This document shows positions 1 to 64,000 of a DNA stretch of 64,000 bases, piece by piece. Where the stretch lies: NCBI GenBank assembly GCA_029938715.1, contig JAOZUK010000001.1, positions 1-64,000 on the forward strand, written 5' to 3'. Positions within the stretch are counted from its first letter, which is position 1. Each line of letters starts with the position of its first letter. Both the position numbers and the translations under genes were made by a program. Under the pieces are notes generated by a model. That model was not told the origin of the DNA. It saw only the letters and a program-made list of their open reading frames with translations, and ran no database searches. Origin of the DNA: Bacteroidales bacterium. GTDB lineage: Bacteria; Bacteroidota; Bacteroidia; Bacteroidales; GCA-2748055.

Positions 1-2
1 CT

Positions 3-113
3 TATACAGCTATTGAGGAAGAGCCAGCCTATTTTGCCTCCGCACTCTTTTTTGGTGGATTGGGTCTTTTCCTCTCGTTTATGATAGCCAAAAAAGCAGA
101 AGAGAAGCAGTAA
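3..113 (+). CDS. C-terminal end of a membrane protein, truncated by window start (…YFASALFFGGLGLFLSFMIAKKAEEKQ*)
   Basis: Open frame from the window edge to TAA at 111-113; hydrophobic segment followed by a charged tail. Confidence 0.45.
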   Translation, partial: YTAIEEEPAYFASALFFGGLGLFLSFMIAKKAEEKQ

Positions 114-136
114 TCCCAAATATACTATTTTGTTCA

Positions 137-164
137 GGAGACCGCCTTTTTTAGGCGGTCTTCC
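137..164. terminator. Hairpin between convergent genes, probable bidirectional terminator
   Basis: Perfect 9-bp inverted repeat AGACCGCCT (139-147) / AGGCGGTCT (153-161) with T5 loop, between the + gene ending at 113 and the - gene ending at 198. Confidence 0.6.
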
Positions 165-197
165 AACATGCAGGGTACACAAATTATCCACCCCAAA

Positions 198-2816
198 TTA
201 TCCACACTTTGAGTGACCGCACTCAGTACAAATCAGGCAGCCCTCCTGGTAAACGAGATTATTTGAATCACATTCTTCACATTTCAATCCCGTCTTGGCT
301 TTGGTTCCATCGGGAATGTATTTTTTTAATGATCTGACCACACCTGCACTCCAGGTATTGATCGATTCATTATCCAAACGCAATGAACTGATCAGATTGA
401 TAGCAGCCACCACGGGCATGCCATGTCGCAATACGCCGGAAATGAGCTTGGCATAGTTCCAGAATTCACTGTTGAACTGGTGAGACAGCCCACCCATGGT
501 CACCTTGTACCCGTATTTATCCACATATTGGAAATCATACCGTTTGGAACCATCTTCATTTTTTGTTTTCAGGATCTTGCCCTTTTTCACTTTGGAGGGG
601 ATCGGGAAGGTGTCCTCTTCCTTGCGCCCTGTAAAGATCTCATATGGCTTATCTTTCAGGAGGCCAATGAAAGCAATCCAGTCCTCATCATTGTTCTTAA
701 ACCTGAGGATCTCTGCATCCAGTTCTTTGGGTCGTTTGATGGGGAAATTTGTCTCCTCTTCCTTCTTCTTTTTATCATTGGCTAACAGGACACCCGACCT
801 GGAACCATCGCGGTATACGGTGGCTCCCTTGCACCCGTTTTTCCAGGCGTGGATATAGAGATCACCCACCAACTCCTCTTTTACATTGGAAGGCAGGTTT
901 ATGGTTACGCTGATGGAGTGGTCCACCCACTTCTGGATGGCTCCTTGCATCTTTACCTTTTGCATCCAATCCACATCTTTGGAAGTGGCTTTATAGTAAG
1001 GGGAACGCTTTACCAGCTCCTGTATATCCTCATCACTGAACTCTTTCACCTCTTCAGGATCCATTCCGTTCACCAAAAGCCAGGTTAGAAAATTGTGATG
1101 GAATACAGGATACTCTTCCCAGCTATCGCCCACTTCATCCACAAAGGAGATCTTCGCTACTCTGTCGTTGGGATTCACCTTTCTGCGACGCTTGTAAACA
1201 GGCAGGAATACGGGTTCGATACCTGAAGTTGTCTGTGTCATCAAGCTAGTGGTCCCTGTGGGTGCAATGGTAAGTAGGGAGATATTCCTGCGACCATGCT
1301 CCTTCATCTCTTCGATCAGCTTAGGATCTTCTTTGCCCATCCTTACAATAAATGGATTGTCTTTCTCTTTATTAAAATCGAATATTTCAAAAGCACCCCT
1401 CTCTTTTGCCATTGCTACCGAAGAACGGTAAGCCTCAATGGCTAATGTCTTGTGTACTTCTACCGAGAAATCAATGGCATTTTCACTGCCATACTGCAAT
1501 CCCAGGGCTGCCAACATATCCCCTTCAGCTGTAATTCCTACTCCGGTTCTTCTGCCTGCAACAGCCTTGTGCTTGATGTTCTTCCACAGTTCTATTTCTA
1601 CCCTTTTGATCTCCTCATCCTCAGGGTCTGAGTAGATCTTATCCAGAATGGCATCCACCTTTTCAAGTTCAAGATCGATAATGTCATCCATGATGCGCTG
1701 TGCCAGGCCCACATGCTTACGAAATTTGACCCAGTTGAATTTGGCCTCTTTTGCAAATGGTTGATCCACATAACTAAACAGATTAATAGCAAGCAGGCGG
1801 CAGCTATCATATGGACATAGAGGGATCTCACCGCACGGGTTAGTTGAAACTGTTCGGAACCCCTGATCTGCGTAGCTGTCTGCCACCGATTCGCGGGTTA
1901 CCGTATCCCAGAATAAAATTCCAGGTTCAGCCGATCTCCAGGCATTATGGACGATCTTCTTCCAGAGCCCCCGCGCATCAATCTCTTTGATATGGGTGGG
2001 CTGACTCGACTCGATGGGGTATTGCTGCGTAAAGGACTTACCCTCCACTACAGCCTCCATAAATTCGTCATTGATCTTCACCGACACATTGGCTCCGGTC
2101 ACCTTCCCTGTTTCCAGTTTGGCATCGATAAAGTGCTCGGCATCCGGGTGTTTAATAGAGATGCTCAGCATAAGAGCTCCTCTTCTTCCGTCCTGGGCTA
2201 CCTCCCTTGTCGAATTAGAATATCGTTCCATAAAAGGAACAACTCCGGTTGAGGATAATGCACTGTTCAATACCTGGCTGCCCGAAGGCCTGATGTGCGA
2301 AAGGTCGTGGCCAACCCCACCCCGGCGTTTCATCAATTGAACCTGCTCCTGATCAATCTTCATGATCCCACCATAAGAGTCGGCCTGACCATCGTGTCCG
2401 ATCACAAAACAGTTGGATAGACTGGCGATCTGGAAATTATTACCAATACCAGTCATAGGTGATCCCTGGGGGACTATGTACTTAAATCTTTTCAGGAGAT
2501 CAAACAGCTCATCAAAGGAGAGGGAATTGGGGTAACGCTTCTCAATACGTCCTATTTCTGAAGCCAGTCGCCTGTGCATATCATCGGGAGTGCGCTCATA
2601 TATTTTACCCTGAGAATCTTTAAGTGCGTATTTATTCACCCAGACCCGTGCCGCCAGTTCATCCCCATCGAAATATCCAAGAGAGGCTTTTAAGGCTTCA
2701 TCAAAACTATAGGTCTGTTTAAGCTTTTGCTCCTCCAGTGTTAATCCTCTCACTTCACTTTTGAGCTCTTGGTCAACAAACGCCAGGTTTTTTTGTGGTA
2801 CTGCCTTTTCTGCCAT
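198..2816 (-). CDS. nrdJ: Adenosylcobalamin-dependent (class II) ribonucleoside-diphosphate reductase
   Basis: 872 aa; RNR motifs such as STNPCGEIPL and APTGTTSLM; C-terminal CxxC…CxxC zinc-ribbon-like tail (CEECDSNN…CTECGHSKCG) typical of B12-dependent RNRs. Confidence 0.92.
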   Translation of the reverse strand: MAEKAVPQKNLAFVDQELKSEVRGLTLEEQKLKQTYSFDEALKASLGYFDGDELAARVWVNKYALKDSQGKIYERTPDDMHRRLASEIGRIEKRYPNSLSFDELFDLLKRFKYIVPQGSPMTGIGNNFQIASLSNCFVIGHDGQADSYGGIMKIDQEQVQLMKRRGGVGHDLSHIRPSGSQVLNSALSSTGVVPFMERYSNSTREVAQDGRRGALMLSISIKHPDAEHFIDAKLETGKVTGANVSVKINDEFMEAVVEGKSFTQQYPIESSQPTHIKEIDARGLWKKIVHNAWRSAEPGILFWDTVTRESVADSYADQGFRTVSTNPCGEIPLCPYDSCRLLAINLFSYVDQPFAKEAKFNWVKFRKHVGLAQRIMDDIIDLELEKVDAILDKIYSDPEDEEIKRVEIELWKNIKHKAVAGRRTGVGITAEGDMLAALGLQYGSENAIDFSVEVHKTLAIEAYRSSVAMAKERGAFEIFDFNKEKDNPFIVRMGKEDPKLIEEMKEHGRRNISLLTIAPTGTTSLMTQTTSGIEPVFLPVYKRRRKVNPNDRVAKISFVDEVGDSWEEYPVFHHNFLTWLLVNGMDPEEVKEFSDEDIQELVKRSPYYKATSKDVDWMQKVKMQGAIQKWVDHSISVTINLPSNVKEELVGDLYIHAWKNGCKGATVYRDGSRSGVLLANDKKKKEEETNFPIKRPKELDAEILRFKNNDEDWIAFIGLLKDKPYEIFTGRKEEDTFPIPSKVKKGKILKTKNEDGSKRYDFQYVDKYGYKVTMGGLSHQFNSEFWNYAKLISGVLRHGMPVVAAINLISSLRLDNESINTWSAGVVRSLKKYIPDGTKAKTGLKCEECDSNNLVYQEGCLICTECGHSKCG

Positions 2817-3322
2817 TCTATTCTTTTTTAAACTTAAGGGTGGGTGTGATATACAACACCTGAATAATCATTGGGTTTATATTTATCGGTCCAGAGTTAT
2901 TAAAACCTATTAACAACTTTGTAACTGGCTGAACTTCTGACTGTTATTAAATATAACCCTTTTAAATAAGGGGCAAAAATCCCCCTCTCTTCACATGGCA
3001 AAAATCACTCGACTTTACACAAATAGGTGATAAAAACAGGGGTCCTCTTCAATACAGATTTCGGGGAATGAAATTAAGAAGAAATCAATAGGTGGATGGG
3101 TGAATGACACCCCATTTTATCAACAAGAAATTAACGTTCTGGCTAACTCAATGAATGGCAGACACATGAGAAATATCATCCTATTTTATCCTGTAACAAA
3201 TTGTTATAACGTTGATTTATTGCTGTTTATGTGGTTTATGGTCATTCCGGCATCCGCTCTATCCCCCTGTTCATGGGGAACCTGACTTTTGCAAGAAAAT
3301 GGTCCAAAAAAATCGGTATATG

Positions 3323-3348
3323 AAAAAGGGTGCCCAAATTGGACACCC
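3323..3348 (-). terminator. Intrinsic terminator of the TonB-dependent receptor gene
   Basis: On the - strand GGGTGTCCAATTTGGGCACCC followed by TTTTTC, about 30 bp downstream of the CDS stop. Confidence 0.65.
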
Positions 3349-3376
3349 CTATTAAAAAAGTCGAGAAATGTGTTCC

Positions 3377-6082
3377 TTAAAACTTATAAGCAACACCAAA
3401 ATTCCAGGTAAGTCCATTACCGAAATAGACCCGGTTATTCATATTCACACCATTCCAGTTAGGCTCACCGTCTTCGGGATGGTAGTTGGTATCAGATTGT
3501 GAAATAAACTGGTTATTCAGCAGATTGTTGGCATTAAATCTGAATTGGAGGCTTCTGCGATTCTTAAAGTAGAGCTTGTAAGAGACCCCAGCATCCAGCA
3601 GACCGAATGAAGGCAACTCCAGTGAGCCCTGGTGATCTGGTGTATCAAAGCTCTCAGGGTTAATGGCTGCATATAGTCCTGCATAATAACGGTAGTCCAA
3701 ATCCACTGAAAGTCCTTTTACAATTTTATAGGTTCCCAAAAGACCAAAGCTGGTCTGGGGAGCATTACCCACCTTTACACCATCCAGGTAAAGGGTTTCA
3801 TCTTCTCCCCCAATGGGATTGCGGTCCTCATCATAGATTCTCGCTTTCACATCACCTGAATACTCCCATATTCCAATGGAAGCAAAACCACGAATGGAGA
3901 GTGCACGGATGGGTTTCACTTCGAATTCCAGTTCCACACCGGAGTGGTTTTCTGCCACATTCTCAAAAAGTGCCACATCGTCACGTTCGCCATCGCCGTC
4001 GAAATCTCCGCCCTGCCTGATCTGTCGGTCTGTCCACGCAGTATAGTAAGCATTGAGATCAATATCCACAAACTCGCTTCTGTAACCATATCCTGCTTCC
4101 AGACTAAATACACCTTCGTTACCCACATCTTCGTTCACATCATTCAGATAGTTAAGGAAGAGGTCATCGAAGAAGGGCTGACGGGAGTAGTAACCCGCAT
4201 TCACAAATACATTGTGATTTTCATTGATGTTGTAGTTGGCTCCTGCTTTCAGGTTATAGCCGGGGTGTTTCAGCTTCTCAGACTGCTGCTCATTGGGATC
4301 CGAGTAAGAGTGGTAGTCGAAACGCTGATAGGACTGGGTGGAAAGTGCAGCCTGAACAAATGTGGAAAGTTTTTCTGTCTTGTATTCCAGCTGACCAAAT
4401 GCACCTGCATAGGAGATGCGTTCGGTGTTGTAATAGTCAAGCTTGTCATCCATCATTCCGTTTCGCTGGGACCAGAACATATAGGGACTTGCGGTATGCT
4501 CCTGTGTATAGACCTGTCCACCCGGGAACAGATCCTGGAATCCGGCACCATTGTAGTTATCATCCCAGTATCCATCGAGGCCCCACAGGTTGTCCACCAA
4601 CCTGAAGTGCTCTCCATAATAGGTCCTGAAGTCAGTTCCTAAATTGAACGCCAGTCTTTCATTGATTATATGGTTGAAGTTGATCACTGCTCCCAGCCAA
4701 TTGTGCATATTCATGGAAGCACGACGCAGAGCAGCATTATCACCGTAGGATCCAATGGTCTTGCCAGGAATATGCCAGTCTTCGCTTCCATCATTTACGA
4801 TGGCCTCGTTATTGGCACGGATCTGATCAAAATCAAGTTGTCCGTCAGCATCATAAGTGTAGTAGCCTCTTCCGTAACCACCAGTTCCTCCACCAGCTCC
4901 GGTGGATCCATAAAGTACGGTGGAGAGAGAGGACTTGTCGCTGATGTTCCAGTCCCAGTTCAGGTTAGCTACCGGCTTGTGATAAAAGTTCTCACGCAAC
5001 GAATACTCTTTGCCTTGATACATTCCCCAGTTGTTATTGAACCTCTGCTCATCATTGGTGATCTCACCATCGCCATCCCTGTCATAAGCAGTCAGATTTT
5101 TGGTGTAGTTCTGGTAGTGCCATTGAGGAGCACCTGTAACCGAAAAGTTAAACTGATGCTTCTCTGAAGGCTTGTATCCAATAGAGAAGAAATAGGTCTG
5201 ACCCTGGCCCTGGGTTCCGTGGTTATATCCGTCGCCCTGCCAGTGAGATAGAAGAATACTGGCTCCCCAGCCCTTCTCGTTCAGTCCTGTGGATGCGCTG
5301 GCCACAAACTTCATGTAGTTGTCATTGCCCATCATGGCGCTCACACGTCCACCGGCAACCATATCGGTGGCCTTGGTAACCACGTTGATGGTAGCACCCA
5401 CAGAAGAGATAGCCAGTTTTGAGGATCCAAGTCCCCGCTGAATCTGAATAGCAGTAGCAATTTCCGACAGACCCGACCAGTTGGACCAGTACACCTTACC
5501 ATCTTCCATTCCGTTCACCGGCTGACCATTAAACAGCAGGGCCAGGTTTTCCTGTGTGAATCCCCTGATGTTAATGCGGGAATCGCCATACCCGCCTGCC
5601 TGGCTGGCTACATACACTGAAGGAGTATTCTTCATGATGTCCGGAAACTCCTGGTTCCCGGTTTTGGCTACAATTTCGGGTAGTTTTATGGTAGAAACAG
5701 CTACGGGAGTCTCCCGGTCCTTAGCCACGTCAATCACACCATAGCCAATAATCACAACCTCATCCATTGACTTGGCATCAAGTTCCAGTACAACCTCTCC
5801 AACACCTGTAGCATTGGCCAGGTCAAAATCCAGGGTCTGCGAAATATACCCCAAAAATGAGATTATGATTGTACCGGTCTGTGCGGTGGTATTTAATTGA
5901 AAGGTACCATCGAGACCGGTGATTGTACCATTTGTTGTACCACTTTCAATAATGGCTGCTCCTGGAAGAGCCATTCCAGCTTCCTGGTCAAGTACCGTAC
6001 CTGTAAGCACACCCTGCGCCATAACTCCCATGGTAAGCCCCACGACTGCCAGTGAAAGCAATAACCTTTTAATAGTTTTCAT
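3377..6082 (-). CDS. TonB-dependent outer-membrane receptor with N-terminal carboxypeptidase-like domain
   Basis: Signal peptide MKTIKRLLLSLAVVGLTMGVMAQ; GxVxD…GLDGTF CarbopepD-reg-like domain; plug motif (INIRGF…); C-terminal aromatic (VAYKF). The ORF-track start at 6211 overlaps the upstream gene; Met at 6082 precedes the signal peptide. Confidence 0.9.
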   Translation of the reverse strand: MKTIKRLLLSLAVVGLTMGVMAQGVLTGTVLDQEAGMALPGAAIIESGTTNGTITGLDGTFQLNTTAQTGTIIISFLGYISQTLDFDLANATGVGEVVLELDAKSMDEVVIIGYGVIDVAKDRETPVAVSTIKLPEIVAKTGNQEFPDIMKNTPSVYVASQAGGYGDSRINIRGFTQENLALLFNGQPVNGMEDGKVYWSNWSGLSEIATAIQIQRGLGSSKLAISSVGATINVVTKATDMVAGGRVSAMMGNDNYMKFVASASTGLNEKGWGASILLSHWQGDGYNHGTQGQGQTYFFSIGYKPSEKHQFNFSVTGAPQWHYQNYTKNLTAYDRDGDGEITNDEQRFNNNWGMYQGKEYSLRENFYHKPVANLNWDWNISDKSSLSTVLYGSTGAGGGTGGYGRGYYTYDADGQLDFDQIRANNEAIVNDGSEDWHIPGKTIGSYGDNAALRRASMNMHNWLGAVINFNHIINERLAFNLGTDFRTYYGEHFRLVDNLWGLDGYWDDNYNGAGFQDLFPGGQVYTQEHTASPYMFWSQRNGMMDDKLDYYNTERISYAGAFGQLEYKTEKLSTFVQAALSTQSYQRFDYHSYSDPNEQQSEKLKHPGYNLKAGANYNINENHNVFVNAGYYSRQPFFDDLFLNYLNDVNEDVGNEGVFSLEAGYGYRSEFVDIDLNAYYTAWTDRQIRQGGDFDGDGERDDVALFENVAENHSGVELEFEVKPIRALSIRGFASIGIWEYSGDVKARIYDEDRNPIGGEDETLYLDGVKVGNAPQTSFGLLGTYKIVKGLSVDLDYRYYAGLYAAINPESFDTPDHQGSLELPSFGLLDAGVSYKLYFKNRRSLQFRFNANNLLNNQFISQSDTNYHPEDGEPNWNGVNMNNRVYFGNGLTWNFGVAYKF

Positions 6083-6180
6083 AGATAAATTGGTTTTAAG
6101 GTAAATTTTGATTTGCTGTGATTGTTCACAACTAGGATTACAATTCAAAAGTATGAAGAAATCCAGCCTGAAAGGAATCT

Positions 6181-7428
6181 CTAAAACATATTCCGCTTCA
6201 ATTTTTTGCACACTTCATCAAGAATGATTAAAGTGGCTCCAACCCTTTCCTGGACATACTTTCCGGCGATTTGGGATGAGGTTTTCAACAGCTTTGGATT
6301 ATGCAATTGTTGGCGAATTGTGGATAAAATACCATCTCTGTCATGAACCGGATAGGCACCACCAAGCCGTATGAGTTCTACAGCCTCTGCAAATTTATCG
6401 TATACCGGACCGAATAGAACCGGCACTCCATAGGTGACTGGCTCCAGTGTATTGTGGATTCCCTTCCCGAATCCACCACCTATATAAGCAATGGTTCCGA
6501 ACCTGTAAAGGTAGGAGAGCTGACCAATGGTGTCTACGATTACAACCCTGATATGAGGTGGGATTTCATGCGCCAGTTCAGAAAACAGCACACTGGACGG
6601 AAACCTTCTTTTTAAACTGAGAATATGAGATTCCGAAAGCTCATGGGGTGCTATGATCCACCTGGTTTCAACAGGAAGCTTATGGAATGCATGCTCCAGG
6701 ATCAACTCATCTTTCTCCCAGGTGCTTCCGGCTACAATTACGTTCGCTCCCTCTGTAAAACCCTCAAGGGCCTGATTCCTATATTCAGTTTTAGCCAACT
6801 GGTGCACCCTGTCGAACCGGGTATCTCCCGCCACAGTGACCCGGTCAAACCCAACACTTTTCAACAGCTGCTTTGAATCTTCTTTTTGTACATAAATCTG
6901 CTCAAAGAAATCCAGGAATCTCCTGTACCAACCCCCATACCATTTGAAAAAAAGCTGTCCGGGCCGAAAATTACCGGAGATTAAAAATATGGGGATCTCT
7001 TCCGATTTTAACCGATACAAAAAGTGGTACCAGAATTCGTACTTGACAAACAGTGCCATCTCCATTGAGGTCGATCCAATCAGTTTCCTGGCATTTCTTC
7101 TAGTGTCCAGAGGGAGGTACATGACATGATCGGCTCCGGGATAGTTTTTACGTTTCTCATACCCCGATGGGGAAAAGAAGGTAAGCAATATTTTATGATC
7201 CGGGAATCGGGTTCGAAAGGACTCAATTACCGGCCTGCCCTGCTCAAACTCTCCAAGTGACGAGCAGTGGAACCAGATTACGCGGTCCTCAGGATCCAGG
7301 GCCTGCTGCAGCTCCTCCAACCACCTCTTCCTGCCCTGGATCCACAATTTGGCTTTCCTGTTCCAGGGGGAGATGATCCTCGCTGCCAGCCAGTATAACC
7401 TGATCCCTATGTTGTAAATGAGCCTCAT
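6181..7428 (-). CDS. waaA: 3-deoxy-D-manno-octulosonic acid (KDO) transferase
   Basis: 415 aa; MRLIYNIGIRLYWLAARIISPWNRKAKLWIQGRK start and FHCSSLGEFEQGRPVIE, GSTWEKDE, AYIGGGFGKGIHNTLEP motifs. Confidence 0.92.
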   Translation of the reverse strand: MRLIYNIGIRLYWLAARIISPWNRKAKLWIQGRKRWLEELQQALDPEDRVIWFHCSSLGEFEQGRPVIESFRTRFPDHKILLTFFSPSGYEKRKNYPGADHVMYLPLDTRRNARKLIGSTSMEMALFVKYEFWYHFLYRLKSEEIPIFLISGNFRPGQLFFKWYGGWYRRFLDFFEQIYVQKEDSKQLLKSVGFDRVTVAGDTRFDRVHQLAKTEYRNQALEGFTEGANVIVAGSTWEKDELILEHAFHKLPVETRWIIAPHELSESHILSLKRRFPSSVLFSELAHEIPPHIRVVIVDTIGQLSYLYRFGTIAYIGGGFGKGIHNTLEPVTYGVPVLFGPVYDKFAEAVELIRLGGAYPVHDRDGILSTIRQQLHNPKLLKTSSQIAGKYVQERVGATLIILDEVCKKLKRNMF

Positions 7429-7441
7429 TGGAAAATCATTA

Positions 7442-8875
7442 TCAGGACTGAGTTTGGGAAAACCGGCTCACCAGCCACACCGCAAGTAAGGCCATCACCC
7501 AGGAGATAAACCTGACACTGATCACTGCATCAAGGGCTGAAAGTTCTGACCAGACCACCGTAGTGATAAATCCTGTAACCAGACCGGCAATTACACCCTG
7601 GTGAGTCACTTTTTTCCAGGTTAACAGGAGAAGGATCACCGGGCCGAAAGAGGATCCCAATCCGGCCCAGGCATAGGAGACCATGGAAAAAATTAGTTTG
7701 TCGGAGGTGAGTGCAATGGCAAATCCAATGAGCCCCACCACAATGGTAATGATCCGGCTTCCCTTCAATAGCATCTTGTCCCCCACTTCCCAGCCCAGGG
7801 TCCGGTGAAATAAATCTTCGATTATGGATGAGCTGATCACCAGCAGCTGGCTGTCGGCAGTAGACATCATGGCTGCAATTGCACCGCTTACAAATATGCC
7901 GGCCAGCCATGCAGGCAAAAGTTCATTGGCCAGGTGAGGCATCACTTTTTCTATATCGTCGAACATTCCCTGTCCATAGAGTCCTGCACCCATAATCCCG
8001 ATAATTACCGCCCCCGAAAAAGCAGGTATCACCCAGGCGATAGCAATGCGACGTGAAATTTTTATCTCCTCGGCACTTCTTATGGCCATAAAACGTGTGA
8101 GCAGATGAGGTTGCCCCATATATCCAAGGGCCCAGCTTAGGCCGCTGATGATAAGCGCTGCTGCTGCCCATCCGGTTTTCCCACCGGTAAATGACATCAG
8201 AGGATGTCCCTCCTTTGCCACCAGATCGGCCAGGACCACGGTTCCATTGTGAATCTCCTTCAATTCAGCCAGTCCCACCAGGGGAAGTACAACCAGGGTG
8301 CCAATCATGATGATCCCCTGCACCATATCGGTCCACGCCACTGCAAAAAAACCGCCCATCATGGTATAAAAGATGATCACTGCCGCCCCGATGATCATTC
8401 CTGTGGACTGGTCAAGGCCAAAGGTGACGTTTAGAATCTTACCGGCTCCGTTAAACTGGGCCGAAAGGTAAAAGATGAAGAAGAAGATGATGATAAAGGT
8501 AGCCAGCACCCGAATCGCCGACTGTCCCTTTTCGAACCTGGCGGCCAGAAAGGTGGGCAGGGTAAAGGCTCCAAGTCGTTCAGTCTCAATACGAAGTGCC
8601 TTTGCAATGAAGAACCAGTAGAATATGATCCCCGAAACACAACCCAGTGCGGTCCAGAACTCCATCAATCCTGATGCGTAGGCTGCACCCGGCAATCCCA
8701 GCAACAACCATGCACTCTCCCCAGAGGCTCGTTCTGAGAAAGCCACCACCCAGGGATTCAGCTTTCTTCCTGCTATGAAAAAGTCCTTATGGGATTTATT
8801 GATGTTGTAAGTGATGAATCCAACCACCAGGATCACCACCAGATAGAAAATAAAACCAAGGAGCGCGAAATTCAT
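7442..8875 (-). CDS. putP: Sodium/solute symporter, sodium:proline symporter-like
   Basis: 477 aa, about 13 hydrophobic segments; SSS-family pattern (DFFIAGRKLNPWVVAFSERASGESAWLLLGLPGAAY, GYMGQPHLLTRFMAIRS). Confidence 0.88.
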   Translation of the reverse strand: MNFALLGFIFYLVVILVVGFITYNINKSHKDFFIAGRKLNPWVVAFSERASGESAWLLLGLPGAAYASGLMEFWTALGCVSGIIFYWFFIAKALRIETERLGAFTLPTFLAARFEKGQSAIRVLATFIIIFFFIFYLSAQFNGAGKILNVTFGLDQSTGMIIGAAVIIFYTMMGGFFAVAWTDMVQGIIMIGTLVVLPLVGLAELKEIHNGTVVLADLVAKEGHPLMSFTGGKTGWAAAALIISGLSWALGYMGQPHLLTRFMAIRSAEEIKISRRIAIAWVIPAFSGAVIIGIMGAGLYGQGMFDDIEKVMPHLANELLPAWLAGIFVSGAIAAMMSTADSQLLVISSSIIEDLFHRTLGWEVGDKMLLKGSRIITIVVGLIGFAIALTSDKLIFSMVSYAWAGLGSSFGPVILLLLTWKKVTHQGVIAGLVTGFITTVVWSELSALDAVISVRFISWVMALLAVWLVSRFSQTQS

Positions 8876-8902
8876 GCCCTAATATAGAAAAATTATGCAG
8901 GA

Positions 8903-9463
8903 TCAATCAGGAAAAGAGGTTGAACCATCTGCCTGATAAGTGTACTCCAGAACTACTTCGCTGTAAAGAGTACCCGAATCTCCTTCCCGGTCCAGAATAT
9001 CTTTCACAAGCAATTTCACGTATTTATCTGTGCTGGTTTGCTGTACCCAGACCTGGTATAACACCACAGTATCGCTGACAGTTTCGAATTGCAAATCATC
9101 CTCTACGTTGCTGTACCCTTCATAAAAACTGCGGGCTCCATCCAGGGTTTCAAATTCACCTACCAGGGCAAAACCATTCATCTCGTCGGGGGTATTAAAT
9201 CCGGGCAGGGAGATCAGCCCCCCACCATCTGCAAGGACCAGGTACCCTTCGTTGATAATATCAGGGAACTTTTCCCCCTGGTAGGGGAAGCGGTAAAACT
9301 CACTCTCTTCATACAGATATCCATATAGATGATAACTGATGGCTCCGAACTTCTCAGAGCTCAGTCGAAATTCTCCCTTCTCCTCAGGTCCTTTCAGGTT
9401 GTCACATCCCATTAAAATCAGAGTGAACAAACTTATCCAAACATATTTATATACTCTCCTCAT
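8903..9463 (-). CDS. Putative lipoprotein of unknown function
   Basis: Lipobox (LILMGC); 186 aa; no family recognised. Confidence 0.7.
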   Translation of the reverse strand: MRRVYKYVWISLFTLILMGCDNLKGPEEKGEFRLSSEKFGAISYHLYGYLYEESEFYRFPYQGEKFPDIINEGYLVLADGGGLISLPGFNTPDEMNGFALVGEFETLDGARSFYEGYSNVEDDLQFETVSDTVVLYQVWVQQTSTDKYVKLLVKDILDREGDSGTLYSEVVLEYTYQADGSTSFPD

Positions 9464-9474
9464 TTCCCGTCTTG

Positions 9475-10698
9475 TTAAAATGCAGCCATCAGGAGATCCA
9501 TATCTTTTGAAGGAATACCCAGCCGGGAACCAATGGCATCATTGGTCAGAATTCCTTTGTAAACATATACACCATGCCTCAGGCCCACGTTCTCTTTAAA
9601 ATGTTTTCCCAAATCTCCCAGTTCACCCATACCAATGATCAGTGGAGCAAACACATTGCTTATGGCGATGGAGGCGGTCCGCGCCACCCTGGAGGGAATA
9701 TTGGGTACACAATAGTGAATCACCCCATGCTTTACAAACACTGGATCCACCTGGCTTCTTAATTCGGAAGTTTCAATACACCCCCCTCGATCTATACTGA
9801 TGTCGATAATTACCGACCCCTTCTTCATCTCCCTTACCATCTCTTCAGAGATAAAATAGGAAGACTGATTCTCCTCATGCCTGATGGCACCAATAACCAC
9901 ATCGGCCGATCGCATGGCTTTCAAAATCACCTTGGGATGGAAAATTGAAGTGGAAACCATCTGTCCCACTGCAGCTTGTAGCCTGCGCAGGCGATGTATG
10001 GAGTTATCAAAGACTTTCACATCGGACCCCACTCCCAGAGCTGCTCGTACGGCATATTCAGCTGCAGTACCTGCGCCAAGTATAACTACTTCGGTAGGTG
10101 TTATGCCGGTTACTCCTCCAAGCATTACCCCTTTACCTCCCCTTACATTGCTCAGGTACTCGGCAGCAATCAAAATACTGGTGGTTCCTGCAATGGCACT
10201 CATGCTTCTTACGGCCGGATAGCAGTTATGCTCATCCTGAATTTTTTCAAAAGCAATGGCTGTAACCCTTTTCTGCATCAGGCTCCTTATGTACTTCTCC
10301 TCACAATGGGTGAATACATGGAATGAGGAGATCAGGGTCTGCCTCTCTTTGACCCAGCCAATCTCCTCAAGGGTGGGTGGAACTATCTTTAAGAGGATAT
10401 CACAACCGCTGAATACTTCCTGACGGCGTTCACAAATTACCCCACCTTTTTCTGAGTAATCCGTATCCTGGTAGTTTGCGGCCTTTCCGGCACCGGCCTC
10501 CAGAAATACCTCATGTCCATGGCCCGTAAGGATCTCCACTGCTTCGGGTGTTAGAGGTACACGGCTCTCTATGGAATGATCTTCCGATGGGACCCCGATT
10601 TTTAATTGCTTATGCCTGTTACCCACCTCTAACATCTCTTCCTGGGGCATTAAGCCCTCCTTATGTATGTTAAAAGCTGACGATCCTGAGTGTTTCAT
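9475..10698 (-). CDS. ald: Alanine dehydrogenase
   Basis: 407 aa; KIGVPSEDHSIESRVPLTPEAVEILTGHGHEVFLEAGAG and Rossmann VVILGAGTAAEYAVRAALGVGSDVKVFD. Confidence 0.9.
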   Translation of the reverse strand: MKHSGSSAFNIHKEGLMPQEEMLEVGNRHKQLKIGVPSEDHSIESRVPLTPEAVEILTGHGHEVFLEAGAGKAANYQDTDYSEKGGVICERRQEVFSGCDILLKIVPPTLEEIGWVKERQTLISSFHVFTHCEEKYIRSLMQKRVTAIAFEKIQDEHNCYPAVRSMSAIAGTTSILIAAEYLSNVRGGKGVMLGGVTGITPTEVVILGAGTAAEYAVRAALGVGSDVKVFDNSIHRLRRLQAAVGQMVSTSIFHPKVILKAMRSADVVIGAIRHEENQSSYFISEEMVREMKKGSVIIDISIDRGGCIETSELRSQVDPVFVKHGVIHYCVPNIPSRVARTASIAISNVFAPLIIGMGELGDLGKHFKENVGLRHGVYVYKGILTNDAIGSRLGIPSKDMDLLMAAF

Positions 10699-10761
10699 TT
10701 TGCAAACTTAATATAGGTAGCCTAAAATAATACAATAAACCCCCATTGTCAAGACAAATTA

Positions 10762-11187
10762 TCATTGGGGAAGGTCATAGACTAACTCTCTCGACCGGTC
10801 GTTCAGAACATTTATTTTTACCAACAGTGCATCTTCCGGGATCAGCTCACTGGCTTTTTCGGGCCACTCGATAAAACAACGGTCGCCCGAGTAAAAGTAT
10901 TCTTCATAGCCAATGTCGTACATTTCCCCCGGATCCTCAATTCTGTAAAGGTCAAAATGGTATATGGATGAGCCCTCAGGTGTGAAGTATTCGTTGACCA
11001 GTGAAAAAGTCGGACTGTTGACTTCAGCTGTAACCCCAAGCTCCTTACAGAGCCACTGAATGAATGTGGTTTTCCCGGCACCCAGTTCACCCGAAAAGGC
11101 AATTACAGGGATATCCCCGACGGCCTTTAAAAAGGATTGGGCGACCCGTCCATAATCCTCCAGTGATGGGATGTAAAGTTTGTCCAT
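10762..11187 (-). CDS. tsaE: tRNA threonylcarbamoyladenosine biosynthesis ATPase TsaE
   Basis: 141 aa; Walker A GELGAGKTTF, SPTFSLVNEY, IYHFDLYRI, FIEWPEKA. Confidence 0.95.
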   Translation of the reverse strand: MDKLYIPSLEDYGRVAQSFLKAVGDIPVIAFSGELGAGKTTFIQWLCKELGVTAEVNSPTFSLVNEYFTPEGSSIYHFDLYRIEDPGEMYDIGYEEYFYSGDRCFIEWPEKASELIPEDALLVKINVLNDRSRELVYDLPQ

Positions 11188-11188
11188 A

Positions 11189-12745
11189 CTATCTTACAGG
11201 TGAGAGTATAGAAATGGGAATTAGCATCTCCTCCATGGAGATGCCCCCGTGTTGAAATGTATTCCTGTAGAGGTTTACAAAGTGGTTGTAATTATTGGGA
11301 TATACCATGAAATCGTTGTTCATGGCAAAGATGTAACTTGAACTCACATTGGTCCTGGGCAGGTAAATCGACTCTGGTTTAGTCACCTCAAAAACCTCTT
11401 TTTTATTGTAATTGAGGTTTTTACCCTGCTTATACCTGAGGTTGACCGAGGTTTGTCTGTCTCCGATCACCTTTACAGGACTATTTACCCTTACAGCCCC
11501 GTGGTCGGTGGTGATCACCAGCTTGATGTCCTGTGCCTGGAGATGCTTTAGTAACTCATAGAGATAGGAGTGCTGGAACCAGCTGTGCACCAGTGACCGG
11601 TAGGATGATTCGTTAAAAGCCAGCTCCCTGATCATCTCCATCTCAGTGCGGGAGTGGGACAACATATCCACAAAATTGTAGACCAGTACATTCAGGTCAT
11701 AATTGAGCAGATCCTTTGAGTTTTCCACCAACTTTTTCCCAGCACGCTGGTTACTGATCTTCACATAATTGAAAGAGGCCTTAATTCCCAACCTCTTCAT
11801 CTGCAGCCGACAGAGCTCTTCTTCATTTGCGTTTTTTCCACCCTCATCGTTCTCATCGATCCAGAGATTGGGATATCGCCTCTGAATCTCACTGGGCATC
11901 ATCCCAGCAAACATGGCATTTCGAGCATATTGGGTGGCCGTGGGAAGTATGCCGGCAAAAACCGACTCCTCATCAGTTCTGAAAAGGTCCCCAATCTCCT
12001 GCTCTATTATTTTCCACTGGTCATAACGCAGGTTGTCTATTATTATCACCATCACCTTTCCCTGATCCAACAGGGGAAATATCTTTTTAGGAAAAATCTG
12101 AGGTGAAATAAGGGGAACATCGGAAGAGGTTCCGGAGAACCATTCCTCATAATGGTTCCGTATGAAACGCGCAAATTCCTTGTTGGCTTCGGTCTTCTGC
12201 ATCCTTAAGACCTCATCCAATCCATCCGTTCCACTTGAATCAAACTCATTCTCCCAGTAAACCAGGCGGGAATAGATCTCAACCCAGTCGTTAAACGAGG
12301 AAGCCGTATTTATTTGCATACCGAGCTGATTAAACTGTGACTGGTAGCCCGATGTGGTTTTCTGTGTAACCAGTCTTTTTGTATCGATATTCTTCTTAAT
12401 GGTGAGAAGAATCTGCTTTGGATTCACAGGCTTAATTAGGTAGTCGGAGATTTTGCCTCCAAGGGCCTCATCCATGATGTCCTCTTCTTCACTCTTTGTA
12501 ATCATAACCACCGGGGTGGAAGGGGTTATATTTTTAATCCGCTCCAGTGTTTCAAGTCCCGACAATCCAGGCATATTCTCGTCCAGAAAAATAAGATCAA
12601 AATCCTGGTCTTCAACTAGTTTAAGGGCATCGATTCCATTGGTGCAAGTGGTTACTCTGTACTCCTTCTCTTCCAGGAAAATGATGTAAGGCTTTAGTAA
12701 ATCTATCTCATCATCGGTCCACAATATATGTATCTTTCTAGCCAT
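11189..12745 (-). CDS. porX: T9SS response regulator PorX (receiver + PglZ-like alkaline phosphatase domain)
   Basis: 518 aa; N-terminal CheY-like receiver (LWTDDE…FLDENMPGLSG…MITKSEEE…LIKPVNP) and C-terminal PglZ segment (VIIIDNLRYDQW, VITTDHGAV). Confidence 0.92.
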   Translation of the reverse strand: MARKIHILWTDDEIDLLKPYIIFLEEKEYRVTTCTNGIDALKLVEDQDFDLIFLDENMPGLSGLETLERIKNITPSTPVVMITKSEEEDIMDEALGGKISDYLIKPVNPKQILLTIKKNIDTKRLVTQKTTSGYQSQFNQLGMQINTASSFNDWVEIYSRLVYWENEFDSSGTDGLDEVLRMQKTEANKEFARFIRNHYEEWFSGTSSDVPLISPQIFPKKIFPLLDQGKVMVIIIDNLRYDQWKIIEQEIGDLFRTDEESVFAGILPTATQYARNAMFAGMMPSEIQRRYPNLWIDENDEGGKNANEEELCRLQMKRLGIKASFNYVKISNQRAGKKLVENSKDLLNYDLNVLVYNFVDMLSHSRTEMEMIRELAFNESSYRSLVHSWFQHSYLYELLKHLQAQDIKLVITTDHGAVRVNSPVKVIGDRQTSVNLRYKQGKNLNYNKKEVFEVTKPESIYLPRTNVSSSYIFAMNNDFMVYPNNYNHFVNLYRNTFQHGGISMEEMLIPISILSPVR

Positions 12746-15423
12746 TACTCTTGGTTTACGTAGTACTTCTGGTAAAAGAGATAGTAGGGATTAAACTCCT
12801 TCTCCGAGGAAAGCACCCCGAAGTTCTCCTGTGAGATAATCATCATCCGATACTGGGACTCGGGTATACCCCCAAATATTTCATCCCTGTTCTGCTCAAT
12901 AACCTCCATGTATCGGTTTGCACCTTCAGCATTTATAAATATCTTCACAGTAAGCATGTTGTATGAATCTGTCAACTCTACCCGATCAATGGTCAGGTCA
13001 TACTGGTTAAAATTATCCAGGTTATAGTTTAACAGATCAAAGTTCACTTGGTTCATGCTTTCACCGGAGTGCAATGCGATCAGGAAGTAGTGCTCCTGCA
13101 CAGAATCAGGTGCCGAGTAGATAACTTCAGCCTCCTGGGCCTGATCCGCCTCCATGATCTCTGGGAATTCAACATACATATAATCTACGATCTCCTGGGC
13201 CTGCTTGCTCTCCTCGGCCAATGGATGCTGTGCGATCAGGGAGTCCAGTTCCACCTTCATCTCCTCTTTGCCCCTGAGCGCTCCCACCGATAAGGCTTTA
13301 ATATATTTAAATTTTGGAGTGAGCGGATCATCTTCAAACATTGCCATTCCACTATCTGCCGCCGTGATTACTCCGGCATAGTTTTTCTCCTGGTAGAGGC
13401 TGAATACCCCTTCATAGTACCGAACCACCTTCATCTCTTCCTCTTCAAGCTCTTTCAGATAATTGGGATTGTTTAACAGCATGGCATAATGAGATTGAGG
13501 ATAGAGGTTTGAGAGCTCACTGGCATAGAAATTTGCCTGCCCCGGATCTTGTATATTGTTATAGAGCTGGTAGAGATAGTAGTGGGTTGGAGGGCCAAAC
13601 CTGGTGTCGGGATAGCGCTGTATCAGCTCAGTAAAAGAGGTGATTGATTCCTCATAATCCAGTAGCTTCTCTTTATAGATGACCCCCATATTGAAGAGTG
13701 CCTCCTCCAGCCTTATATGGGACTTTTCCATGGAGGAATCGTTCAATGGAATGCTGGCCAGGTAATACTCCCTGGACTTGTTATCGAATATGGGGGTCCC
13801 ATCGCCTCCGTTGATGCTGTCACTTTCACCTCCTGCACCAGACAGATCAGAGAGGGCCTGTTTGTTTTTCCTTCGCCAGTTATCCTCCAGTTTCCGCTCT
13901 CCCCACTTCATCCTGAATTCGGGTTGACCAAAACTTTTGGCATTCAGGTTATAGAAATACCACAATCCCCCCTGTTGTCCTCCCTGTTGTCCTCCCGACT
14001 GGTTGTTGTTGTTCATCATGGACTGGTTGAAGGCCATATCCTGCATGGCCTGTTGCTCTGCCAGCCGGGCCTCCTCTTCATCCTCACGAATCTGTTCGAT
14101 AATCCCATCAATAATAGCCAGCCTCGATTCTTCGGGTAGTGCTGCCAGCATCTGCACACTATCCTCCAGTTCGTAAACCGAAACATTGTAGACCAATCCA
14201 CTTAAACTGGCCGACAGGGTGGTTAAACCGTTATATCCAGGATAATTTTCATTCAAAAAGGTAACAGCTGAATCGTAATAGGCTGCCGAGAGCTGGTAAT
14301 TGGGTTCCTCATAAAACATTTCAGCCAGCGTCAAGGATGAAAATCCTTTCTGATACTGATTCTGGATACTGGTTGAGACAGAAAGCTGATAATATTCGAT
14401 GGCCTTATCCCGGTCGCCCTCCTCCATGGCAATATTTCCCAGGGCAAAATAGATCTGATCCTTATACTCCCTGTTCTTGCTGTCCTTGAGCATTTTATTC
14501 AGCAGCTTTTTAAGATCTTCGCTGCTGGCACTTCCAGCTTCATATACCTCTGCCATATTCACCCGGGCATTAAAAGCCATTTCATATGTGGGGTTATAGC
14601 GGGTAACACGCTCATACTTTTCAAGGGCCAGGTCATTGAGGCCGGTCTCCTCATAAAGCTGCGCCAGAATATAGGTATACCTTATTTTGTCCTCTTTATC
14701 AATTCCTTTATAACCAAGGGCCAATTCCAGGTTTTCAGCAGCAGTGGAAGGTTCATCCTGTTTAATGCGGAGCTGAGCCAAGGTGGTATGGAATGCCTCC
14801 ATGTAATCCTCGGGGAGCTTGCTCTCATCGGCAAGGGTGGAGATAATCCGTTCTGCCTCCCTTGTTTCATCGATCATGATATAAGCCCTGGCCAGCCATA
14901 TCATGGCCAGGTACCTGATATCCTCCTTGGGAAATGTGACCAGTATGTGTTTAAAGGTCTCAGCCGCCAAAAAAGATTCACCCTGGTACATGTAAGCTTT
15001 TCCCATGAGTAAATAGGAATCGTCGACCCATTTGTTGTATTCGATTTGCTCGTAAAATGCCTTGTCCTTAGGCGACTGGTTTCCCTCCTTTACCTTGGGC
15101 TTGGCAGTAATGGAATGATAGGTGATCACTTTGGTGGCCTTATCGATGGCCTTTTTCATATCGCTGTTTACAGTGGAGTTGACCGTTTCATCCTCGTAGA
15201 GGAAAACGGGCAATATATGGTTGTAGTCCATCATCACTGAGCTCCGGGCTTTTTCTAAGGCCCGATTGTAGCTTTCATTTCCGTTGAAATAGATGTTATA
15301 GTGGGCGGTGAGGTTGTGGAAATTTCTTGTAAGTGAGGTGTTTTTTTCCACACTGCATGAGATCACGCAGCAGAAGAAGGATAGCATGATCAGCCCCCTG
15401 TATATGGTCTTCTGAAAAGGCAA
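12745..15423 (-). CDS. porW: TPR lipoprotein, PorW/SprE-type T9SS component
   Basis: 892 aa; lipobox (FFCCVISC), SLTRNFHNLTAHYNIYFNGNESY N-terminus, many TPR units, C-terminal SprE-like segment; overlaps porX start by 1 nt. Confidence 0.85.
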   Translation of the reverse strand: MPFQKTIYRGLIMLSFFCCVISCSVEKNTSLTRNFHNLTAHYNIYFNGNESYNRALEKARSSVMMDYNHILPVFLYEDETVNSTVNSDMKKAIDKATKVITYHSITAKPKVKEGNQSPKDKAFYEQIEYNKWVDDSYLLMGKAYMYQGESFLAAETFKHILVTFPKEDIRYLAMIWLARAYIMIDETREAERIISTLADESKLPEDYMEAFHTTLAQLRIKQDEPSTAAENLELALGYKGIDKEDKIRYTYILAQLYEETGLNDLALEKYERVTRYNPTYEMAFNARVNMAEVYEAGSASSEDLKKLLNKMLKDSKNREYKDQIYFALGNIAMEEGDRDKAIEYYQLSVSTSIQNQYQKGFSSLTLAEMFYEEPNYQLSAAYYDSAVTFLNENYPGYNGLTTLSASLSGLVYNVSVYELEDSVQMLAALPEESRLAIIDGIIEQIREDEEEARLAEQQAMQDMAFNQSMMNNNNQSGGQQGGQQGGLWYFYNLNAKSFGQPEFRMKWGERKLEDNWRRKNKQALSDLSGAGGESDSINGGDGTPIFDNKSREYYLASIPLNDSSMEKSHIRLEEALFNMGVIYKEKLLDYEESITSFTELIQRYPDTRFGPPTHYYLYQLYNNIQDPGQANFYASELSNLYPQSHYAMLLNNPNYLKELEEEEMKVVRYYEGVFSLYQEKNYAGVITAADSGMAMFEDDPLTPKFKYIKALSVGALRGKEEMKVELDSLIAQHPLAEESKQAQEIVDYMYVEFPEIMEADQAQEAEVIYSAPDSVQEHYFLIALHSGESMNQVNFDLLNYNLDNFNQYDLTIDRVELTDSYNMLTVKIFINAEGANRYMEVIEQNRDEIFGGIPESQYRMMIISQENFGVLSSEKEFNPYYLFYQKYYVNQE

Positions 15424-15516
15424 TTTACTCCAGTTCTGACAAGTTACTGTAAAGTTCTTACAAATAATTAACTGGTTTTGATATAACTTATTTTATCAGG
15501 TTGGAAAAAAAGCACC

Positions 15517-15753
15517 CTAAGAATTAATATCCACTACCTCTTTGATTTCCGGAACTTCATTTTTGACAGCCATTTCAACTCCTGCCTTCAGGGTCTGCAT
15601 ACTGAAGGGACAGCCATGACAGGCACCCTTCAACTCTACCCTCACTATCATATCATCAGTGATGTCGACGATGGCAATATCCCCACCATCTGCAACCAGG
15701 TAAGGCCTGATTTTTTCCAGTGCCTTTTCTACTCTCTCTTTTATAGCTTCCAT
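15517..15753 (-). CDS. NifU family Fe-S scaffold domain protein
   Basis: 78 aa; IRPYLVADGGDIAIVDI and GACHGCPFSMQTLKAGVE (CxxC). Confidence 0.93.
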   Translation of the reverse strand: MEAIKERVEKALEKIRPYLVADGGDIAIVDITDDMIVRVELKGACHGCPFSMQTLKAGVEMAVKNEVPEIKEVVDINS

Positions 15754-15780
15754 TGTTCCTCTGTTTTAGCTATGTTCAAC

Positions 15781-16881
15781 CTACTTGGTTGTGATCTCCA
15801 CTTTCTTTGTGGGTTCCAACTCGATATTTCTAGTCTTTATAACCTTTTCAAGGGTTTGCGCCAGGAGATGAAATGCTTCACCGGGAGATCTATCCGGATG
15901 AAGCGCCACAGGCTCCCCGGAATCGCCCGATTCCATGATTCCCTGTACAATGGGTATCTGACCCAGAAGCTTGATCCCCATTTTCTCTGCCAGGTTTTTA
16001 CAACCATCCTTACCGAAAATATAGTACTTATTCTCAGGTAGCTCCTCCGGGGTGAACCACGACATGTTCTCAACGATCCCCAGCAGGGGTACATTGATCT
16101 TTTCCCCTGCAAACATGTTGATCCCCTTGATTACATCTGCCAGTGCCACCTCCTGCGGTGTGCTTACGATTACAGCACCGGTAACCGGGACCTCCTGTAC
16201 CATGGTCAGGTGTACATCACCTGTTCCAGGGGGCAGGTCAATCAGCAGATAGTCCAGCTCGCCCCAGTCTCCCTGGGTAATAAGCTGCTTCAATGCGCCG
16301 GTGGCCATGGGTCCTCTCCAGATCACTGCATCTTCAGGATTTACAAAGAGCCCAACTGATAATAATTTAACTCCATATTTCTCGATAGGTACAATCCATT
16401 CTGTCCCCTCTTCGGTGCGTGCCACAGGGCGTTGCCCTTCAATATGAAACATTTTTGGGATGGATGGTCCATACACATCTGCATCAATCAAACCTACCCG
16501 CTTTCCCATTCCAGCCATTGAGACTGCCAGGTTTACTGCAATGGTGGATTTGCCTACGCCCCCTTTACCCGAAGCAATGGCTATAATATTCTCTACTCCT
16601 GCCAATGGATCAGGCTTCACAGGTATCTCCGGAACCTGTACCTGTATATGTTCCATTTTAAGAGTCGCTTCTCCAAATGCCCCGTTAACGGCCCTTTGAC
16701 AAGCCTTCTTTAACGAGGCAATAAAGGGGTCATTGGGCTTATCAAACCTTAGTCCGATCCATAGTTCACCCTCTCTGTACTGCACATCACTTACCATTCC
16801 CATACCTACGATCTGCTCCTTTGTTCCGGGATGTTTAATCTGATCAAGTACCTCCAGTATTTTCTCCTTTTGAATCTCCAT
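15781..16881 (-). CDS. mrp: Mrp/NBP35 (ApbC) family Fe-S carrier ATPase
   Basis: 366 aa; IASGKGGVGKSTIAVNLAV, LIDADVYGPSIP, DYLLIDLPPGTGDVHLT. Confidence 0.95.
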   Translation of the reverse strand: MEIQKEKILEVLDQIKHPGTKEQIVGMGMVSDVQYREGELWIGLRFDKPNDPFIASLKKACQRAVNGAFGEATLKMEHIQVQVPEIPVKPDPLAGVENIIAIASGKGGVGKSTIAVNLAVSMAGMGKRVGLIDADVYGPSIPKMFHIEGQRPVARTEEGTEWIVPIEKYGVKLLSVGLFVNPEDAVIWRGPMATGALKQLITQGDWGELDYLLIDLPPGTGDVHLTMVQEVPVTGAVIVSTPQEVALADVIKGINMFAGEKINVPLLGIVENMSWFTPEELPENKYYIFGKDGCKNLAEKMGIKLLGQIPIVQGIMESGDSGEPVALHPDRSPGEAFHLLAQTLEKVIKTRNIELEPTKKVEITTK

Positions 16882-16937
16882 TTGTGCCTTAAAATTATGG
16901 CATCAAAGATAGCCTTTTTATTTAGATTAAGTTAAAA

Positions 16938-17273
16938 TCAGTCCAGTTCTTCAAGGGGATCCCAGAAGATATCATCGAAATTCAGGATGCGATTTTCTTT
17001 AATAATGGCTCCCTCATTTTCCAGGAGTTCCTGCATCAGGTTTGTCCCATCGAAATGGTGCTTACCCGTGAGCATACCATTTCGATTCACTACCCGATGG
17101 GCCGGAATGTAGGCTTCTGATGTGTGGGACTGATTCATAGCCCATCCAACCATCCGTGCAGCTCCGGTGGAACCAAGGTAGCGGGCTACTGCTCCGTAGG
17201 AGGTAACCCTTCCGTATGGGATCTGGCTGACCACCCGGTAGACCCGGTCAAAAAAACCTTCATTCAGTTTCAT
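16938..17273 (-). CDS. Alkyltransferase-like (MGMT-fold) DNA-binding protein lacking the active-site Cys
   Basis: 111 aa from Met at 17273; IPYGRVTSYGAVARYLG…ARMVGWAMN and PAHRVVNRNG in place of PCHRV (codons 17091-17105). Longer ORF-track start overlaps trmB. Confidence 0.88.
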   Translation of the reverse strand: MKLNEGFFDRVYRVVSQIPYGRVTSYGAVARYLGSTGAARMVGWAMNQSHTSEAYIPAHRVVNRNGMLTGKHHFDGTNLMQELLENEGAIIKENRILNFDDIFWDPLEELD

Positions 17274-17967
17274 CAGGCATCTCTGAAATTTCCTTACGGG
17301 CAGGCAATTGAAAGCTAAGATAATGTATGGGCATCCCTTCAGCCAGAAAACGTTTCTCATAATAGGTCTGTATGGAAACAGTTTCATCACTCCATCCCTC
17401 ACTGTAGATATCATCCGACATTTTCTCCACACGGAGTTTATTATACCTGACCAGTGCCAGGGTATCTGTGTATAGGGATCTGTTATCTGTTTTCAAATGA
17501 ACCAGGCCACCATCCTTAATAAATTGCCTGTATTTGTTCAGAAAATTTGCACCAGTAAGCCGCTTTCTTCTTCTTCGGGCTTTCTCCTGTGGATCGGGAA
17601 ATGTAATCCACAATTCATCCACCTCATCCTTTGCAAAGAAGGAGCCAATGAAATCGATACGTGTACGAATAAATGAAACATTTTCAAGGCCCTGATCATG
17701 TGCCGCTCTGGCCCCGGTCCAGATTCTGGCCCCTTTAATATCAAGACCCAAGTAATTCTTCTCTGCATTCATCCTGGCCAGACCCACGGTGTACTCTCCT
17801 TTTCCACAACCCAGCTCCAGGATCAGCGGACCCTGGTTTCTAAACTGATCGCGACACCACTTCCCCTTCATATGGAAATCCTTTTGGAATACCTCCTCAA
17901 AGGAAGGTTGAAACACCTTATCGAGTGTTTGGAGTTCCCTGAATCTGGACAGCTTCTTCTTTCCCAA
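17260..17967 (-). CDS. trmB: tRNA (guanine-N7-)-methyltransferase
   Basis: 235 aa; LILELGCGKGEYTVGLA, NYLGLDIKGARIW, ITFPDPQEKARRRRKRLT. Confidence 0.95.
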   Translation of the reverse strand: MGKKKLSRFRELQTLDKVFQPSFEEVFQKDFHMKGKWCRDQFRNQGPLILELGCGKGEYTVGLARMNAEKNYLGLDIKGARIWTGARAAHDQGLENVSFIRTRIDFIGSFFAKDEVDELWITFPDPQEKARRRRKRLTGANFLNKYRQFIKDGGLVHLKTDNRSLYTDTLALVRYNKLRVEKMSDDIYSEGWSDETVSIQTYYEKRFLAEGMPIHYLSFQLPARKEISEMPDETE

Positions 17968-17972
17968 ATTTG

Positions 17973-18440
17973 TTATGGATTGGTTCTTTCAATTCTTACT
18001 CCCAGGTCTGTTACCGGAAGTTCCGGATTTCTCATTCCCTGTTCAAGGGTGAATGTATATACACCGGGGGTGCTAAATTGAGTCTGTTTTCTGTAGAGAA
18101 GCTGTAGCTCTCTCAGGTTTCCGGATCCCCTTCCAGTCCAGTTGCCATCCGGGGCAGCAAGTATCAGATTGACCGTATCCTTCAGAAGCTGACCGGTGGG
18201 TCCCTTCACATGAACAAACATATAGAGGTTGCTCAAGGGGTATTCCACTGTATGCCTCACTTGCAGGTAGATGTTATGAAGCGACGTAGTATCGGTAATC
18301 TCCACTTTGAATTCCCGGGCATCCACCCATCCCCACTGACCATTCTCAATGTGAATATACTGATCATAGACCATGTCTGGATCACAGGATACAGCTGCCA
18401 GGAAAAGGATCAGGAGAAGAGATTTAGCTAGCTTATTCAT
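17973..18440 (-). CDS. gldH: Gliding motility lipoprotein GldH
   Basis: 155 aa; lipobox AAVSC; GldH-like YPLSNLYMFVHVKGPTGQLLKDTVN and FTLEQGMRNPELPVTDLGVRIE; next to ricT-like gene as in other Bacteroidota. Confidence 0.88.
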   Translation of the reverse strand: MNKLAKSLLLILFLAAVSCDPDMVYDQYIHIENGQWGWVDAREFKVEITDTTSLHNIYLQVRHTVEYPLSNLYMFVHVKGPTGQLLKDTVNLILAAPDGNWTGRGSGNLRELQLLYRKQTQFSTPGVYTFTLEQGMRNPELPVTDLGVRIERTNP

Positions 18441-19594
18441 GACCGGTTGTGATGTCCTCTGGGGGGTCTGTGTTTTTTCTTTTTCTTTTTGGGTCGCCTC
18501 TCTTTCTCAAAGCGAGTCAGACTTCCCTGTCCAGCGCCATTGGTGTACTCCAGGCGATCGGGCTTGATTACAACATTTACTTCCACCAATTCATCGGGCA
18601 CTATTTCCCTTGAATTCATTTGCTGAATTTCTTTGACACGCTCCACCGGCACCGGCACAAGTGCCTGAGCTGCTGACCCTGAGAACCCGTACCACATGAT
18701 CCCCCGGTATACATCGGTTTTCAGGTGATAGGCATCTCCCTGGTTGGTTTTCAGAAGTTTGGTTGTATCCGGGAACTGCTTACGGGCATCCTCATACCCG
18801 GCCAGCTCATAATTAAGGCAGCACTTCAATTTACCACATTGACCTGCCAGCTTTTGAGGATTCAGAGCTACTTCCTGTACCCTTGCCGAATTGGTGCTCA
18901 CTGAAACAAAGTTGGTAACAAAGGTGGAACAGCATAGCTCCCTGCCACAGGTTCCAATGCCACCGATTTTACCCGCTTCCTGCCTGGCTCCGATCTGCTT
19001 CATCTCAATCCGGATCCGAAATGTCTCGGCCAGGACCTTGATTAATTCCCTGAAATCCACACGCTCATCGGCGATATAGTAGAAGATTGCCTTTGTATTG
19101 TCGCCCTGATACTCCACATCCCCAATCTTCATATTCAATCCCAGGTCACTGGCTAACTTCCGGCTTTGAAGCATGGTTTGCTCCTCAATTCGGATGGCCT
19201 CCTTCCATTTGTCGATATCCACCTGCTTGGCCTTTCTGTAGACTTTTTTCAGCTCTTCGGAATTTACAGGATGTTTAACGTGGTTCAGTTGCTTATCCAC
19301 AATTTCACCTACAAGTGAAACAATACCTATATCATGCCCCGGGGAGGCTTCTACTGCCACTATATCCCCACGTTTCAACCTGAGTCCGTTCACATTCCGG
19401 TAGAATCCCTTTCGGGTATTCTTAAACCGGATCTCCACTGCATCGGGAATATCCATATCCGACACCTCCCTCAACCAGTTAAATGCATCCAATTTGGAGC
19501 AAGAACTAAAATAGGAATCTATGCGATCCTTGTTTTCTCCGCTGATTTCAAGCTGTTTCTGGGAACAGCAACCTCTTGCCTTCAGGCTATCCAT
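18437..19594 (-). CDS. ricT: PSP1/RicT family protein
   Basis: 385 aa; IGGIGTCGRELCCSTFV…QKLAGQCGKLKCCLNYE cysteine motifs; Lys-rich C-terminus. Confidence 0.9.
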   Translation of the reverse strand: MDSLKARGCCSQKQLEISGENKDRIDSYFSSCSKLDAFNWLREVSDMDIPDAVEIRFKNTRKGFYRNVNGLRLKRGDIVAVEASPGHDIGIVSLVGEIVDKQLNHVKHPVNSEELKKVYRKAKQVDIDKWKEAIRIEEQTMLQSRKLASDLGLNMKIGDVEYQGDNTKAIFYYIADERVDFRELIKVLAETFRIRIEMKQIGARQEAGKIGGIGTCGRELCCSTFVTNFVSVSTNSARVQEVALNPQKLAGQCGKLKCCLNYELAGYEDARKQFPDTTKLLKTNQGDAYHLKTDVYRGIMWYGFSGSAAQALVPVPVERVKEIQQMNSREIVPDELVEVNVVIKPDRLEYTNGAGQGSLTRFEKERRPKKKKKKHRPPRGHHNRS

Positions 19595-19635
19595 GATGCA
19601 AAAATAGGGATTCAGATTTCCAATTCAAAACCAGA

Positions 19636-20781
19636 TCATTCCGCAGCGGCAGGCTTCTGCATTAACAACCTGATTACCCGTATAGATAAGTCCATCAGAA
19701 TGATCCTGGGATTGCCATTGGCCTCAATGTGATTGCCGGCCAACCCAAAGGCCTCCACCAGGTCGAATACATTTCCATGGTGAATAAAGGGGCTGAATTT
19801 CAACGCAAACTCCCTCTCCCTGCCCGACATATAGTTGAGGGTTCCATTCTCCATATGGAGCATAAAATTCTCCCGCAGAAGATGGAGGGAATAGTCAATA
19901 AATTGCTTTTGCCGCTCCCGGCCTATGCCTGCCCCCTGGTCTACCCAGGTATTTATCTCGATGATGTTCCTGGCGTAACAGAGCCGCATCAATCGGGTAA
20001 AAAGCTCAAAATTGTGACTTTCACTCTCATCCTGACGGAGGGTCTGCAATGCCAGACTGAAATTTCCATTGGCTCTGTTTGCCGCATCTTCAATAAGCTG
20101 CTCATCACCGGTTCCCTGCTGTTTCAATCCCTCCCTGATCTCTGTGTCGGTTAACGGAGGGACATGAAGCAGCTGGGTACGACTGAGGATGGTGGGTATG
20201 ATCCTTTCGGTATGCTCAGAAACCATCAGGATCAATGTTTTATCAGGGGGTTCTTCAATAAGCTTCAGTAATTTATTTGCCGCAGGAAGATTCATCTTCT
20301 CAGGCAACCATAGCACCATCATCCTGTAATCCGACTCATAGGGCTTAAAGCTCAGCTTTCTGATGATAGACTCGCTCTCCCTTACATTGATGATGCCCTG
20401 TTTGTTTTCGGCACCTATGGCCTCATACCAGAGGTTTTCAGTAATGTAGTGATCCGATAGAAGGGCTTCTCTCCAGTCAACAATGAAATCGTCAGTTACA
20501 GGTGGAGCTGTTATACCACCAGCTTTCAATACCGGTACCACAAAATGTAGATCGGGATGAACCAGCTTGCCAAATTTCATACAGGAGGGACAAACCCCGC
20601 AGGAATCCCCATCTCCCCGATTCCCACAGGCCAGGTACTGGACCATGGCAACAGCCAGCGCAAGTTTTCCTGTTCCAGCAGGGCCGAACAACATAAGGGC
20701 ATGTGGGGTGCGGTCATCCCGCACCATATTCAGGAGTCTCTGTTTTACCTCCCTCTGACCTATGATCTCACCAAACAACAT
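19636..20781 (-). CDS. holB: DNA polymerase III subunit delta'
   Basis: 381 aa; HALMLFGPAGTGKLALAVAMVQYLAC, CGVCPSCMKFGKLVHPDLHFV, NKLLKLIEEPP, SRTQLLHVPPL. Confidence 0.92.
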   Translation of the reverse strand: MLFGEIIGQREVKQRLLNMVRDDRTPHALMLFGPAGTGKLALAVAMVQYLACGNRGDGDSCGVCPSCMKFGKLVHPDLHFVVPVLKAGGITAPPVTDDFIVDWREALLSDHYITENLWYEAIGAENKQGIINVRESESIIRKLSFKPYESDYRMMVLWLPEKMNLPAANKLLKLIEEPPDKTLILMVSEHTERIIPTILSRTQLLHVPPLTDTEIREGLKQQGTGDEQLIEDAANRANGNFSLALQTLRQDESESHNFELFTRLMRLCYARNIIEINTWVDQGAGIGRERQKQFIDYSLHLLRENFMLHMENGTLNYMSGREREFALKFSPFIHHGNVFDLVEAFGLAGNHIEANGNPRIILMDLSIRVIRLLMQKPAAAE

Positions 20782-20815
20782 GATCGTTAGAACTGTAAAA
20801 GTAGAATTTCTTTTT

Positions 20816-20823
20816 TACCTTTG
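20816..20823 (+). promoter_or_regulatory. Candidate Bacteroidota -7 element (TAnnTTTG) for pgk
   Basis: TACCTTTG, 45 bp upstream of the likely pgk start; no clear -33 box. Confidence 0.35.
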
Positions 20824-20868
20824 GGATTCCGAATCAGAACTGTTTACATTCATAAAAATTCTTTACAA

Positions 20869-22086
20869 ATGCAAATGATTGATAATTATAATTTTGCGGG
20901 AAAAAAAGTGATCATCAGGGTGGATTTCAATGTACCCCTGGGAGCCCAGTATGAGGTATCAGACGATACCCGCATTCGCGGGGCACTTCCTACCATTAAA
21001 AAGGTGCTTCAGGATGGGGGTTCAGCCATTTTGATGTCACACCTGGGCAGGCCTAAATCGGGACCCGAAGAAAAATTCTCATTGAAACATATAATTCCGG
21101 CTCTTACGGATCTGCTTGGAATGGAGGTCCGGTTTGCCAACGACTGTATGGGCGAAGAGGCCGTTGTAAAATCAGCTGCTCTGAAACCAGGAGAAGTGCT
21201 TCTCCTGGAAAATCTTCGTTTCTATTCAGCTGAGAACAAGATTAAAACCGATGAAGAGAAGGCCGCCACTAAAGTTTTTGCAGAGAAACTGTCCACCTAT
21301 GCCGATGTCTATGTAAATGATGCTTTCGGTACAGCTCACAGGGCACATGCCTCCACAGCTGTGATAGCTGATTACTTTGATGAGAACACGAAAATGTTTG
21401 GATTCCTTATCAATAAGGAGATTGAGGCCATGGATAAGGTGCTTTACAGTACAGAGAAACCGCTGACCGCTATCATGGGCGGAGCCAAGGTTTCCGATAA
21501 GATCCAGGTCATTGAGAACCTGCTCGACAAAGTGGATAACCTTGTAATTGGTGGTGGGATGACCTACACCTTTATCAAGGCCCGCGGAGGAGAGATAGGT
21601 AATTCGTTATGTGAAGAAGACAAACTGGATGTGGCTGCCGACCTTGTAAAAAAAGCCCGTGAGAAGGGTGTGAACCTGCTGCTTCCAGTGGATCAGGTAC
21701 TGTCCGATAAATTTGATAACGAGGCCCACACAGAGGTGGCCGACATTGATCAGGGCAAAGAGGGCTTTATGGGTCTCGATATCGGTGCCAAATCGATTAA
21801 AGCACTTACCGAGGTGATCATGAACTCTAAAATAATTCTCTGGAACGGCCCCATGGGTGTATTTGAAATGCCCAATTTCCAGAAAGGAACGGTGAGCATT
21901 GCTCAGGCAATTGCTGAATCCACGGCTAAAGGTGCCTTTAGCCTTGTGGGTGGCGGAGATTCTGTGGCTGCCGTGAATAAATTCGGTTTGGCCCACAAGG
22001 TGAGCTATGTATCCACAGGTGGAGGAGCCATGCTGGAGTATATTGAAGGTAAAGTGTTACCGGGTATCAAGGCCATTAAAGGATAG
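20869..22086 (+). CDS. pgk: Phosphoglycerate kinase
   Basis: Met at 20869 gives [67 protein letters not shown]. Confidence 0.96.
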
Positions 22087-22111
22087 AGGTTAACATCTGA
22101 CATATAAGCAT

Positions 22112-23101
22112 ATGGATCCTGCATTTCATCAGGCCATTTTCAAGATCAAAGATCAAAAAACCTTCAGGGATGCAGCCCTGAAGGTTTTTTTATATCAGTC
22201 CAGACAGACTCCTGTTTATGGAGAATATCTGCAAAAACTGGGAATTGACCCTGTGCAGATCTCCAGGTTGGAAGAGATTCCCTTTCTCCCGGTGGAGTTC
22301 TTTAAAACACACACTGTGCTGGGTGAGGGGAAAAAAGCAGAGATCATATTTGAAAGCAGCGGAACCACACTTCAAACTCTGGCCAAGCACTATATTGTGG
22401 ATGTTTCACTCTACAGAGAGAGCTTTTCCAGAGGATTTTCCCATATCTATGGTTCCCCGGAAAACTATTGCATAGTGGCCCTGCTTCCCTCTTACCTGCA
22501 GCGTTCGGGCTCCTCACTGGTCTATATGATGGACCACCTGATGGGCCAGTCTCAACATCCCGAAAGTGGGTTTTACCTGGATAACCTGGATGAACTTTCA
22601 ATCCTTCTTCAGAGACGAAATGACGATGGACAACCCACCCTTCTGGTGGGCGTCAGCTATGCGCTGCTTGACCTGGCAGATATAGCTCCATTAATTCTGA
22701 AGGATCACATCATCATGATGGAGACGGGAGGCATGAAAGGCAGGCGAAGAGAGATGGTCCGGGGGGAGCTGCATAAAGCCCTGAAAAAAGCTTTTGGTCT
22801 GAAAACCATACACTCCGAATATGGAATGACAGAGTTGTTGTCCCAGGCCTATTCCAGCGGTAACGGACTCTTTTATACCCCCCCCTGGATGAAGATTCTC
22901 ATTCGCGATCCCAATGATCCTTTTTCAACTGTTCAACAAGGCCAAACCGGTGGTCTGAATATCATCGACCTGGCCAACCTTTACAGTTGCTCCTTCATAG
23001 CCACAGGCGACCTGGGCAAAACATATGCAGATGGTGGTTTTGAGATCCTCGGTCGATTCGATCATTCAGACATCAGGGGATGCAACCTGATGGTCCCTTA
23101 G
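22112..23101 (+). CDS. LuxE-like acyl-protein synthetase/acyltransferase
   Basis: 329 aa; PFLPVEFFKTH, IFESSGTTLQT, HSEYGMTELLSQAYS; LuxE/adenylate-forming-like features. Confidence 0.85.
   Translation: MDPAFHQAIFKIKDQKTFRDAALKVFLYQSRQTPVYGEYLQKLGIDPVQISRLEEIPFLPVEFFKTHTVLGEGKKAEIIFESSGTTLQTLAKHYIVDVSLYRESFSRGFSHIYGSPENYCIVALLPSYLQRSGSSLVYMMDHLMGQSQHPESGFYLDNLDELSILLQRRNDDGQPTLLVGVSYALLDLADIAPLILKDHIIMMETGGMKGRRREMVRGELHKALKKAFGLKTIHSEYGMTELLSQAYSSGNGLFYTPPWMKILIRDPNDPFSTVQQGQTGGLNIIDLANLYSCSFIATGDLGKTYADGGFEILGRFDHSDIRGCNLMVP
22155..22190. terminator. Perfect intrinsic-terminator-like hairpin embedded in a CDS
   Basis: AAAAAACCTTCAGGG (22155-22169) - ATGCAG - CCCTGAAGGTTTTTT (22176-22190): 15-bp perfect stem with A/T flanks on both sides. 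Confidence 0.75.
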
Positions 23102-23135
23102 GTCTTAATATGTAAGCCTGAAAAGGCATCTTCTC

Positions 23136-23609
23136 TTACCAGTCAAACTCCCCGATAAAAGGGATCTGCTCGGTCAGGAGAACATTGACCGCGCTGGCAA
23201 AATAGTTCTCAATTTGATAGAATTGGGCTGCTGTCTTAACGCCTGCGGCCTTTTTCATGCTTTTGTAGTACTTCTTAATCAGTTTATTCTGGGTATCTCT
23301 CACTTTCATAGCCTCACCAACCAATTCGTCGGTGGTGACATCATCAAGTTCAAGGTAAGATTTGGTGTACTTATCTAAAACTTCAATGCGTTTTTGCCCG
23401 TTGGCTTTGCGTTCCACTTCATAGTCGTCATAAAGGCTCCAGAACTCGGTGGCGGCTTCGCCTTCCAGGCTAATAAATTCAGAGACAATGGCTTTTTTCT
23501 CCATTCCAAAGATGGATTGGTAGAGTTCAATCTCCTCCTTATTCGACTGAGCAAAAGTTGTTGCGATTGCCAGTAAAAAAATTGCTGTCAGGGATAATGC
23601 TTTTTTCAT
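23136..23609 (-). CDS. Small secreted helical protein of unknown function
   Basis: 157 aa; signal peptide MKKALSLTAIFLLAIATTFAQ; charged, helix-rich mature part. Confidence 0.75.
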   Translation of the reverse strand: MKKALSLTAIFLLAIATTFAQSNKEEIELYQSIFGMEKKAIVSEFISLEGEAATEFWSLYDDYEVERKANGQKRIEVLDKYTKSYLELDDVTTDELVGEAMKVRDTQNKLIKKYYKSMKKAAGVKTAAQFYQIENYFASAVNVLLTEQIPFIGEFDW

Positions 23610-23696
23610 TTTAATTTGATTTTTAGATTATTATTCTTGTAAAAATTGATATTCTCTTAACAGAAACAACGAAACAGGAAAAATGTTTATTCCGAA

Positions 23697-24059
23697 TCAC
23701 TCTACCTCTGGCCGGAAGGCATTTTCAATATGTTCGATCTCTATCCGGCCAGCATGGTATATGACTGCAATCACATCGAATCGTGTGGGGCGATGGCTGT
23801 TGAATACCCTTATAAAACCCTCTGCTGCCCTCACAATATGCCGTTGTTTTCTCTGGTCCACAACTTCAGAGGGATGGTTGACCCGGTTGCCCACCATGGA
23901 TTTTACCTCCACAACGATCAGCAATCCCCCGAAGGTGGCCACAATATCCAGTTCTTTCTTTCCCCACCTCCAGTTTGTTCTCCAGATATGGTATCCCCTG
24001 GCCCGCAAAAAGCCCACCGCAAGTTGCTCCGCATTTCGGCCTATATCACAATGATTCAT
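23697..24059 (-). CDS. YraN family (UPF0102) endonuclease-like protein
   Basis: 120 aa; [39 protein letters not shown]. Confidence 0.92.
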
Positions 24060-24120
24060 CCGTGTAAGAGTTACAGGTAAATGTGTCCAACGGAGACCAA
24101 ATCAGCGTTCATTTTATCAC

Positions 24121-24128
24121 TATCTTTG
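24121..24128 (+). promoter_or_regulatory. Candidate -7 element (TAnnTTTG) for metG
   Basis: TATCTTTG 22 bp upstream of the metG ATG. Confidence 0.35.
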
Positions 24129-24150
24129 TCCGGTCCAAAATGAACTCAAC

Positions 24151-26187
24151 ATGTCAACAAAAGATTATAAAAGATACTTAATTACTTCTGCCCTGCCCTA
24201 TGCCAACGGTCCCCTTCACCTGGGCCACCTGGCTGGTGTATATGTACCCTCCGATATCTATGTGAGATACCTTCGTCAGAGGAACAGAGATGTCATATCC
24301 ATTTGCGGATCGGATGAACATGGAGTGCCCATCACGCTAAAGGCCCGGAAAGAGGGAACTACTCCGCAGGATGTGGTGGATCGTTATCACTCCATCAACA
24401 AGAAAGCCTTTGAAGATTTTGGAATCTCTTTTGATATCTACTCCAGAACCTCCAACAAGGTTCACCATGAAACAGCTTCTGAGTTTTTTACGACGCTCTA
24501 TGACAAAGGGGTTTTCATCGAAAAAACTTCTGAACAGTATTATGATGAAGAGGCCTCCACCTTTCTGGCCGACCGCTACATCACCGGCACATGTCCACAT
24601 TGTGGAAACCCTTGTGCCTATGGGGATCAGTGTGAACAATGCGGCACTTCCCTGAGCCCAGCTGATCTGGCCAATCCTGTATCCACCATCAGCGGCAGTA
24701 AACCTGTATTGAGAGAGACCAGGCACTGGTACCTGCCACTGGATCAATACGAACCCTGGTTGAAGCAGTGGATCCTTGAGGAACATAAAGAGTGGAAGCC
24801 CAATGTGTATGGCCAGTGCAAATCCTGGCTCGACCAGGGATTGCATCCCAGGGCTGTAAGCCGTGATCTGGACTGGGGAGTACCGGTCCCGGTGGAGGGG
24901 GCCGATGGAAAGGTGCTCTACGTATGGTTTGATGCTCCCATTGGCTATATTTCCGCCACCAAGGAGCTTACGCCTCAATGGGAAAAATACTGGAAGGATG
25001 AGGAGACCCGAATGATCCATTTTATCGGGAAAGACAACATTGTTTTTCATTGCATCGTATTTCCAACCATGCTCAAGGCGGAAGGGAGTTATATACTGCC
25101 CGAAAATGTGCCTGCCAACGAATTCCTGAACCTGGAAAACGACAAAATTTCCACTTCCAGAAACTGGGCTGTATGGTTACACGAATACCTGGAAGATTTT
25201 CCTGGAAAACAGGATGTGCTTCGTTATGTTCTGTGCGCAAATGCACCTGAAAACAAGGACAACGATTTTACCTGGAAGGACTTTCAAAACAGAAACAACA
25301 ATGAACTGGTAGCCATTTTGGGCAACTTTGTAAACCGGGTGCTGGTGCTGACGCATAAATACTTCCATGGGAAGGTCCCTGAAATAACAGGATTGCTTGA
25401 CCGGGACAAGGCCGTGCTTGATGAGATAAAAACCATAGCAGGGGATGTGGAACGAAGCCTGGAGGTGTTCAGGTTCAGAGAAGCCATTAAAACGGCCATG
25501 GACCTGGCCAGGTTGGGAAATAAATACCTGGCCGACACCGAACCCTGGAAATTGATTAAAACAGATTCGGAACGGGTGAAAACCATCCTGAATGTGGCAC
25601 TTCAGATCACCACCAACCTAACCCTTCTGCTGGATCCCTTCTTACCCTTCTCTATGAAAACACTCAGGGGTATTCTGCAGTTTGATCAGACCTCCTGGGA
25701 CCTGATTGGATCGCCGGATCTGTTGGAAGCCGGACATACCATAGAGAAGGCCTCCCTGCTTTTTGAAAAGATTGAAGATGAACAGGTCCAGGCACAGCTT
25801 GACAAACTCATGAGAACCAAAAAGGAGAATGAAGAGCCTGCAGAGGTGGCTCTCCAAAAAGAGGAGATCTCCTTCGACGATTTCTCCCGCATGGACCTCA
25901 GGACAGGAACCATTCTTGAAGCTGAAAAGGTACCCAAAACAAAGAAGCTAATCAAAATGCAGGTGGACCTGGGTTTTGAAATACGTACCATCGTTTCGGG
26001 AATCGCTGAACATTACCGGCCGGAGGCATTACCGGGAAAAAAAGTGTGTGTTCTGGCCAACCTGTCACCCAGAAAAATTAAGGGCATTGAATCGCAGGGG
26101 ATGATCTTGCTGTCCGAGAATCCGGAAGGTACTTTGCACTTTGTGGAGCCTGCCGCTGATGCAATCAACGGCTCTGAGATCAATTAA
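24151..26187 (+). CDS. metG: Methionyl-tRNA synthetase
   Basis: 678 aa; [36 protein letters not shown], Zn motif CPHCGNPC…[17 protein letters not shown]-terminal tRNA-binding domain. Confidence 0.97.
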
Positions 26188-26189
26188 TT

Positions 26190-27200
26190 CTAATTGGATA
26201 GGACCCAGCAGGATTTGAGTCCGGGCTCTGACTTAATCTCGGAAAGAACCCTCTCTGCCTCTGCTACTGTGGCATATGAAGCCACACTAACCCTGTACAT
26301 CCTGTTCTCAGTAATAAGTACTTCGGACTTGTAACCTCTTGCCTTCAGCTGATCCTGCATTTCACTGGCATTTTTCAGATGTTTGAAGCTGCCGGCAATA
26401 ATGTAATAATTGGGTGTCGCATCCACAGATTCGCCCTGAACCTCCTGAGATTCCGGGGATTCCGGGGATTCCGGGGCTGCTACCTCGGCTGCATTGTCTT
26501 TTTCCTCCCGGAGCTGCTCATTTTGCTGAATCGTCTCAATGGGAGGGCTCTTCTTCTGAATCCGGGACTCTTTGGTTGGATTTCCTTTGCGACCGATGGG
26601 AATAAAAATCAATACCGCAAGGATAACAATCAAGGTGCCTGCCGTAATATAGATGGCCCTCCATCTTGTGATGTGCCTGCCGGTTCTCCCGTAAGGTTGT
26701 GGCTCAGGTGCTCTAACAGGTGCGTGGGGGGGGGCCTTTACAGAAACATCTACCTCTCTGTTCTCCTCTTCCGGGGGCAACTCCTCCAGCTCCAGCAGAT
26801 CAAGTGATTCCAGTCCATAATGATCTGGTTCCAGCACCCATTCCGAAACCGCCTGGAAGTGAACTTTTCCATCATCATCCTTCAGAAAGGTTCCTGTTTC
26901 ATGAACCAGATAGGGTTCTCCCTTGTCCAGTGCAAATTTAATGGCATCGATCAACTCCAGCACTTTCTGGTCGGCCGCCTCCTGCTGTATTCCCTCTCCA
27001 TATAACATGGTTGCTGCCAGCAATCCATCATCCTTGCTATATCCAGAATCAAACTTTACAGTTAAACCAGGTGGATTGATCTTACCCCCTGTTTGAGAAA
27101 CTTCCCCTTTTACTTCTTTCACTTCGAGATTACCAAAACCAGGAAAAACTACGCGTTTGCTGTCGTTCAGTAGTTGCCTTATATATTTCCCAATGATCAT
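26190..27200 (-). CDS. HU-like (HU-CCDC81 type) N-terminal domain + TM + C-terminal SPOR domain protein
   Basis: 336 aa; IGKYIRQLLNDSKRVVFPGFGNLEV start, TM AIYITAGTLIVILAVLIFI, SPOR pattern YYIIAGSFKHLKNASEMQDQLKARGYKSEVL…YRVSVASYATVAEAERVL. Confidence 0.88.
   Translation of the reverse strand: MIIGKYIRQLLNDSKRVVFPGFGNLEVKEVKGEVSQTGGKINPPGLTVKFDSGYSKDDGLLAATMLYGEGIQQEAADQKVLELIDAIKFALDKGEPYLVHETGTFLKDDDGKVHFQAVSEWVLEPDHYGLESLDLLELEELPPEEENREVDVSVKAPPHAPVRAPEPQPYGRTGRHITRWRAIYITAGTLIVILAVLIFIPIGRKGNPTKESRIQKKSPPIETIQQNEQLREEKDNAAEVAAPESPESPESQEVQGESVDATPNYYIIAGSFKHLKNASEMQDQLKARGYKSEVLITENRMYRVSVASYATVAEAERVLSEIKSEPGLKSCWVLSN
26449..26475. repeat. Three tandem copies of 9-bp GATTCCGGG
   Basis: Exact 3x9 bp repeat, encoding PES-PES-PES on the - strand in the linker before SPOR. 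Confidence 0.95.
26726..26734. repeat. G9 homopolymer within CDS
   Basis: GCGT-GGGGGGGGG-CCTTT; encodes part of KAPPHA on the - strand. Confidence 0.95.
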
Positions 27201-27308
27201 CGCTGGTCAAATGTGACGTAAAAGTAGTCAGTCAGCTGAGGAATTCAAAACGAAGTTATCAACCCGCAATTTTTACTATCTTCGTACACTGTTGCTGCAA
27301 AAAAAAAC

Positions 27309-28274
27309 ATGAACAAAGAAGAGAAGAACTTTGCACTAATAGGCGTTGCCGGCTACATCGCAGTGAGGCACGTGAGGGCCATCAAAGAGACTGGAAACAG
27401 GCTGGTGGCATCCCTTGACCGTTTCGATAGTGTGGGTTTCATGGATAGCTATTTTCCTGATGCCGATTTTTTCACAGAATTCGAACGATTCGATCGCCAC
27501 ATCGCCAAGCTGAACAGACAGGGGACACAGTTGAACTATGTGAGTATCTGTTCCCCCAACTATCTGCACGATTCACACATTCGCTTTGCCCTCCGCAACG
27601 GTGCCGACGCCATCTGTGAAAAACCACTGGTACTTAATCCATGGAATATAGATGCCCTGCAGGATTATGAGAAGGAGACCGGCAGGAAGGTGTGGAACAT
27701 ATTACAACTGAGGCATCACAAGGCCATTATGGATCTGAAAGAGAGGGTGAGTACCGGGCCCGTTAATAAGGTATATGACATCGACCTCTCATACATCACC
27801 AGCAGGGGGAACTGGTACCACTACTCCTGGAAGGGGGATGAGGAGAAGTCGGGAGGTGTAGCCACTAACATAGGCGTACACTTTTTCGATATGCTCACCT
27901 GGATCTTTGGTCCCGTTAAAGAGAACAAGGTCCATTTTCTGAAGGCTGATAAAGCTGCTGGCTATCTTGAATTGGAACAGGCCAGGGTCCGCTGGTTTCT
28001 GAGCATAGATTATGGAGATATCCCTGATAACCTGAAGGAATCCGGAGTTCGTACCTATAGATCCATCACCATTGATGGAACCGAAATTGAATTCAGTGGA
28101 GGTTTTACAGATCTTCATACCATCTCCTACCAGAAGATCCTGAAAGGAAGCGGGTACGGACTGGAGGCTGCACGAAACTCTATTCAAACCGTTTACAATA
28201 TTCGCAATACTGAGCCCGTTGGATTAACAGGTGATTACCACCCCATTATCAAAAAAATTAAAAATGATTTATAA
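27309..28274 (+). CDS. Gfo/Idh/MocA family oxidoreductase (WbpB/WlbA-like)
   Basis: 321 aa; FALIGVAGYIAVRHVRAIKETGNRLVASLD, VSICSPNYLHDSHIRFALRNGADAICEKPLV. Confidence 0.88.
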   Translation: MNKEEKNFALIGVAGYIAVRHVRAIKETGNRLVASLDRFDSVGFMDSYFPDADFFTEFERFDRHIAKLNRQGTQLNYVSICSPNYLHDSHIRFALRNGADAICEKPLVLNPWNIDALQDYEKETGRKVWNILQLRHHKAIMDLKERVSTGPVNKVYDIDLSYITSRGNWYHYSWKGDEEKSGGVATNIGVHFFDMLTWIFGPVKENKVHFLKADKAAGYLELEQARVRWFLSIDYGDIPDNLKESGVRTYRSITIDGTEIEFSGGFTDLHTISYQKILKGSGYGLEAARNSIQTVYNIRNTEPVGLTGDYHPIIKKIKNDL

Positions 28275-29556
28275 CGATCTATTAAGCAAAGACAAAAAGA
28301 TGGCCATCATTGGCCTGGGTTATGTGGGGCTCCCCATCGCTCTTGAGTTTGCCAAAAAAATATCTGTGATCGGATTTGACATTAAGCCAGACCGTGTGGA
28401 GATGATGAAAAACAAGGTGGACCCCAGCAACGAACTGGTTGCAGAAGATTTTGATGGTTGCGATATCCAGTTTACCTCAAACATTGAGGATATCAGGGAA
28501 GCCTCCTTCTATATTATTGCTGTTCCAACCCCCATAGACGAACATAAGAAACCTGACCTGACACCGGTAATCTCTGCCACCGAAACGGTTGGGAAGGTGT
28601 TATCGGAGGGCGATTATGTGGTCTACGAATCGACGGTCTATCCTGGTTGTACCGAAGAGGATTGCATCCCTCTGCTAAGTAAGATCTCAGGCTTAACATA
28701 TATGGATCAGTTTAAAGTGGGATTCTCACCTGAACGTATCAATCCTGGCGACAAAGAGCATACCCTTACACGCATTACCAAAGTCTCTTCAGGTTGTGAC
28801 GCTGAGTCGGCCGAAGAGATTGCCAAAACCTATGAACTGGTCATTGAAGCAGGCGTGCACAGGGCCAGCTCCATCAAAGTGGCCGAAGCTGCCAAGATCA
28901 TTGAAAACACCCAGCGTGATATCAACATAGCCTTTATGAACGAGCTCTCCATGATCTTTAACAAAATGGGTATCAATACCTATGAGGTGCTCGAGGCAGC
29001 TGGAACAAAATGGAATTTCCTTAAGTTTTATCCCGGACTGGTGGGCGGGCACTGCATTGGCGTGGATCCTTATTATCTCACCTATAAATCGGCTAAATTC
29101 GGGCATCATGCCCAGATCATCAATGCAGGCAGGGGTATCAACGACGGAATGGCAGCCTATGTGGCCCGGCAGGTAACCCTGAAACTCTCTTCCTCCTTTC
29201 CAAACCTGAAGGATTGCCGTGTGTTGGTGATGGGTGCTACTTTTAAAGAAAATGTAAGCGATATCCGTAACTCAAAGGTGGCTGATGTGATTTCAGAACT
29301 CAAAGAGTTTGGGGTCATGGTCGATGTGGTGGACCCCTATGCTTCACCGGAGGAGATCAGAGAGGAGTATGATTTTGAGCTCGCTCCATCCATCGAAGGT
29401 CCCTATCATTGTGTTATTGTAGCCGTAAACCATACACAGTATACCAAATTGGATGAAGCCTATTTTCAATCCATCACTCATGAAGGTGCTATATTTGCAG
29501 ATTTGAAAGGCATCTTCAGGGATCAGATCACAAAACTGCAATACTGGAGCCTCTAA
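28264..29556 (+). CDS. Nucleotide sugar dehydrogenase (UDP-HexNAc 6-dehydrogenase, WbpO/TviB-like)
   Basis: Met at 28264 (MIYNDLLSKDKKMAIIGLGYVGLPIALEFA); YESTVYPGCTEE, GFSPERINPGD, GGHCIGVDPYYL. Confidence 0.92.
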   Translation: MIYNDLLSKDKKMAIIGLGYVGLPIALEFAKKISVIGFDIKPDRVEMMKNKVDPSNELVAEDFDGCDIQFTSNIEDIREASFYIIAVPTPIDEHKKPDLTPVISATETVGKVLSEGDYVVYESTVYPGCTEEDCIPLLSKISGLTYMDQFKVGFSPERINPGDKEHTLTRITKVSSGCDAESAEEIAKTYELVIEAGVHRASSIKVAEAAKIIENTQRDINIAFMNELSMIFNKMGINTYEVLEAAGTKWNFLKFYPGLVGGHCIGVDPYYLTYKSAKFGHHAQIINAGRGINDGMAAYVARQVTLKLSSSFPNLKDCRVLVMGATFKENVSDIRNSKVADVISELKEFGVMVDVVDPYASPEEIREEYDFELAPSIEGPYHCVIVAVNHTQYTKLDEAYFQSITHEGAIFADLKGIFRDQITKLQYWSL

Positions 29557-29567
29557 ATATCCTGGAT

Positions 29568-30602
29568 ATGTCAAAAATTCTTGTTACCGGTGGAACCGGG
29601 TACATCGGATCTCATACGGTGGTAGAACTTATGGAGGAGGGGTTTGAGGTGGTGATTATAGATAACCTTTCTAATTCGGAACTAGAGGTACTGGATGGGA
29701 TCACTGCCATAACCGGTAAAGAACCACATTTTGAAAAGGTGGACCTAAGGGATAGAGAGCTGGTTATTAAGGTCTTTGAGAAGCATCCCGATATTCAGTC
29801 CATTATACACTTTGCCGCTTTCAAAGCTGTGGGCGAGAGTGTGGATAAACCGTTGGCCTACTATGAGAATAACCTGCTGTCGCTGATCCACCTGCTGGAA
29901 GCCATGAAGCAGTTCAAGATAGCGCACCTGGTATTTTCCTCCTCATGCACCGTCTATGGAGAACCCGATTCATTACCTGTGGATGAGTCAGCCCCCATCA
30001 AAAAGGCCAACTCACCTTATGGCAATACCAAGCAGATCTGCGAAGAAATCCTTCAGGATACCCTCGAATCTTCACCAGAGCTGGGGGTGATTTCGTTGCG
30101 TTACTTTAATCCCATTGGAGCACATCCCTCCTCAAAGATCGGAGAACTTCCCATTGGTGTGCCAAACAACCTGGTTCCTTTTGTCACCCAGACTGCTGCT
30201 GGCATCAGGGAGCGTTTAAATGTATTTGGCGATAATTACAATACACCCGATGGTTCGGCCGTCAGGGACTATATCAACGTGGTTGATCTGGCCAGGGCAC
30301 ATATTGTGGCCATCAGGCGACTGCTTGCCAATAAACAGAAGACTGCCTTCGAAGTATTTAATCTGGGAACCGGAAAGGGATACTCTGTTCTTGAAATTAT
30401 CCATGCTTTTGAGAAAGCCACCGGACAAAAGATCAATTTTAAGGTGGTGGATCGCCGTGAAGGAGATGTGGAACAGGTCTATGCCGATACAGCTTATGCC
30501 AACAGAGAGCTTGGCTGGAAAGCAGAAAAAGGGATTGAAGAAACCCTTCTTTCGGCCTGGAACTGGGAGAAGAATACCAGATCGAAAAAAAACAGATCAT
30601 GA
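29568..30602 (+). CDS. galE: UDP-glucose 4-epimerase
   Basis: 344 aa; ILVTGGTGYIGSHTVVEL, FSSSCTVYGEP, SPYGNTKQICEEIL, VRDYINVVDLARAHI. Confidence 0.94.
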   Translation: MSKILVTGGTGYIGSHTVVELMEEGFEVVIIDNLSNSELEVLDGITAITGKEPHFEKVDLRDRELVIKVFEKHPDIQSIIHFAAFKAVGESVDKPLAYYENNLLSLIHLLEAMKQFKIAHLVFSSSCTVYGEPDSLPVDESAPIKKANSPYGNTKQICEEILQDTLESSPELGVISLRYFNPIGAHPSSKIGELPIGVPNNLVPFVTQTAAGIRERLNVFGDNYNTPDGSAVRDYINVVDLARAHIVAIRRLLANKQKTAFEVFNLGTGKGYSVLEIIHAFEKATGQKINFKVVDRREGDVEQVYADTAYANRELGWKAEKGIEETLLSAWNWEKNTRSKKNRS

Positions 30603-31648
30603 AAACATTGCTGGTCACCGGGGGGGCAGGTTTTATCGGTTCCCATGTGGTAAGAAAAATGGTGTTAGATCATCCCGAATTCCATATTATCAACCTGGAT
30701 CAACTCACCTATGCAGGTAATCTTGAAAACCTCACCGACATTCAGGATGCACCCAATTACAGATTTATCCGGGGCAACATTGTGGACGGAACCTTTCTGG
30801 AGAAACTGTTTCAGGAAGAGGAGATTCATGGGGTGATCCACCTGGCAGCCGAGTCACACGTAGACCGCTCCATTGCAGATCCCATGTCATTTATTAATAC
30901 AAACATTGTGGGTACAGTGAACCTTCTAAATGCATGCCGTAATGCCTGGAAGGATTTCGAAGGGAAGCTCTTCTACCATATCTCCACCGACGAGGTTTAC
31001 GGGAGTCTGGGCTCCAGCGGACTTTTTACTGAAGATACCGCTTACGATCCCCGAAGTCCCTACTCTGCCTCAAAAGCCAGTTCGGACCACCTGGTAAGGG
31101 CTTACCATCATACCTATGGCATGCCTATAGTAATTTCGAACTGCTCAAATAATTATGGCCCAAACCAGTTTCCCGAGAAACTGATCCCACTGGCCATCAA
31201 TAACATCCTTCAGATGAAACCCATTCCCATCTATGGAAAGGGTGAGAATGTAAGGGACTGGCTCTATGTAGAAGACCATGCTACGGCCATTGAGCTCATT
31301 TTCAGAAAAGGGAGCAATGGTCGGACCTACAACATTGGTGGATTAAACGAATGGCAAAATATCGACCTGATCCGGCTTCTGTGCAAAATTATGGATGAAA
31401 AGCTGGAGAGGGAGTCAGGTACCTCGGAGGGATTGATCACCTATGTGAAAGACCGGGCAGGTCACGATCTCCGGTACGCCATTGACAGCACCCGGATCGC
31501 AGAAGAACTGGACTGGAAACCTTCACTGAATTTTGAGGAGGGCCTTGCAAGAACCGTCACCTGGTACCTGGAGAATCAGGAGTGGATGCAACGCATCACC
31601 TCTGGAGTTTACCAGTCCTATTACGATCAACAATACAGAGATCGCTAA
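30599..31648 (+). CDS. rfbB: dTDP-glucose 4,6-dehydratase
   Basis: 349 aa; LVTGGAGFIGSHVVRKM, HLAAESHVDRSI, ISTDEVYGSLG, SPYSASKASSDHLVRAY. Confidence 0.95.
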   Translation: MKTLLVTGGAGFIGSHVVRKMVLDHPEFHIINLDQLTYAGNLENLTDIQDAPNYRFIRGNIVDGTFLEKLFQEEEIHGVIHLAAESHVDRSIADPMSFINTNIVGTVNLLNACRNAWKDFEGKLFYHISTDEVYGSLGSSGLFTEDTAYDPRSPYSASKASSDHLVRAYHHTYGMPIVISNCSNNYGPNQFPEKLIPLAINNILQMKPIPIYGKGENVRDWLYVEDHATAIELIFRKGSNGRTYNIGGLNEWQNIDLIRLLCKIMDEKLERESGTSEGLITYVKDRAGHDLRYAIDSTRIAEELDWKPSLNFEEGLARTVTWYLENQEWMQRITSGVYQSYYDQQYRDR

Positions 31649-31656
31649 TGCCTTCT

Positions 31657-33546
31657 TTATTTCCTCGGCAAGCCTGAAACATCCAGTTTGGTATTCGGCA
31701 TACCCATGTCTTTAGAATCTTTTATGGTAAGGATAATATCATTAAAATCGTGATCACAACTACTGCTGTTAACCTTAATATCTTCAAATGTCAGTACGAT
31801 ATCATCGCAATCGCTACTTATAAAGAGGGTTGATTGCTGGGCCTGATCAATATTAAAAAGTTTATCTGTATAATGTGTATAGACACCATCTACCGTAAGA
31901 CCGTTTTTCCATCCCTGCGCAACAATGTAAAAGCCTATTACTGTTCCTGCCGGAAAGCTTTCGTCACCCAATTGTACACGGTCTCCAAAATCCAGGCCAC
32001 CGCCTTCTCCGACTTTTGATACGTTTGGAAAAACTATCAGCTTTTCAAAATCTTCGATGCTTTGCGGTGGGTTATCCGCAGGATAAGTATAGTAACCGAA
32101 AGTATTTCTCCATCCGGCTCCTTCATCAATGAATGAAACGAAAACTGGTGTTTCCTCTGTAACATGAATATTCAGGTGGGCAGTATCACTGAAAAGGTCA
32201 TCATGAATATTTCTCACATCCACGCTCTCAGGAAACATCTCCGAAATATTTGCCATCAATGTTTCACAGGGATCGGTAGGATCAACATCGTCGGGTACCC
32301 CTTCGTCAATACTTATGGCAAGTATTTTTAATCCTCCGAGTCCTGTAGCAACAAAAATCACATTGTCTTTTGATTCTACAAAATTTGCGGATTGGGATTC
32401 GCCAAAATTCATAGCCCCCAACATCCATAAGTTATCACTATCTTCTGCAATAAGTCCGCCCACATAAACGCCCGACTCACCATTTCCTATCAACACAAGG
32501 TCGCCATTGAGAGATACACTATTGGTTACATGAGCTTCATCCAAAGCGCCGGAAGGTGTAGCTGGTTTTGGAAGGCTTTGCTTTAGACTCCCGTCGAGAT
32601 TGAGTATAGAAAGTCCTCCCTCATTCAATGCGGCAAAAATATACTCATCTGAAACAGCAATTTCAGATTTAGATTCCGGGATGGTCGCTCCGCCAAGATG
32701 ATACGTCTTCGTATAGGTGGCATCAGGCAATTCAAATACATTCACCCGCCCTTCCTGACCTTGCAAGACGTAAAGGTGATCTGAATTTGCATCAACTGAG
32801 CGGGCATCCGAGATTTCCTCTGTACCTGCTTTTGTATAAGCAGCATCAAAAATAGTGAGATCACCAGCGGAACCGCTGGTTGCAAATATCTGACCGGCTG
32901 CTACCTTAATATCGGTTCCGGCATAGGAAGAAATATCTATGATGGTTTCTACTTTTTCAAAGGCCATTGTTGCATCCAGTGATATCACTTCCATAAATGC
33001 GGGCGAAACAAACCCTTTCTCTTCAAAATCTCCTGTTGCACCAACCACATAAATTTTTCCATCTGCATAGTCTACAGCACTTACATCCGTATTTACCAGT
33101 ATGGCGCTTGAAATAATCACCGGATTCTTTAAATCAGAAACATCAAATATTTCTATACCACCCAGCCATTTTGACCCGCGGGTGTTATAGGTAACAATAG
33201 CATAATCATCTTTGATGGTGACATGGGTTGCTTGCAGCGTATTACCATGGTAAACTGGAGGATCAACTTCGGCCTTTAATTTAAAAACATAATTCTTTGT
33301 CAGGTCTATTTCCGGAAAATCATCAGTACTCTTCAGGTGTGAGGAAGTTTCCGTATCCTCAATGGGTACTATTTCATTTTTATAGCTTACCCTTGCTGCC
33401 AGTTGGGCAGGATTGCTATTGATTAGTAAATTCCCTTTTTTAATAAAGTCATCTTCAGGATTATCTATGGGCGGGGAGTCTTTTTGGCAACTGAAGAGCG
33501 CAAATGCGGCAAATAGTATTAGGCTAATGAGACCAATATTTTTCAT
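31657..33546 (-). CDS. Lipoprotein with LVIVD/propeller-like repeats and C-terminal DUF4114-like domain
   Basis: 629 aa; lipobox LFSC-QKDS; repeated V…D…Y.…GL.I.D units; C-terminal GFYIVAQGW…FEDIK…CDHDFNDIILTI. Confidence 0.8.
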   Translation of the reverse strand: MKNIGLISLILFAAFALFSCQKDSPPIDNPEDDFIKKGNLLINSNPAQLAARVSYKNEIVPIEDTETSSHLKSTDDFPEIDLTKNYVFKLKAEVDPPVYHGNTLQATHVTIKDDYAIVTYNTRGSKWLGGIEIFDVSDLKNPVIISSAILVNTDVSAVDYADGKIYVVGATGDFEEKGFVSPAFMEVISLDATMAFEKVETIIDISSYAGTDIKVAAGQIFATSGSAGDLTIFDAAYTKAGTEEISDARSVDANSDHLYVLQGQEGRVNVFELPDATYTKTYHLGGATIPESKSEIAVSDEYIFAALNEGGLSILNLDGSLKQSLPKPATPSGALDEAHVTNSVSLNGDLVLIGNGESGVYVGGLIAEDSDNLWMLGAMNFGESQSANFVESKDNVIFVATGLGGLKILAISIDEGVPDDVDPTDPCETLMANISEMFPESVDVRNIHDDLFSDTAHLNIHVTEETPVFVSFIDEGAGWRNTFGYYTYPADNPPQSIEDFEKLIVFPNVSKVGEGGGLDFGDRVQLGDESFPAGTVIGFYIVAQGWKNGLTVDGVYTHYTDKLFNIDQAQQSTLFISSDCDDIVLTFEDIKVNSSSCDHDFNDIILTIKDSKDMGMPNTKLDVSGLPRK

Positions 33547-33754
33547 GGCTTATGCTTAAAGTTTTTATCATCGAATAATATATGCATGGCAAAAAAAAGG
33601 ATGTCCTTTCTGACACCTTTTACTTTTTACTTAAATTTTACATTAAAGTTGCATTTAAGGTGTTATAGTTTAGATAAAACACACTTTTTTTAACATGAAG
33701 TGAGTAGTTCATGTCAGGGCTTTGGGATTATAATCCAGTATATGGATACTCCAA

Positions 33755-33874
33755 ATGCATGCGATGAAAAGAGAAAACAATTATAAGTATCCTTTTGAGG
33801 ATGTCATTGAATCATTAAATAATTCCCTAACTCAGATTGGGAATGATGAACAATGGTTCGGGATGAAGACCTAA
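33755..33874 (+). CDS. Possible small ORF, 39 aa (MHAMKRENNYKYPFEDVIESLNNSLTQIGNDEQWFGMKT)
   Basis: Open frame in a 350-bp intergenic gap; amphipathic-looking product; no clear RBS verified. Confidence 0.25.
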   Translation: MHAMKRENNYKYPFEDVIESLNNSLTQIGNDEQWFGMKT

Positions 33875-33898
33875 AAATCAAATCACCCCCGTTGGTGA

Positions 33899-35734
33899 CT
33901 ACTCGACAGTGACGGATTTAGCCAGATTCCTGGGCTGATCCACATCACATCCACGCATGAGTGCAATGTGATAGGCAATTAACTGCAGCGGAACCACCGA
34001 GGGAAGGGACACAAGTACCGGATCGGTTTCCGGGATCTCTATCACATGGTCTGCCATCTCTTTAATGGCCGTATCTCCTTCTGTAACGATGGCAATTACC
34101 ACTCCATTGCGAGCTTTAACCTCCTGGATGTTGCTTACAATCTTGTTGTAAGAGCTGTCTCGGGTGGCTATAAATACCACAGGCATCTTCTCATCGATCA
34201 GTGCGATGGGACCATGTTTCATCTCTGCAGCAGGATAGCCCTCTGCATGAATATAGGAGATCTCTTTGAGCTTCAATGCTCCCTCCAGTGCAACCGGGAA
34301 AGAGACTCCACGACCCAGATAGAGGACATTTGTAGCATCCTTGTATATTTCAGCAATGCGCCTGAACTCTTCATTCTGCTCCAGTATCTTCTCAATCTTA
34401 CCGGGTATGTTGTTCAGTTCAGATATCAGTTTAGCAAAACGATCTTCTGATAACAGTCCCTTCTCTTTCCCAATCATCATGGCAATCATGGTAATTACGG
34501 TTACCTGTGCAGTGAACGCTTTGGTGGAGGCAACCCCTATTTCGGTTCCCGCATGGGTGTAAACTCCGGCATGGGTCTCCCGGGAGATACTCGATCCGGC
34601 CACATTACAGATCCCCAGAACCAGCGCACCAGCCTCCCTGGCCAGCTGAATGGCTGCCAGCGTATCCGCTGTTTCACCACTCTGACTAATGGCCAGGACC
34701 ACATCGTCGGGACCAATCATGGGATTGCGATAACGGAACTCGGAAGCATACTCCACCTCCACCGGAATCCTTGCCATATCTTCAATAAGGTATTCGCCTA
34801 CCAATCCCGCATGCCATGAGGTGCCACAGGCAATCACCACTATGCGCTTGGCATTCACAAGCTGTTCTTTTACAGCGTGAAGCCCTCCCAACCTGATTTC
34901 GTTGGTATCGGGATGGATCCGGCCCCTGAAGGTATCCTCTATGGAGCGGGGTTGCTCAAATATTTCCTTTAGCATGTAGTGGTCATACCCTTGCTTCTCA
35001 ATCTCTGAAATTCCCAGATCCAGGGTCTGGATATTGACACTGGTCCCGTTGCTACCCATATTTTTCAATACCAGCTCGTCCCTTCTGATCAGGGCCATAT
35101 CGTCGTTATTCAGATAGATAACCCTGTCGGTATACTCCACAATGGGCGTGGCATCGGAAGCAATAAAATACTCTTTGTCTCCCAGCCCAATGACCAACGG
35201 GCTACTTTTACGGGCGGCAATCATCAGGTTGGGATCTTCCGTGGAAATAACCACCAGACCATAGGCCCCATCCACCTTTTGAAGAGCCAGTGCCACAGCT
35301 GACTCCACGCTTACATCCTGCGAGGTATAGATATATTCGATCAGGTTGGCCAGCACCTCCGTATCGGTCTCACTGTAGAAACTCATCCCCTGATCCATCA
35401 GGGTTTTCTTGAGCACTGCATAGTTCTCTATGATTCCATTATGAATGATGGTAAATAAACCCTTCTCTGAGTGATGAGGATGGGCATTGAGATCGTTGGG
35501 TTCTCCGTGAGTAGCCCACCGCGTATGACCTATTCCTATGGTACTTTTGGTCTCCTTACCCCTCACATGATCTTCAAGATCAGAGACTTTCCCTTTCTTT
35601 TTATAGATGGATATTTCACCGTTTAGAAGTGCAACCCCCGCCGAGTCATACCCACGGTACTCCAGTCTTTTCAATCCTTTCAAAAGAATCGGGTAGGCAT
35701 CTTTATTCCCGATATAACCAACTATTCCACACAT
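33899..35734 (-). CDS. glmS: Glutamine-fructose-6-phosphate transaminase (isomerizing)
   Basis: 611 aa; MCGIVGYIG, YRGYDSAGVAL, GIGHTRWATHGEP, two SIS domains, terminal LAKSVTVE. Confidence 0.97.
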   Translation of the reverse strand: MCGIVGYIGNKDAYPILLKGLKRLEYRGYDSAGVALLNGEISIYKKKGKVSDLEDHVRGKETKSTIGIGHTRWATHGEPNDLNAHPHHSEKGLFTIIHNGIIENYAVLKKTLMDQGMSFYSETDTEVLANLIEYIYTSQDVSVESAVALALQKVDGAYGLVVISTEDPNLMIAARKSSPLVIGLGDKEYFIASDATPIVEYTDRVIYLNNDDMALIRRDELVLKNMGSNGTSVNIQTLDLGISEIEKQGYDHYMLKEIFEQPRSIEDTFRGRIHPDTNEIRLGGLHAVKEQLVNAKRIVVIACGTSWHAGLVGEYLIEDMARIPVEVEYASEFRYRNPMIGPDDVVLAISQSGETADTLAAIQLAREAGALVLGICNVAGSSISRETHAGVYTHAGTEIGVASTKAFTAQVTVITMIAMMIGKEKGLLSEDRFAKLISELNNIPGKIEKILEQNEEFRRIAEIYKDATNVLYLGRGVSFPVALEGALKLKEISYIHAEGYPAAEMKHGPIALIDEKMPVVFIATRDSSYNKIVSNIQEVKARNGVVIAIVTEGDTAIKEMADHVIEIPETDPVLVSLPSVVPLQLIAYHIALMRGCDVDQPRNLAKSVTVE

Positions 35735-35806
35735 GTGCTAAAACGTTTAAGGTAATTTCGATCTTAGGTACCTCAAAACTGAGGCACCTCACTTAAAGGT
35801 ACACAT

Positions 35807-37168
35807 TTACAATTTAAGGTATACAACTTCTAGCCTTATACGTCTATTGTTGGTTGGAAGGTTACTCCAAAGTTTGGAAAATCGCGGATTAATTTTTCCA
35901 TCGTCCACCTGAAGTATGAAATCATTGACCGAATTTTCCCCATCCACCATGTATTGAAAGTGGAGAGGAATTTCAAATTTGTAGACATAGGTTGTATCGG
36001 AAAACATCCCTTCGGCATCGGCCTTTTTATAGCCCCCAAACTTGCTCGCCTGCTGGCTACTTACCAGGACAATGTAATCATAAATAGGCTCGTAGGCGCT
36101 ATCACTAAGAATGGTTCCCAGCATGAGCCTGTTTGGAAGATCGGCGATTGCAATCCCGCTCTCTTCTTCAGGGACCACATCAAAGACCAGTGTAGCCGAG
36201 TTGATGGACAGGGGTGACTTTGCCATCCACTCTGCCAGGCTGACCAGAGAGAAGCGGGTATTCACACCGGCCATCCCCTGTACATAACTGTATGCAGAGC
36301 TGGCGGTCTTGCTATCGATGATGGTGGAGAGGTAAGTCCCCGAATGATCATTTACAAATGTATTAACCTTCTGGGATGAATACTCATTGATGGAAAAGTA
36401 GGTCCAAACAAAATCCCGACCGGCTGTTGAATCAACCTCTGTGCTATCGTTGGCGTAGTTAAGGGAGACCCTGGATAGGGTATTATTTAGCAGCAATCTG
36501 GCCATTGTACCCTCTTCAGAGGGGGTCTCGGCAGTAATATAAAAACCATTGAAATAGTCCTTAAACACAGAATCATTTTGGAAGAAGTTCGTATCCGACC
36601 CTATAGCCAGCCACTTATCAATAAATTCCTGGTCTTCAATCACAAAATCAACGGTGGTTCCATCTTCGGGCACAATGCTCTTTACCACAAGGGGTACCGG
36701 ATTGAATTTTCCCTCTACATCATAGTCAGATTTATAGATGGAATCGAAAAAAATTCGCTCCTGGAACTCATGAACCGATATGGTAATTTCCTGCTCCATA
36801 TCGCCCACATAGTCATTAATAAGGATGGAAAGCATCAGGGTGTCAATTTCCGTGTTCGGCCCAACAATATAACCGGAAGTGCTATTGAATTGGGTGATTA
36901 CTGCAGCTTCGGATCTACCTACAATGGTATCCTCTACCCTTCCCAGCAACATTAGGTTGTTTGGATCAAAATTTGTTGCCGATGTAGTGAGCGGATTACC
37001 CGTTACCGGATAGGCATGGATCTCAAAGATGGTGTCATACAATAAAGATACTTCATCATCTGTTGGCAACAGATCTTCACCCAGACCACTGCTCCCGATC
37101 TCACATGACGAAATGAATCCGGCCATGATCATCATGATCGAAATAACCCACAAATCCCTCTTCTTCAT
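35807..37168 (-). CDS. DUF4270-type lipoprotein
   Basis: 453 aa; lipobox ISSC, IGSSGLGEDLLP start; DUF4270-like context beside GT5-like gene and panC. Confidence 0.8.
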   Translation of the reverse strand: MKKRDLWVISIMMIMAGFISSCEIGSSGLGEDLLPTDDEVSLLYDTIFEIHAYPVTGNPLTTSATNFDPNNLMLLGRVEDTIVGRSEAAVITQFNSTSGYIVGPNTEIDTLMLSILINDYVGDMEQEITISVHEFQERIFFDSIYKSDYDVEGKFNPVPLVVKSIVPEDGTTVDFVIEDQEFIDKWLAIGSDTNFFQNDSVFKDYFNGFYITAETPSEEGTMARLLLNNTLSRVSLNYANDSTEVDSTAGRDFVWTYFSINEYSSQKVNTFVNDHSGTYLSTIIDSKTASSAYSYVQGMAGVNTRFSLVSLAEWMAKSPLSINSATLVFDVVPEEESGIAIADLPNRLMLGTILSDSAYEPIYDYIVLVSSQQASKFGGYKKADAEGMFSDTTYVYKFEIPLHFQYMVDGENSVNDFILQVDDGKINPRFSKLWSNLPTNNRRIRLEVVYLKL

Positions 37169-37183
37169 CGAAAAATAAAGTGT

Positions 37184-38008
37184 TTAATTGTTGATGATGC
37201 TGTCGTAGAAAACGGCAAACTCCTCCACATATTGTTCGCTATTCACATAATCGAGGATCGGCTTCCCGGCACTTTTCATGACGTCAGTAACCGGTCCGGG
37301 CAAAGTTTCACTGCCCTGAATCAGTCCATCTGAATAGGTGGCGGCTAAACTAACCAGGTTCTCGTAACCCGGGTCTTTAATCATGGAGACATGATCGGAC
37401 GAAACTCCATCCACAAGGAGCTTCTCTGAAAAGGAGCTGTCTAAAGGAAGATTAAAACCATTATCATAAATGGAAAAAATCACTTTTGAATCTGCAAATA
37501 ATGGATCTTCACGGTAGGCCTTCTTAATGTAGAGAGGTACCAGCGAGGTAAACCAGCCATGGCAATGCACCAGATCGGGTGACCAGCGCAATTTACGAAC
37601 TGTTTCCAGCACTCCCCTGGCAAAGAAAATCATACGTTCGTCATTGTCTTTGAAAAAATTCTCCTTTGCATCCGTTACTGTATATTTCCTATGGAAATAA
37701 TCCTCATTATCAATAAAATAGACTTGCATTCGTGCAGCCTGTATGGAAGCCACTTTGATAATCAAAGGATGATCTGTATCGTCGATGATCAGATTCATTC
37801 CCGACAGCCTGATTACTTCGTGTAACTGGTTCCTTCGTTCATTGATGTTCCCATATTTCGGCATAAAGGTTCGGATCTCTTTGCCAGTCTCCTGAATAGC
37901 CTGAGGGAGCGTTCTGCCAATCAGCGAAAGTTCAGATTCGGGTAGGTAAGGTGTAATCTCCTGAGAAACAAATAATACCTTTTTACTTTCCATCGTGTAA
38001 GCCTCCAT
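37184..38008 (-). CDS. Glycogen/starch synthase N-terminal (GT5-like) domain protein, half-length
   Basis: 274 aa; KVLFVSQEITPYLPES, RTFMPKYGNINERRNQLHEVIRLSG, DLVHCHGWFTSLVPLY; no second Rossmann domain. Start may be 37993 (MESKK). Confidence 0.85.
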   Translation of the reverse strand: MEAYTMESKKVLFVSQEITPYLPESELSLIGRTLPQAIQETGKEIRTFMPKYGNINERRNQLHEVIRLSGMNLIIDDTDHPLIIKVASIQAARMQVYFIDNEDYFHRKYTVTDAKENFFKDNDERMIFFARGVLETVRKLRWSPDLVHCHGWFTSLVPLYIKKAYREDPLFADSKVIFSIYDNGFNLPLDSSFSEKLLVDGVSSDHVSMIKDPGYENLVSLAATYSDGLIQGSETLPGPVTDVMKSAGKPILDYVNSEQYVEEFAVFYDSIINN

Positions 38009-38053
38009 TAGAAATCATGCAAATTTACTAAAAATAATTGATTCCATTTTATC

Positions 38054-38061
38054 TATATTTG
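38054..38061 (+). promoter_or_regulatory. Candidate -7 element (TAnnTTTG) for panC
   Basis: TATATTTG 16 bp upstream of the panC ATG. Confidence 0.35.
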
Positions 38062-38077
38062 CCATCTCATCAATTGA

Positions 38078-38920
38078 ATGAAGGTATACAAGACAAAAAC
38101 TGAGCTGTCAGGTCACCTTTCGTCGCTTGTTTCCAGCGAGAAAACCATAGGCCTGGTTCCCACCATGGGAGCATTGCACCCGGGTCATACTTCTTTGGTT
38201 AATCGGGCCATTTTGGAAAATGATGTTGTTCTGGTTACCATTTTTGTAAATCCCACCCAGTTCAACGATTCATCCGACCTTGAAAACTATCCCCGGACCC
38301 TTGAAGCAGATCTGACCCTGCTTAAGAGACTGAAGGTCCATCTGGTTTTTGTTCCCTCCTTGGAGGAGATGTACCCCGAAAAAGATCAACGCACCTTCTA
38401 CCTGGATAACCTTGATAAGGTGATGGAGGGTAAACACAGAAAGGACCATTTTAATGGAGTGGCCCAGATAGTCAGTAAACTGTTCCGGTTAACAAATCCC
38501 ACAAGGGCCTATTTTGGGCAAAAGGACTTCCAACAATTTGTTATTGTGCGAAGACTTGTGAAGATCCTGGATTTGGATATCTCCATTGTAGCCTGCCCCA
38601 TCATTCGCGAAGAGGATGGACTGGCCATGAGTTCAAGGAACGTAAAGCTAAGTGCCGCCCACCGAAAACTGGCCCCATTTATTCACTCCACATTGAAGCG
38701 TGCAACTCAAAAAATGGACCTGCTATCACCTGAAGAGGTAAAAACTTGGGTGACCTCACAGTTTGAAAAGCAACCAGATATGCATCTGGAATACTTTGAA
38801 ATTGTTGAGGATAAAGAGCTTAGACCCGTTATAGATTGGAAGGAAAAGGTGAACAAAGTGGGCTGTTTAGCTGTTCAATTAGGTGGAGTAAGGCTTATCG
38901 ATAATATGAATTTTGATTAA
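38078..38920 (+). CDS. panC: Pantoate-beta-alanine ligase
   Basis: 280 aa; GLVPTMGALHPGHTSLV, FVNPTQFNDSSDLENYPRT, AYFGQKDFQQ, MSSRNVKLS. Confidence 0.96.
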   Translation: MKVYKTKTELSGHLSSLVSSEKTIGLVPTMGALHPGHTSLVNRAILENDVVLVTIFVNPTQFNDSSDLENYPRTLEADLTLLKRLKVHLVFVPSLEEMYPEKDQRTFYLDNLDKVMEGKHRKDHFNGVAQIVSKLFRLTNPTRAYFGQKDFQQFVIVRRLVKILDLDISIVACPIIREEDGLAMSSRNVKLSAAHRKLAPFIHSTLKRATQKMDLLSPEEVKTWVTSQFEKQPDMHLEYFEIVEDKELRPVIDWKEKVNKVGCLAVQLGGVRLIDNMNFD

Positions 38921-38943
38921 ATTTGTAGACAATTACAAAGGAT

Positions 38944-39294
38944 ATGAACATTGAAGTAGTAAAATCGAAAATTCACAGGGTAACGGTAACAGAAGCCGAC
39001 CTGAACTACATTGGAAGCATTACCATTGATGAGGACCTTATGGATGCAGCCAATCTTATAGAGAATGAGAAGGTTCAGATCGTGAATATAAACAATGGTG
39101 AGCGTCTCGAAACATACGTTATTACAGGAGAACGGGGAACAGGACAAATTTGTCTGAATGGGCCGGCAGCACGCAAGGTGGCCGTTGGGGATATCATTAT
39201 CATTATATCCTATGCCAGCATGGACTTTGATGAGGCCAAAATATTTAAACCCTCACTTATTTTCCCCCATACAGCCTCCAATAAGTTAAACTGA
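38944..39294 (+). CDS. panD: Aspartate 1-decarboxylase
   Basis: 116 aa; [21 protein letters not shown] (GS cleavage site), [20 protein letters not shown]. Confidence 0.96.
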
Positions 39295-39302
39295 CTCTTC
39301 CT

Positions 39303-40337
39303 TTGAAAAAAATCCTGTTACAAATTCTGAAAATCGCCGGATTTCTGGCACTGGGAATTCTGTTGCTCTATTTTGCTTTCCGGGGCATTGCGCTTGATAA
39401 ACTGGCATCTACTCTCAAGGAAGTTAATTTTTGGTGGATCGGGCTCTCCCTCTTTTTTGCCTTTATCTCCTTTTTCAGCCGTGCCCGGCGATGGGTGCTT
39501 CTTATCGAACCCCTGGGATTTAAACCCTCCTTCTGGAACACCTATCACTCCCTGATGATAGGATACCTCTCCAACTATGCTTTGCCCAGACTTGGAGAGG
39601 TGACCCGTTGCATCACATTGGGCAGGAAGGAGAAGATCCCCGTGGATTCACTGATTGGAACAGTGATCATCGAACGGGTAATCGACCTGTTGATGCTTCT
39701 TCTGATTCTGTTCATACTCCTTTTAAGCTGGATGGATAAATTTGGGGAGTTTTTCGGAAAGCAGGTTTTTATGCCCCTCCAGGAAAAAATTGTGGGAGCA
39801 TTTGGTGGTGCCCTGATGTTCTGGCTAATGATTGGAGGCGGATTCCTGGGAATTTTTCTGCTCATCTACCTGTTCCGAAAACAACTGGGCAGGTTTGCGA
39901 TCATGCACAAAATTAAAGAGATCCTTATTGGAATCCTGGATGGCTTGAAAACCATTTACAAGATGGAGCGAAAATGGGAATTCATTCTCCATTCTGTTTT
40001 AATCTGGTTCCTCTATATATTAATGACCTGGATGGTGGTTTTTTCACTGAAGGAGACTTCAAACCTTACCTTTATCGATGGGATGTTTCTGCTGGTCATT
40101 GGGGGACTTGGAATGGCAGCTCCTGTAACGGCTGGTATTGGTGCCTATCACTGGATCACATCCATGGGATTGGTCTATGTGTATGGCTTCTCCCGCGAAT
40201 TGGGTGGAGCCTACGCCATCCTGGCCCATGAATCCAACTCCCTGCTTACCATATTAATGGGTGCAGTTTCGTATCTTGTACTGGCACTATCGACCAGGAA
40301 AAAAGGGATTGGTAGAAAAGCCGAATCAGATGCTTAG
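39303..40337 (+). CDS. Lysylphosphatidylglycerol synthase TM region / flippase-like protein
   Basis: 344 aa multi-TM; YFAFRGIALDKLASTLKEVNFWW, SNYALPRLGEVTRC, ERVIDLLMLL; TTG start codon. Confidence 0.85.
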   Translation: MKKILLQILKIAGFLALGILLLYFAFRGIALDKLASTLKEVNFWWIGLSLFFAFISFFSRARRWVLLIEPLGFKPSFWNTYHSLMIGYLSNYALPRLGEVTRCITLGRKEKIPVDSLIGTVIIERVIDLLMLLLILFILLLSWMDKFGEFFGKQVFMPLQEKIVGAFGGALMFWLMIGGGFLGIFLLIYLFRKQLGRFAIMHKIKEILIGILDGLKTIYKMERKWEFILHSVLIWFLYILMTWMVVFSLKETSNLTFIDGMFLLVIGGLGMAAPVTAGIGAYHWITSMGLVYVYGFSRELGGAYAILAHESNSLLTILMGAVSYLVLALSTRKKGIGRKAESDA

Positions 40338-40815
40338 TTACGAAGAGATCCTTAAAAAAATTATTCCGTTCGACCGGATTGAGAATTTATTTACGGATTC
40401 TTTCAGGGAAAAACAGACCCTGGTGTTTACCAACGGGTGTTTCGATGTATTGCACAGGGGACATATCTACTACCTCTCAAGGGCCAGGGAACTTGGCGAC
40501 CTGTTGGTGGTGGGCCTAAACAGCGATGAGTCTGTAACCAGGCTCAAGGGACCAGGGCGTCCGGTAAATAATCAGCAGGCCAGGGCCGAGGTGTTGGGTG
40601 GACTGGCATTTGTGGATCACATTGTCATTTTTCCTGAAGAGACCCCCCTGAACCTGATCAACGCCATCAGACCTCATGTCCTTATCAAGGGCGGAGACTA
40701 TAAGGTAGAAGAGATCGTGGGATACCAACAGGTGCACTCCTGGGGAGGAAGGGTGGAAACCATCCCGCTGCTGGAAGGCTACTCCTCCACCTCCATTATA
40801 GACAGAACAACCTGA
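40330..40815 (+). CDS. rfaE2: D-glycero-beta-D-manno-heptose 1-phosphate adenylyltransferase-like
   Basis: Met at 40330; FTNGCFDVLHRGHIYYL, GLNSDESVTRLKGPGRPVN, KGGDYKVEEIVG, GYSSTSII. Confidence 0.92.
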   Translation: MLSYEEILKKIIPFDRIENLFTDSFREKQTLVFTNGCFDVLHRGHIYYLSRARELGDLLVVGLNSDESVTRLKGPGRPVNNQQARAEVLGGLAFVDHIVIFPEETPLNLINAIRPHVLIKGGDYKVEEIVGYQQVHSWGGRVETIPLLEGYSSTSIIDRTT

Positions 40816-40816
40816 T

Positions 40817-42175
40817 ATGGCAAAAGTAAAATCGGTATATGTTTGTCAGAATTGTGGCTCAGAGTCTGCCAAATGGATTGGTAGATGCAATTCATGTGGC
40901 GAATGGAACACTTATGTGGAACAGAAAATTTCCAAAGGGCCGGCCCGTTCTACCTCTGTTCGCAAAGATTCCTATGTGGTACCAAAGAATCTGAACGAGG
41001 TGCAATCGGACCAGGTAACCCGCATCGATTTGAGAAACGGGGAGTTCAACCGGGTCCTTGGAGGAGGGATTGTCCCCGGATCGTTAATTCTTATTGGGGG
41101 AGAACCCGGAATAGGTAAATCAACCCTGGCGCTTCAGGTGGCACTCCGCATAGATAAAAACACGCTCTACGTTTCAGGGGAAGAGAGTCCTCAGCAACTT
41201 AAGATGAGAGCCGAGCGACTGGGTGGAGGATCAGGACAGTGCCAGGTACTGGCTGAAACCAGCCTCCAGGTCATTCTTACCCAGATGGAACAGGTAAAGC
41301 CCCAACTCCTGATCATCGATTCCATTCAAACCCTCTATTCCGAAGAGATTGAGTCGGCCCCCGGAACCATCTCCCAGGTAAGAGATTGCGCGGCACAGCT
41401 TCTGCGGGTAGCCAAGGAGACCCACATCCCCATGATACTTATCGGTCACATTAACAAGGAGGGTAGCATTGCTGGACCAAAGGTGCTGGAGCATATTGTG
41501 GATACTGTACTTCAGTTCGAGGGAGACACACATCACTTCTACCGAATCCTGCGTGCCAACAAAAACCGTTTTGGTTCCACTTCCGAAATTGGAGTGTTTG
41601 AGATGACCGGGCAGGGTTTGCGTGAGATTGTCAACCCTTCCGAGTTGCTGATCAATCAGCAACCTGCCGATCTGAGCGGATCGGCCATTGCTGCCAATGT
41701 GGAGGGTGTACGCCCCATCCTGATTGAAGTGCAGGCACTGGTAAGCACTGCTGTCTATGGAACACCCCAGCGGACTTCCACAGGATTTGATACCCGCAGA
41801 CTAAGCATGCTCCTGGCCGTACTGGAAAAAAGAGCCAGTTTCAAACTGGCCAGTAAGGACGTCTTTATTAATATCGCCGGGGGGATAAGGGTGGACGATC
41901 CCGCCATCGATCTGGCAGTGATCTCAGCCATTCTCTCCTCCACGGTGGATATTCCCATAGATCCTTACACCTGCTTCGCCGGTGAAGTTGGTTTATCGGG
42001 AGAAATTCGTCCTGTAACCCGAATCGATCAGCGGCTGGGAGAAGCCGATAAGCTGGGAATGAAACGAATCCTCATGCCTGCTTTCAATAAAAAGAGGATC
42101 GATCCATCCAGGTTTAACCTGGAGATTGTGGAGGTAAACAGGGTACAGGAGATTCCCAAATACCTCTTTGGGTAA
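40817..42175 (+). CDS. radA: DNA repair protein RadA
   Basis: 452 aa; zinc finger YVCQNCGSESAKWIGRCNSCGEWNTY, GGEPGIGKSTLALQ, NKNRFGSTSEIGVF, C-terminal Lon-like domain. Confidence 0.96.
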   Translation: MAKVKSVYVCQNCGSESAKWIGRCNSCGEWNTYVEQKISKGPARSTSVRKDSYVVPKNLNEVQSDQVTRIDLRNGEFNRVLGGGIVPGSLILIGGEPGIGKSTLALQVALRIDKNTLYVSGEESPQQLKMRAERLGGGSGQCQVLAETSLQVILTQMEQVKPQLLIIDSIQTLYSEEIESAPGTISQVRDCAAQLLRVAKETHIPMILIGHINKEGSIAGPKVLEHIVDTVLQFEGDTHHFYRILRANKNRFGSTSEIGVFEMTGQGLREIVNPSELLINQQPADLSGSAIAANVEGVRPILIEVQALVSTAVYGTPQRTSTGFDTRRLSMLLAVLEKRASFKLASKDVFINIAGGIRVDDPAIDLAVISAILSSTVDIPIDPYTCFAGEVGLSGEIRPVTRIDQRLGEADKLGMKRILMPAFNKKRIDPSRFNLEIVEVNRVQEIPKYLFG

Positions 42176-42651
42176 TGGAACCCTTTCAACAAATGGAACT
42201 GCCCCTGTTCAGGGATGATGTTAAATCAACCATTCCTCCCTATTCTATCCAATGTCCTGCCATCAAGTCGGGTGCCGAATACTATTTTGAAACTGAAAGC
42301 GGCCTCCATTACCAGGTCCTGTTTGCCAAAAAGAAAAACTCCTATCTGGAGAATATCGTAAACTTCTCCGTGCTTAGTGATGAATTTGAGGATGAATACA
42401 GTGAAACCAACAGGGGGGAGATCTATCGCATCATTGCCACTGTGGTGGAGATTATCCGGATCTACCACAGCAAACATACCTACTCCACCAGCTATGAATT
42501 CAGCGGAGAGTTCAAAAAAGGGAACGAGAACCGGGAAACAAGTATCCGAACCTTACTCTATTACCGAAAAGCCAGGGAGATTTTGCATCCTGGCTGGAAG
42601 GTAAGGGTTTGCGAAAACAGGGTGGTGGTACGCCACCAAAAGGGTAAATAA
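42175..42651 (+). CDS. Uncharacterised 158-aa protein
   Basis: Overlaps radA stop by 1 nt (TAATG); full ORF with domain-like hydrophobic periodicity; no family assigned confidently. Confidence 0.75.
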   Translation: MEPFQQMELPLFRDDVKSTIPPYSIQCPAIKSGAEYYFETESGLHYQVLFAKKKNSYLENIVNFSVLSDEFEDEYSETNRGEIYRIIATVVEIIRIYHSKHTYSTSYEFSGEFKKGNENRETSIRTLLYYRKAREILHPGWKVRVCENRVVVRHQKGK

Positions 42652-42666
42652 CAGTCCGGAATAAAC

Positions 42667-45060
42667 CTAGAAATCGTCGTAGTCGCTGTTGCTGTTGGCC
42701 TCACTTATATCCGGGCAATCCATATCCACATAGAAATCAAGAGGCCTCTCAAAATCATCTGACATGAAAATACCCAATGTGGAATCGGCATAGATCCGTT
42801 TAAAGAATTCTCCATAAATGGGTAAAGCCATATTGGTCCCCGATCCCATGCTAAGCTCATCGAAGTGGATGGAACGGTCCTCTCCTCCCACCCAGGCTGC
42901 TGCAGTGATTTTAGGGGCTAGTCCAATGAACCAGCCATCGCTCTGGTTCTGGGTAGTTCCAGTCTTACCAGCCAGTTCGCCTTCAAACTTATATTTCCAA
43001 CGCAATCTGTTAGAGGTCCCGACGTAAAACTCTCCCCTGTAGTCGTCTCTCATATCCACCACATTCCGGAGCAGGCTAAGCATCAGGTAGGCTGTCTCCT
43101 GGCTGATGGCCTCCTCCTCTCTGGGATGAAAGGTGGAGATTACATTGCCATACCTGTCTTCGATGCGCGTAACATAAGTGGGACTTACATAAATACCCCG
43201 GTTGGAGAAGGTGTTAAAAGAACCGACCATCTCCTCCAGCGAAATGTCGGAAGTTCCATAGATCATACTGGGTACGGGATCAATATAGGAAGTAACCCCC
43301 ATTTTTCGCATCAGGCTAATCACGTTCTGTGGATTGAAATTCTTAAATAACCAGGCTGAAACCCAGTTATGGGAGGTGGCCAGGCCCCATTTCAATGAGA
43401 CCATCTTTCCAGCAAAGATATTCCGGCCCGGGGCCGTGGGGGTATAGGTGGTATCCTTATTGTCTATGATGTTCTTAAAAGTAGTGGATACCAGCGGGAT
43501 CCTGGTACAGGGAGAGTAACCCTCCTGCATGGCCAGTAAGTAGAGGAAAGGTTTGATGGTGGAACCCACCTGTCTTCGTCCCTGGTAGACATGTTCATAC
43601 TGAAAATAGCGGTAGTTGTGCCCGCCCACAAATGCTTTTACGGCGCCACTGACAGGATCCATGGCCATAAATCCGGCCCTCAGTATGTGTTTCATATAGC
43701 GGATGGAGTCCATGGGCGACATAATGGTATCGATGTTGCCGTTCCATGCAAAAATTCGCATGTGCACCGGTTGATCGAAAGAATAGAGGATGGAATCCCA
43801 GGATGCCCCCCTGCCCTTCATATATCTGTACCTTTCGGTCTGTCTCACAGTGCGAAAAAGAATCAAATCGGACTCCTCCTTGCTTATACCCTCAAAAGGA
43901 GCATTGGGCCTTCCCTCCTTTTCCATAAAAAAAGCAGGTTGCAGGTAATCCTTCATTTGGGCTTCCACCGCCTCTTCGGCGTATTGCTGCATCTTGAAGT
44001 TTACGGTGGTGTAAATTTTCAATCCATCCCTGTAGAGGTCGTACTGTGTCCCATCGGGTTTATAGTTCTTATTGATCCAACCATACAGCCTGTCATCGGC
44101 CCATCGCATTGAATCGCGCCTGTAACGTTCCCAGGAAAGGATCCCTGAATTGTCGGAGGGCCTGACCGGGTTGGTTCTATTCATGAATTTCGACAGGAAG
44201 ATGCGAAAATGCTTGGCATGTCCGGTGAGGTGACTGGCCAGGTTATAATCCACGCTGACGGGAAGTTTCCTGGTGGAGTCGGCCAGCTCCGAATCAATAT
44301 AATCATACTTCTCCATTTGACTGATCACAATATTCCTTCTTTGAAAGGAGCGCTCGGGATTGATTCTGGGGTTGTAGGCGGTGGGAGCCTTGAGCATTCC
44401 CACCAGGATGGCTGCCTGATCCAGGGTCAGAGAATCGGGCGAGGTATTAAAAAAGGTCTTGGCAGCCGATTGAATTCCAACAATGGATTCTCCCCCGAAG
44501 GGAACCGTATTCAGGTACATGGTGAGAATCTCATTCTTTGTATAGGCTCGCTCCAACCTTACCCCCGTATTCCACTCTTTAAATTTATTTACTGCCATAT
44601 GGGCTGCTCTGCCAACTTTGGTCTTGTTCACCGTTGTATCCCTGGGAAATAAATTCTTGGCAAGCTGTTGAGAGATGGTACTGCCCCCGCCTTCATTTTT
44701 ACCAAGCAGAACCGAATAGACCAGAACGCGGGAGAGACTTCTCAGATCAATCCCTGAATGCCTGTAATGACGCACATCTTCGGTGGCCACCAGTGCATCC
44801 ACCAGGTGAGGGGCCAGATTCTCGTAATTTACGAAGGTCCTGTTTTCGATAAAATACTTCCCCAATACCTCTCCATCCTCAGTAATCAATTCGGTGGCCA
44901 GGTTAGTTTGAGGATTCTCTAATCGGGCAAAATCGGGCAGAAAACCCATTTTGCCATTGCCAATTAAAATCATGATCACAATGAACAATACCAGCGGAAG
45001 TGTGTATAGAGTCCAGAGGATCAGTAAATATTTTGTAGTTTTGCCAGGTTTTTGAGCCAT
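42667..45060 (-). CDS. mrcA: Penicillin-binding protein 1A (transglycosylase/transpeptidase)
   Basis: Met at 45060 (MAQKPGKTTKYLL); EDVRHYRHSGIDLRSL, GGSTISQQLAKNLF, GSTIKPFLYLLAM, GKTGTTQNQSDGWFIG. Confidence 0.93.
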   Translation of the reverse strand: MAQKPGKTTKYLLILWTLYTLPLVLFIVIMILIGNGKMGFLPDFARLENPQTNLATELITEDGEVLGKYFIENRTFVNYENLAPHLVDALVATEDVRHYRHSGIDLRSLSRVLVYSVLLGKNEGGGSTISQQLAKNLFPRDTTVNKTKVGRAAHMAVNKFKEWNTGVRLERAYTKNEILTMYLNTVPFGGESIVGIQSAAKTFFNTSPDSLTLDQAAILVGMLKAPTAYNPRINPERSFQRRNIVISQMEKYDYIDSELADSTRKLPVSVDYNLASHLTGHAKHFRIFLSKFMNRTNPVRPSDNSGILSWERYRRDSMRWADDRLYGWINKNYKPDGTQYDLYRDGLKIYTTVNFKMQQYAEEAVEAQMKDYLQPAFFMEKEGRPNAPFEGISKEESDLILFRTVRQTERYRYMKGRGASWDSILYSFDQPVHMRIFAWNGNIDTIMSPMDSIRYMKHILRAGFMAMDPVSGAVKAFVGGHNYRYFQYEHVYQGRRQVGSTIKPFLYLLAMQEGYSPCTRIPLVSTTFKNIIDNKDTTYTPTAPGRNIFAGKMVSLKWGLATSHNWVSAWLFKNFNPQNVISLMRKMGVTSYIDPVPSMIYGTSDISLEEMVGSFNTFSNRGIYVSPTYVTRIEDRYGNVISTFHPREEEAISQETAYLMLSLLRNVVDMRDDYRGEFYVGTSNRLRWKYKFEGELAGKTGTTQNQSDGWFIGLAPKITAAAWVGGEDRSIHFDELSMGSGTNMALPIYGEFFKRIYADSTLGIFMSDDFERPLDFYVDMDCPDISEANSNSDYDDF

Positions 45061-45171
45061 GAACAACCTAATTTGCGTCAAAAATAACAATTATTTGTAC
45101 CAAAGTTTTGATGGTGGGTGTTCATTTAATTTATTTTGTGATCATTTTATAAACGAAGGAGTAACAAAAAT

Positions 45172-47478
45172 ATGATAGAGAATCTGGTAATAGTTGAATC
45201 TCCAGCTAAAGCGAAAACCATTGAAAAGTTCCTTGGGAAAGCCTATACCGTAAGATCCAGTTTTGGACACATCAGGGATCTGGCCAAGAAAAATCTGGGA
45301 ATAGATGTGGAGGGTGGTTTTACACCCCAGTATATTGTCCCGGTCGACAAGAAAAAGATAGTTAAGGAGTTAAAAGAGCTTGCATCCAAATCTAATATGG
45401 TATGGCTGGCCACTGATGAGGACCGTGAAGGAGAAGCCATCGCATGGCACCTTTATGAAGAGCTGGGACTTGACAAAGATAAGACGCAAAGGATCGTCTT
45501 CCATGAGATTACCAAAGACGCCATACTTAATGCACTGAACACACCCCGGAATATCGATACCCACCTGGTTAATGCTCAGCAGGCCAGAAGGGTTCTTGAC
45601 CGCCTGGTGGGCTTTGAGCTCTCTCCGCTGTTGTGGAAAAAGGTAAAACCATCCCTCTCCGCTGGCAGGGTACAATCTGTGGCTGTAAAGCTGATCGTAG
45701 AAAAAGAGCGTGAAATTCAAAACTTTGCTTCCAAAAGATACTTTCGTGTGACCGGGTATTTTAATGTTCCGGATAAAACCGGAAATATGACTTCCCTGAA
45801 AGCTGACCTCTCCAAAAGATTTGATACAGTCGAACAGGCCAATGAGTTTCTTTCTGCCTGCCAGAAAAGCGAGTTTACAGTGGACAACATTGAAAAGAAG
45901 CCTCTGAAAAAATCACCGGCTCCACCCTTTACAACCTCAACCCTGCAGCAGGAGGCCAGCAGGAAACTGGGGTTCTCTGTAAATCAGACCATGTCGGTGG
46001 CCCAGCGGCTGTATGAATCGGGAAAGATCACCTACATGAGGACCGACTCTGTAAATCTGTCCAAACTGGCCATCGGAACTGCAGCTCAGCAGATCAAGAA
46101 CTCCTTTGGAGATAAATACCACAAATCGAGAAATTTCACCACCAAGGCAAAAGGTGCACAGGAGGCCCACGAAGCCATCAGGCCCACCTATATGAACAAA
46201 CCCACTGTAGAGGGCAGTAGGCAGGAACAAAGGTTATATGAATTGATATGGAAAAGGACCCTGGCATCGCAAATGAGTGAAGCACAGCTTGAGAAAACCA
46301 CCATCTCTATTGGGATCTCAAAAGCAACTGAGCGTTTTGTAGCTACCGGAGAGGTTCTCAAATTTGATGGTTTCCTGAAAGTCTATATGGAATCATCCGA
46401 TGAAGAGCAGGAAGAGGATACCCGGGGACTGCTCCCGCCGGTCAGCATTAAGGATGTTCTGGAAAGAAAAACCATTGAAGCTACAGAAAAATCGACCCTG
46501 CAACCTCCCCGCTATACAGAGGCCAGCCTGGTGAAAAAGATGGAAGAGCTTGGAATTGGACGTCCCTCCACCTATGCACCTACCATATCGACGGTGCAAA
46601 ACAGAGAATATGTGGTTAAAGAGGACAGACCAGGCAGTCTGCGCGAAATGACCCAGCTTATTTTAAAGGAAGATGCCATAAAAAAGCAGGTAGTGCAGGA
46701 GAAATATGGTTTTGATAAATCTAAACTATTTCCCACCGATATAGGGATTATCGTCAATGATTTTCTGGAGCAGTACTTTCAGAATATCATGGACTTCAAT
46801 TTTACTGCATCTGTGGAGAAGGAGTTTGATGAGATCGCCATTGGAAGTGTGGACTGGCCCAAAATGATCGAGCGTTTTTACAAACCCTTTCATACCAAGG
46901 TGGACTCGGCCACCCAAAACTCTGAACGCTCTAAAGGAGAGAAATTACTTGGAGAAGATCCCGAATCAGGAAAGCCCATCAGCGTGAAGATCGGTCGATT
47001 TGGTCCCATTGCCCAGATTGGCGTAGCCAGTGATGAGGAGAAACCCAGGTTTGCCAGCCTGCTTAAAGGCCAGAGTCTTGAGACCATCACCATCGAAGAG
47101 GCGTTGGAACTTTTCCGTCTACCCCGTGACATTGGTAAGTACGAGGATGAAGATATGGTCATAGCTATTGGGAAATACGGTCCCTATGTGAGACACAAAT
47201 CCAAGTTTTACAGCCTGGACAATACCGATGATCCCTATACCATCAAACCGGAACGTGCCATTGAAATCATACAGGAGAAGCGAACTCAGGAAGAGAACCG
47301 GAACATCAAACAGTTTGATGAAGAACCCGGACTATTGGTTCTGAAAGGCCGCTATGGTCCCTACATATCCTTTAAAAAGAAAAATTACAGGATTCCCAAA
47401 AGCAAAAAGCCCGAAGAGCTGACCCTTGAAGAGTGTCGGGAGATCATCGAAAAGGCAAGTTCCCGGACAAAAAAATAA
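45172..47478 (+). CDS. topA: DNA topoisomerase I
   Basis: 768 aa; LVIVESPAKAKTIEKFLG, ATDEDREGEAIAWHL, ITYMRTDSVNLS, IGRPSTYAPTISTV. Confidence 0.97.
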   Translation: MIENLVIVESPAKAKTIEKFLGKAYTVRSSFGHIRDLAKKNLGIDVEGGFTPQYIVPVDKKKIVKELKELASKSNMVWLATDEDREGEAIAWHLYEELGLDKDKTQRIVFHEITKDAILNALNTPRNIDTHLVNAQQARRVLDRLVGFELSPLLWKKVKPSLSAGRVQSVAVKLIVEKEREIQNFASKRYFRVTGYFNVPDKTGNMTSLKADLSKRFDTVEQANEFLSACQKSEFTVDNIEKKPLKKSPAPPFTTSTLQQEASRKLGFSVNQTMSVAQRLYESGKITYMRTDSVNLSKLAIGTAAQQIKNSFGDKYHKSRNFTTKAKGAQEAHEAIRPTYMNKPTVEGSRQEQRLYELIWKRTLASQMSEAQLEKTTISIGISKATERFVATGEVLKFDGFLKVYMESSDEEQEEDTRGLLPPVSIKDVLERKTIEATEKSTLQPPRYTEASLVKKMEELGIGRPSTYAPTISTVQNREYVVKEDRPGSLREMTQLILKEDAIKKQVVQEKYGFDKSKLFPTDIGIIVNDFLEQYFQNIMDFNFTASVEKEFDEIAIGSVDWPKMIERFYKPFHTKVDSATQNSERSKGEKLLGEDPESGKPISVKIGRFGPIAQIGVASDEEKPRFASLLKGQSLETITIEEALELFRLPRDIGKYEDEDMVIAIGKYGPYVRHKSKFYSLDNTDDPYTIKPERAIEIIQEKRTQEENRNIKQFDEEPGLLVLKGRYGPYISFKKKNYRIPKSKKPEELTLEECREIIEKASSRTKK

Positions 47479-47500
47479 ACCCAAACAAAAGTGTACCCTC

Positions 47501-48676
47501 ATGGATCTGAATGGATATCTCAATCCGGTTAGCCTGGAAAGACCCGAATTTGAATACCTGGAAGGAACAGAATCTTTCAGTCACCATATTTCGGTGCACA
47601 CGCCGGATCACCCCATCAGAGAGCTGGATAAGCACAAGGTCGCTATTATAGGAGTTCCGGTGGATTCCAATGCCTTTATCAGGGGAAGTAAGGATTCCCC
47701 TGATAAGATTCGTAATAAACTTTACCAGTTAAGCAGGATCAACAAGAACCTGAAGATCTATGACCTGGGTAATGTGAAGAACGGTGGATCGGTCAATGAT
47801 ACCTACTATGCCTTGAGAGATATTCTCCTGGAACTTAAGGAGCGTGATATGGTGACTATCATCCTGGGAGGATCTCAGGACCTGTGCCGCGGGGTATTTT
47901 TTGCCCTTGAAAAGCAGGAGGGGCTGCATCAGATACTCACCATAGATTCCATGCTTGACTTCTCCTTCGATAAGCAAACTGTGCACTCTCGTAACTATCT
48001 GAATCAGATACTTCAACCCAACTGCAAATCTCTTTTTGGTTTCACCAATCTGGGACACCAGGCTTATTTTGTGACTGACAATCAGTTGGAGCAACTGGAG
48101 AAATCATACCTGGAAAGCATCCGGCTGGGAGACGCCAGAAAAAACATCAGTGATACCGAGCCTCTGATCCGTGATTCTGAATTTATCAGCATTGACATGG
48201 GTGTTGTAAGGCATTCTGATGCTCCCGGTGCATCTACCCCATCGCCCAACGGTTTCCTTGGTGAAGAATTATGCCAGATTACCCGATATGCAGGGCTTAG
48301 TGAACAGGTCAGGATCCTGGGATTCTTTGAATTGAATCCGGAAAAGGATAGCAATGACCAGACGGCCCACCTGGCAGCCCAATCTGCCTGGTACTTTCTG
48401 GAAGGTCTTTCACATCGCATTTATGAGAATCCACTTCATACTCCGGAGCACATCAAAAAGTTTATTGTAAACCTGAATGCTGCCGGTCATGACATTGTTT
48501 TTCATAAAAGCACACTGTCGGACAGATGGTGGATGGAGATTCCCGTAAAAAATCCTGTCTCAGGATATAACTTTTTTGTTTCATGTGCGTATGAGGATTA
48601 CCGGCAGGCATGTAATGAGGAATTACCTGACCGTTGGTGGCGTTTTTTACACAGACTGGGTAATGAAACTGAATAA
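47501..48676 (+). CDS. Arginase/formimidoylglutamase-fold protein, degenerate metal site
   Basis: Met at 47501; ureohydrolase-like order of motifs (IIGVP…, LGGSQDL, TIDSMLDF, FISIDMG…) but with substitutions at metal-ligand positions; extra C-terminal DRWWMEI… segment. Confidence 0.82.
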   Translation: MDLNGYLNPVSLERPEFEYLEGTESFSHHISVHTPDHPIRELDKHKVAIIGVPVDSNAFIRGSKDSPDKIRNKLYQLSRINKNLKIYDLGNVKNGGSVNDTYYALRDILLELKERDMVTIILGGSQDLCRGVFFALEKQEGLHQILTIDSMLDFSFDKQTVHSRNYLNQILQPNCKSLFGFTNLGHQAYFVTDNQLEQLEKSYLESIRLGDARKNISDTEPLIRDSEFISIDMGVVRHSDAPGASTPSPNGFLGEELCQITRYAGLSEQVRILGFFELNPEKDSNDQTAHLAAQSAWYFLEGLSHRIYENPLHTPEHIKKFIVNLNAAGHDIVFHKSTLSDRWWMEIPVKNPVSGYNFFVSCAYEDYRQACNEELPDRWWRFLHRLGNETE

Positions 48677-48762
48677 TTTTCGTTTCTAAATCAGATTTGA
48701 ATTAACAGGGGGAGATCAGACGCCCGATTTAAGCCATTAGTTATAAACATTCCTCTGTTAAT

Positions 48763-48770
48763 TATATTTG
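48763..48770 (+). promoter_or_regulatory. Candidate -7 element (TAnnTTTG) for porP-gldKLMN
   Basis: TATATTTG about 80 bp upstream of the porP ATG in a 175-bp intergenic gap. Confidence 0.4.
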
Positions 48771-48851
48771 TGTTGTAGAACAATTTTTGCTTATTTTTAG
48801 GAGTGCTAAAAAAGCTAGAGAAATAAAGCCTTACAGTGAGTTAAGCGGACA

Positions 48852-49790
48852 ATGAAAAGATTGGTGATCATATGTATTTTCGGTGTTGTTTCAGTGAGTC
48901 TTCTGGCTCAGCAGGACCCGAAATTCAGCCAGAATATGTTCCTGGTTCCGGTATATAATCCCGGAGCGGTGGGAAGCACCGATAAGATTTGTCTGGCTGC
49001 CGCTTTCAGAAACCAGTGGGCCGGCCTGCCCGACGCTCCTGTTACCACCACATTTACTGCTAATATGCCGGTTAACTTCCTGGGCAGGTCCCATGGCATC
49101 GGAATTAATTTGATGAATGATAACCTGGCATTTAACAATGACTTCAATATCAGTTTCTCTTATGCATTCAGGATTGATCTGGGTACAGGAAGCCTGGGGA
49201 TCGGGACCAGTTTAGGGCTTGCCAATCAGTCGCTGACACCCTCCTGGAACGGAGCAGATATCATTAAATGGGAAGGCGATGGCGCCATACCACAAACCGG
49301 GGGAAGTGTCTTTGGGTTTGACATGGGACTTGGAGTTTATTACAATACAGACAACCTCTATGTGGGCGCTTCGACCACACACCTGAATCAAACCTCCTTT
49401 GACTATCCAGACGATGTGGCAGAAACAAAACTGATCAGGCATTACTACCTGATGGCAGGATATAACATCCAGCTAACCAATCCCATGTTCGAAATCATGC
49501 CTTCCCTCATGCTTCAGTCAGACGCAAGGTCTCACCATATTTACCTGAATACGAATGTGAGATACAATAAAAGATTCTGGGGAGGAGTTTCTTATTCAGT
49601 TGGGGGTGCCCTCTCGGCTCTGTTAGGAATAGAATTAATGAATGGGATTAAAATAGGATACTCATACGATTTCGAACTTTCCCCAATGATGAAATATAGC
49701 AGCGGTTCTCATGAAATTACGGTTCGATACTGTTTCGATCTCAGTAATGACAGGAGTCCGCAGAAGTATAAGAGTATTAGATTTTTATAA
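48852..49790 (+). CDS. porP: PorP/SprF family T9SS membrane protein
   Basis: 312 aa; signal peptide ending LLAQ; QDPKFSQNMFLVPVYNPGAVGS…AFRNQWAGLPDAPVTTTF; C-terminal YCFDL…YKSIRFL. Confidence 0.93.
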   Translation: MKRLVIICIFGVVSVSLLAQQDPKFSQNMFLVPVYNPGAVGSTDKICLAAAFRNQWAGLPDAPVTTTFTANMPVNFLGRSHGIGINLMNDNLAFNNDFNISFSYAFRIDLGTGSLGIGTSLGLANQSLTPSWNGADIIKWEGDGAIPQTGGSVFGFDMGLGVYYNTDNLYVGASTTHLNQTSFDYPDDVAETKLIRHYYLMAGYNIQLTNPMFEIMPSLMLQSDARSHHIYLNTNVRYNKRFWGGVSYSVGGALSALLGIELMNGIKIGYSYDFELSPMMKYSSGSHEITVRYCFDLSNDRSPQKYKSIRFL

Positions 49791-49823
49791 AGTTGGTTTT
49801 TTGCATCTATTAAGCATATAGCT

Positions 49824-51209
49824 ATGAGACGATTCGTTTTTTTGATTTTTATTGCTGCCCTCATCGGAAGTTGTAGTTCAAGCGGCAGCGGTGAGCTTGT
49901 AGGGGTTGATGGGAGAAAAGCATATGCCGAACCCGATCCTTTTGGAATGGTTCCGATTCCCACTGGCTCATTTTTGATGGGCCCAAGTGATCAGGATGTG
50001 ACATGGACACAGAACAGCATGTCCAGAACAGTAGCTGTGGATGCATTCTGGATGGACGAAACAGAGATCACGAACAACGAATACCGGCAGTATGTGAACT
50101 GGGTTCGTGATTCCATCATCAGGAAAGAGTTGGCCATGCAGGGCATCGAAGACTTCATCAAGAAAGACGATGAAGAACAACCCTATGAAGACAGGGATGG
50201 AGAACCAGTGATTAACTGGAATGCCTCCATGGACCTTTCCAAGGATAAAGAAGGCAATATCGAGCCCATCATTGAAGATCTTGGTATCTATTACAGTGGC
50301 GCCGACAGGCTCTCCTTCAATGCCAAAGAGCTCAATGTGACAAAGCTCATTTATAACTACTACTGGGTGGACCTTGTACAGGCTTCAAGAGCAGCCAATA
50401 GTTTTCGTCTGGATTACTCCGGTGGCAATACAGATCCGGTGGTTTCATACGGTGGAACTGTAACCAGGCCCAACGGGGAACAGGAGGAAATTACCAGCAG
50501 GGCTTCCTTTGTAAATAAAGATTGGGTGCTTGTGTACCCCGATACCCTGGTATGGGTGAGAGATTTCACCTTCTCCTTTAACGAGCCCATGACCAACATG
50601 TATTTCCGCTCTCCATCCTACGACAACTATCCGGTGGTGGGGATCAGCTGGAAGCAGGCAAGTGCTTTCTGCAACTGGAGAACCAATTTCCTGAACCAGT
50701 CTCTGATTGCAAATGGTCAACCCATCGTTCAAAACTACAGGTTACCCATTGAAGCCGAATGGGAATACGCTGCCAGGGGAGGCTTGGACCACAGCATGTA
50801 TCCGTGGGGAGGTGTTTATCTGAGAAATAAACTGGGTTGCTTTATTGCCAACTTTAAGCCACTACGTGGTAATTACACCGACGACGGTTCCATGTACCCG
50901 GCCAGGGTTGGATATTATGGAGTACCCAATGAATTTGGCCTCTATGACATGGCTGGTAATGTAGCCGAGTGGACCATCACAGCTTATGATCCTTCTGCAT
51001 ATGTATTTTCACACGATATGAACCCCTATTACAATTACAATGCAAAACCTGATGACCCGCCCGTGATGAAGCGCAAGGTGGTCAGGGGTGGATCCTGGAA
51101 AGACATTGCCCGTTACCTGCAGGTCAGTACTCGTGATTATGAGTACCAGGATACAGTAAAATCCTACATTGGATTCAGGTGCGTGCGTTCATATTTAGGT
51201 GATCAATAA
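49824..51209 (+). CDS. gldK: T9SS/gliding lipoprotein GldK (FGE-sulfatase fold)
   Basis: 461 aa; lipobox IGSC; GMVPIPTGSFLMGPSDQDVTW, YRLPIEAEWEYAARGG, MAGNVAEWT, RGGSWKD. Confidence 0.95.
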   Translation: MRRFVFLIFIAALIGSCSSSGSGELVGVDGRKAYAEPDPFGMVPIPTGSFLMGPSDQDVTWTQNSMSRTVAVDAFWMDETEITNNEYRQYVNWVRDSIIRKELAMQGIEDFIKKDDEEQPYEDRDGEPVINWNASMDLSKDKEGNIEPIIEDLGIYYSGADRLSFNAKELNVTKLIYNYYWVDLVQASRAANSFRLDYSGGNTDPVVSYGGTVTRPNGEQEEITSRASFVNKDWVLVYPDTLVWVRDFTFSFNEPMTNMYFRSPSYDNYPVVGISWKQASAFCNWRTNFLNQSLIANGQPIVQNYRLPIEAEWEYAARGGLDHSMYPWGGVYLRNKLGCFIANFKPLRGNYTDDGSMYPARVGYYGVPNEFGLYDMAGNVAEWTITAYDPSAYVFSHDMNPYYNYNAKPDDPPVMKRKVVRGGSWKDIARYLQVSTRDYEYQDTVKSYIGFRCVRSYLGDQ

Positions 51210-51225
51210 TTAAATATTTGATATA

Positions 51226-52188
51226 ATGGGAATTACAGAATTAGTTCAAAGCTCAGGATGGAAGAGTTTTACAGCCAAGCTGTATGGGTTCGGAGCCTCC
51301 ATAGTTATTATTGGTGCCCTCTTTAAAATCCAGCACTGGCCTTTTGCAGGCGCAGCTTTAACCTCGGGGCTTTTGATTGAAGCGGTTATTTTCTTCTTCT
51401 CAGCCTTCGAACCACTCCATGAAGAATTAGACTGGACCCTGGTTTATCCCGAGTTGGCAGGTATGTCGGATCCGGATGAAATTGATGAGTACAAAGAACA
51501 GGCCATTGCAGATCGAAATGTGGGACTACAAAAATTTGATGAACTATTCCAGCAATCTCAGATCAATGCTGAAGATGTGAGAAGTTTAGGTAAGCATCTG
51601 AATACCATCTCGACCACTACCGAAACTATTGGGGATATCACCTCAGCCTCCCTGGTCACCAAGGAGTATTTTGATAAGATGGGTTCTGCGGCACAAAATA
51701 TGGATACCGTTGCAACCGCCTACGGAACTAATACTGGTGAGCTCAATGAATCGGTCAATACCCTGGCAACATCTTACAAGAACACTGCTACGCTGATCGA
51801 TCAGAAAGGCCAGGACATTGCAGATAAGTTTGCCACGTCCAGTGCCAACCTGACCGCCACCTATGAAGCCATGTCGGGTGAGGTGAAGCAGGAACATACC
51901 AGTATTTCTCAAAGCCAGAAGCAATTTAACCAGCAACTTGAGACCTTAAACAAAAACCTTGGAGAGCTGAACTCATCCTATTCCGATCAAGTGAAGGGCA
52001 GCAAGGAACACTTGCAGGGAACTGCCGGAGTTTTCAAAGGGCTGAATGAGATGATTACAAGCCTCCAGACATCGGTGGAAGAGACCCAGAAGTACAAAAG
52101 TGAGATTGTCAAACTTAGCGAAAGTCTTTCTGAGCTTAACAATGTGTATGGCAATATGCTCTCCGCAATGAGCATTAGAAAGAAGTAA
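51226..52188 (+). CDS. gldL: T9SS motor protein GldL
   Basis: 320 aa; two N-terminal TMs (GFGASIVIIGALFKIQHWPFAGAALTSGLLIEAVIFFFSAFEP) and coiled-coil C-terminus. Confidence 0.95.
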   Translation: MGITELVQSSGWKSFTAKLYGFGASIVIIGALFKIQHWPFAGAALTSGLLIEAVIFFFSAFEPLHEELDWTLVYPELAGMSDPDEIDEYKEQAIADRNVGLQKFDELFQQSQINAEDVRSLGKHLNTISTTTETIGDITSASLVTKEYFDKMGSAAQNMDTVATAYGTNTGELNESVNTLATSYKNTATLIDQKGQDIADKFATSSANLTATYEAMSGEVKQEHTSISQSQKQFNQQLETLNKNLGELNSSYSDQVKGSKEHLQGTAGVFKGLNEMITSLQTSVEETQKYKSEIVKLSESLSELNNVYGNMLSAMSIRKK

Positions 52189-52208
52189 TTAACCTTTAAT
52201 CCTGATCT

Positions 52209-53789
52209 ATGGGACACGGTAAAGAATCACCGAGACAAAAAATGATCGGTATGATGTATTTGGTGCTGACCGCAATGTTGGCACTAAATGTATCAAAAGA
52301 GGTGCTTGACGCTTTTACGCTGGTTGATGACGGACTGACTACAACCACACGGAATTTTGCTGCCGAGAACGATGCCTTGTATGCACGAATGGATACTGAG
52401 TATCAGTTGAATCAAAGCAAAGTGGGAGATTGGAAAACCAGGGCAGATGAAGTGAAGGCCCGCTCCAATGAACTCTATGAATTTATCAACCTGTGTAAGA
52501 TTGAGATTGTTCAGGTGAAAGATGAGGAAGCCATTCATGATGGGGAAGTTCGCCTGGCAGATGTTGATATTAAGGACGACACCAACATACCGGGCGAAAT
52601 CATGATAGTGGGCAATAGGGGTGCTGAACTGAAATCTCATGTGGAAGAGTACAGGGAGTTCCTGCTCTCCTATGTGGATGACAAGGAGACCTATGCCACA
52701 ACCATCGAAGCCATTGAAGGAACCCTCAACACGGAAGTTCCCGAACTGGGGCTTCATTCGGGAAGTAAGAAAGGGGCCACCCCCACCTGGGAATCTACCT
52801 ATTTTGAAAACCTTCCCCTTGCATCTGTGATTACGATCCTTTCTAAAATGCAGGGAGATATCCGCAATGTTGAATCTGAGATGCTCGGTTTCCTGCTGGA
52901 CCAGATAGATGCCGGAGATTTCAGTATGAATGTTCTTGAAGCTGTGGTTATTCCAAACTCAAACTATGTTTTTAAGGGTCAGGAATACCGGGCCCAGGTC
53001 TTCCTGGCAGCGTATGATTCCACCAATACTCCCAAGGTGCTTCTTACCAACGGGCAGGAGCTTACTGTAGATGCCGGGAAAGGCATCTACACAACATCCT
53101 CAAATTCCATAGGCATCAAGAAATGGGGAGGAACCATCCAGCTGGAAGATGGGGGCAAAACCATTAGCAAATCCTTCGAAGCATCCTTCGAAGTTGCTGA
53201 AGCCAATGCCACCATATCGGCTACAGGGATGAATGTATTTTACCGCGGTATTGCTAATCCAGTGGCTATCTCGGCAGGTGGTGTAGCAGAGAGGGATGTG
53301 GATGCCAGGATCTCTTCCGGGAATATTTCCAGGAAAAGTCCGGGTGTTTATGAAGTGCTTCCCGGTTTACAGGGAGATAATGCAACCATCAGTGTGTATG
53401 CCAGTGTGGATGGATCCCGTAGATTAATGGGCAACATGGATTTTAGGGTATTGCCCCTACCAACACCCGATGCCATTGTGCAAGGCATCAGGGGATCTGA
53501 AGGTGCACTTACGGTAGGTAAACTCTCCCAGCTTAAGCTTGTGGAGGCCAAAGCCAAAGATTTTGTATTTGAAGTGGACTACGAGATTGTCTCCTTTGAA
53601 GTGGCCTTTATGGGACAGGGAGGGATGTGGAGTACAATGTCTGCCTCCAATGAACGGTTCACCAATCAACAAAAACAGCTGTTTCAGCAGTTAAAAAGCG
53701 GACAGCGGATTATGATAGAAAAAATCAAGGCCTCTGGCCCTGACGGAGTAATTAGAAGTCTTAATAGCATCACCATAACAGTAAGATAA
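52209..53789 (+). CDS. gldM: T9SS motor protein GldM
   Basis: 526 aa; MGHGKESPRQKMIGMMYLVLTAMLALNVSKEVLDAF. Confidence 0.96.
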   Translation: MGHGKESPRQKMIGMMYLVLTAMLALNVSKEVLDAFTLVDDGLTTTTRNFAAENDALYARMDTEYQLNQSKVGDWKTRADEVKARSNELYEFINLCKIEIVQVKDEEAIHDGEVRLADVDIKDDTNIPGEIMIVGNRGAELKSHVEEYREFLLSYVDDKETYATTIEAIEGTLNTEVPELGLHSGSKKGATPTWESTYFENLPLASVITILSKMQGDIRNVESEMLGFLLDQIDAGDFSMNVLEAVVIPNSNYVFKGQEYRAQVFLAAYDSTNTPKVLLTNGQELTVDAGKGIYTTSSNSIGIKKWGGTIQLEDGGKTISKSFEASFEVAEANATISATGMNVFYRGIANPVAISAGGVAERDVDARISSGNISRKSPGVYEVLPGLQGDNATISVYASVDGSRRLMGNMDFRVLPLPTPDAIVQGIRGSEGALTVGKLSQLKLVEAKAKDFVFEVDYEIVSFEVAFMGQGGMWSTMSASNERFTNQQKQLFQQLKSGQRIMIEKIKASGPDGVIRSLNSITITVR

Positions 53790-53790
53790 G

Positions 53791-54699
53791 ATGAAGGCAA
53801 GAAGATTTATTTTAGGAGTGGCATTCATGTCATTCGGGGTATTTTCCCTTACGGCTCAAAACCCCAATGTGAATACATCCATGACTCCCGGTAATGCACC
53901 GGTGATCTCATCCTATACACCCTCAACGGATGTATACAAAGCGGAATCGATCATTCCGGAAAAGAAACCGGTTCCCTACAGTTACATCCGAGAAGCAGAT
54001 GTAATGTGGGCCAAGGATGTATGGCGCACCATTGACCTCCGGCACCGCATGAACATGCCGCTTCGTTACCCCCTGGAGGGTTCGATCAGCGATGGTGACA
54101 GATACAGCCTGTTTGGTCTGCTTATGGAGGGAATCAAGACAGAGGAGATTACTCCCTATGAGTGGAATCCCATTACCGGATGGAAAGATCCCTTTGCCAA
54201 AGTGACCAGCCTGGAACAGATCTACATAGCATCAGAAGGAGATACCGTTTACGATGTGGATGGAAACTTTTTAAGGGTGGCACAATCCATGCAAAATGTG
54301 ATGCAGTTTCAACTTCAGGAGCAGTGGTTTTTTGATAAGCAGCACTCTACCATGAAAGTGCGCATTATCGCCCTTGCGCCGGTCTATTATCAGTATTTCA
54401 ACGAATTTGGGGAACCACTGCCCTCACCCAGACCCGGGGTTCCTTTTATTGTGCACTTCCCCCAGTGCCGCAGGCTATTTGCCACTCACGGTGTTTACAA
54501 CCCAAAGAACGATGCCCAGGTAGTCTCCTTTGATGACCTCTTCTTTCAGCGGCGTTTTTCAAGCACAGTGATTGCCGAATCCAATGTCTTCGGGAACCGC
54601 ATGTTAACAGATTATAAAGTGGGTCAGGATATCCTTTTGGAAGCCGAACGGATCAAGAATGATCTGTTTATCATGGAACACGATCTCTGGGAATACTAG
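53791..54699 (+). CDS. gldN: T9SS protein GldN
   Basis: 302 aa; READVMWAKDVWRTIDLRHRMNMPLRYP typical GldN core. Confidence 0.95.
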   Translation: MKARRFILGVAFMSFGVFSLTAQNPNVNTSMTPGNAPVISSYTPSTDVYKAESIIPEKKPVPYSYIREADVMWAKDVWRTIDLRHRMNMPLRYPLEGSISDGDRYSLFGLLMEGIKTEEITPYEWNPITGWKDPFAKVTSLEQIYIASEGDTVYDVDGNFLRVAQSMQNVMQFQLQEQWFFDKQHSTMKVRIIALAPVYYQYFNEFGEPLPSPRPGVPFIVHFPQCRRLFATHGVYNPKNDAQVVSFDDLFFQRRFSSTVIAESNVFGNRMLTDYKVGQDILLEAERIKNDLFIMEHDLWEY

Positions 54700-54727
54700 A
54701 AAGAACTTGTGTCTCGTCCTGAAGTAG

Positions 54728-55822
54728 CTACATCATGCCATCCCCGATTTCGGTCTTGATTTCGTTGACGTATTGCTTGATCTTCTGCTCTTCCTCTCGT
54801 TTGCACACAAGTATGATGTTCTCATTCTGCACCACAATGTAATCGTTCAGGCCCTGGAGAACTACCAGCTTATCGTCCTGTACATTGACAATGTTGCCCG
54901 ACGATTCATACATAAAAACATGCTTCCCGGTAACCGAATTCTGAACTTCATCTTTAGCCAGTTGCTCGTAAAGGGATCCCCATGTGCCAAGGTCCGACCA
55001 TCCGAAATCGGAGACCAGGACAAACACATTATCTGCTTTCTCCATCACCCCGTAGTCGATGCTGATATTCCGACAACTTCCATAGGTCTTTTTAATGAAA
55101 TCGTCCTCATCCGCTGTCCCATAAACACCTTCTCCATCGCGAAACAGGTTGTGAATCTCGGGTAAATGATTCTCAAAAGATTGCATAATGGTTTTTAGAG
55201 ACCAAAAGAAAATGCCTGAATTCCAGTAGAAATCACCACTGTCCAGAAACACTTTTGCAAGTTTCAGATCTGGCTTTTCGGTGAAGGTCTTCACCTTCCG
55301 CAACCCAGTGGATTCATATCCCTTGACCTTCTTTTCAATGGATTGAATATAACCATATCCGGTTTCCGGTCTGCTGGGCACTATCCCCATGGTAAGAAGT
55401 GCATCATTTACGGTTACAAAATCAAGTGCCTGCTTCACATAACGGAGGAACTCCTCCTCTTTCATAATCAAATGATCAGAAGGAGCCACCACGATACGGG
55501 CATTGGGTTCTTTCATATGAATCCTGAAATTTGCAAATTCGATACATGGTGCTGTATTCCTTCGCAGGGGTTCCAGAAGAATATTTTCTTCTGGCAAATC
55601 AGGTATCTGACTTACAATAAGCTCTTTATACTCCAGATTGCTTACAATAAAGATCTGGTCGGGTGGCATTATTTTGTTAAATCTGTCGTAGGTTTGTTGC
55701 AGCAGTGTTCTCCCCGTTCCGAGAATATCAAGGAACTGCTTGGGGCGCTCTGTCTTACTTAGGGGCCAGAACCGACTTCCGATCCCTCCCGCCATTATGA
55801 CGCAATAATTAAGTTTATCCAT
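54728..55822 (-). CDS. manC: Mannose-1-phosphate guanylyltransferase
   Basis: 364 aa; VIMAGGIGSRFWPLSKTERPKQFLDI, VVAPSDHLI, YGVMEKADNVFVLVSDFGWSDLGTW. Confidence 0.94.
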   Translation of the reverse strand: MDKLNYCVIMAGGIGSRFWPLSKTERPKQFLDILGTGRTLLQQTYDRFNKIMPPDQIFIVSNLEYKELIVSQIPDLPEENILLEPLRRNTAPCIEFANFRIHMKEPNARIVVAPSDHLIMKEEEFLRYVKQALDFVTVNDALLTMGIVPSRPETGYGYIQSIEKKVKGYESTGLRKVKTFTEKPDLKLAKVFLDSGDFYWNSGIFFWSLKTIMQSFENHLPEIHNLFRDGEGVYGTADEDDFIKKTYGSCRNISIDYGVMEKADNVFVLVSDFGWSDLGTWGSLYEQLAKDEVQNSVTGKHVFMYESSGNIVNVQDDKLVVLQGLNDYIVVQNENIILVCKREEEQKIKQYVNEIKTEIGDGMM

Positions 55823-55958
55823 TAATTTTCCAGTAGGTGCGTAAATTGCTATTTGATTATCAATCTACATTAAATATAGTTGGTTTTTAATTAACACCCT
55901 TTTATCTCAGGATGTTTTATAAGATAATTGATATATTACACTTTATTAAGGATAATCC

Positions 55959-56699
55959 ATGCGTCTGCTAGAACAAATAGGAACCTATTTTCTTTTTATG
56001 AAGAGGGCGTTTAGCCGCCCTGAGAAGTTTTCGATCCTTTATCGACAAACCATGAGGGAAATTGATAAGATAGGGATCAACTCTTTTCCAATTGTGGTGA
56101 TTGTTTCTCTTTTCGTAGGGGCAGTGATTACCATTCAAAGTAATTATAACATAGAAAATCCATTGCTCCCCCGCTACCTGGTGGGTCTTACGGTAAGGGA
56201 TTCCCTGCTGCTGGAATTTTCCTCCACCATGGTGGCACTGATCCTGGCGGGTAAGGTGGGCTCAAGCATTGCTTCTGAGCTGGGGATGATGCGCATTACA
56301 GAACAAATCGATGCCCTGGAGGTAATGGGCATTAATTCGGTCTCCTACCTGGTCATGCCCAAGATCATTGCAGCGGTAGTATTCTTTCCCGTACTCTGCC
56401 TGTTAAGCATTGCAATGGGTCTGCTCGGGGGATATATCTCCTGTATTGCTGCAAATGTAATCGCTCCTTCTGAGTATATCTATGGAATCCAGTATGAGTT
56501 TCGTCCCTATTACATCAGCTATTCCCTTACAAAGACTGCTTTCTACGCCCTGATCATTACATCCATTGCCTCCTATTTTGGCTACCATGTTAAGGGAGGT
56601 GCTGTGGAAGTGGGTAAATCCAGCACCAAGGCGGTGGTTCAGAGCAGCATTCTGATTCTGCTTGCCAACCTCATTCTTACCAAGACCATCCTGCAATGA
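55959..56699 (+). CDS. mlaE: MlaE family ABC transporter permease
   Basis: 246 aa; SLFVGAVITIQSNYNI, LAGKVGSSIASELGMMRITEQIDALEVMGINSVSYLVMPKI. Confidence 0.93.
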   Translation: MRLLEQIGTYFLFMKRAFSRPEKFSILYRQTMREIDKIGINSFPIVVIVSLFVGAVITIQSNYNIENPLLPRYLVGLTVRDSLLLEFSSTMVALILAGKVGSSIASELGMMRITEQIDALEVMGINSVSYLVMPKIIAAVVFFPVLCLLSIAMGLLGGYISCIAANVIAPSEYIYGIQYEFRPYYISYSLTKTAFYALIITSIASYFGYHVKGGAVEVGKSSTKAVVQSSILILLANLILTKTILQ

Positions 56700-57442
56700 T
56701 CGAGGTAAAAAATCTATATAAAAGATATGATGATAATTTTGTCCTTAACGATGTAAGCGTAAAGTTCGAGCAGGGAAAATGCAATCTAATCATTGGACGC
56801 AGTGGCTCTGGAAAAACGGTCCTCTTAAAAAGCATTGTCGGACTCATTGAAACCGATGAAGGTGAGATCTGGTATGATGATCAGAAGTTCAGTCACCTGG
56901 ACGCCGTTTCAAAGCAAAATATCAGGAAGGAGATGGGTATGCTATTCCAGGGAGCAGCCCTGTTCGACTCACTTACTGTGGAGGAGAATGTACTATTCCC
57001 ACTGGATATGTTTACCTCCTACTCTAGAGGAGAAAAACTGGACCGGGTTAATTTTTGCCTGGAGAAAGTAAAGGTTTCTAAAACCAACAAGTTATATCCT
57101 GCCGAATTAAGCGGAGGAATGAAAAAGCGGGTGGCCATAGCACGGGCCATGGCCTTAAATCCAAGGTACCTGTTTTGCGATGAGCCCAATTCCGGGCTTG
57201 ATCCTGAGACCGGAATCGTTATTGACAACCTGATCAAGGAGATTACCGAAGAGTTTAATATGACCACCATCATCAATTCTCATGACATGAATTCGGTGCT
57301 TGAGATTGGCGATAAGGTGGTTTTTATATATAAAGGTTGTAAATGCTGGGAAGGAACGCGAAAGGATATTCTTAAAACAGACAATGAGGCACTCAATAAT
57401 TTTGTGTTTGCCACCAGGCTGGCCCGGCAGATCAAATCGTAG
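56696..57442 (+). CDS. mlaF: MlaF family ABC transporter ATP-binding protein
   Basis: 248 aa; IIGRSGSGKTVLLKSIVGL, LSGGMKKRVAIARAMA, LFCDEPNSGLDPETG; ATGA overlap with the permease. Confidence 0.93.
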   Translation: MIEVKNLYKRYDDNFVLNDVSVKFEQGKCNLIIGRSGSGKTVLLKSIVGLIETDEGEIWYDDQKFSHLDAVSKQNIRKEMGMLFQGAALFDSLTVEENVLFPLDMFTSYSRGEKLDRVNFCLEKVKVSKTNKLYPAELSGGMKKRVAIARAMALNPRYLFCDEPNSGLDPETGIVIDNLIKEITEEFNMTTIINSHDMNSVLEIGDKVVFIYKGCKCWEGTRKDILKTDNEALNNFVFATRLARQIKS

Positions 57443-57454
57443 CGGTATCTGTGT

Positions 57455-58900
57455 TTAATATACCAGGGGCCTGTCTCTGTAGATATCTTTACAACCAAAT
57501 ATCAGATTCACTCCAAGCCACACATTTACGGCCCGGGTATCCTGTGGCCAGAACACAAGATTCAGTGCATTGTCTGAAATTACATAAAGATTGAAGGGGC
57601 CCGTATGAATTGAGAAGCCAGCACCCACATTTTTGAAGTAGGAATGAATGTAAGAGTAGCTAAGTGTCAGGTTCAGCCATTGACCCACAGCAAAGTTTGC
57701 GGAAGCTGTTACCGACTCAGCAATTTGTCCGGTCAGGAAATCGGTTCTTGACAGAAGACCGAAATTTATTTCAGGTGTCACTGAATAGGATGCTCCCACA
57801 TATAATTTGGTATTTAGCTTCCTGGAGTACACTCCTCCCGGTGCAAATTCAAGAAACCCGGAAAGACTATCGCCTATCTGGTTGAAGGCGCTATCCAGAT
57901 AATTCTCAAAGGTAAAATCGTCTGAGATTTCCAGCGGATCGATTTCGAATCCCGGAAAGTCATATTCAGTCTTATAGGTCATCTCATGCGTCTCATCTGT
58001 CCACTTAATATACCCCACATCAAGTAGACTGGCACTAAGCAACAGATTGTCTGTAGGCCGGTATTCAATACCCAGGTCTATTCCCAACCCAAAGTTCCTG
58101 GTATTAAAGGCATATTTTGGAAGCTGCCAGGGATCCAGGTCTTCAACCTCATCTTTAAGGGCAATATCGCTAATTTTTCCCTCTTCGTCATAGGTCACAT
58201 CTGCAAATGGCAAAGAGGCAGCAAAGTGCATATCCGATAGAATATGCCAGCTATCCTGCGAAGTGGTGAGAGAGAGATTGGAGTTCACGGTAGCTATATT
58301 TCCAACACCAAACAAAACCTTTCCCCTCACACCTATATTGAGGTTGTCCACAATGGCACCCGACCACCCCACCGAAACTTCATCAAATCCCATCCAGTCG
58401 GTAGAAAGACCATCCAGGTTGTAAGTTTTTCCATCCTCAGTACCATTTATAAGCAGCACTCCAAGATCACCAGGAACATAGAGACTGCCATCAAACCTGG
58501 TGGTGACATCCACCGAGAAAAAGCCGATCTCCGTCCTGAATCCCACCGATAGCCAGGAAGTTCCGGAATTAGACAGAAAGTAGTTGGTGGGCTTCAGTTT
58601 GTTCAGAAATGCCTCTTTGTCTCCCAGGGGATGAAGGAAGGTGATCAGAGAGTCCTGAGTGGGATGTGGATAGATCAAATCACTCCATGCATAAGGGCTT
58701 GAAGTCTCTTCAGTCCTGACCGGAGCCAGGAATGGAATGCCAATGTAGAGATCACAGCCCGGCTGATAGGCTGGATTAATCCGGTTGGTTTGAGGGACCC
58801 CTTGCATAAAATAGAGAGAATTACTCACCTGGGCTCCAGCCTCTATCCCAAATCCTGCTAAGATTCCTATACTAAGTATGAATTTGTAGAGTGACTTCAT
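57455..58900 (-). CDS. Outer-membrane beta-barrel-like protein (DUF5723-like)
   Basis: 481 aa; signal peptide ending AGAQ; VSNSLYFMQGVPQTNRINPAYQPGCDLYIGIPFLAPV; barrel-like alternating segments. Confidence 0.82.
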   Translation of the reverse strand: MKSLYKFILSIGILAGFGIEAGAQVSNSLYFMQGVPQTNRINPAYQPGCDLYIGIPFLAPVRTEETSSPYAWSDLIYPHPTQDSLITFLHPLGDKEAFLNKLKPTNYFLSNSGTSWLSVGFRTEIGFFSVDVTTRFDGSLYVPGDLGVLLINGTEDGKTYNLDGLSTDWMGFDEVSVGWSGAIVDNLNIGVRGKVLFGVGNIATVNSNLSLTTSQDSWHILSDMHFAASLPFADVTYDEEGKISDIALKDEVEDLDPWQLPKYAFNTRNFGLGIDLGIEYRPTDNLLLSASLLDVGYIKWTDETHEMTYKTEYDFPGFEIDPLEISDDFTFENYLDSAFNQIGDSLSGFLEFAPGGVYSRKLNTKLYVGASYSVTPEINFGLLSRTDFLTGQIAESVTASANFAVGQWLNLTLSYSYIHSYFKNVGAGFSIHTGPFNLYVISDNALNLVFWPQDTRAVNVWLGVNLIFGCKDIYRDRPLVY

Positions 58901-60531
58901 AACACCCTTGAATTAATGATGAGATCTGCGAACAATGAGAGCTTAAAATCCAGCGAGTAGTCCGAGTAGAGTTTCACATCTTTGCTTCCCAACTCAGAGG
59001 TATTCATACGTGCATGAACCTGCAAATAGCGAATCTCTTCAAACTTGCCCAGCTTTTCAGCAGGAAAAATGGCTGTATTTTCCTCTTCTCCTGCCTGGAT
59101 CAACTTACCCTCCTGGTCTACCTCAGAGGCCGCCAGTAAAACCTGGTTATCTCCAAAAACAGAATCCAGAACCTGGTAGAATTCATCCAGCAGATATACC
59201 TGAAGATCAAGTTTAATTGGCAACTCATTGACTGTACTCATAGTAAGGTTCACCTGCCGAATCATGCTTGTATCAATCCCCTGATCACCCATCTCAAATT
59301 CTATAGTATCTTCCAAAGCAATCACGGTCGACCGAAAGTCAAGGGGAAGAAGAAACTCTATTTCAATGATAAGCCGGCTGGTATCCAGCACGAAATGCGA
59401 TTCATCCCCTGTTCCCTCCTGAGTTCTGCCGGATACCTTGTAAGAAAGAGAGGTGGGTCCAACAGCCAGTAATTCGTTAAAGTTGCTGGTCTCCCGGTTG
59501 ATATGGAATTCCTCACTTACTGCACTCCCGATTTGGGTCATGCCAGGTGCAGGAACCATAAATGGATGCCCTTCATAGAACTCCAGCGTTACAGATGATC
59601 CGTCCGTTCCGTTGGAAATTGCACTGTCCATCGTAATTACAAGGGGAACACCCACAGAATTGGTTATCCATACATTGATGCGGGGATCGGCAAACTTCAC
59701 CGCGGCCAGTTCCGGATTCTCAGTGTAAAAGGGAATCTCAATGGAGCCACGTTCTGTAAATACGTTCCTGGAATCGATATATCCAAATAGGCTGTAGAAA
59801 CCCATGTCCAGGAAATTCAAATCAATTTGACATATATCGTCAGGATCCACCGGATTGCCAGAGTTGGTCAGCACCAGGTCAAAATCGATCTGAATTACAT
59901 TGGAATCACCCTTCTCAAAAGTTTCAATATAGTAGTAGTCAGTAAGAACCCTACCAGAATCTTCAAATACTCCACTCTCATCACTACACACCAGTGTAAC
60001 AAAAAATGGTTCTCCCCGGGGATCAAGAATCTGCTCACTGCTGATATTTACATATCCATTGTGTTTAAATGAACTCATTACCTCGAGCAGGATCTCTCCT
60101 CCCTTGATCCGAATGCTATCCACCCGGTCGTCCCCATCAAGCTGGATTGCGATAATCTTATTTTTCAGAAAATGCACAATGTCTCCCGGATTACTCTCTG
60201 TAAACTCCGGAATATTTACATCGGCGGATAGATAGGTCTCGGTATAGACAGCATTGGGAATATCCTCTATGGTGTCGGCCATCACATTTACCACTGTATC
60301 GGAGTAAGCAAGATAGATCAGTCCATCATCAAATTCGCGGGCATAACCTGCCGAATCCACATATTCAACAATGTCGCCTATGTTCAAAGAACCATAAAAC
60401 AGAGGGGCTATCAGTTCCGGATGGATCTCAACCTCATCCGAGAGCTTATCTAGATTAAAATACTCCTTCTGACAATTGGTTAGCAGAAGTGCGCCTGCCA
60501 TCAGGAACAGTATACCGAGTTGACGCTTCAT
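58897..60531 (-). CDS. Large lipoprotein of unknown function
   Basis: 544 aa; lipobox LLLTNC-QKEYF; beta-rich; ATGA overlap with 57455..58900. Confidence 0.75.
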   Translation of the reverse strand: MKRQLGILFLMAGALLLTNCQKEYFNLDKLSDEVEIHPELIAPLFYGSLNIGDIVEYVDSAGYAREFDDGLIYLAYSDTVVNVMADTIEDIPNAVYTETYLSADVNIPEFTESNPGDIVHFLKNKIIAIQLDGDDRVDSIRIKGGEILLEVMSSFKHNGYVNISSEQILDPRGEPFFVTLVCSDESGVFEDSGRVLTDYYYIETFEKGDSNVIQIDFDLVLTNSGNPVDPDDICQIDLNFLDMGFYSLFGYIDSRNVFTERGSIEIPFYTENPELAAVKFADPRINVWITNSVGVPLVITMDSAISNGTDGSSVTLEFYEGHPFMVPAPGMTQIGSAVSEEFHINRETSNFNELLAVGPTSLSYKVSGRTQEGTGDESHFVLDTSRLIIEIEFLLPLDFRSTVIALEDTIEFEMGDQGIDTSMIRQVNLTMSTVNELPIKLDLQVYLLDEFYQVLDSVFGDNQVLLAASEVDQEGKLIQAGEEENTAIFPAEKLGKFEEIRYLQVHARMNTSELGSKDVKLYSDYSLDFKLSLFADLIINSRVL

Positions 60532-60534
60532 GAT

Positions 60535-63294
60535 TTATTCAATTGAATAGTTGTATAAAAAGTTATTTGTGCTTCCCACGATCAGATTGAACCTGCTGTC
60601 TGATCCTGCAAAATAGCCTATACTAAACCTGGTTGATCCCTCCAGCGGAAATCCTTCATAAAGCGATCCGTCTGAATTGACCAGGTAAATCCTGTTCCGG
60701 GAGCGGTCTGAAATTCCAATTTTAACATCTGAGGGCGAAAATTTATATATATCGGGCATCTCACTGATCTTTCCCCTTACCCTGTAACTAAACAGCCGTT
60801 TCCCATCCTGGAGCAATACAGTTAACTCATCTCCATCGGCTATAATAAATTCAGGAATTCCATCTTTATTCAGATCTCCCATCCTGAAAAAATGATCGTT
60901 GGATACCTCCAGTTTAAGAAGTTCCGAAACAGTTCCATCCATATATACCGCTCTTACGCTCCCTGATGTGTCTGTGGAGATCCACCTGGGTTTCTCTTCC
61001 CTCAGATTCATATCCAGGGCGACAGGGTTCCGGGGAGAAAATGCGATGCGCTCCTTCACCTTGATGCGCTCCTTACCTCGCCTGTCCAGAAAATAGCTTC
61101 TGTTCCTATCAGATAACACGATATAATCCTTTTCTCTGATTCTGAAATGCTGAATCTCACCCGTCACAACTGACTCGGTTTTCCCAAACTTCCAACCGGT
61201 GAGCAGATTCCCCTCAATATCATACACGTAGATTTTGCGATCTTCCGCTGCCACAAACAGCCTGTAATCCCTGCTTTTATCATAGTCAAATAATGCCATG
61301 GCATTGGTTGCATTGGACCTGAGTGAAATGGGATATCGCTCCACATAATTCCCATTCCTGTCGATCAAATGGATCTTTTCCGGGGTATTAAAGAGAAACT
61401 GCAACCTTCCATTTTTATAAAAATCCACCTGATGAATGGTTCCCATAATGGGCCCGTCCAGAGGTAATTTCCAGAGAATCCTTCCTGTACTGTTGATCAG
61501 GTAAACGCGGTGAGCCTCATCCTGGACCATGATCTCCTTCTCTGAAGTGTTGTGATTTACTACGAGTACCGGTTTGGTGGCTGCTGAGGAATCCAGTAGA
61601 CTCTCCCAGACTGTCAGCGCTTTCTCCTTGATATGAGAGGTATACTTTAAGCTGACACTTTGATAATAGAGGCGATCCTCTGTACTGTATTGAACCACAA
61701 CACCTGGAATTCTTCGCAGGAACAACTCCAGTGGCCCTAACTTTTCCAAAGCTCTCCCGCTCAGCAGCTCCTGCTTATAATCCAAGAAACTGAATGGCTT
61801 TAAGAATAAGGTGATATTACTTCTGTTAGAGAGGTAATCTGACATCTCTTTGTAGACCGGATCACTTATAAATGTTTTGTGAAGTACATTCTGGTAGATC
61901 ACCCTGGATATGGCATCAACGGAGGGTCCAAATATCAGATAGTTCTCAAACACCGTAAAATAGCTATTGAACATACGTGCTACAGGTGTTCCTCTGAAGA
62001 ATGGGTCGGGCAAACTGTAAATATTAAAACTGGTCTGGCTATCCAGCCGGTATACATGCCGCAGTGAATTCATATCAAAGGAGTTGACCTGAAGATATTG
62101 CTCCACCCACCTCATCACAACCTCCATGGTTTCGCTGCGACTTCTGGTTTCAATAACCAACAACTCATCTTCGGTTTTCTCAGTTATACCTTCCATGGCA
62201 AACCAGGCCATTTCATCATCCATAATGGTTGCCAGATCTTCAATAGGATCTATACCATACACCTTATCTAATCGCTGCAATTCAACCTCAATTTCCGACC
62301 CATGGCTAAGTCCCATCAAATAGGGGGTGATCTGTGCCCTGAACTTGGCCTGGTCACTTATACCCAGGTGCAGAAAATAGTTGATTCCTGAGGGTAATAT
62401 TTCATGGATCTCCATCCTCACAGGCGATTGATCGGAGAATGCGCCAAGGAAAAAAGGAGCATTTGGATCCGAGTAAGTCATTCCATTGAGAATGAAAGCA
62501 TCCTTTTTAATGTCCAGATCCAATTCTCCCCACGAGGCAAGTTTCGAAAACAATCTGAGGATTTCCCAACGGGATTCGTCAATTACCGGATAAAACAGTT
62601 GTGGTAATCTTTCATAGTTAACATATACATTGGCATGGACATATCGTCCCTCTGTCTCCTTCACCATGCTCAATCCCAGCTCTTCGGTAAGATCACTCTC
62701 ATCATGTATGGTACGAATGGATTGCTCCACCAGCATGGAGGATGAGCTTAACAGGCATAAACCGTTAATAGAACCAAACGTAAATTTTCCTGGAATAAGG
62801 CCTGGCTCCCCGGAAACATCATGCAAAGTTTCCGCCTCATATTTCCTGCTGTTAATCATGGCCTTCTCCTCCAGCAGGGAGATCATCAAATGATCAAATT
62901 CGTTTTCGCTGTACGAATCGGAATATTTCAGATAGAAGAGCGGCACAAGCTGCTCTTTACCCACCAGGTGAATAGAGAAGTGTAACCCCTCCTTTAAAAG
63001 AAGTTCTTTCAATGGCTCCGATGAATTAACCTGTGCCAGTGCGATTTGAAGCAAAGAATCCAGTTCAGTCTGGCCTGTAGTATTTATAAAGTCTTTCCAG
63101 ATCCTGTTCCCGGCCAGAAATGATTCTGTCAGGTACTCGAAATCAATATCCTCTACAAAGAGGATGGCGTCCTCAGGGACTGCTTCCAATATTTCAATGG
63201 GGCTGATTTTATCAAATCTGCTCAGCAGGAATACAAGGATCAATGCAACACAAACCACAGCAAACAGCCCACCATATATAATACGCTTCAACAT
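60535..63294 (-). CDS. Membrane-anchored periplasmic protein with C-terminal propeller-like repeats
   Basis: 919 aa; N-terminal anchor MLKRIIYGGLFAVVCVALILVFLLS; C-terminal repeats (VYLINSTGRILWKLPL, IHLIDRNGNYVERYP, IYVYDIEGNLLTGW, IYLVNSDGSLYEGFPL) and GDLNKDGIPEFIIADG. Confidence 0.8.
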   Translation of the reverse strand: MLKRIIYGGLFAVVCVALILVFLLSRFDKISPIEILEAVPEDAILFVEDIDFEYLTESFLAGNRIWKDFINTTGQTELDSLLQIALAQVNSSEPLKELLLKEGLHFSIHLVGKEQLVPLFYLKYSDSYSENEFDHLMISLLEEKAMINSRKYEAETLHDVSGEPGLIPGKFTFGSINGLCLLSSSSMLVEQSIRTIHDESDLTEELGLSMVKETEGRYVHANVYVNYERLPQLFYPVIDESRWEILRLFSKLASWGELDLDIKKDAFILNGMTYSDPNAPFFLGAFSDQSPVRMEIHEILPSGINYFLHLGISDQAKFRAQITPYLMGLSHGSEIEVELQRLDKVYGIDPIEDLATIMDDEMAWFAMEGITEKTEDELLVIETRSRSETMEVVMRWVEQYLQVNSFDMNSLRHVYRLDSQTSFNIYSLPDPFFRGTPVARMFNSYFTVFENYLIFGPSVDAISRVIYQNVLHKTFISDPVYKEMSDYLSNRSNITLFLKPFSFLDYKQELLSGRALEKLGPLELFLRRIPGVVVQYSTEDRLYYQSVSLKYTSHIKEKALTVWESLLDSSAATKPVLVVNHNTSEKEIMVQDEAHRVYLINSTGRILWKLPLDGPIMGTIHQVDFYKNGRLQFLFNTPEKIHLIDRNGNYVERYPISLRSNATNAMALFDYDKSRDYRLFVAAEDRKIYVYDIEGNLLTGWKFGKTESVVTGEIQHFRIREKDYIVLSDRNRSYFLDRRGKERIKVKERIAFSPRNPVALDMNLREEKPRWISTDTSGSVRAVYMDGTVSELLKLEVSNDHFFRMGDLNKDGIPEFIIADGDELTVLLQDGKRLFSYRVRGKISEMPDIYKFSPSDVKIGISDRSRNRIYLVNSDGSLYEGFPLEGSTRFSIGYFAGSDSRFNLIVGSTNNFLYNYSIE

Positions 63295-63441
63295 ACCAGA
63301 TTGGTTTAACCCAAAAATATAAATTTCACAAGCAGGTTAGCGGGAAAATTACCAACACTTCCGCTACTTGTCCACAAGGGATTCAGGTCAAAACCATTAT
63401 TGGTACAGTTTTTGCTTTACTTTTGCGTATTTTTTAATCCC

Positions 63442-64000
63442 ATGCTTTTTCGTACCCTATTCATAATTAGCACGTTAATTTCAACTCTGCAGCTATATGG
63501 GCAACAGGTTCAGGTAATCAGCTCTTCGGACCGGTCCGCCATTGAACATGTAGCGGTATACAATACCACCCGGGAAAGATCAGCCCTTACCGACTCCCTG
63601 GGGATGATCGACCTGCGCATTTTCCCCATGACAGATACCATTGTCTTTCAGCATCCCTCCTTTGTAAACCGTCAATTCAGCCACCAACAAATTACCGATC
63701 AGTCCACAATTGTTCTTCACAGAAAACGGATTTTAATCGATGAGTATGTCATCTCAGCTTCGAAATCGAGGGAGAGCAAGCTGATTATTCCCAACATGGT
63801 GGATGTGATTGAAGAGAAAGAACTTAAAGAATCCACAGGGCTAACCGCTGCAGAGATTCTGGAAGGAACGGGTAACATCATGGTGCAAAAAACACAGGGA
63901 GGAGGGGGAAGTCCAATTCTTCGTGGTTTTGAGGCCAATAAGATCCTTCTTGTGCTGGATGGGGTCAGGCTGAACAACGCCATCTATCGCAACGGGCACC
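63442..64000 (+). CDS. TonB-dependent receptor, N-terminal part (truncated by window end)
   Basis: Absent from the ORF track because it has no stop in the window. My translation from ATG 63442: MLFRTLFIISTLISTLQLYGQQ…DEYVISASKSRESKLIIPNMVDVIEEKELKESTGLTAAEILEGTGNIMVQKTQGGGGSPILRGFEANKILLVLDGVRLNNAIYRNGH, i.e. TonB-box/plug motifs. Confidence 0.9.
   Translation, partial: MLFRTLFIISTLISTLQLYGQQVQVISSSDRSAIEHVAVYNTTRERSALTDSLGMIDLRIFPMTDTIVFQHPSFVNRQFSHQQITDQSTIVLHRKRILIDEYVISASKSRESKLIIPNMVDVIEEKELKESTGLTAAEILEGTGNIMVQKTQGGGGSPILRGFEANKILLVLDGVRLNNAIYRNGH

What the first reader, a model, noticed from the sequence alone, without database searches (positions are those of the whole stretch)
57455..63294. 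Three-gene envelope operon of unknown function: anchored propeller protein, lipoprotein, outer-membrane barrel
Three - strand genes are tightly packed (60535/60531 gap of 3 nt; 58897-58900 ATGA overlap). The first encodes a 919-aa protein with an N-terminal membrane anchor, a DUF3352-like region (inference) and C-terminal propeller repeats with an FG-GAP-like GDLNKDGIPEFIIADG motif. The second encodes a 544-aa lipoprotein whose mature start C-QKEYF could allow surface or outer-membrane placement. The third encodes a DUF5723-like barrel. Together they could span inner membrane, periplasm and outer membrane, so this looks like a dedicated trans-envelope machine or assembly pathway rather than unrelated genes. 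This is the best candidate in the window for an undescribed system.
Basis: partly seen in the sequence, partly recalled or inferred. Interest (0 to 1): 0.6.

Follow-up and report, generated by a model that had tools for sequence, protein, structure and literature searches.

The report
Conserved outer-membrane barrel and lipoprotein operon
Three uncharacterised cell-envelope genes really do form an old, conserved operon; its core is an outer-membrane barrel that, throughout the Bacteroidota, almost always travels with its own lipoprotein, so it looks like an undescribed envelope module related in design, but not identical, to the recently described BamG-BamH pair.

Summary
The three minus-strand genes A (60535-63294), B (58897-60531) and C (57455-58900) are intact and tightly packed, and A-B-C recurs in the same order and strand in 58 of 65 named Bacteroidales loci with enough downstream sequence, down to ~30% identity and after the flanks have changed. 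The core is B-C. C (DUF5723) occurs in 179 of 297 Bacteroidota genomes. Where B is recognisable, C lies directly downstream in 57 of 67 genomes, never upstream. Where it is not, 34 of 36 C genes still have a closely packed upstream gene, at least 28 of them lipoproteins (background 6%). C is remotely homologous to the FadL-type barrel BamG (hhalign 96%), but the genome has its own BamG elsewhere. B has no named family; it resembles DUF4621 (PDB 4h3w), and is not BamH. A is a membrane-tethered periplasmic DUF3352-plus-BamB-like-propeller protein that joins the pair in some lineages and can stand alone. A physical inner-to-outer-membrane machine is not shown; in other families A appears to be a lipoprotein. 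The MlaEF link is weak. Best reading: a BamG/BamH-like outer-membrane scaffold, function untested.

The parts
60535..63294 (-). Gene A, 919 aa: N-terminal TM anchor, DUF3352-like alpha/beta region (about 35-550), C-terminal BamB-like beta-propeller (about 560-919); predicted periplasmic
   Evidence: DUF3352 in 10/21 relatives; AF2 pLDDT 88.9; Foldseek: designed propellers E 2e-12, E. coli BamB 6lyq_B E 2.7e-8
58897..60531 (-). Gene B, 544 aa lipoprotein (Cys20), all-beta, no named family; distant relative of DUF4621 (PDB 4h3w); sizes elsewhere about 180 to 930 aa
   Evidence: AF2 pLDDT 85.8; Foldseek 4h3w E 1.2e-10, prob 1.00; DUF4621-DUF5723 gene pair
57455..58900 (-). Gene C, 481 aa outer-membrane barrel, DUF5723, FadL/BamG superfamily; N-terminal NPA motif
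   Evidence: PF18990 E 2.3e-88; NPA in 44/47; hhalign vs BamG 96.4%, E 1.4e-9
58897..58900 (-). ATGA overlap of B stop and C start; -4 is also the commonest spacing in the distant B-C pairs
60532..60534 (-). 3-nt gap between A stop and B start
   Evidence: 2-3 nt also in 15 related loci
63400..63999 (+). Start of a divergently transcribed TonB-dependent receptor (810 aa in full, heme/hemoglobin-receptor-like), cut by the window end; conserved neighbour of A
   Evidence: 32/62 loci; TIGR01785 E 3e-55, below its cut-off; PhuR

Best explanation
The locus encodes an outer-membrane module. C is a FadL-type barrel whose dedicated partner is lipoprotein B, tethered at the barrel, probably on the cell surface; its conserved acidic-aromatic N-terminal tail would dock on C and its beta-sandwich domains would form a lid or canopy of lineage-specific size. 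In this lineage A, a periplasmic propeller protein tethered to the inner membrane, is co-expressed and probably contacts the periplasmic side of the B-C complex or its clients. The most likely role is accessory outer-membrane assembly or maintenance, in the manner of BamG-BamH (or BamG2-BamH2), rather than uptake of one nutrient. Shown: conserved operon, B-C pairing, superfamily of C, fold classes of A and B, A's independence. Inferred: surface exposure of B, physical B-C and A contact, the assembly role.
For: A-B-C in order on one strand in 58 of 65 loci with at least 3 kb after A, also where flanking genes differ. C directly downstream of B in 57 of 67 genomes, 0 upstream. 34 of 36 C genes from genomes where the B profile was silent have a same-strand gene closely upstream, 28 with a strict lipobox; background 18/305. 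DUF4621-DUF5723 pair in G421. A paralogous short B'-C' pair in the same genome (L063) and a tandem A-B-C-B-C (L108) show that B-C duplicates as a unit. C vs BamG 96.4% over 161 columns including the N-terminal tail. B's post-Cys consensus C-x-K-D-E-F-D-F-D-K-L is enriched in acidic residues (0.34 vs 0.16), like surface-export signals (PMC5080379). DUF5723 in 108 of 141 genera suggests a general role. Precedent: BamG (FadL-type) binds surface lipoprotein BamH, and BamG2-BamH2 is a putative operon (PMC12578637, PMC12611786).
Against: No interaction data and no structure of C. B is not homologous to BamH (hhalign 1.7%). Only 3 of 50 B proteins carry a strict K-(D/E)2 export signal. A-C lacks B in family f19 (L174-177). 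FadL relatives more often transport hydrophobic molecules. Across the phylum A's presence is only weakly tied to B (p 0.014) and not to C (p 0.14). The divergent TonB receptor would also fit nutrient uptake.
Confidence: 0.45

Rival explanations
1. B-C is a FadL-type transporter: C lets a hydrophobic molecule pass through its lateral opening, B is a substrate-binding lid, and A is a periplasmic receptor or shuttle; the neighbouring TonB receptor serves the same or a related nutrient.
For: C belongs to the superfamily of FadL/TodX channels (the BamG profile itself reaches TodX). A heme-receptor-like TonB receptor is divergently placed in 32 of 62 loci.
Against: Very broad distribution (108 of 141 genera) without an associated catabolic gene; B varies from about 180 to 930 aa and evolves faster than C, unlike a binding protein for one ligand; most B-C pairs elsewhere have other neighbours.
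Confidence: 0.3
2. A dedicated inner-to-outer-membrane bridge: A anchored in the inner membrane reaches C-B and moves lipid or protein across the periplasm, possibly together with MlaEF next door.
For: Operon conservation, N-terminal hydrophobic segment in 40 of 41 A proteins, MlaEF adjacent in this and related genomes.
Against: A looks like a lipoprotein in other families; A is missing from most B-C genomes and B-C is missing beside A in six loci; MlaF is convergent and adjacent in only 15 of 50 loci; the model of A suggests two globular parts rather than an extended bridge (judged from secondary structure only).
Confidence: 0.12
3. C is a PorV-like shuttle of the type IX secretion system and B its cargo adaptor.
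For: PorV is also FadL-type (PMC12578637); gldKLMN lies within 10 kb.
Against: SprA is present in almost all sampled genera, many of them without detectable A, B or C; B-C pairs elsewhere are mostly not near T9SS genes as far as their neighbours were read.
Confidence: 0.06
4. Unrelated envelope genes kept adjacent by chance or slow rearrangement.
For: Vertical inheritance alone preserves some synteny; MlaEF and ManC neighbours show this in near relatives.
Against: A-B-C survives in loci whose flanks have changed, and B-C recurs phylum-wide, often with overlapping reading frames, including paralogous copies.
Confidence: 0.02

Closest known systems
BamG-BamH of the Bacteroidota BAM complex (PMC12611786, PMC12578637) and the BamG2-BamH2 putative operon
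   Same: FadL-superfamily outer-membrane barrel paired with a lipoprotein that has a conserved N-terminal tail; C is remotely homologous to BamG
   Different: C is DUF5723, not BamG (13 bits against a cut-off of 250; own BamG elsewhere). B is not homologous to BamH (own BamH-like protein at 35807-37168). B precedes C in an operon, and A has no BamG-BamH counterpart
FadL/TodX hydrophobic-compound channels
   Same: Superfamily, N-terminal NPA motif
   Different: Near-constant lipoprotein partner, no direct profile match to TodX or FadL, no substrate known
DUF4621 / PDB 4h3w (BDI_1231, Parabacteroides distasonis)
   Same: Fold match to B (Foldseek E 1.2e-10, prob 1.00), weak sequence match (E 0.039), same position before DUF5723
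   Different: Shorter (376 aa), narrow distribution (1 of 149 genomes), low identity, low global TM-score
BamB / PQQ-type propeller
   Same: C-terminal propeller of A resembles E. coli BamB
   Different: A carries a TM anchor and a DUF3352 region; the best matches are other propellers, so this is a fold resemblance only
MlaEF phospholipid ABC transporter
   Same: Neighbouring genes in this genome
   Different: Convergent, not in the operon, adjacency lineage-limited

Membership tests
DUF5723 (PF18990), gene C | Score over the curated Pfam cut-off | tested here: met
   297.8 bits vs 26.8, E 2.3e-88
FadL superfamily, gene C | Profile homology to a structurally proven FadL-type barrel | tested here: met
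   hhalign vs BamG alignment 96.4%, E 1.4e-9, 161 columns; only 47% with a narrower alignment
FadL superfamily, gene C | 14-stranded barrel with lateral opening | not tested
   No structure of C was predicted; both prediction jobs went to A and B
BamG | Match over the NF053685 equivalog cut-off | tested here: not met
   13.2 bits vs 250; true BamG at G000:C934
BamH | Homology of B to BamH | tested here: not met
   hhalign probability 1.7% against the own BamH-like protein, a single sequence; no NCBIfam match of B
DUF4621, gene B | Match over the Pfam cut-off | tested here: not met
   B has no Pfam match; the relation is by fold and synteny
Surface-exposed Bacteroidota lipoprotein, gene B | Lipid-bearing cysteine after a signal peptide | tested here: met
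   Cys20 invariant in 50 of 50
Surface-exposed Bacteroidota lipoprotein, gene B | Export signal K-(D/E)2 or acidic equivalent after the Cys | tested here: inconclusive
   Family consensus x-K-D-E-F, acidic fraction 0.34 vs 0.16, but only 3 of 50 strict matches
DUF3352, gene A | Match to PF11832 | tested here: inconclusive
   Not in the window protein; 10 of 21 relatives match, best 8.5e-13
BamB-like propeller, gene A | Beta-propeller fold | tested here: met
   AF2 model and Foldseek
Trans-envelope complex | Physical association of A, B and C across both membranes | not testable with these tools
   No multimer prediction or experiment available

The most novel reading that the evidence does not exclude
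A-B-C is a second, BAM-independent outer-membrane assembly or transport machine of the Bacteroidota: a FadL-type barrel with its own surface canopy, serviced from the periplasm by a membrane-tethered propeller protein.
Probability: 0.15. Interest if true: 0.8.

Novelty: new variant of a known kind. Interest (0 to 1): 0.5.

Why it matters
DUF5723 barrels and their lipoprotein partners occur in most sampled Bacteroidota genera, yet no paper in the held library mentions DUF5723. Recognising that the barrel is FadL/BamG-like and nearly always preceded by a lipoprotein gene, that the orphan crystal structure 4h3w belongs to one such partner family, and that a propeller protein joins them in Bacteroidales, turns three unknown genes into one testable envelope module. 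If it acts in outer-membrane assembly it would extend the recently discovered BamG-BamH principle to a parallel pathway; if it is a transporter it would be a widespread two-component channel.

Tried and rejected
C as BamG: rejected (own BamG found). B as BamH: rejected. C against the PDB by sequence profile: nothing meaningful. The first BamG-C profile comparison, with a narrow alignment, was inconclusive (47%, 26 columns); it rose to 96% only after distant C proteins were added. T9SS link by SprA co-occurrence: uninformative because SprA is nearly universal. MlaEF link: lineage-limited. Presence/absence of A with C: not significant. Exact Bacteroidota promoter motif: one match in the window, not at the operon and no more than chance; the sigma-70 scan is below its shuffle mean. 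A Foldseek search of A returned only propellers among the rows shown, so the DUF3352 fold is still unplaced. Strict lipobox matching on the aligned B set missed many rows and was redone from the aligned cysteine. Two scripts for the upstream-gene test stopped on a file error before the complete run.
Full report
Check of the observation. C is DUF5723 (E 2.3e-88) and A has a weakly matching propeller. B has no Pfam or NCBIfam match, alone or as a family. DUF3352 is not detectable in the window protein but is in 10 of 21 relatives, so that inference was right.

Conservation of the operon. The window lies on contig C354 of a 6.2-Mb assembly whose named relatives are uncultured Bacteroidales. In genus and family relatives A-B-C recurs with MlaEF, ManC and gldKLMN next door. 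Among 80 named loci collected with A, 58 have A, B and C in order on one strand. Of the other 22, five run off the contig within or soon after B, ten have at most 1.4 kb left after A, and seven (six with at least 7.9 kb after A, one with 3.0 kb) have A without B-C. This sample was chosen by similarity to A and leans towards near relatives. Many of the loci lack MlaEF and gld genes, so the operon outlives its surroundings. Marinifilum, Labilibaculum and a Prolixibacteraceae isolate have it.

The core is B-C. The same sample of 297 genomes of the phylum was searched with each family. A profile: 54 genomes; B profile: 72; C profile: 110; Pfam DUF5723: 179, in 108 of 141 genera. Presence of B and C is strongly associated (47 genomes vs 27 expected, p 2e-8), A and B weakly (p 0.014), A and C not (p 0.14); these tests ignore relatedness. 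In 57 of 67 genomes with both B and a listed DUF5723 gene, C is directly downstream of B on the same strand, and never upstream. I then took 40 C-positive genomes where the B profile was silent. C was found again in 36; 34 have a same-strand ORF ending close to C, 28 with a strict lipobox. Five of the other six also look like lipoproteins by eye, and the sixth is cut by a contig end. The same test on other genes of the related loci gives 18 of 305. Twenty of the 34 are from one family with a 178-199-aa lipoprotein, usually with the -4 overlap; the rest are 421-766 aa from many families. So B evolves beyond recognition while the pairing persists. Two further signs of a unit: a paralogous short B' and C' pair in this genome (L063) and a tandem A-B-C-B-C (L108).

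What C is. Most C proteins carry an N-terminal NPA motif (44 of 47). A broad C alignment (A8) matches a BamG alignment (A7) with 96.4% probability, E 1.4e-9, over 161 columns from the N-terminal tail onward. The BamG alignment finds solved BamG and TodX chains in the PDB, and BamG is a 14-stranded FadL-family protein (PMC12611786). C is not BamG itself: it scores 13 bits against a cut-off of 250, and the genome has a separate BamG (G000:C934). I did not predict the structure of C, so the barrel rests on homology.

What B is. The model (pLDDT 85.8) is all-beta with long strands. Its only confident PDB match is 4h3w, a structural-genomics-type entry from Parabacteroides distasonis for which I found no descriptive paper (Foldseek E 1.2e-10, prob 1.00, but a low global TM-score). 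The sequence profile independently puts 4h3w first, at E 0.039. 4h3w belongs to DUF4621. In genome G421 a DUF4621 gene lies directly in front of a DUF5723 gene, which makes the fold match a family link. B differs from the own BamH-like protein. After the lipid-bearing cysteine comes a conserved acidic-aromatic tail, C-x-K-D-E-F-D-F-D-K-L. This resembles the surface-export signals C-x-K-(D/E)2 and SDDFE (PMC5080379), but only 3 of 50 match the strict signal. In some close relatives B is only about 220 aa, lacking residues of about 90-400, so tail and C-terminal domain appear to be the minimal protein.

What A is. The model (pLDDT 88.9) has a TM helix, an alpha/beta region with an apparent internal repeat (from the order of secondary-structure elements; inference) and a propeller that matches designed propellers and E. 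coli BamB. An N-terminal hydrophobic segment is present in 40 of 41 family members, but A begins like a lipoprotein in two other families (L186, L197; L192, L198). In family f19 A lacks the propeller and is followed directly by C, without B (L174-177). A is therefore best described as a membrane-tethered periplasmic protein linked to C and B, not as a proven inner-membrane bridge.

Neighbours. A divergent TonB-dependent receptor of the heme-receptor type starts 105 bp from A and is conserved in 32 of 62 loci with room upstream. Convergent MlaF follows C in 15 of 50. T9SS SprA is in 137 of 141 genera and does not discriminate.

Mechanism. Shown: conserved operon, phylum-wide pairing of C with an upstream lipoprotein, FadL superfamily of C, fold classes of A and B. 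Inferred: B sits on the surface of C with its tail docked in the barrel, as BamH does on BamG (PMC12578637); A works from the periplasm. An accessory role in outer-membrane assembly is favoured because of the breadth of distribution, the variable canopy-sized lipoprotein and the BamG2-BamH2 precedent. A FadL-type transporter is the main rival. The claim that this is a conserved module is firm (about 0.95); the assembly role is a lean (about 0.45).

Novelty. The pieces are known kinds of protein, but I found no description of the module in the held library. I call it a new variant of a known kind: FadL-type barrel plus dedicated lipoprotein.

Noticed in passing
window 35807-37168 (-): A BamH-like protein (453 aa, NF053686 E 1.6e-18, below its cut-off of 420 bits) lies in the same window, between glmS and a glycogen-synthase-like gene, about 20 kb from the operon.
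   Followed up: partly
window 63400-63999 and L061:6401-8833 (+): Heme-receptor-like TonB-dependent receptor divergent from gene A, conserved in 32 of 62 loci; possible functional partner.
   Followed up: partly
L058, L059 (also L068, L072), L117: Gene B in short form (about 220 aa) next to an ordinary C: the middle of B, residues about 90-400, is absent. Either an in-frame deletion or the ancestral form.
   Followed up: partly
L063:7378-9515 (own genome, contig C795): Second, short B'-C' pair without A.
   Followed up: partly
L196 (G278): Gene A interrupted by two TAG stops and only fragments of C, in a genome without SprA: apparently a decaying system.
   Followed up: no
L181, L182: B-C pairs convergent with two adjacent membrane-protein genes that look like the LPS-export permeases LptF/LptG (by eye, not tested).
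   Followed up: no
G061:C20, G262:C21, G286:C30 and others: Second DUF5723 proteins in open frames of about 680-770 aa, i.e. probably with an extra domain.
   Followed up: no
L108:7893-18753: Tandem A-B-C-B-C arrangement.
   Followed up: no
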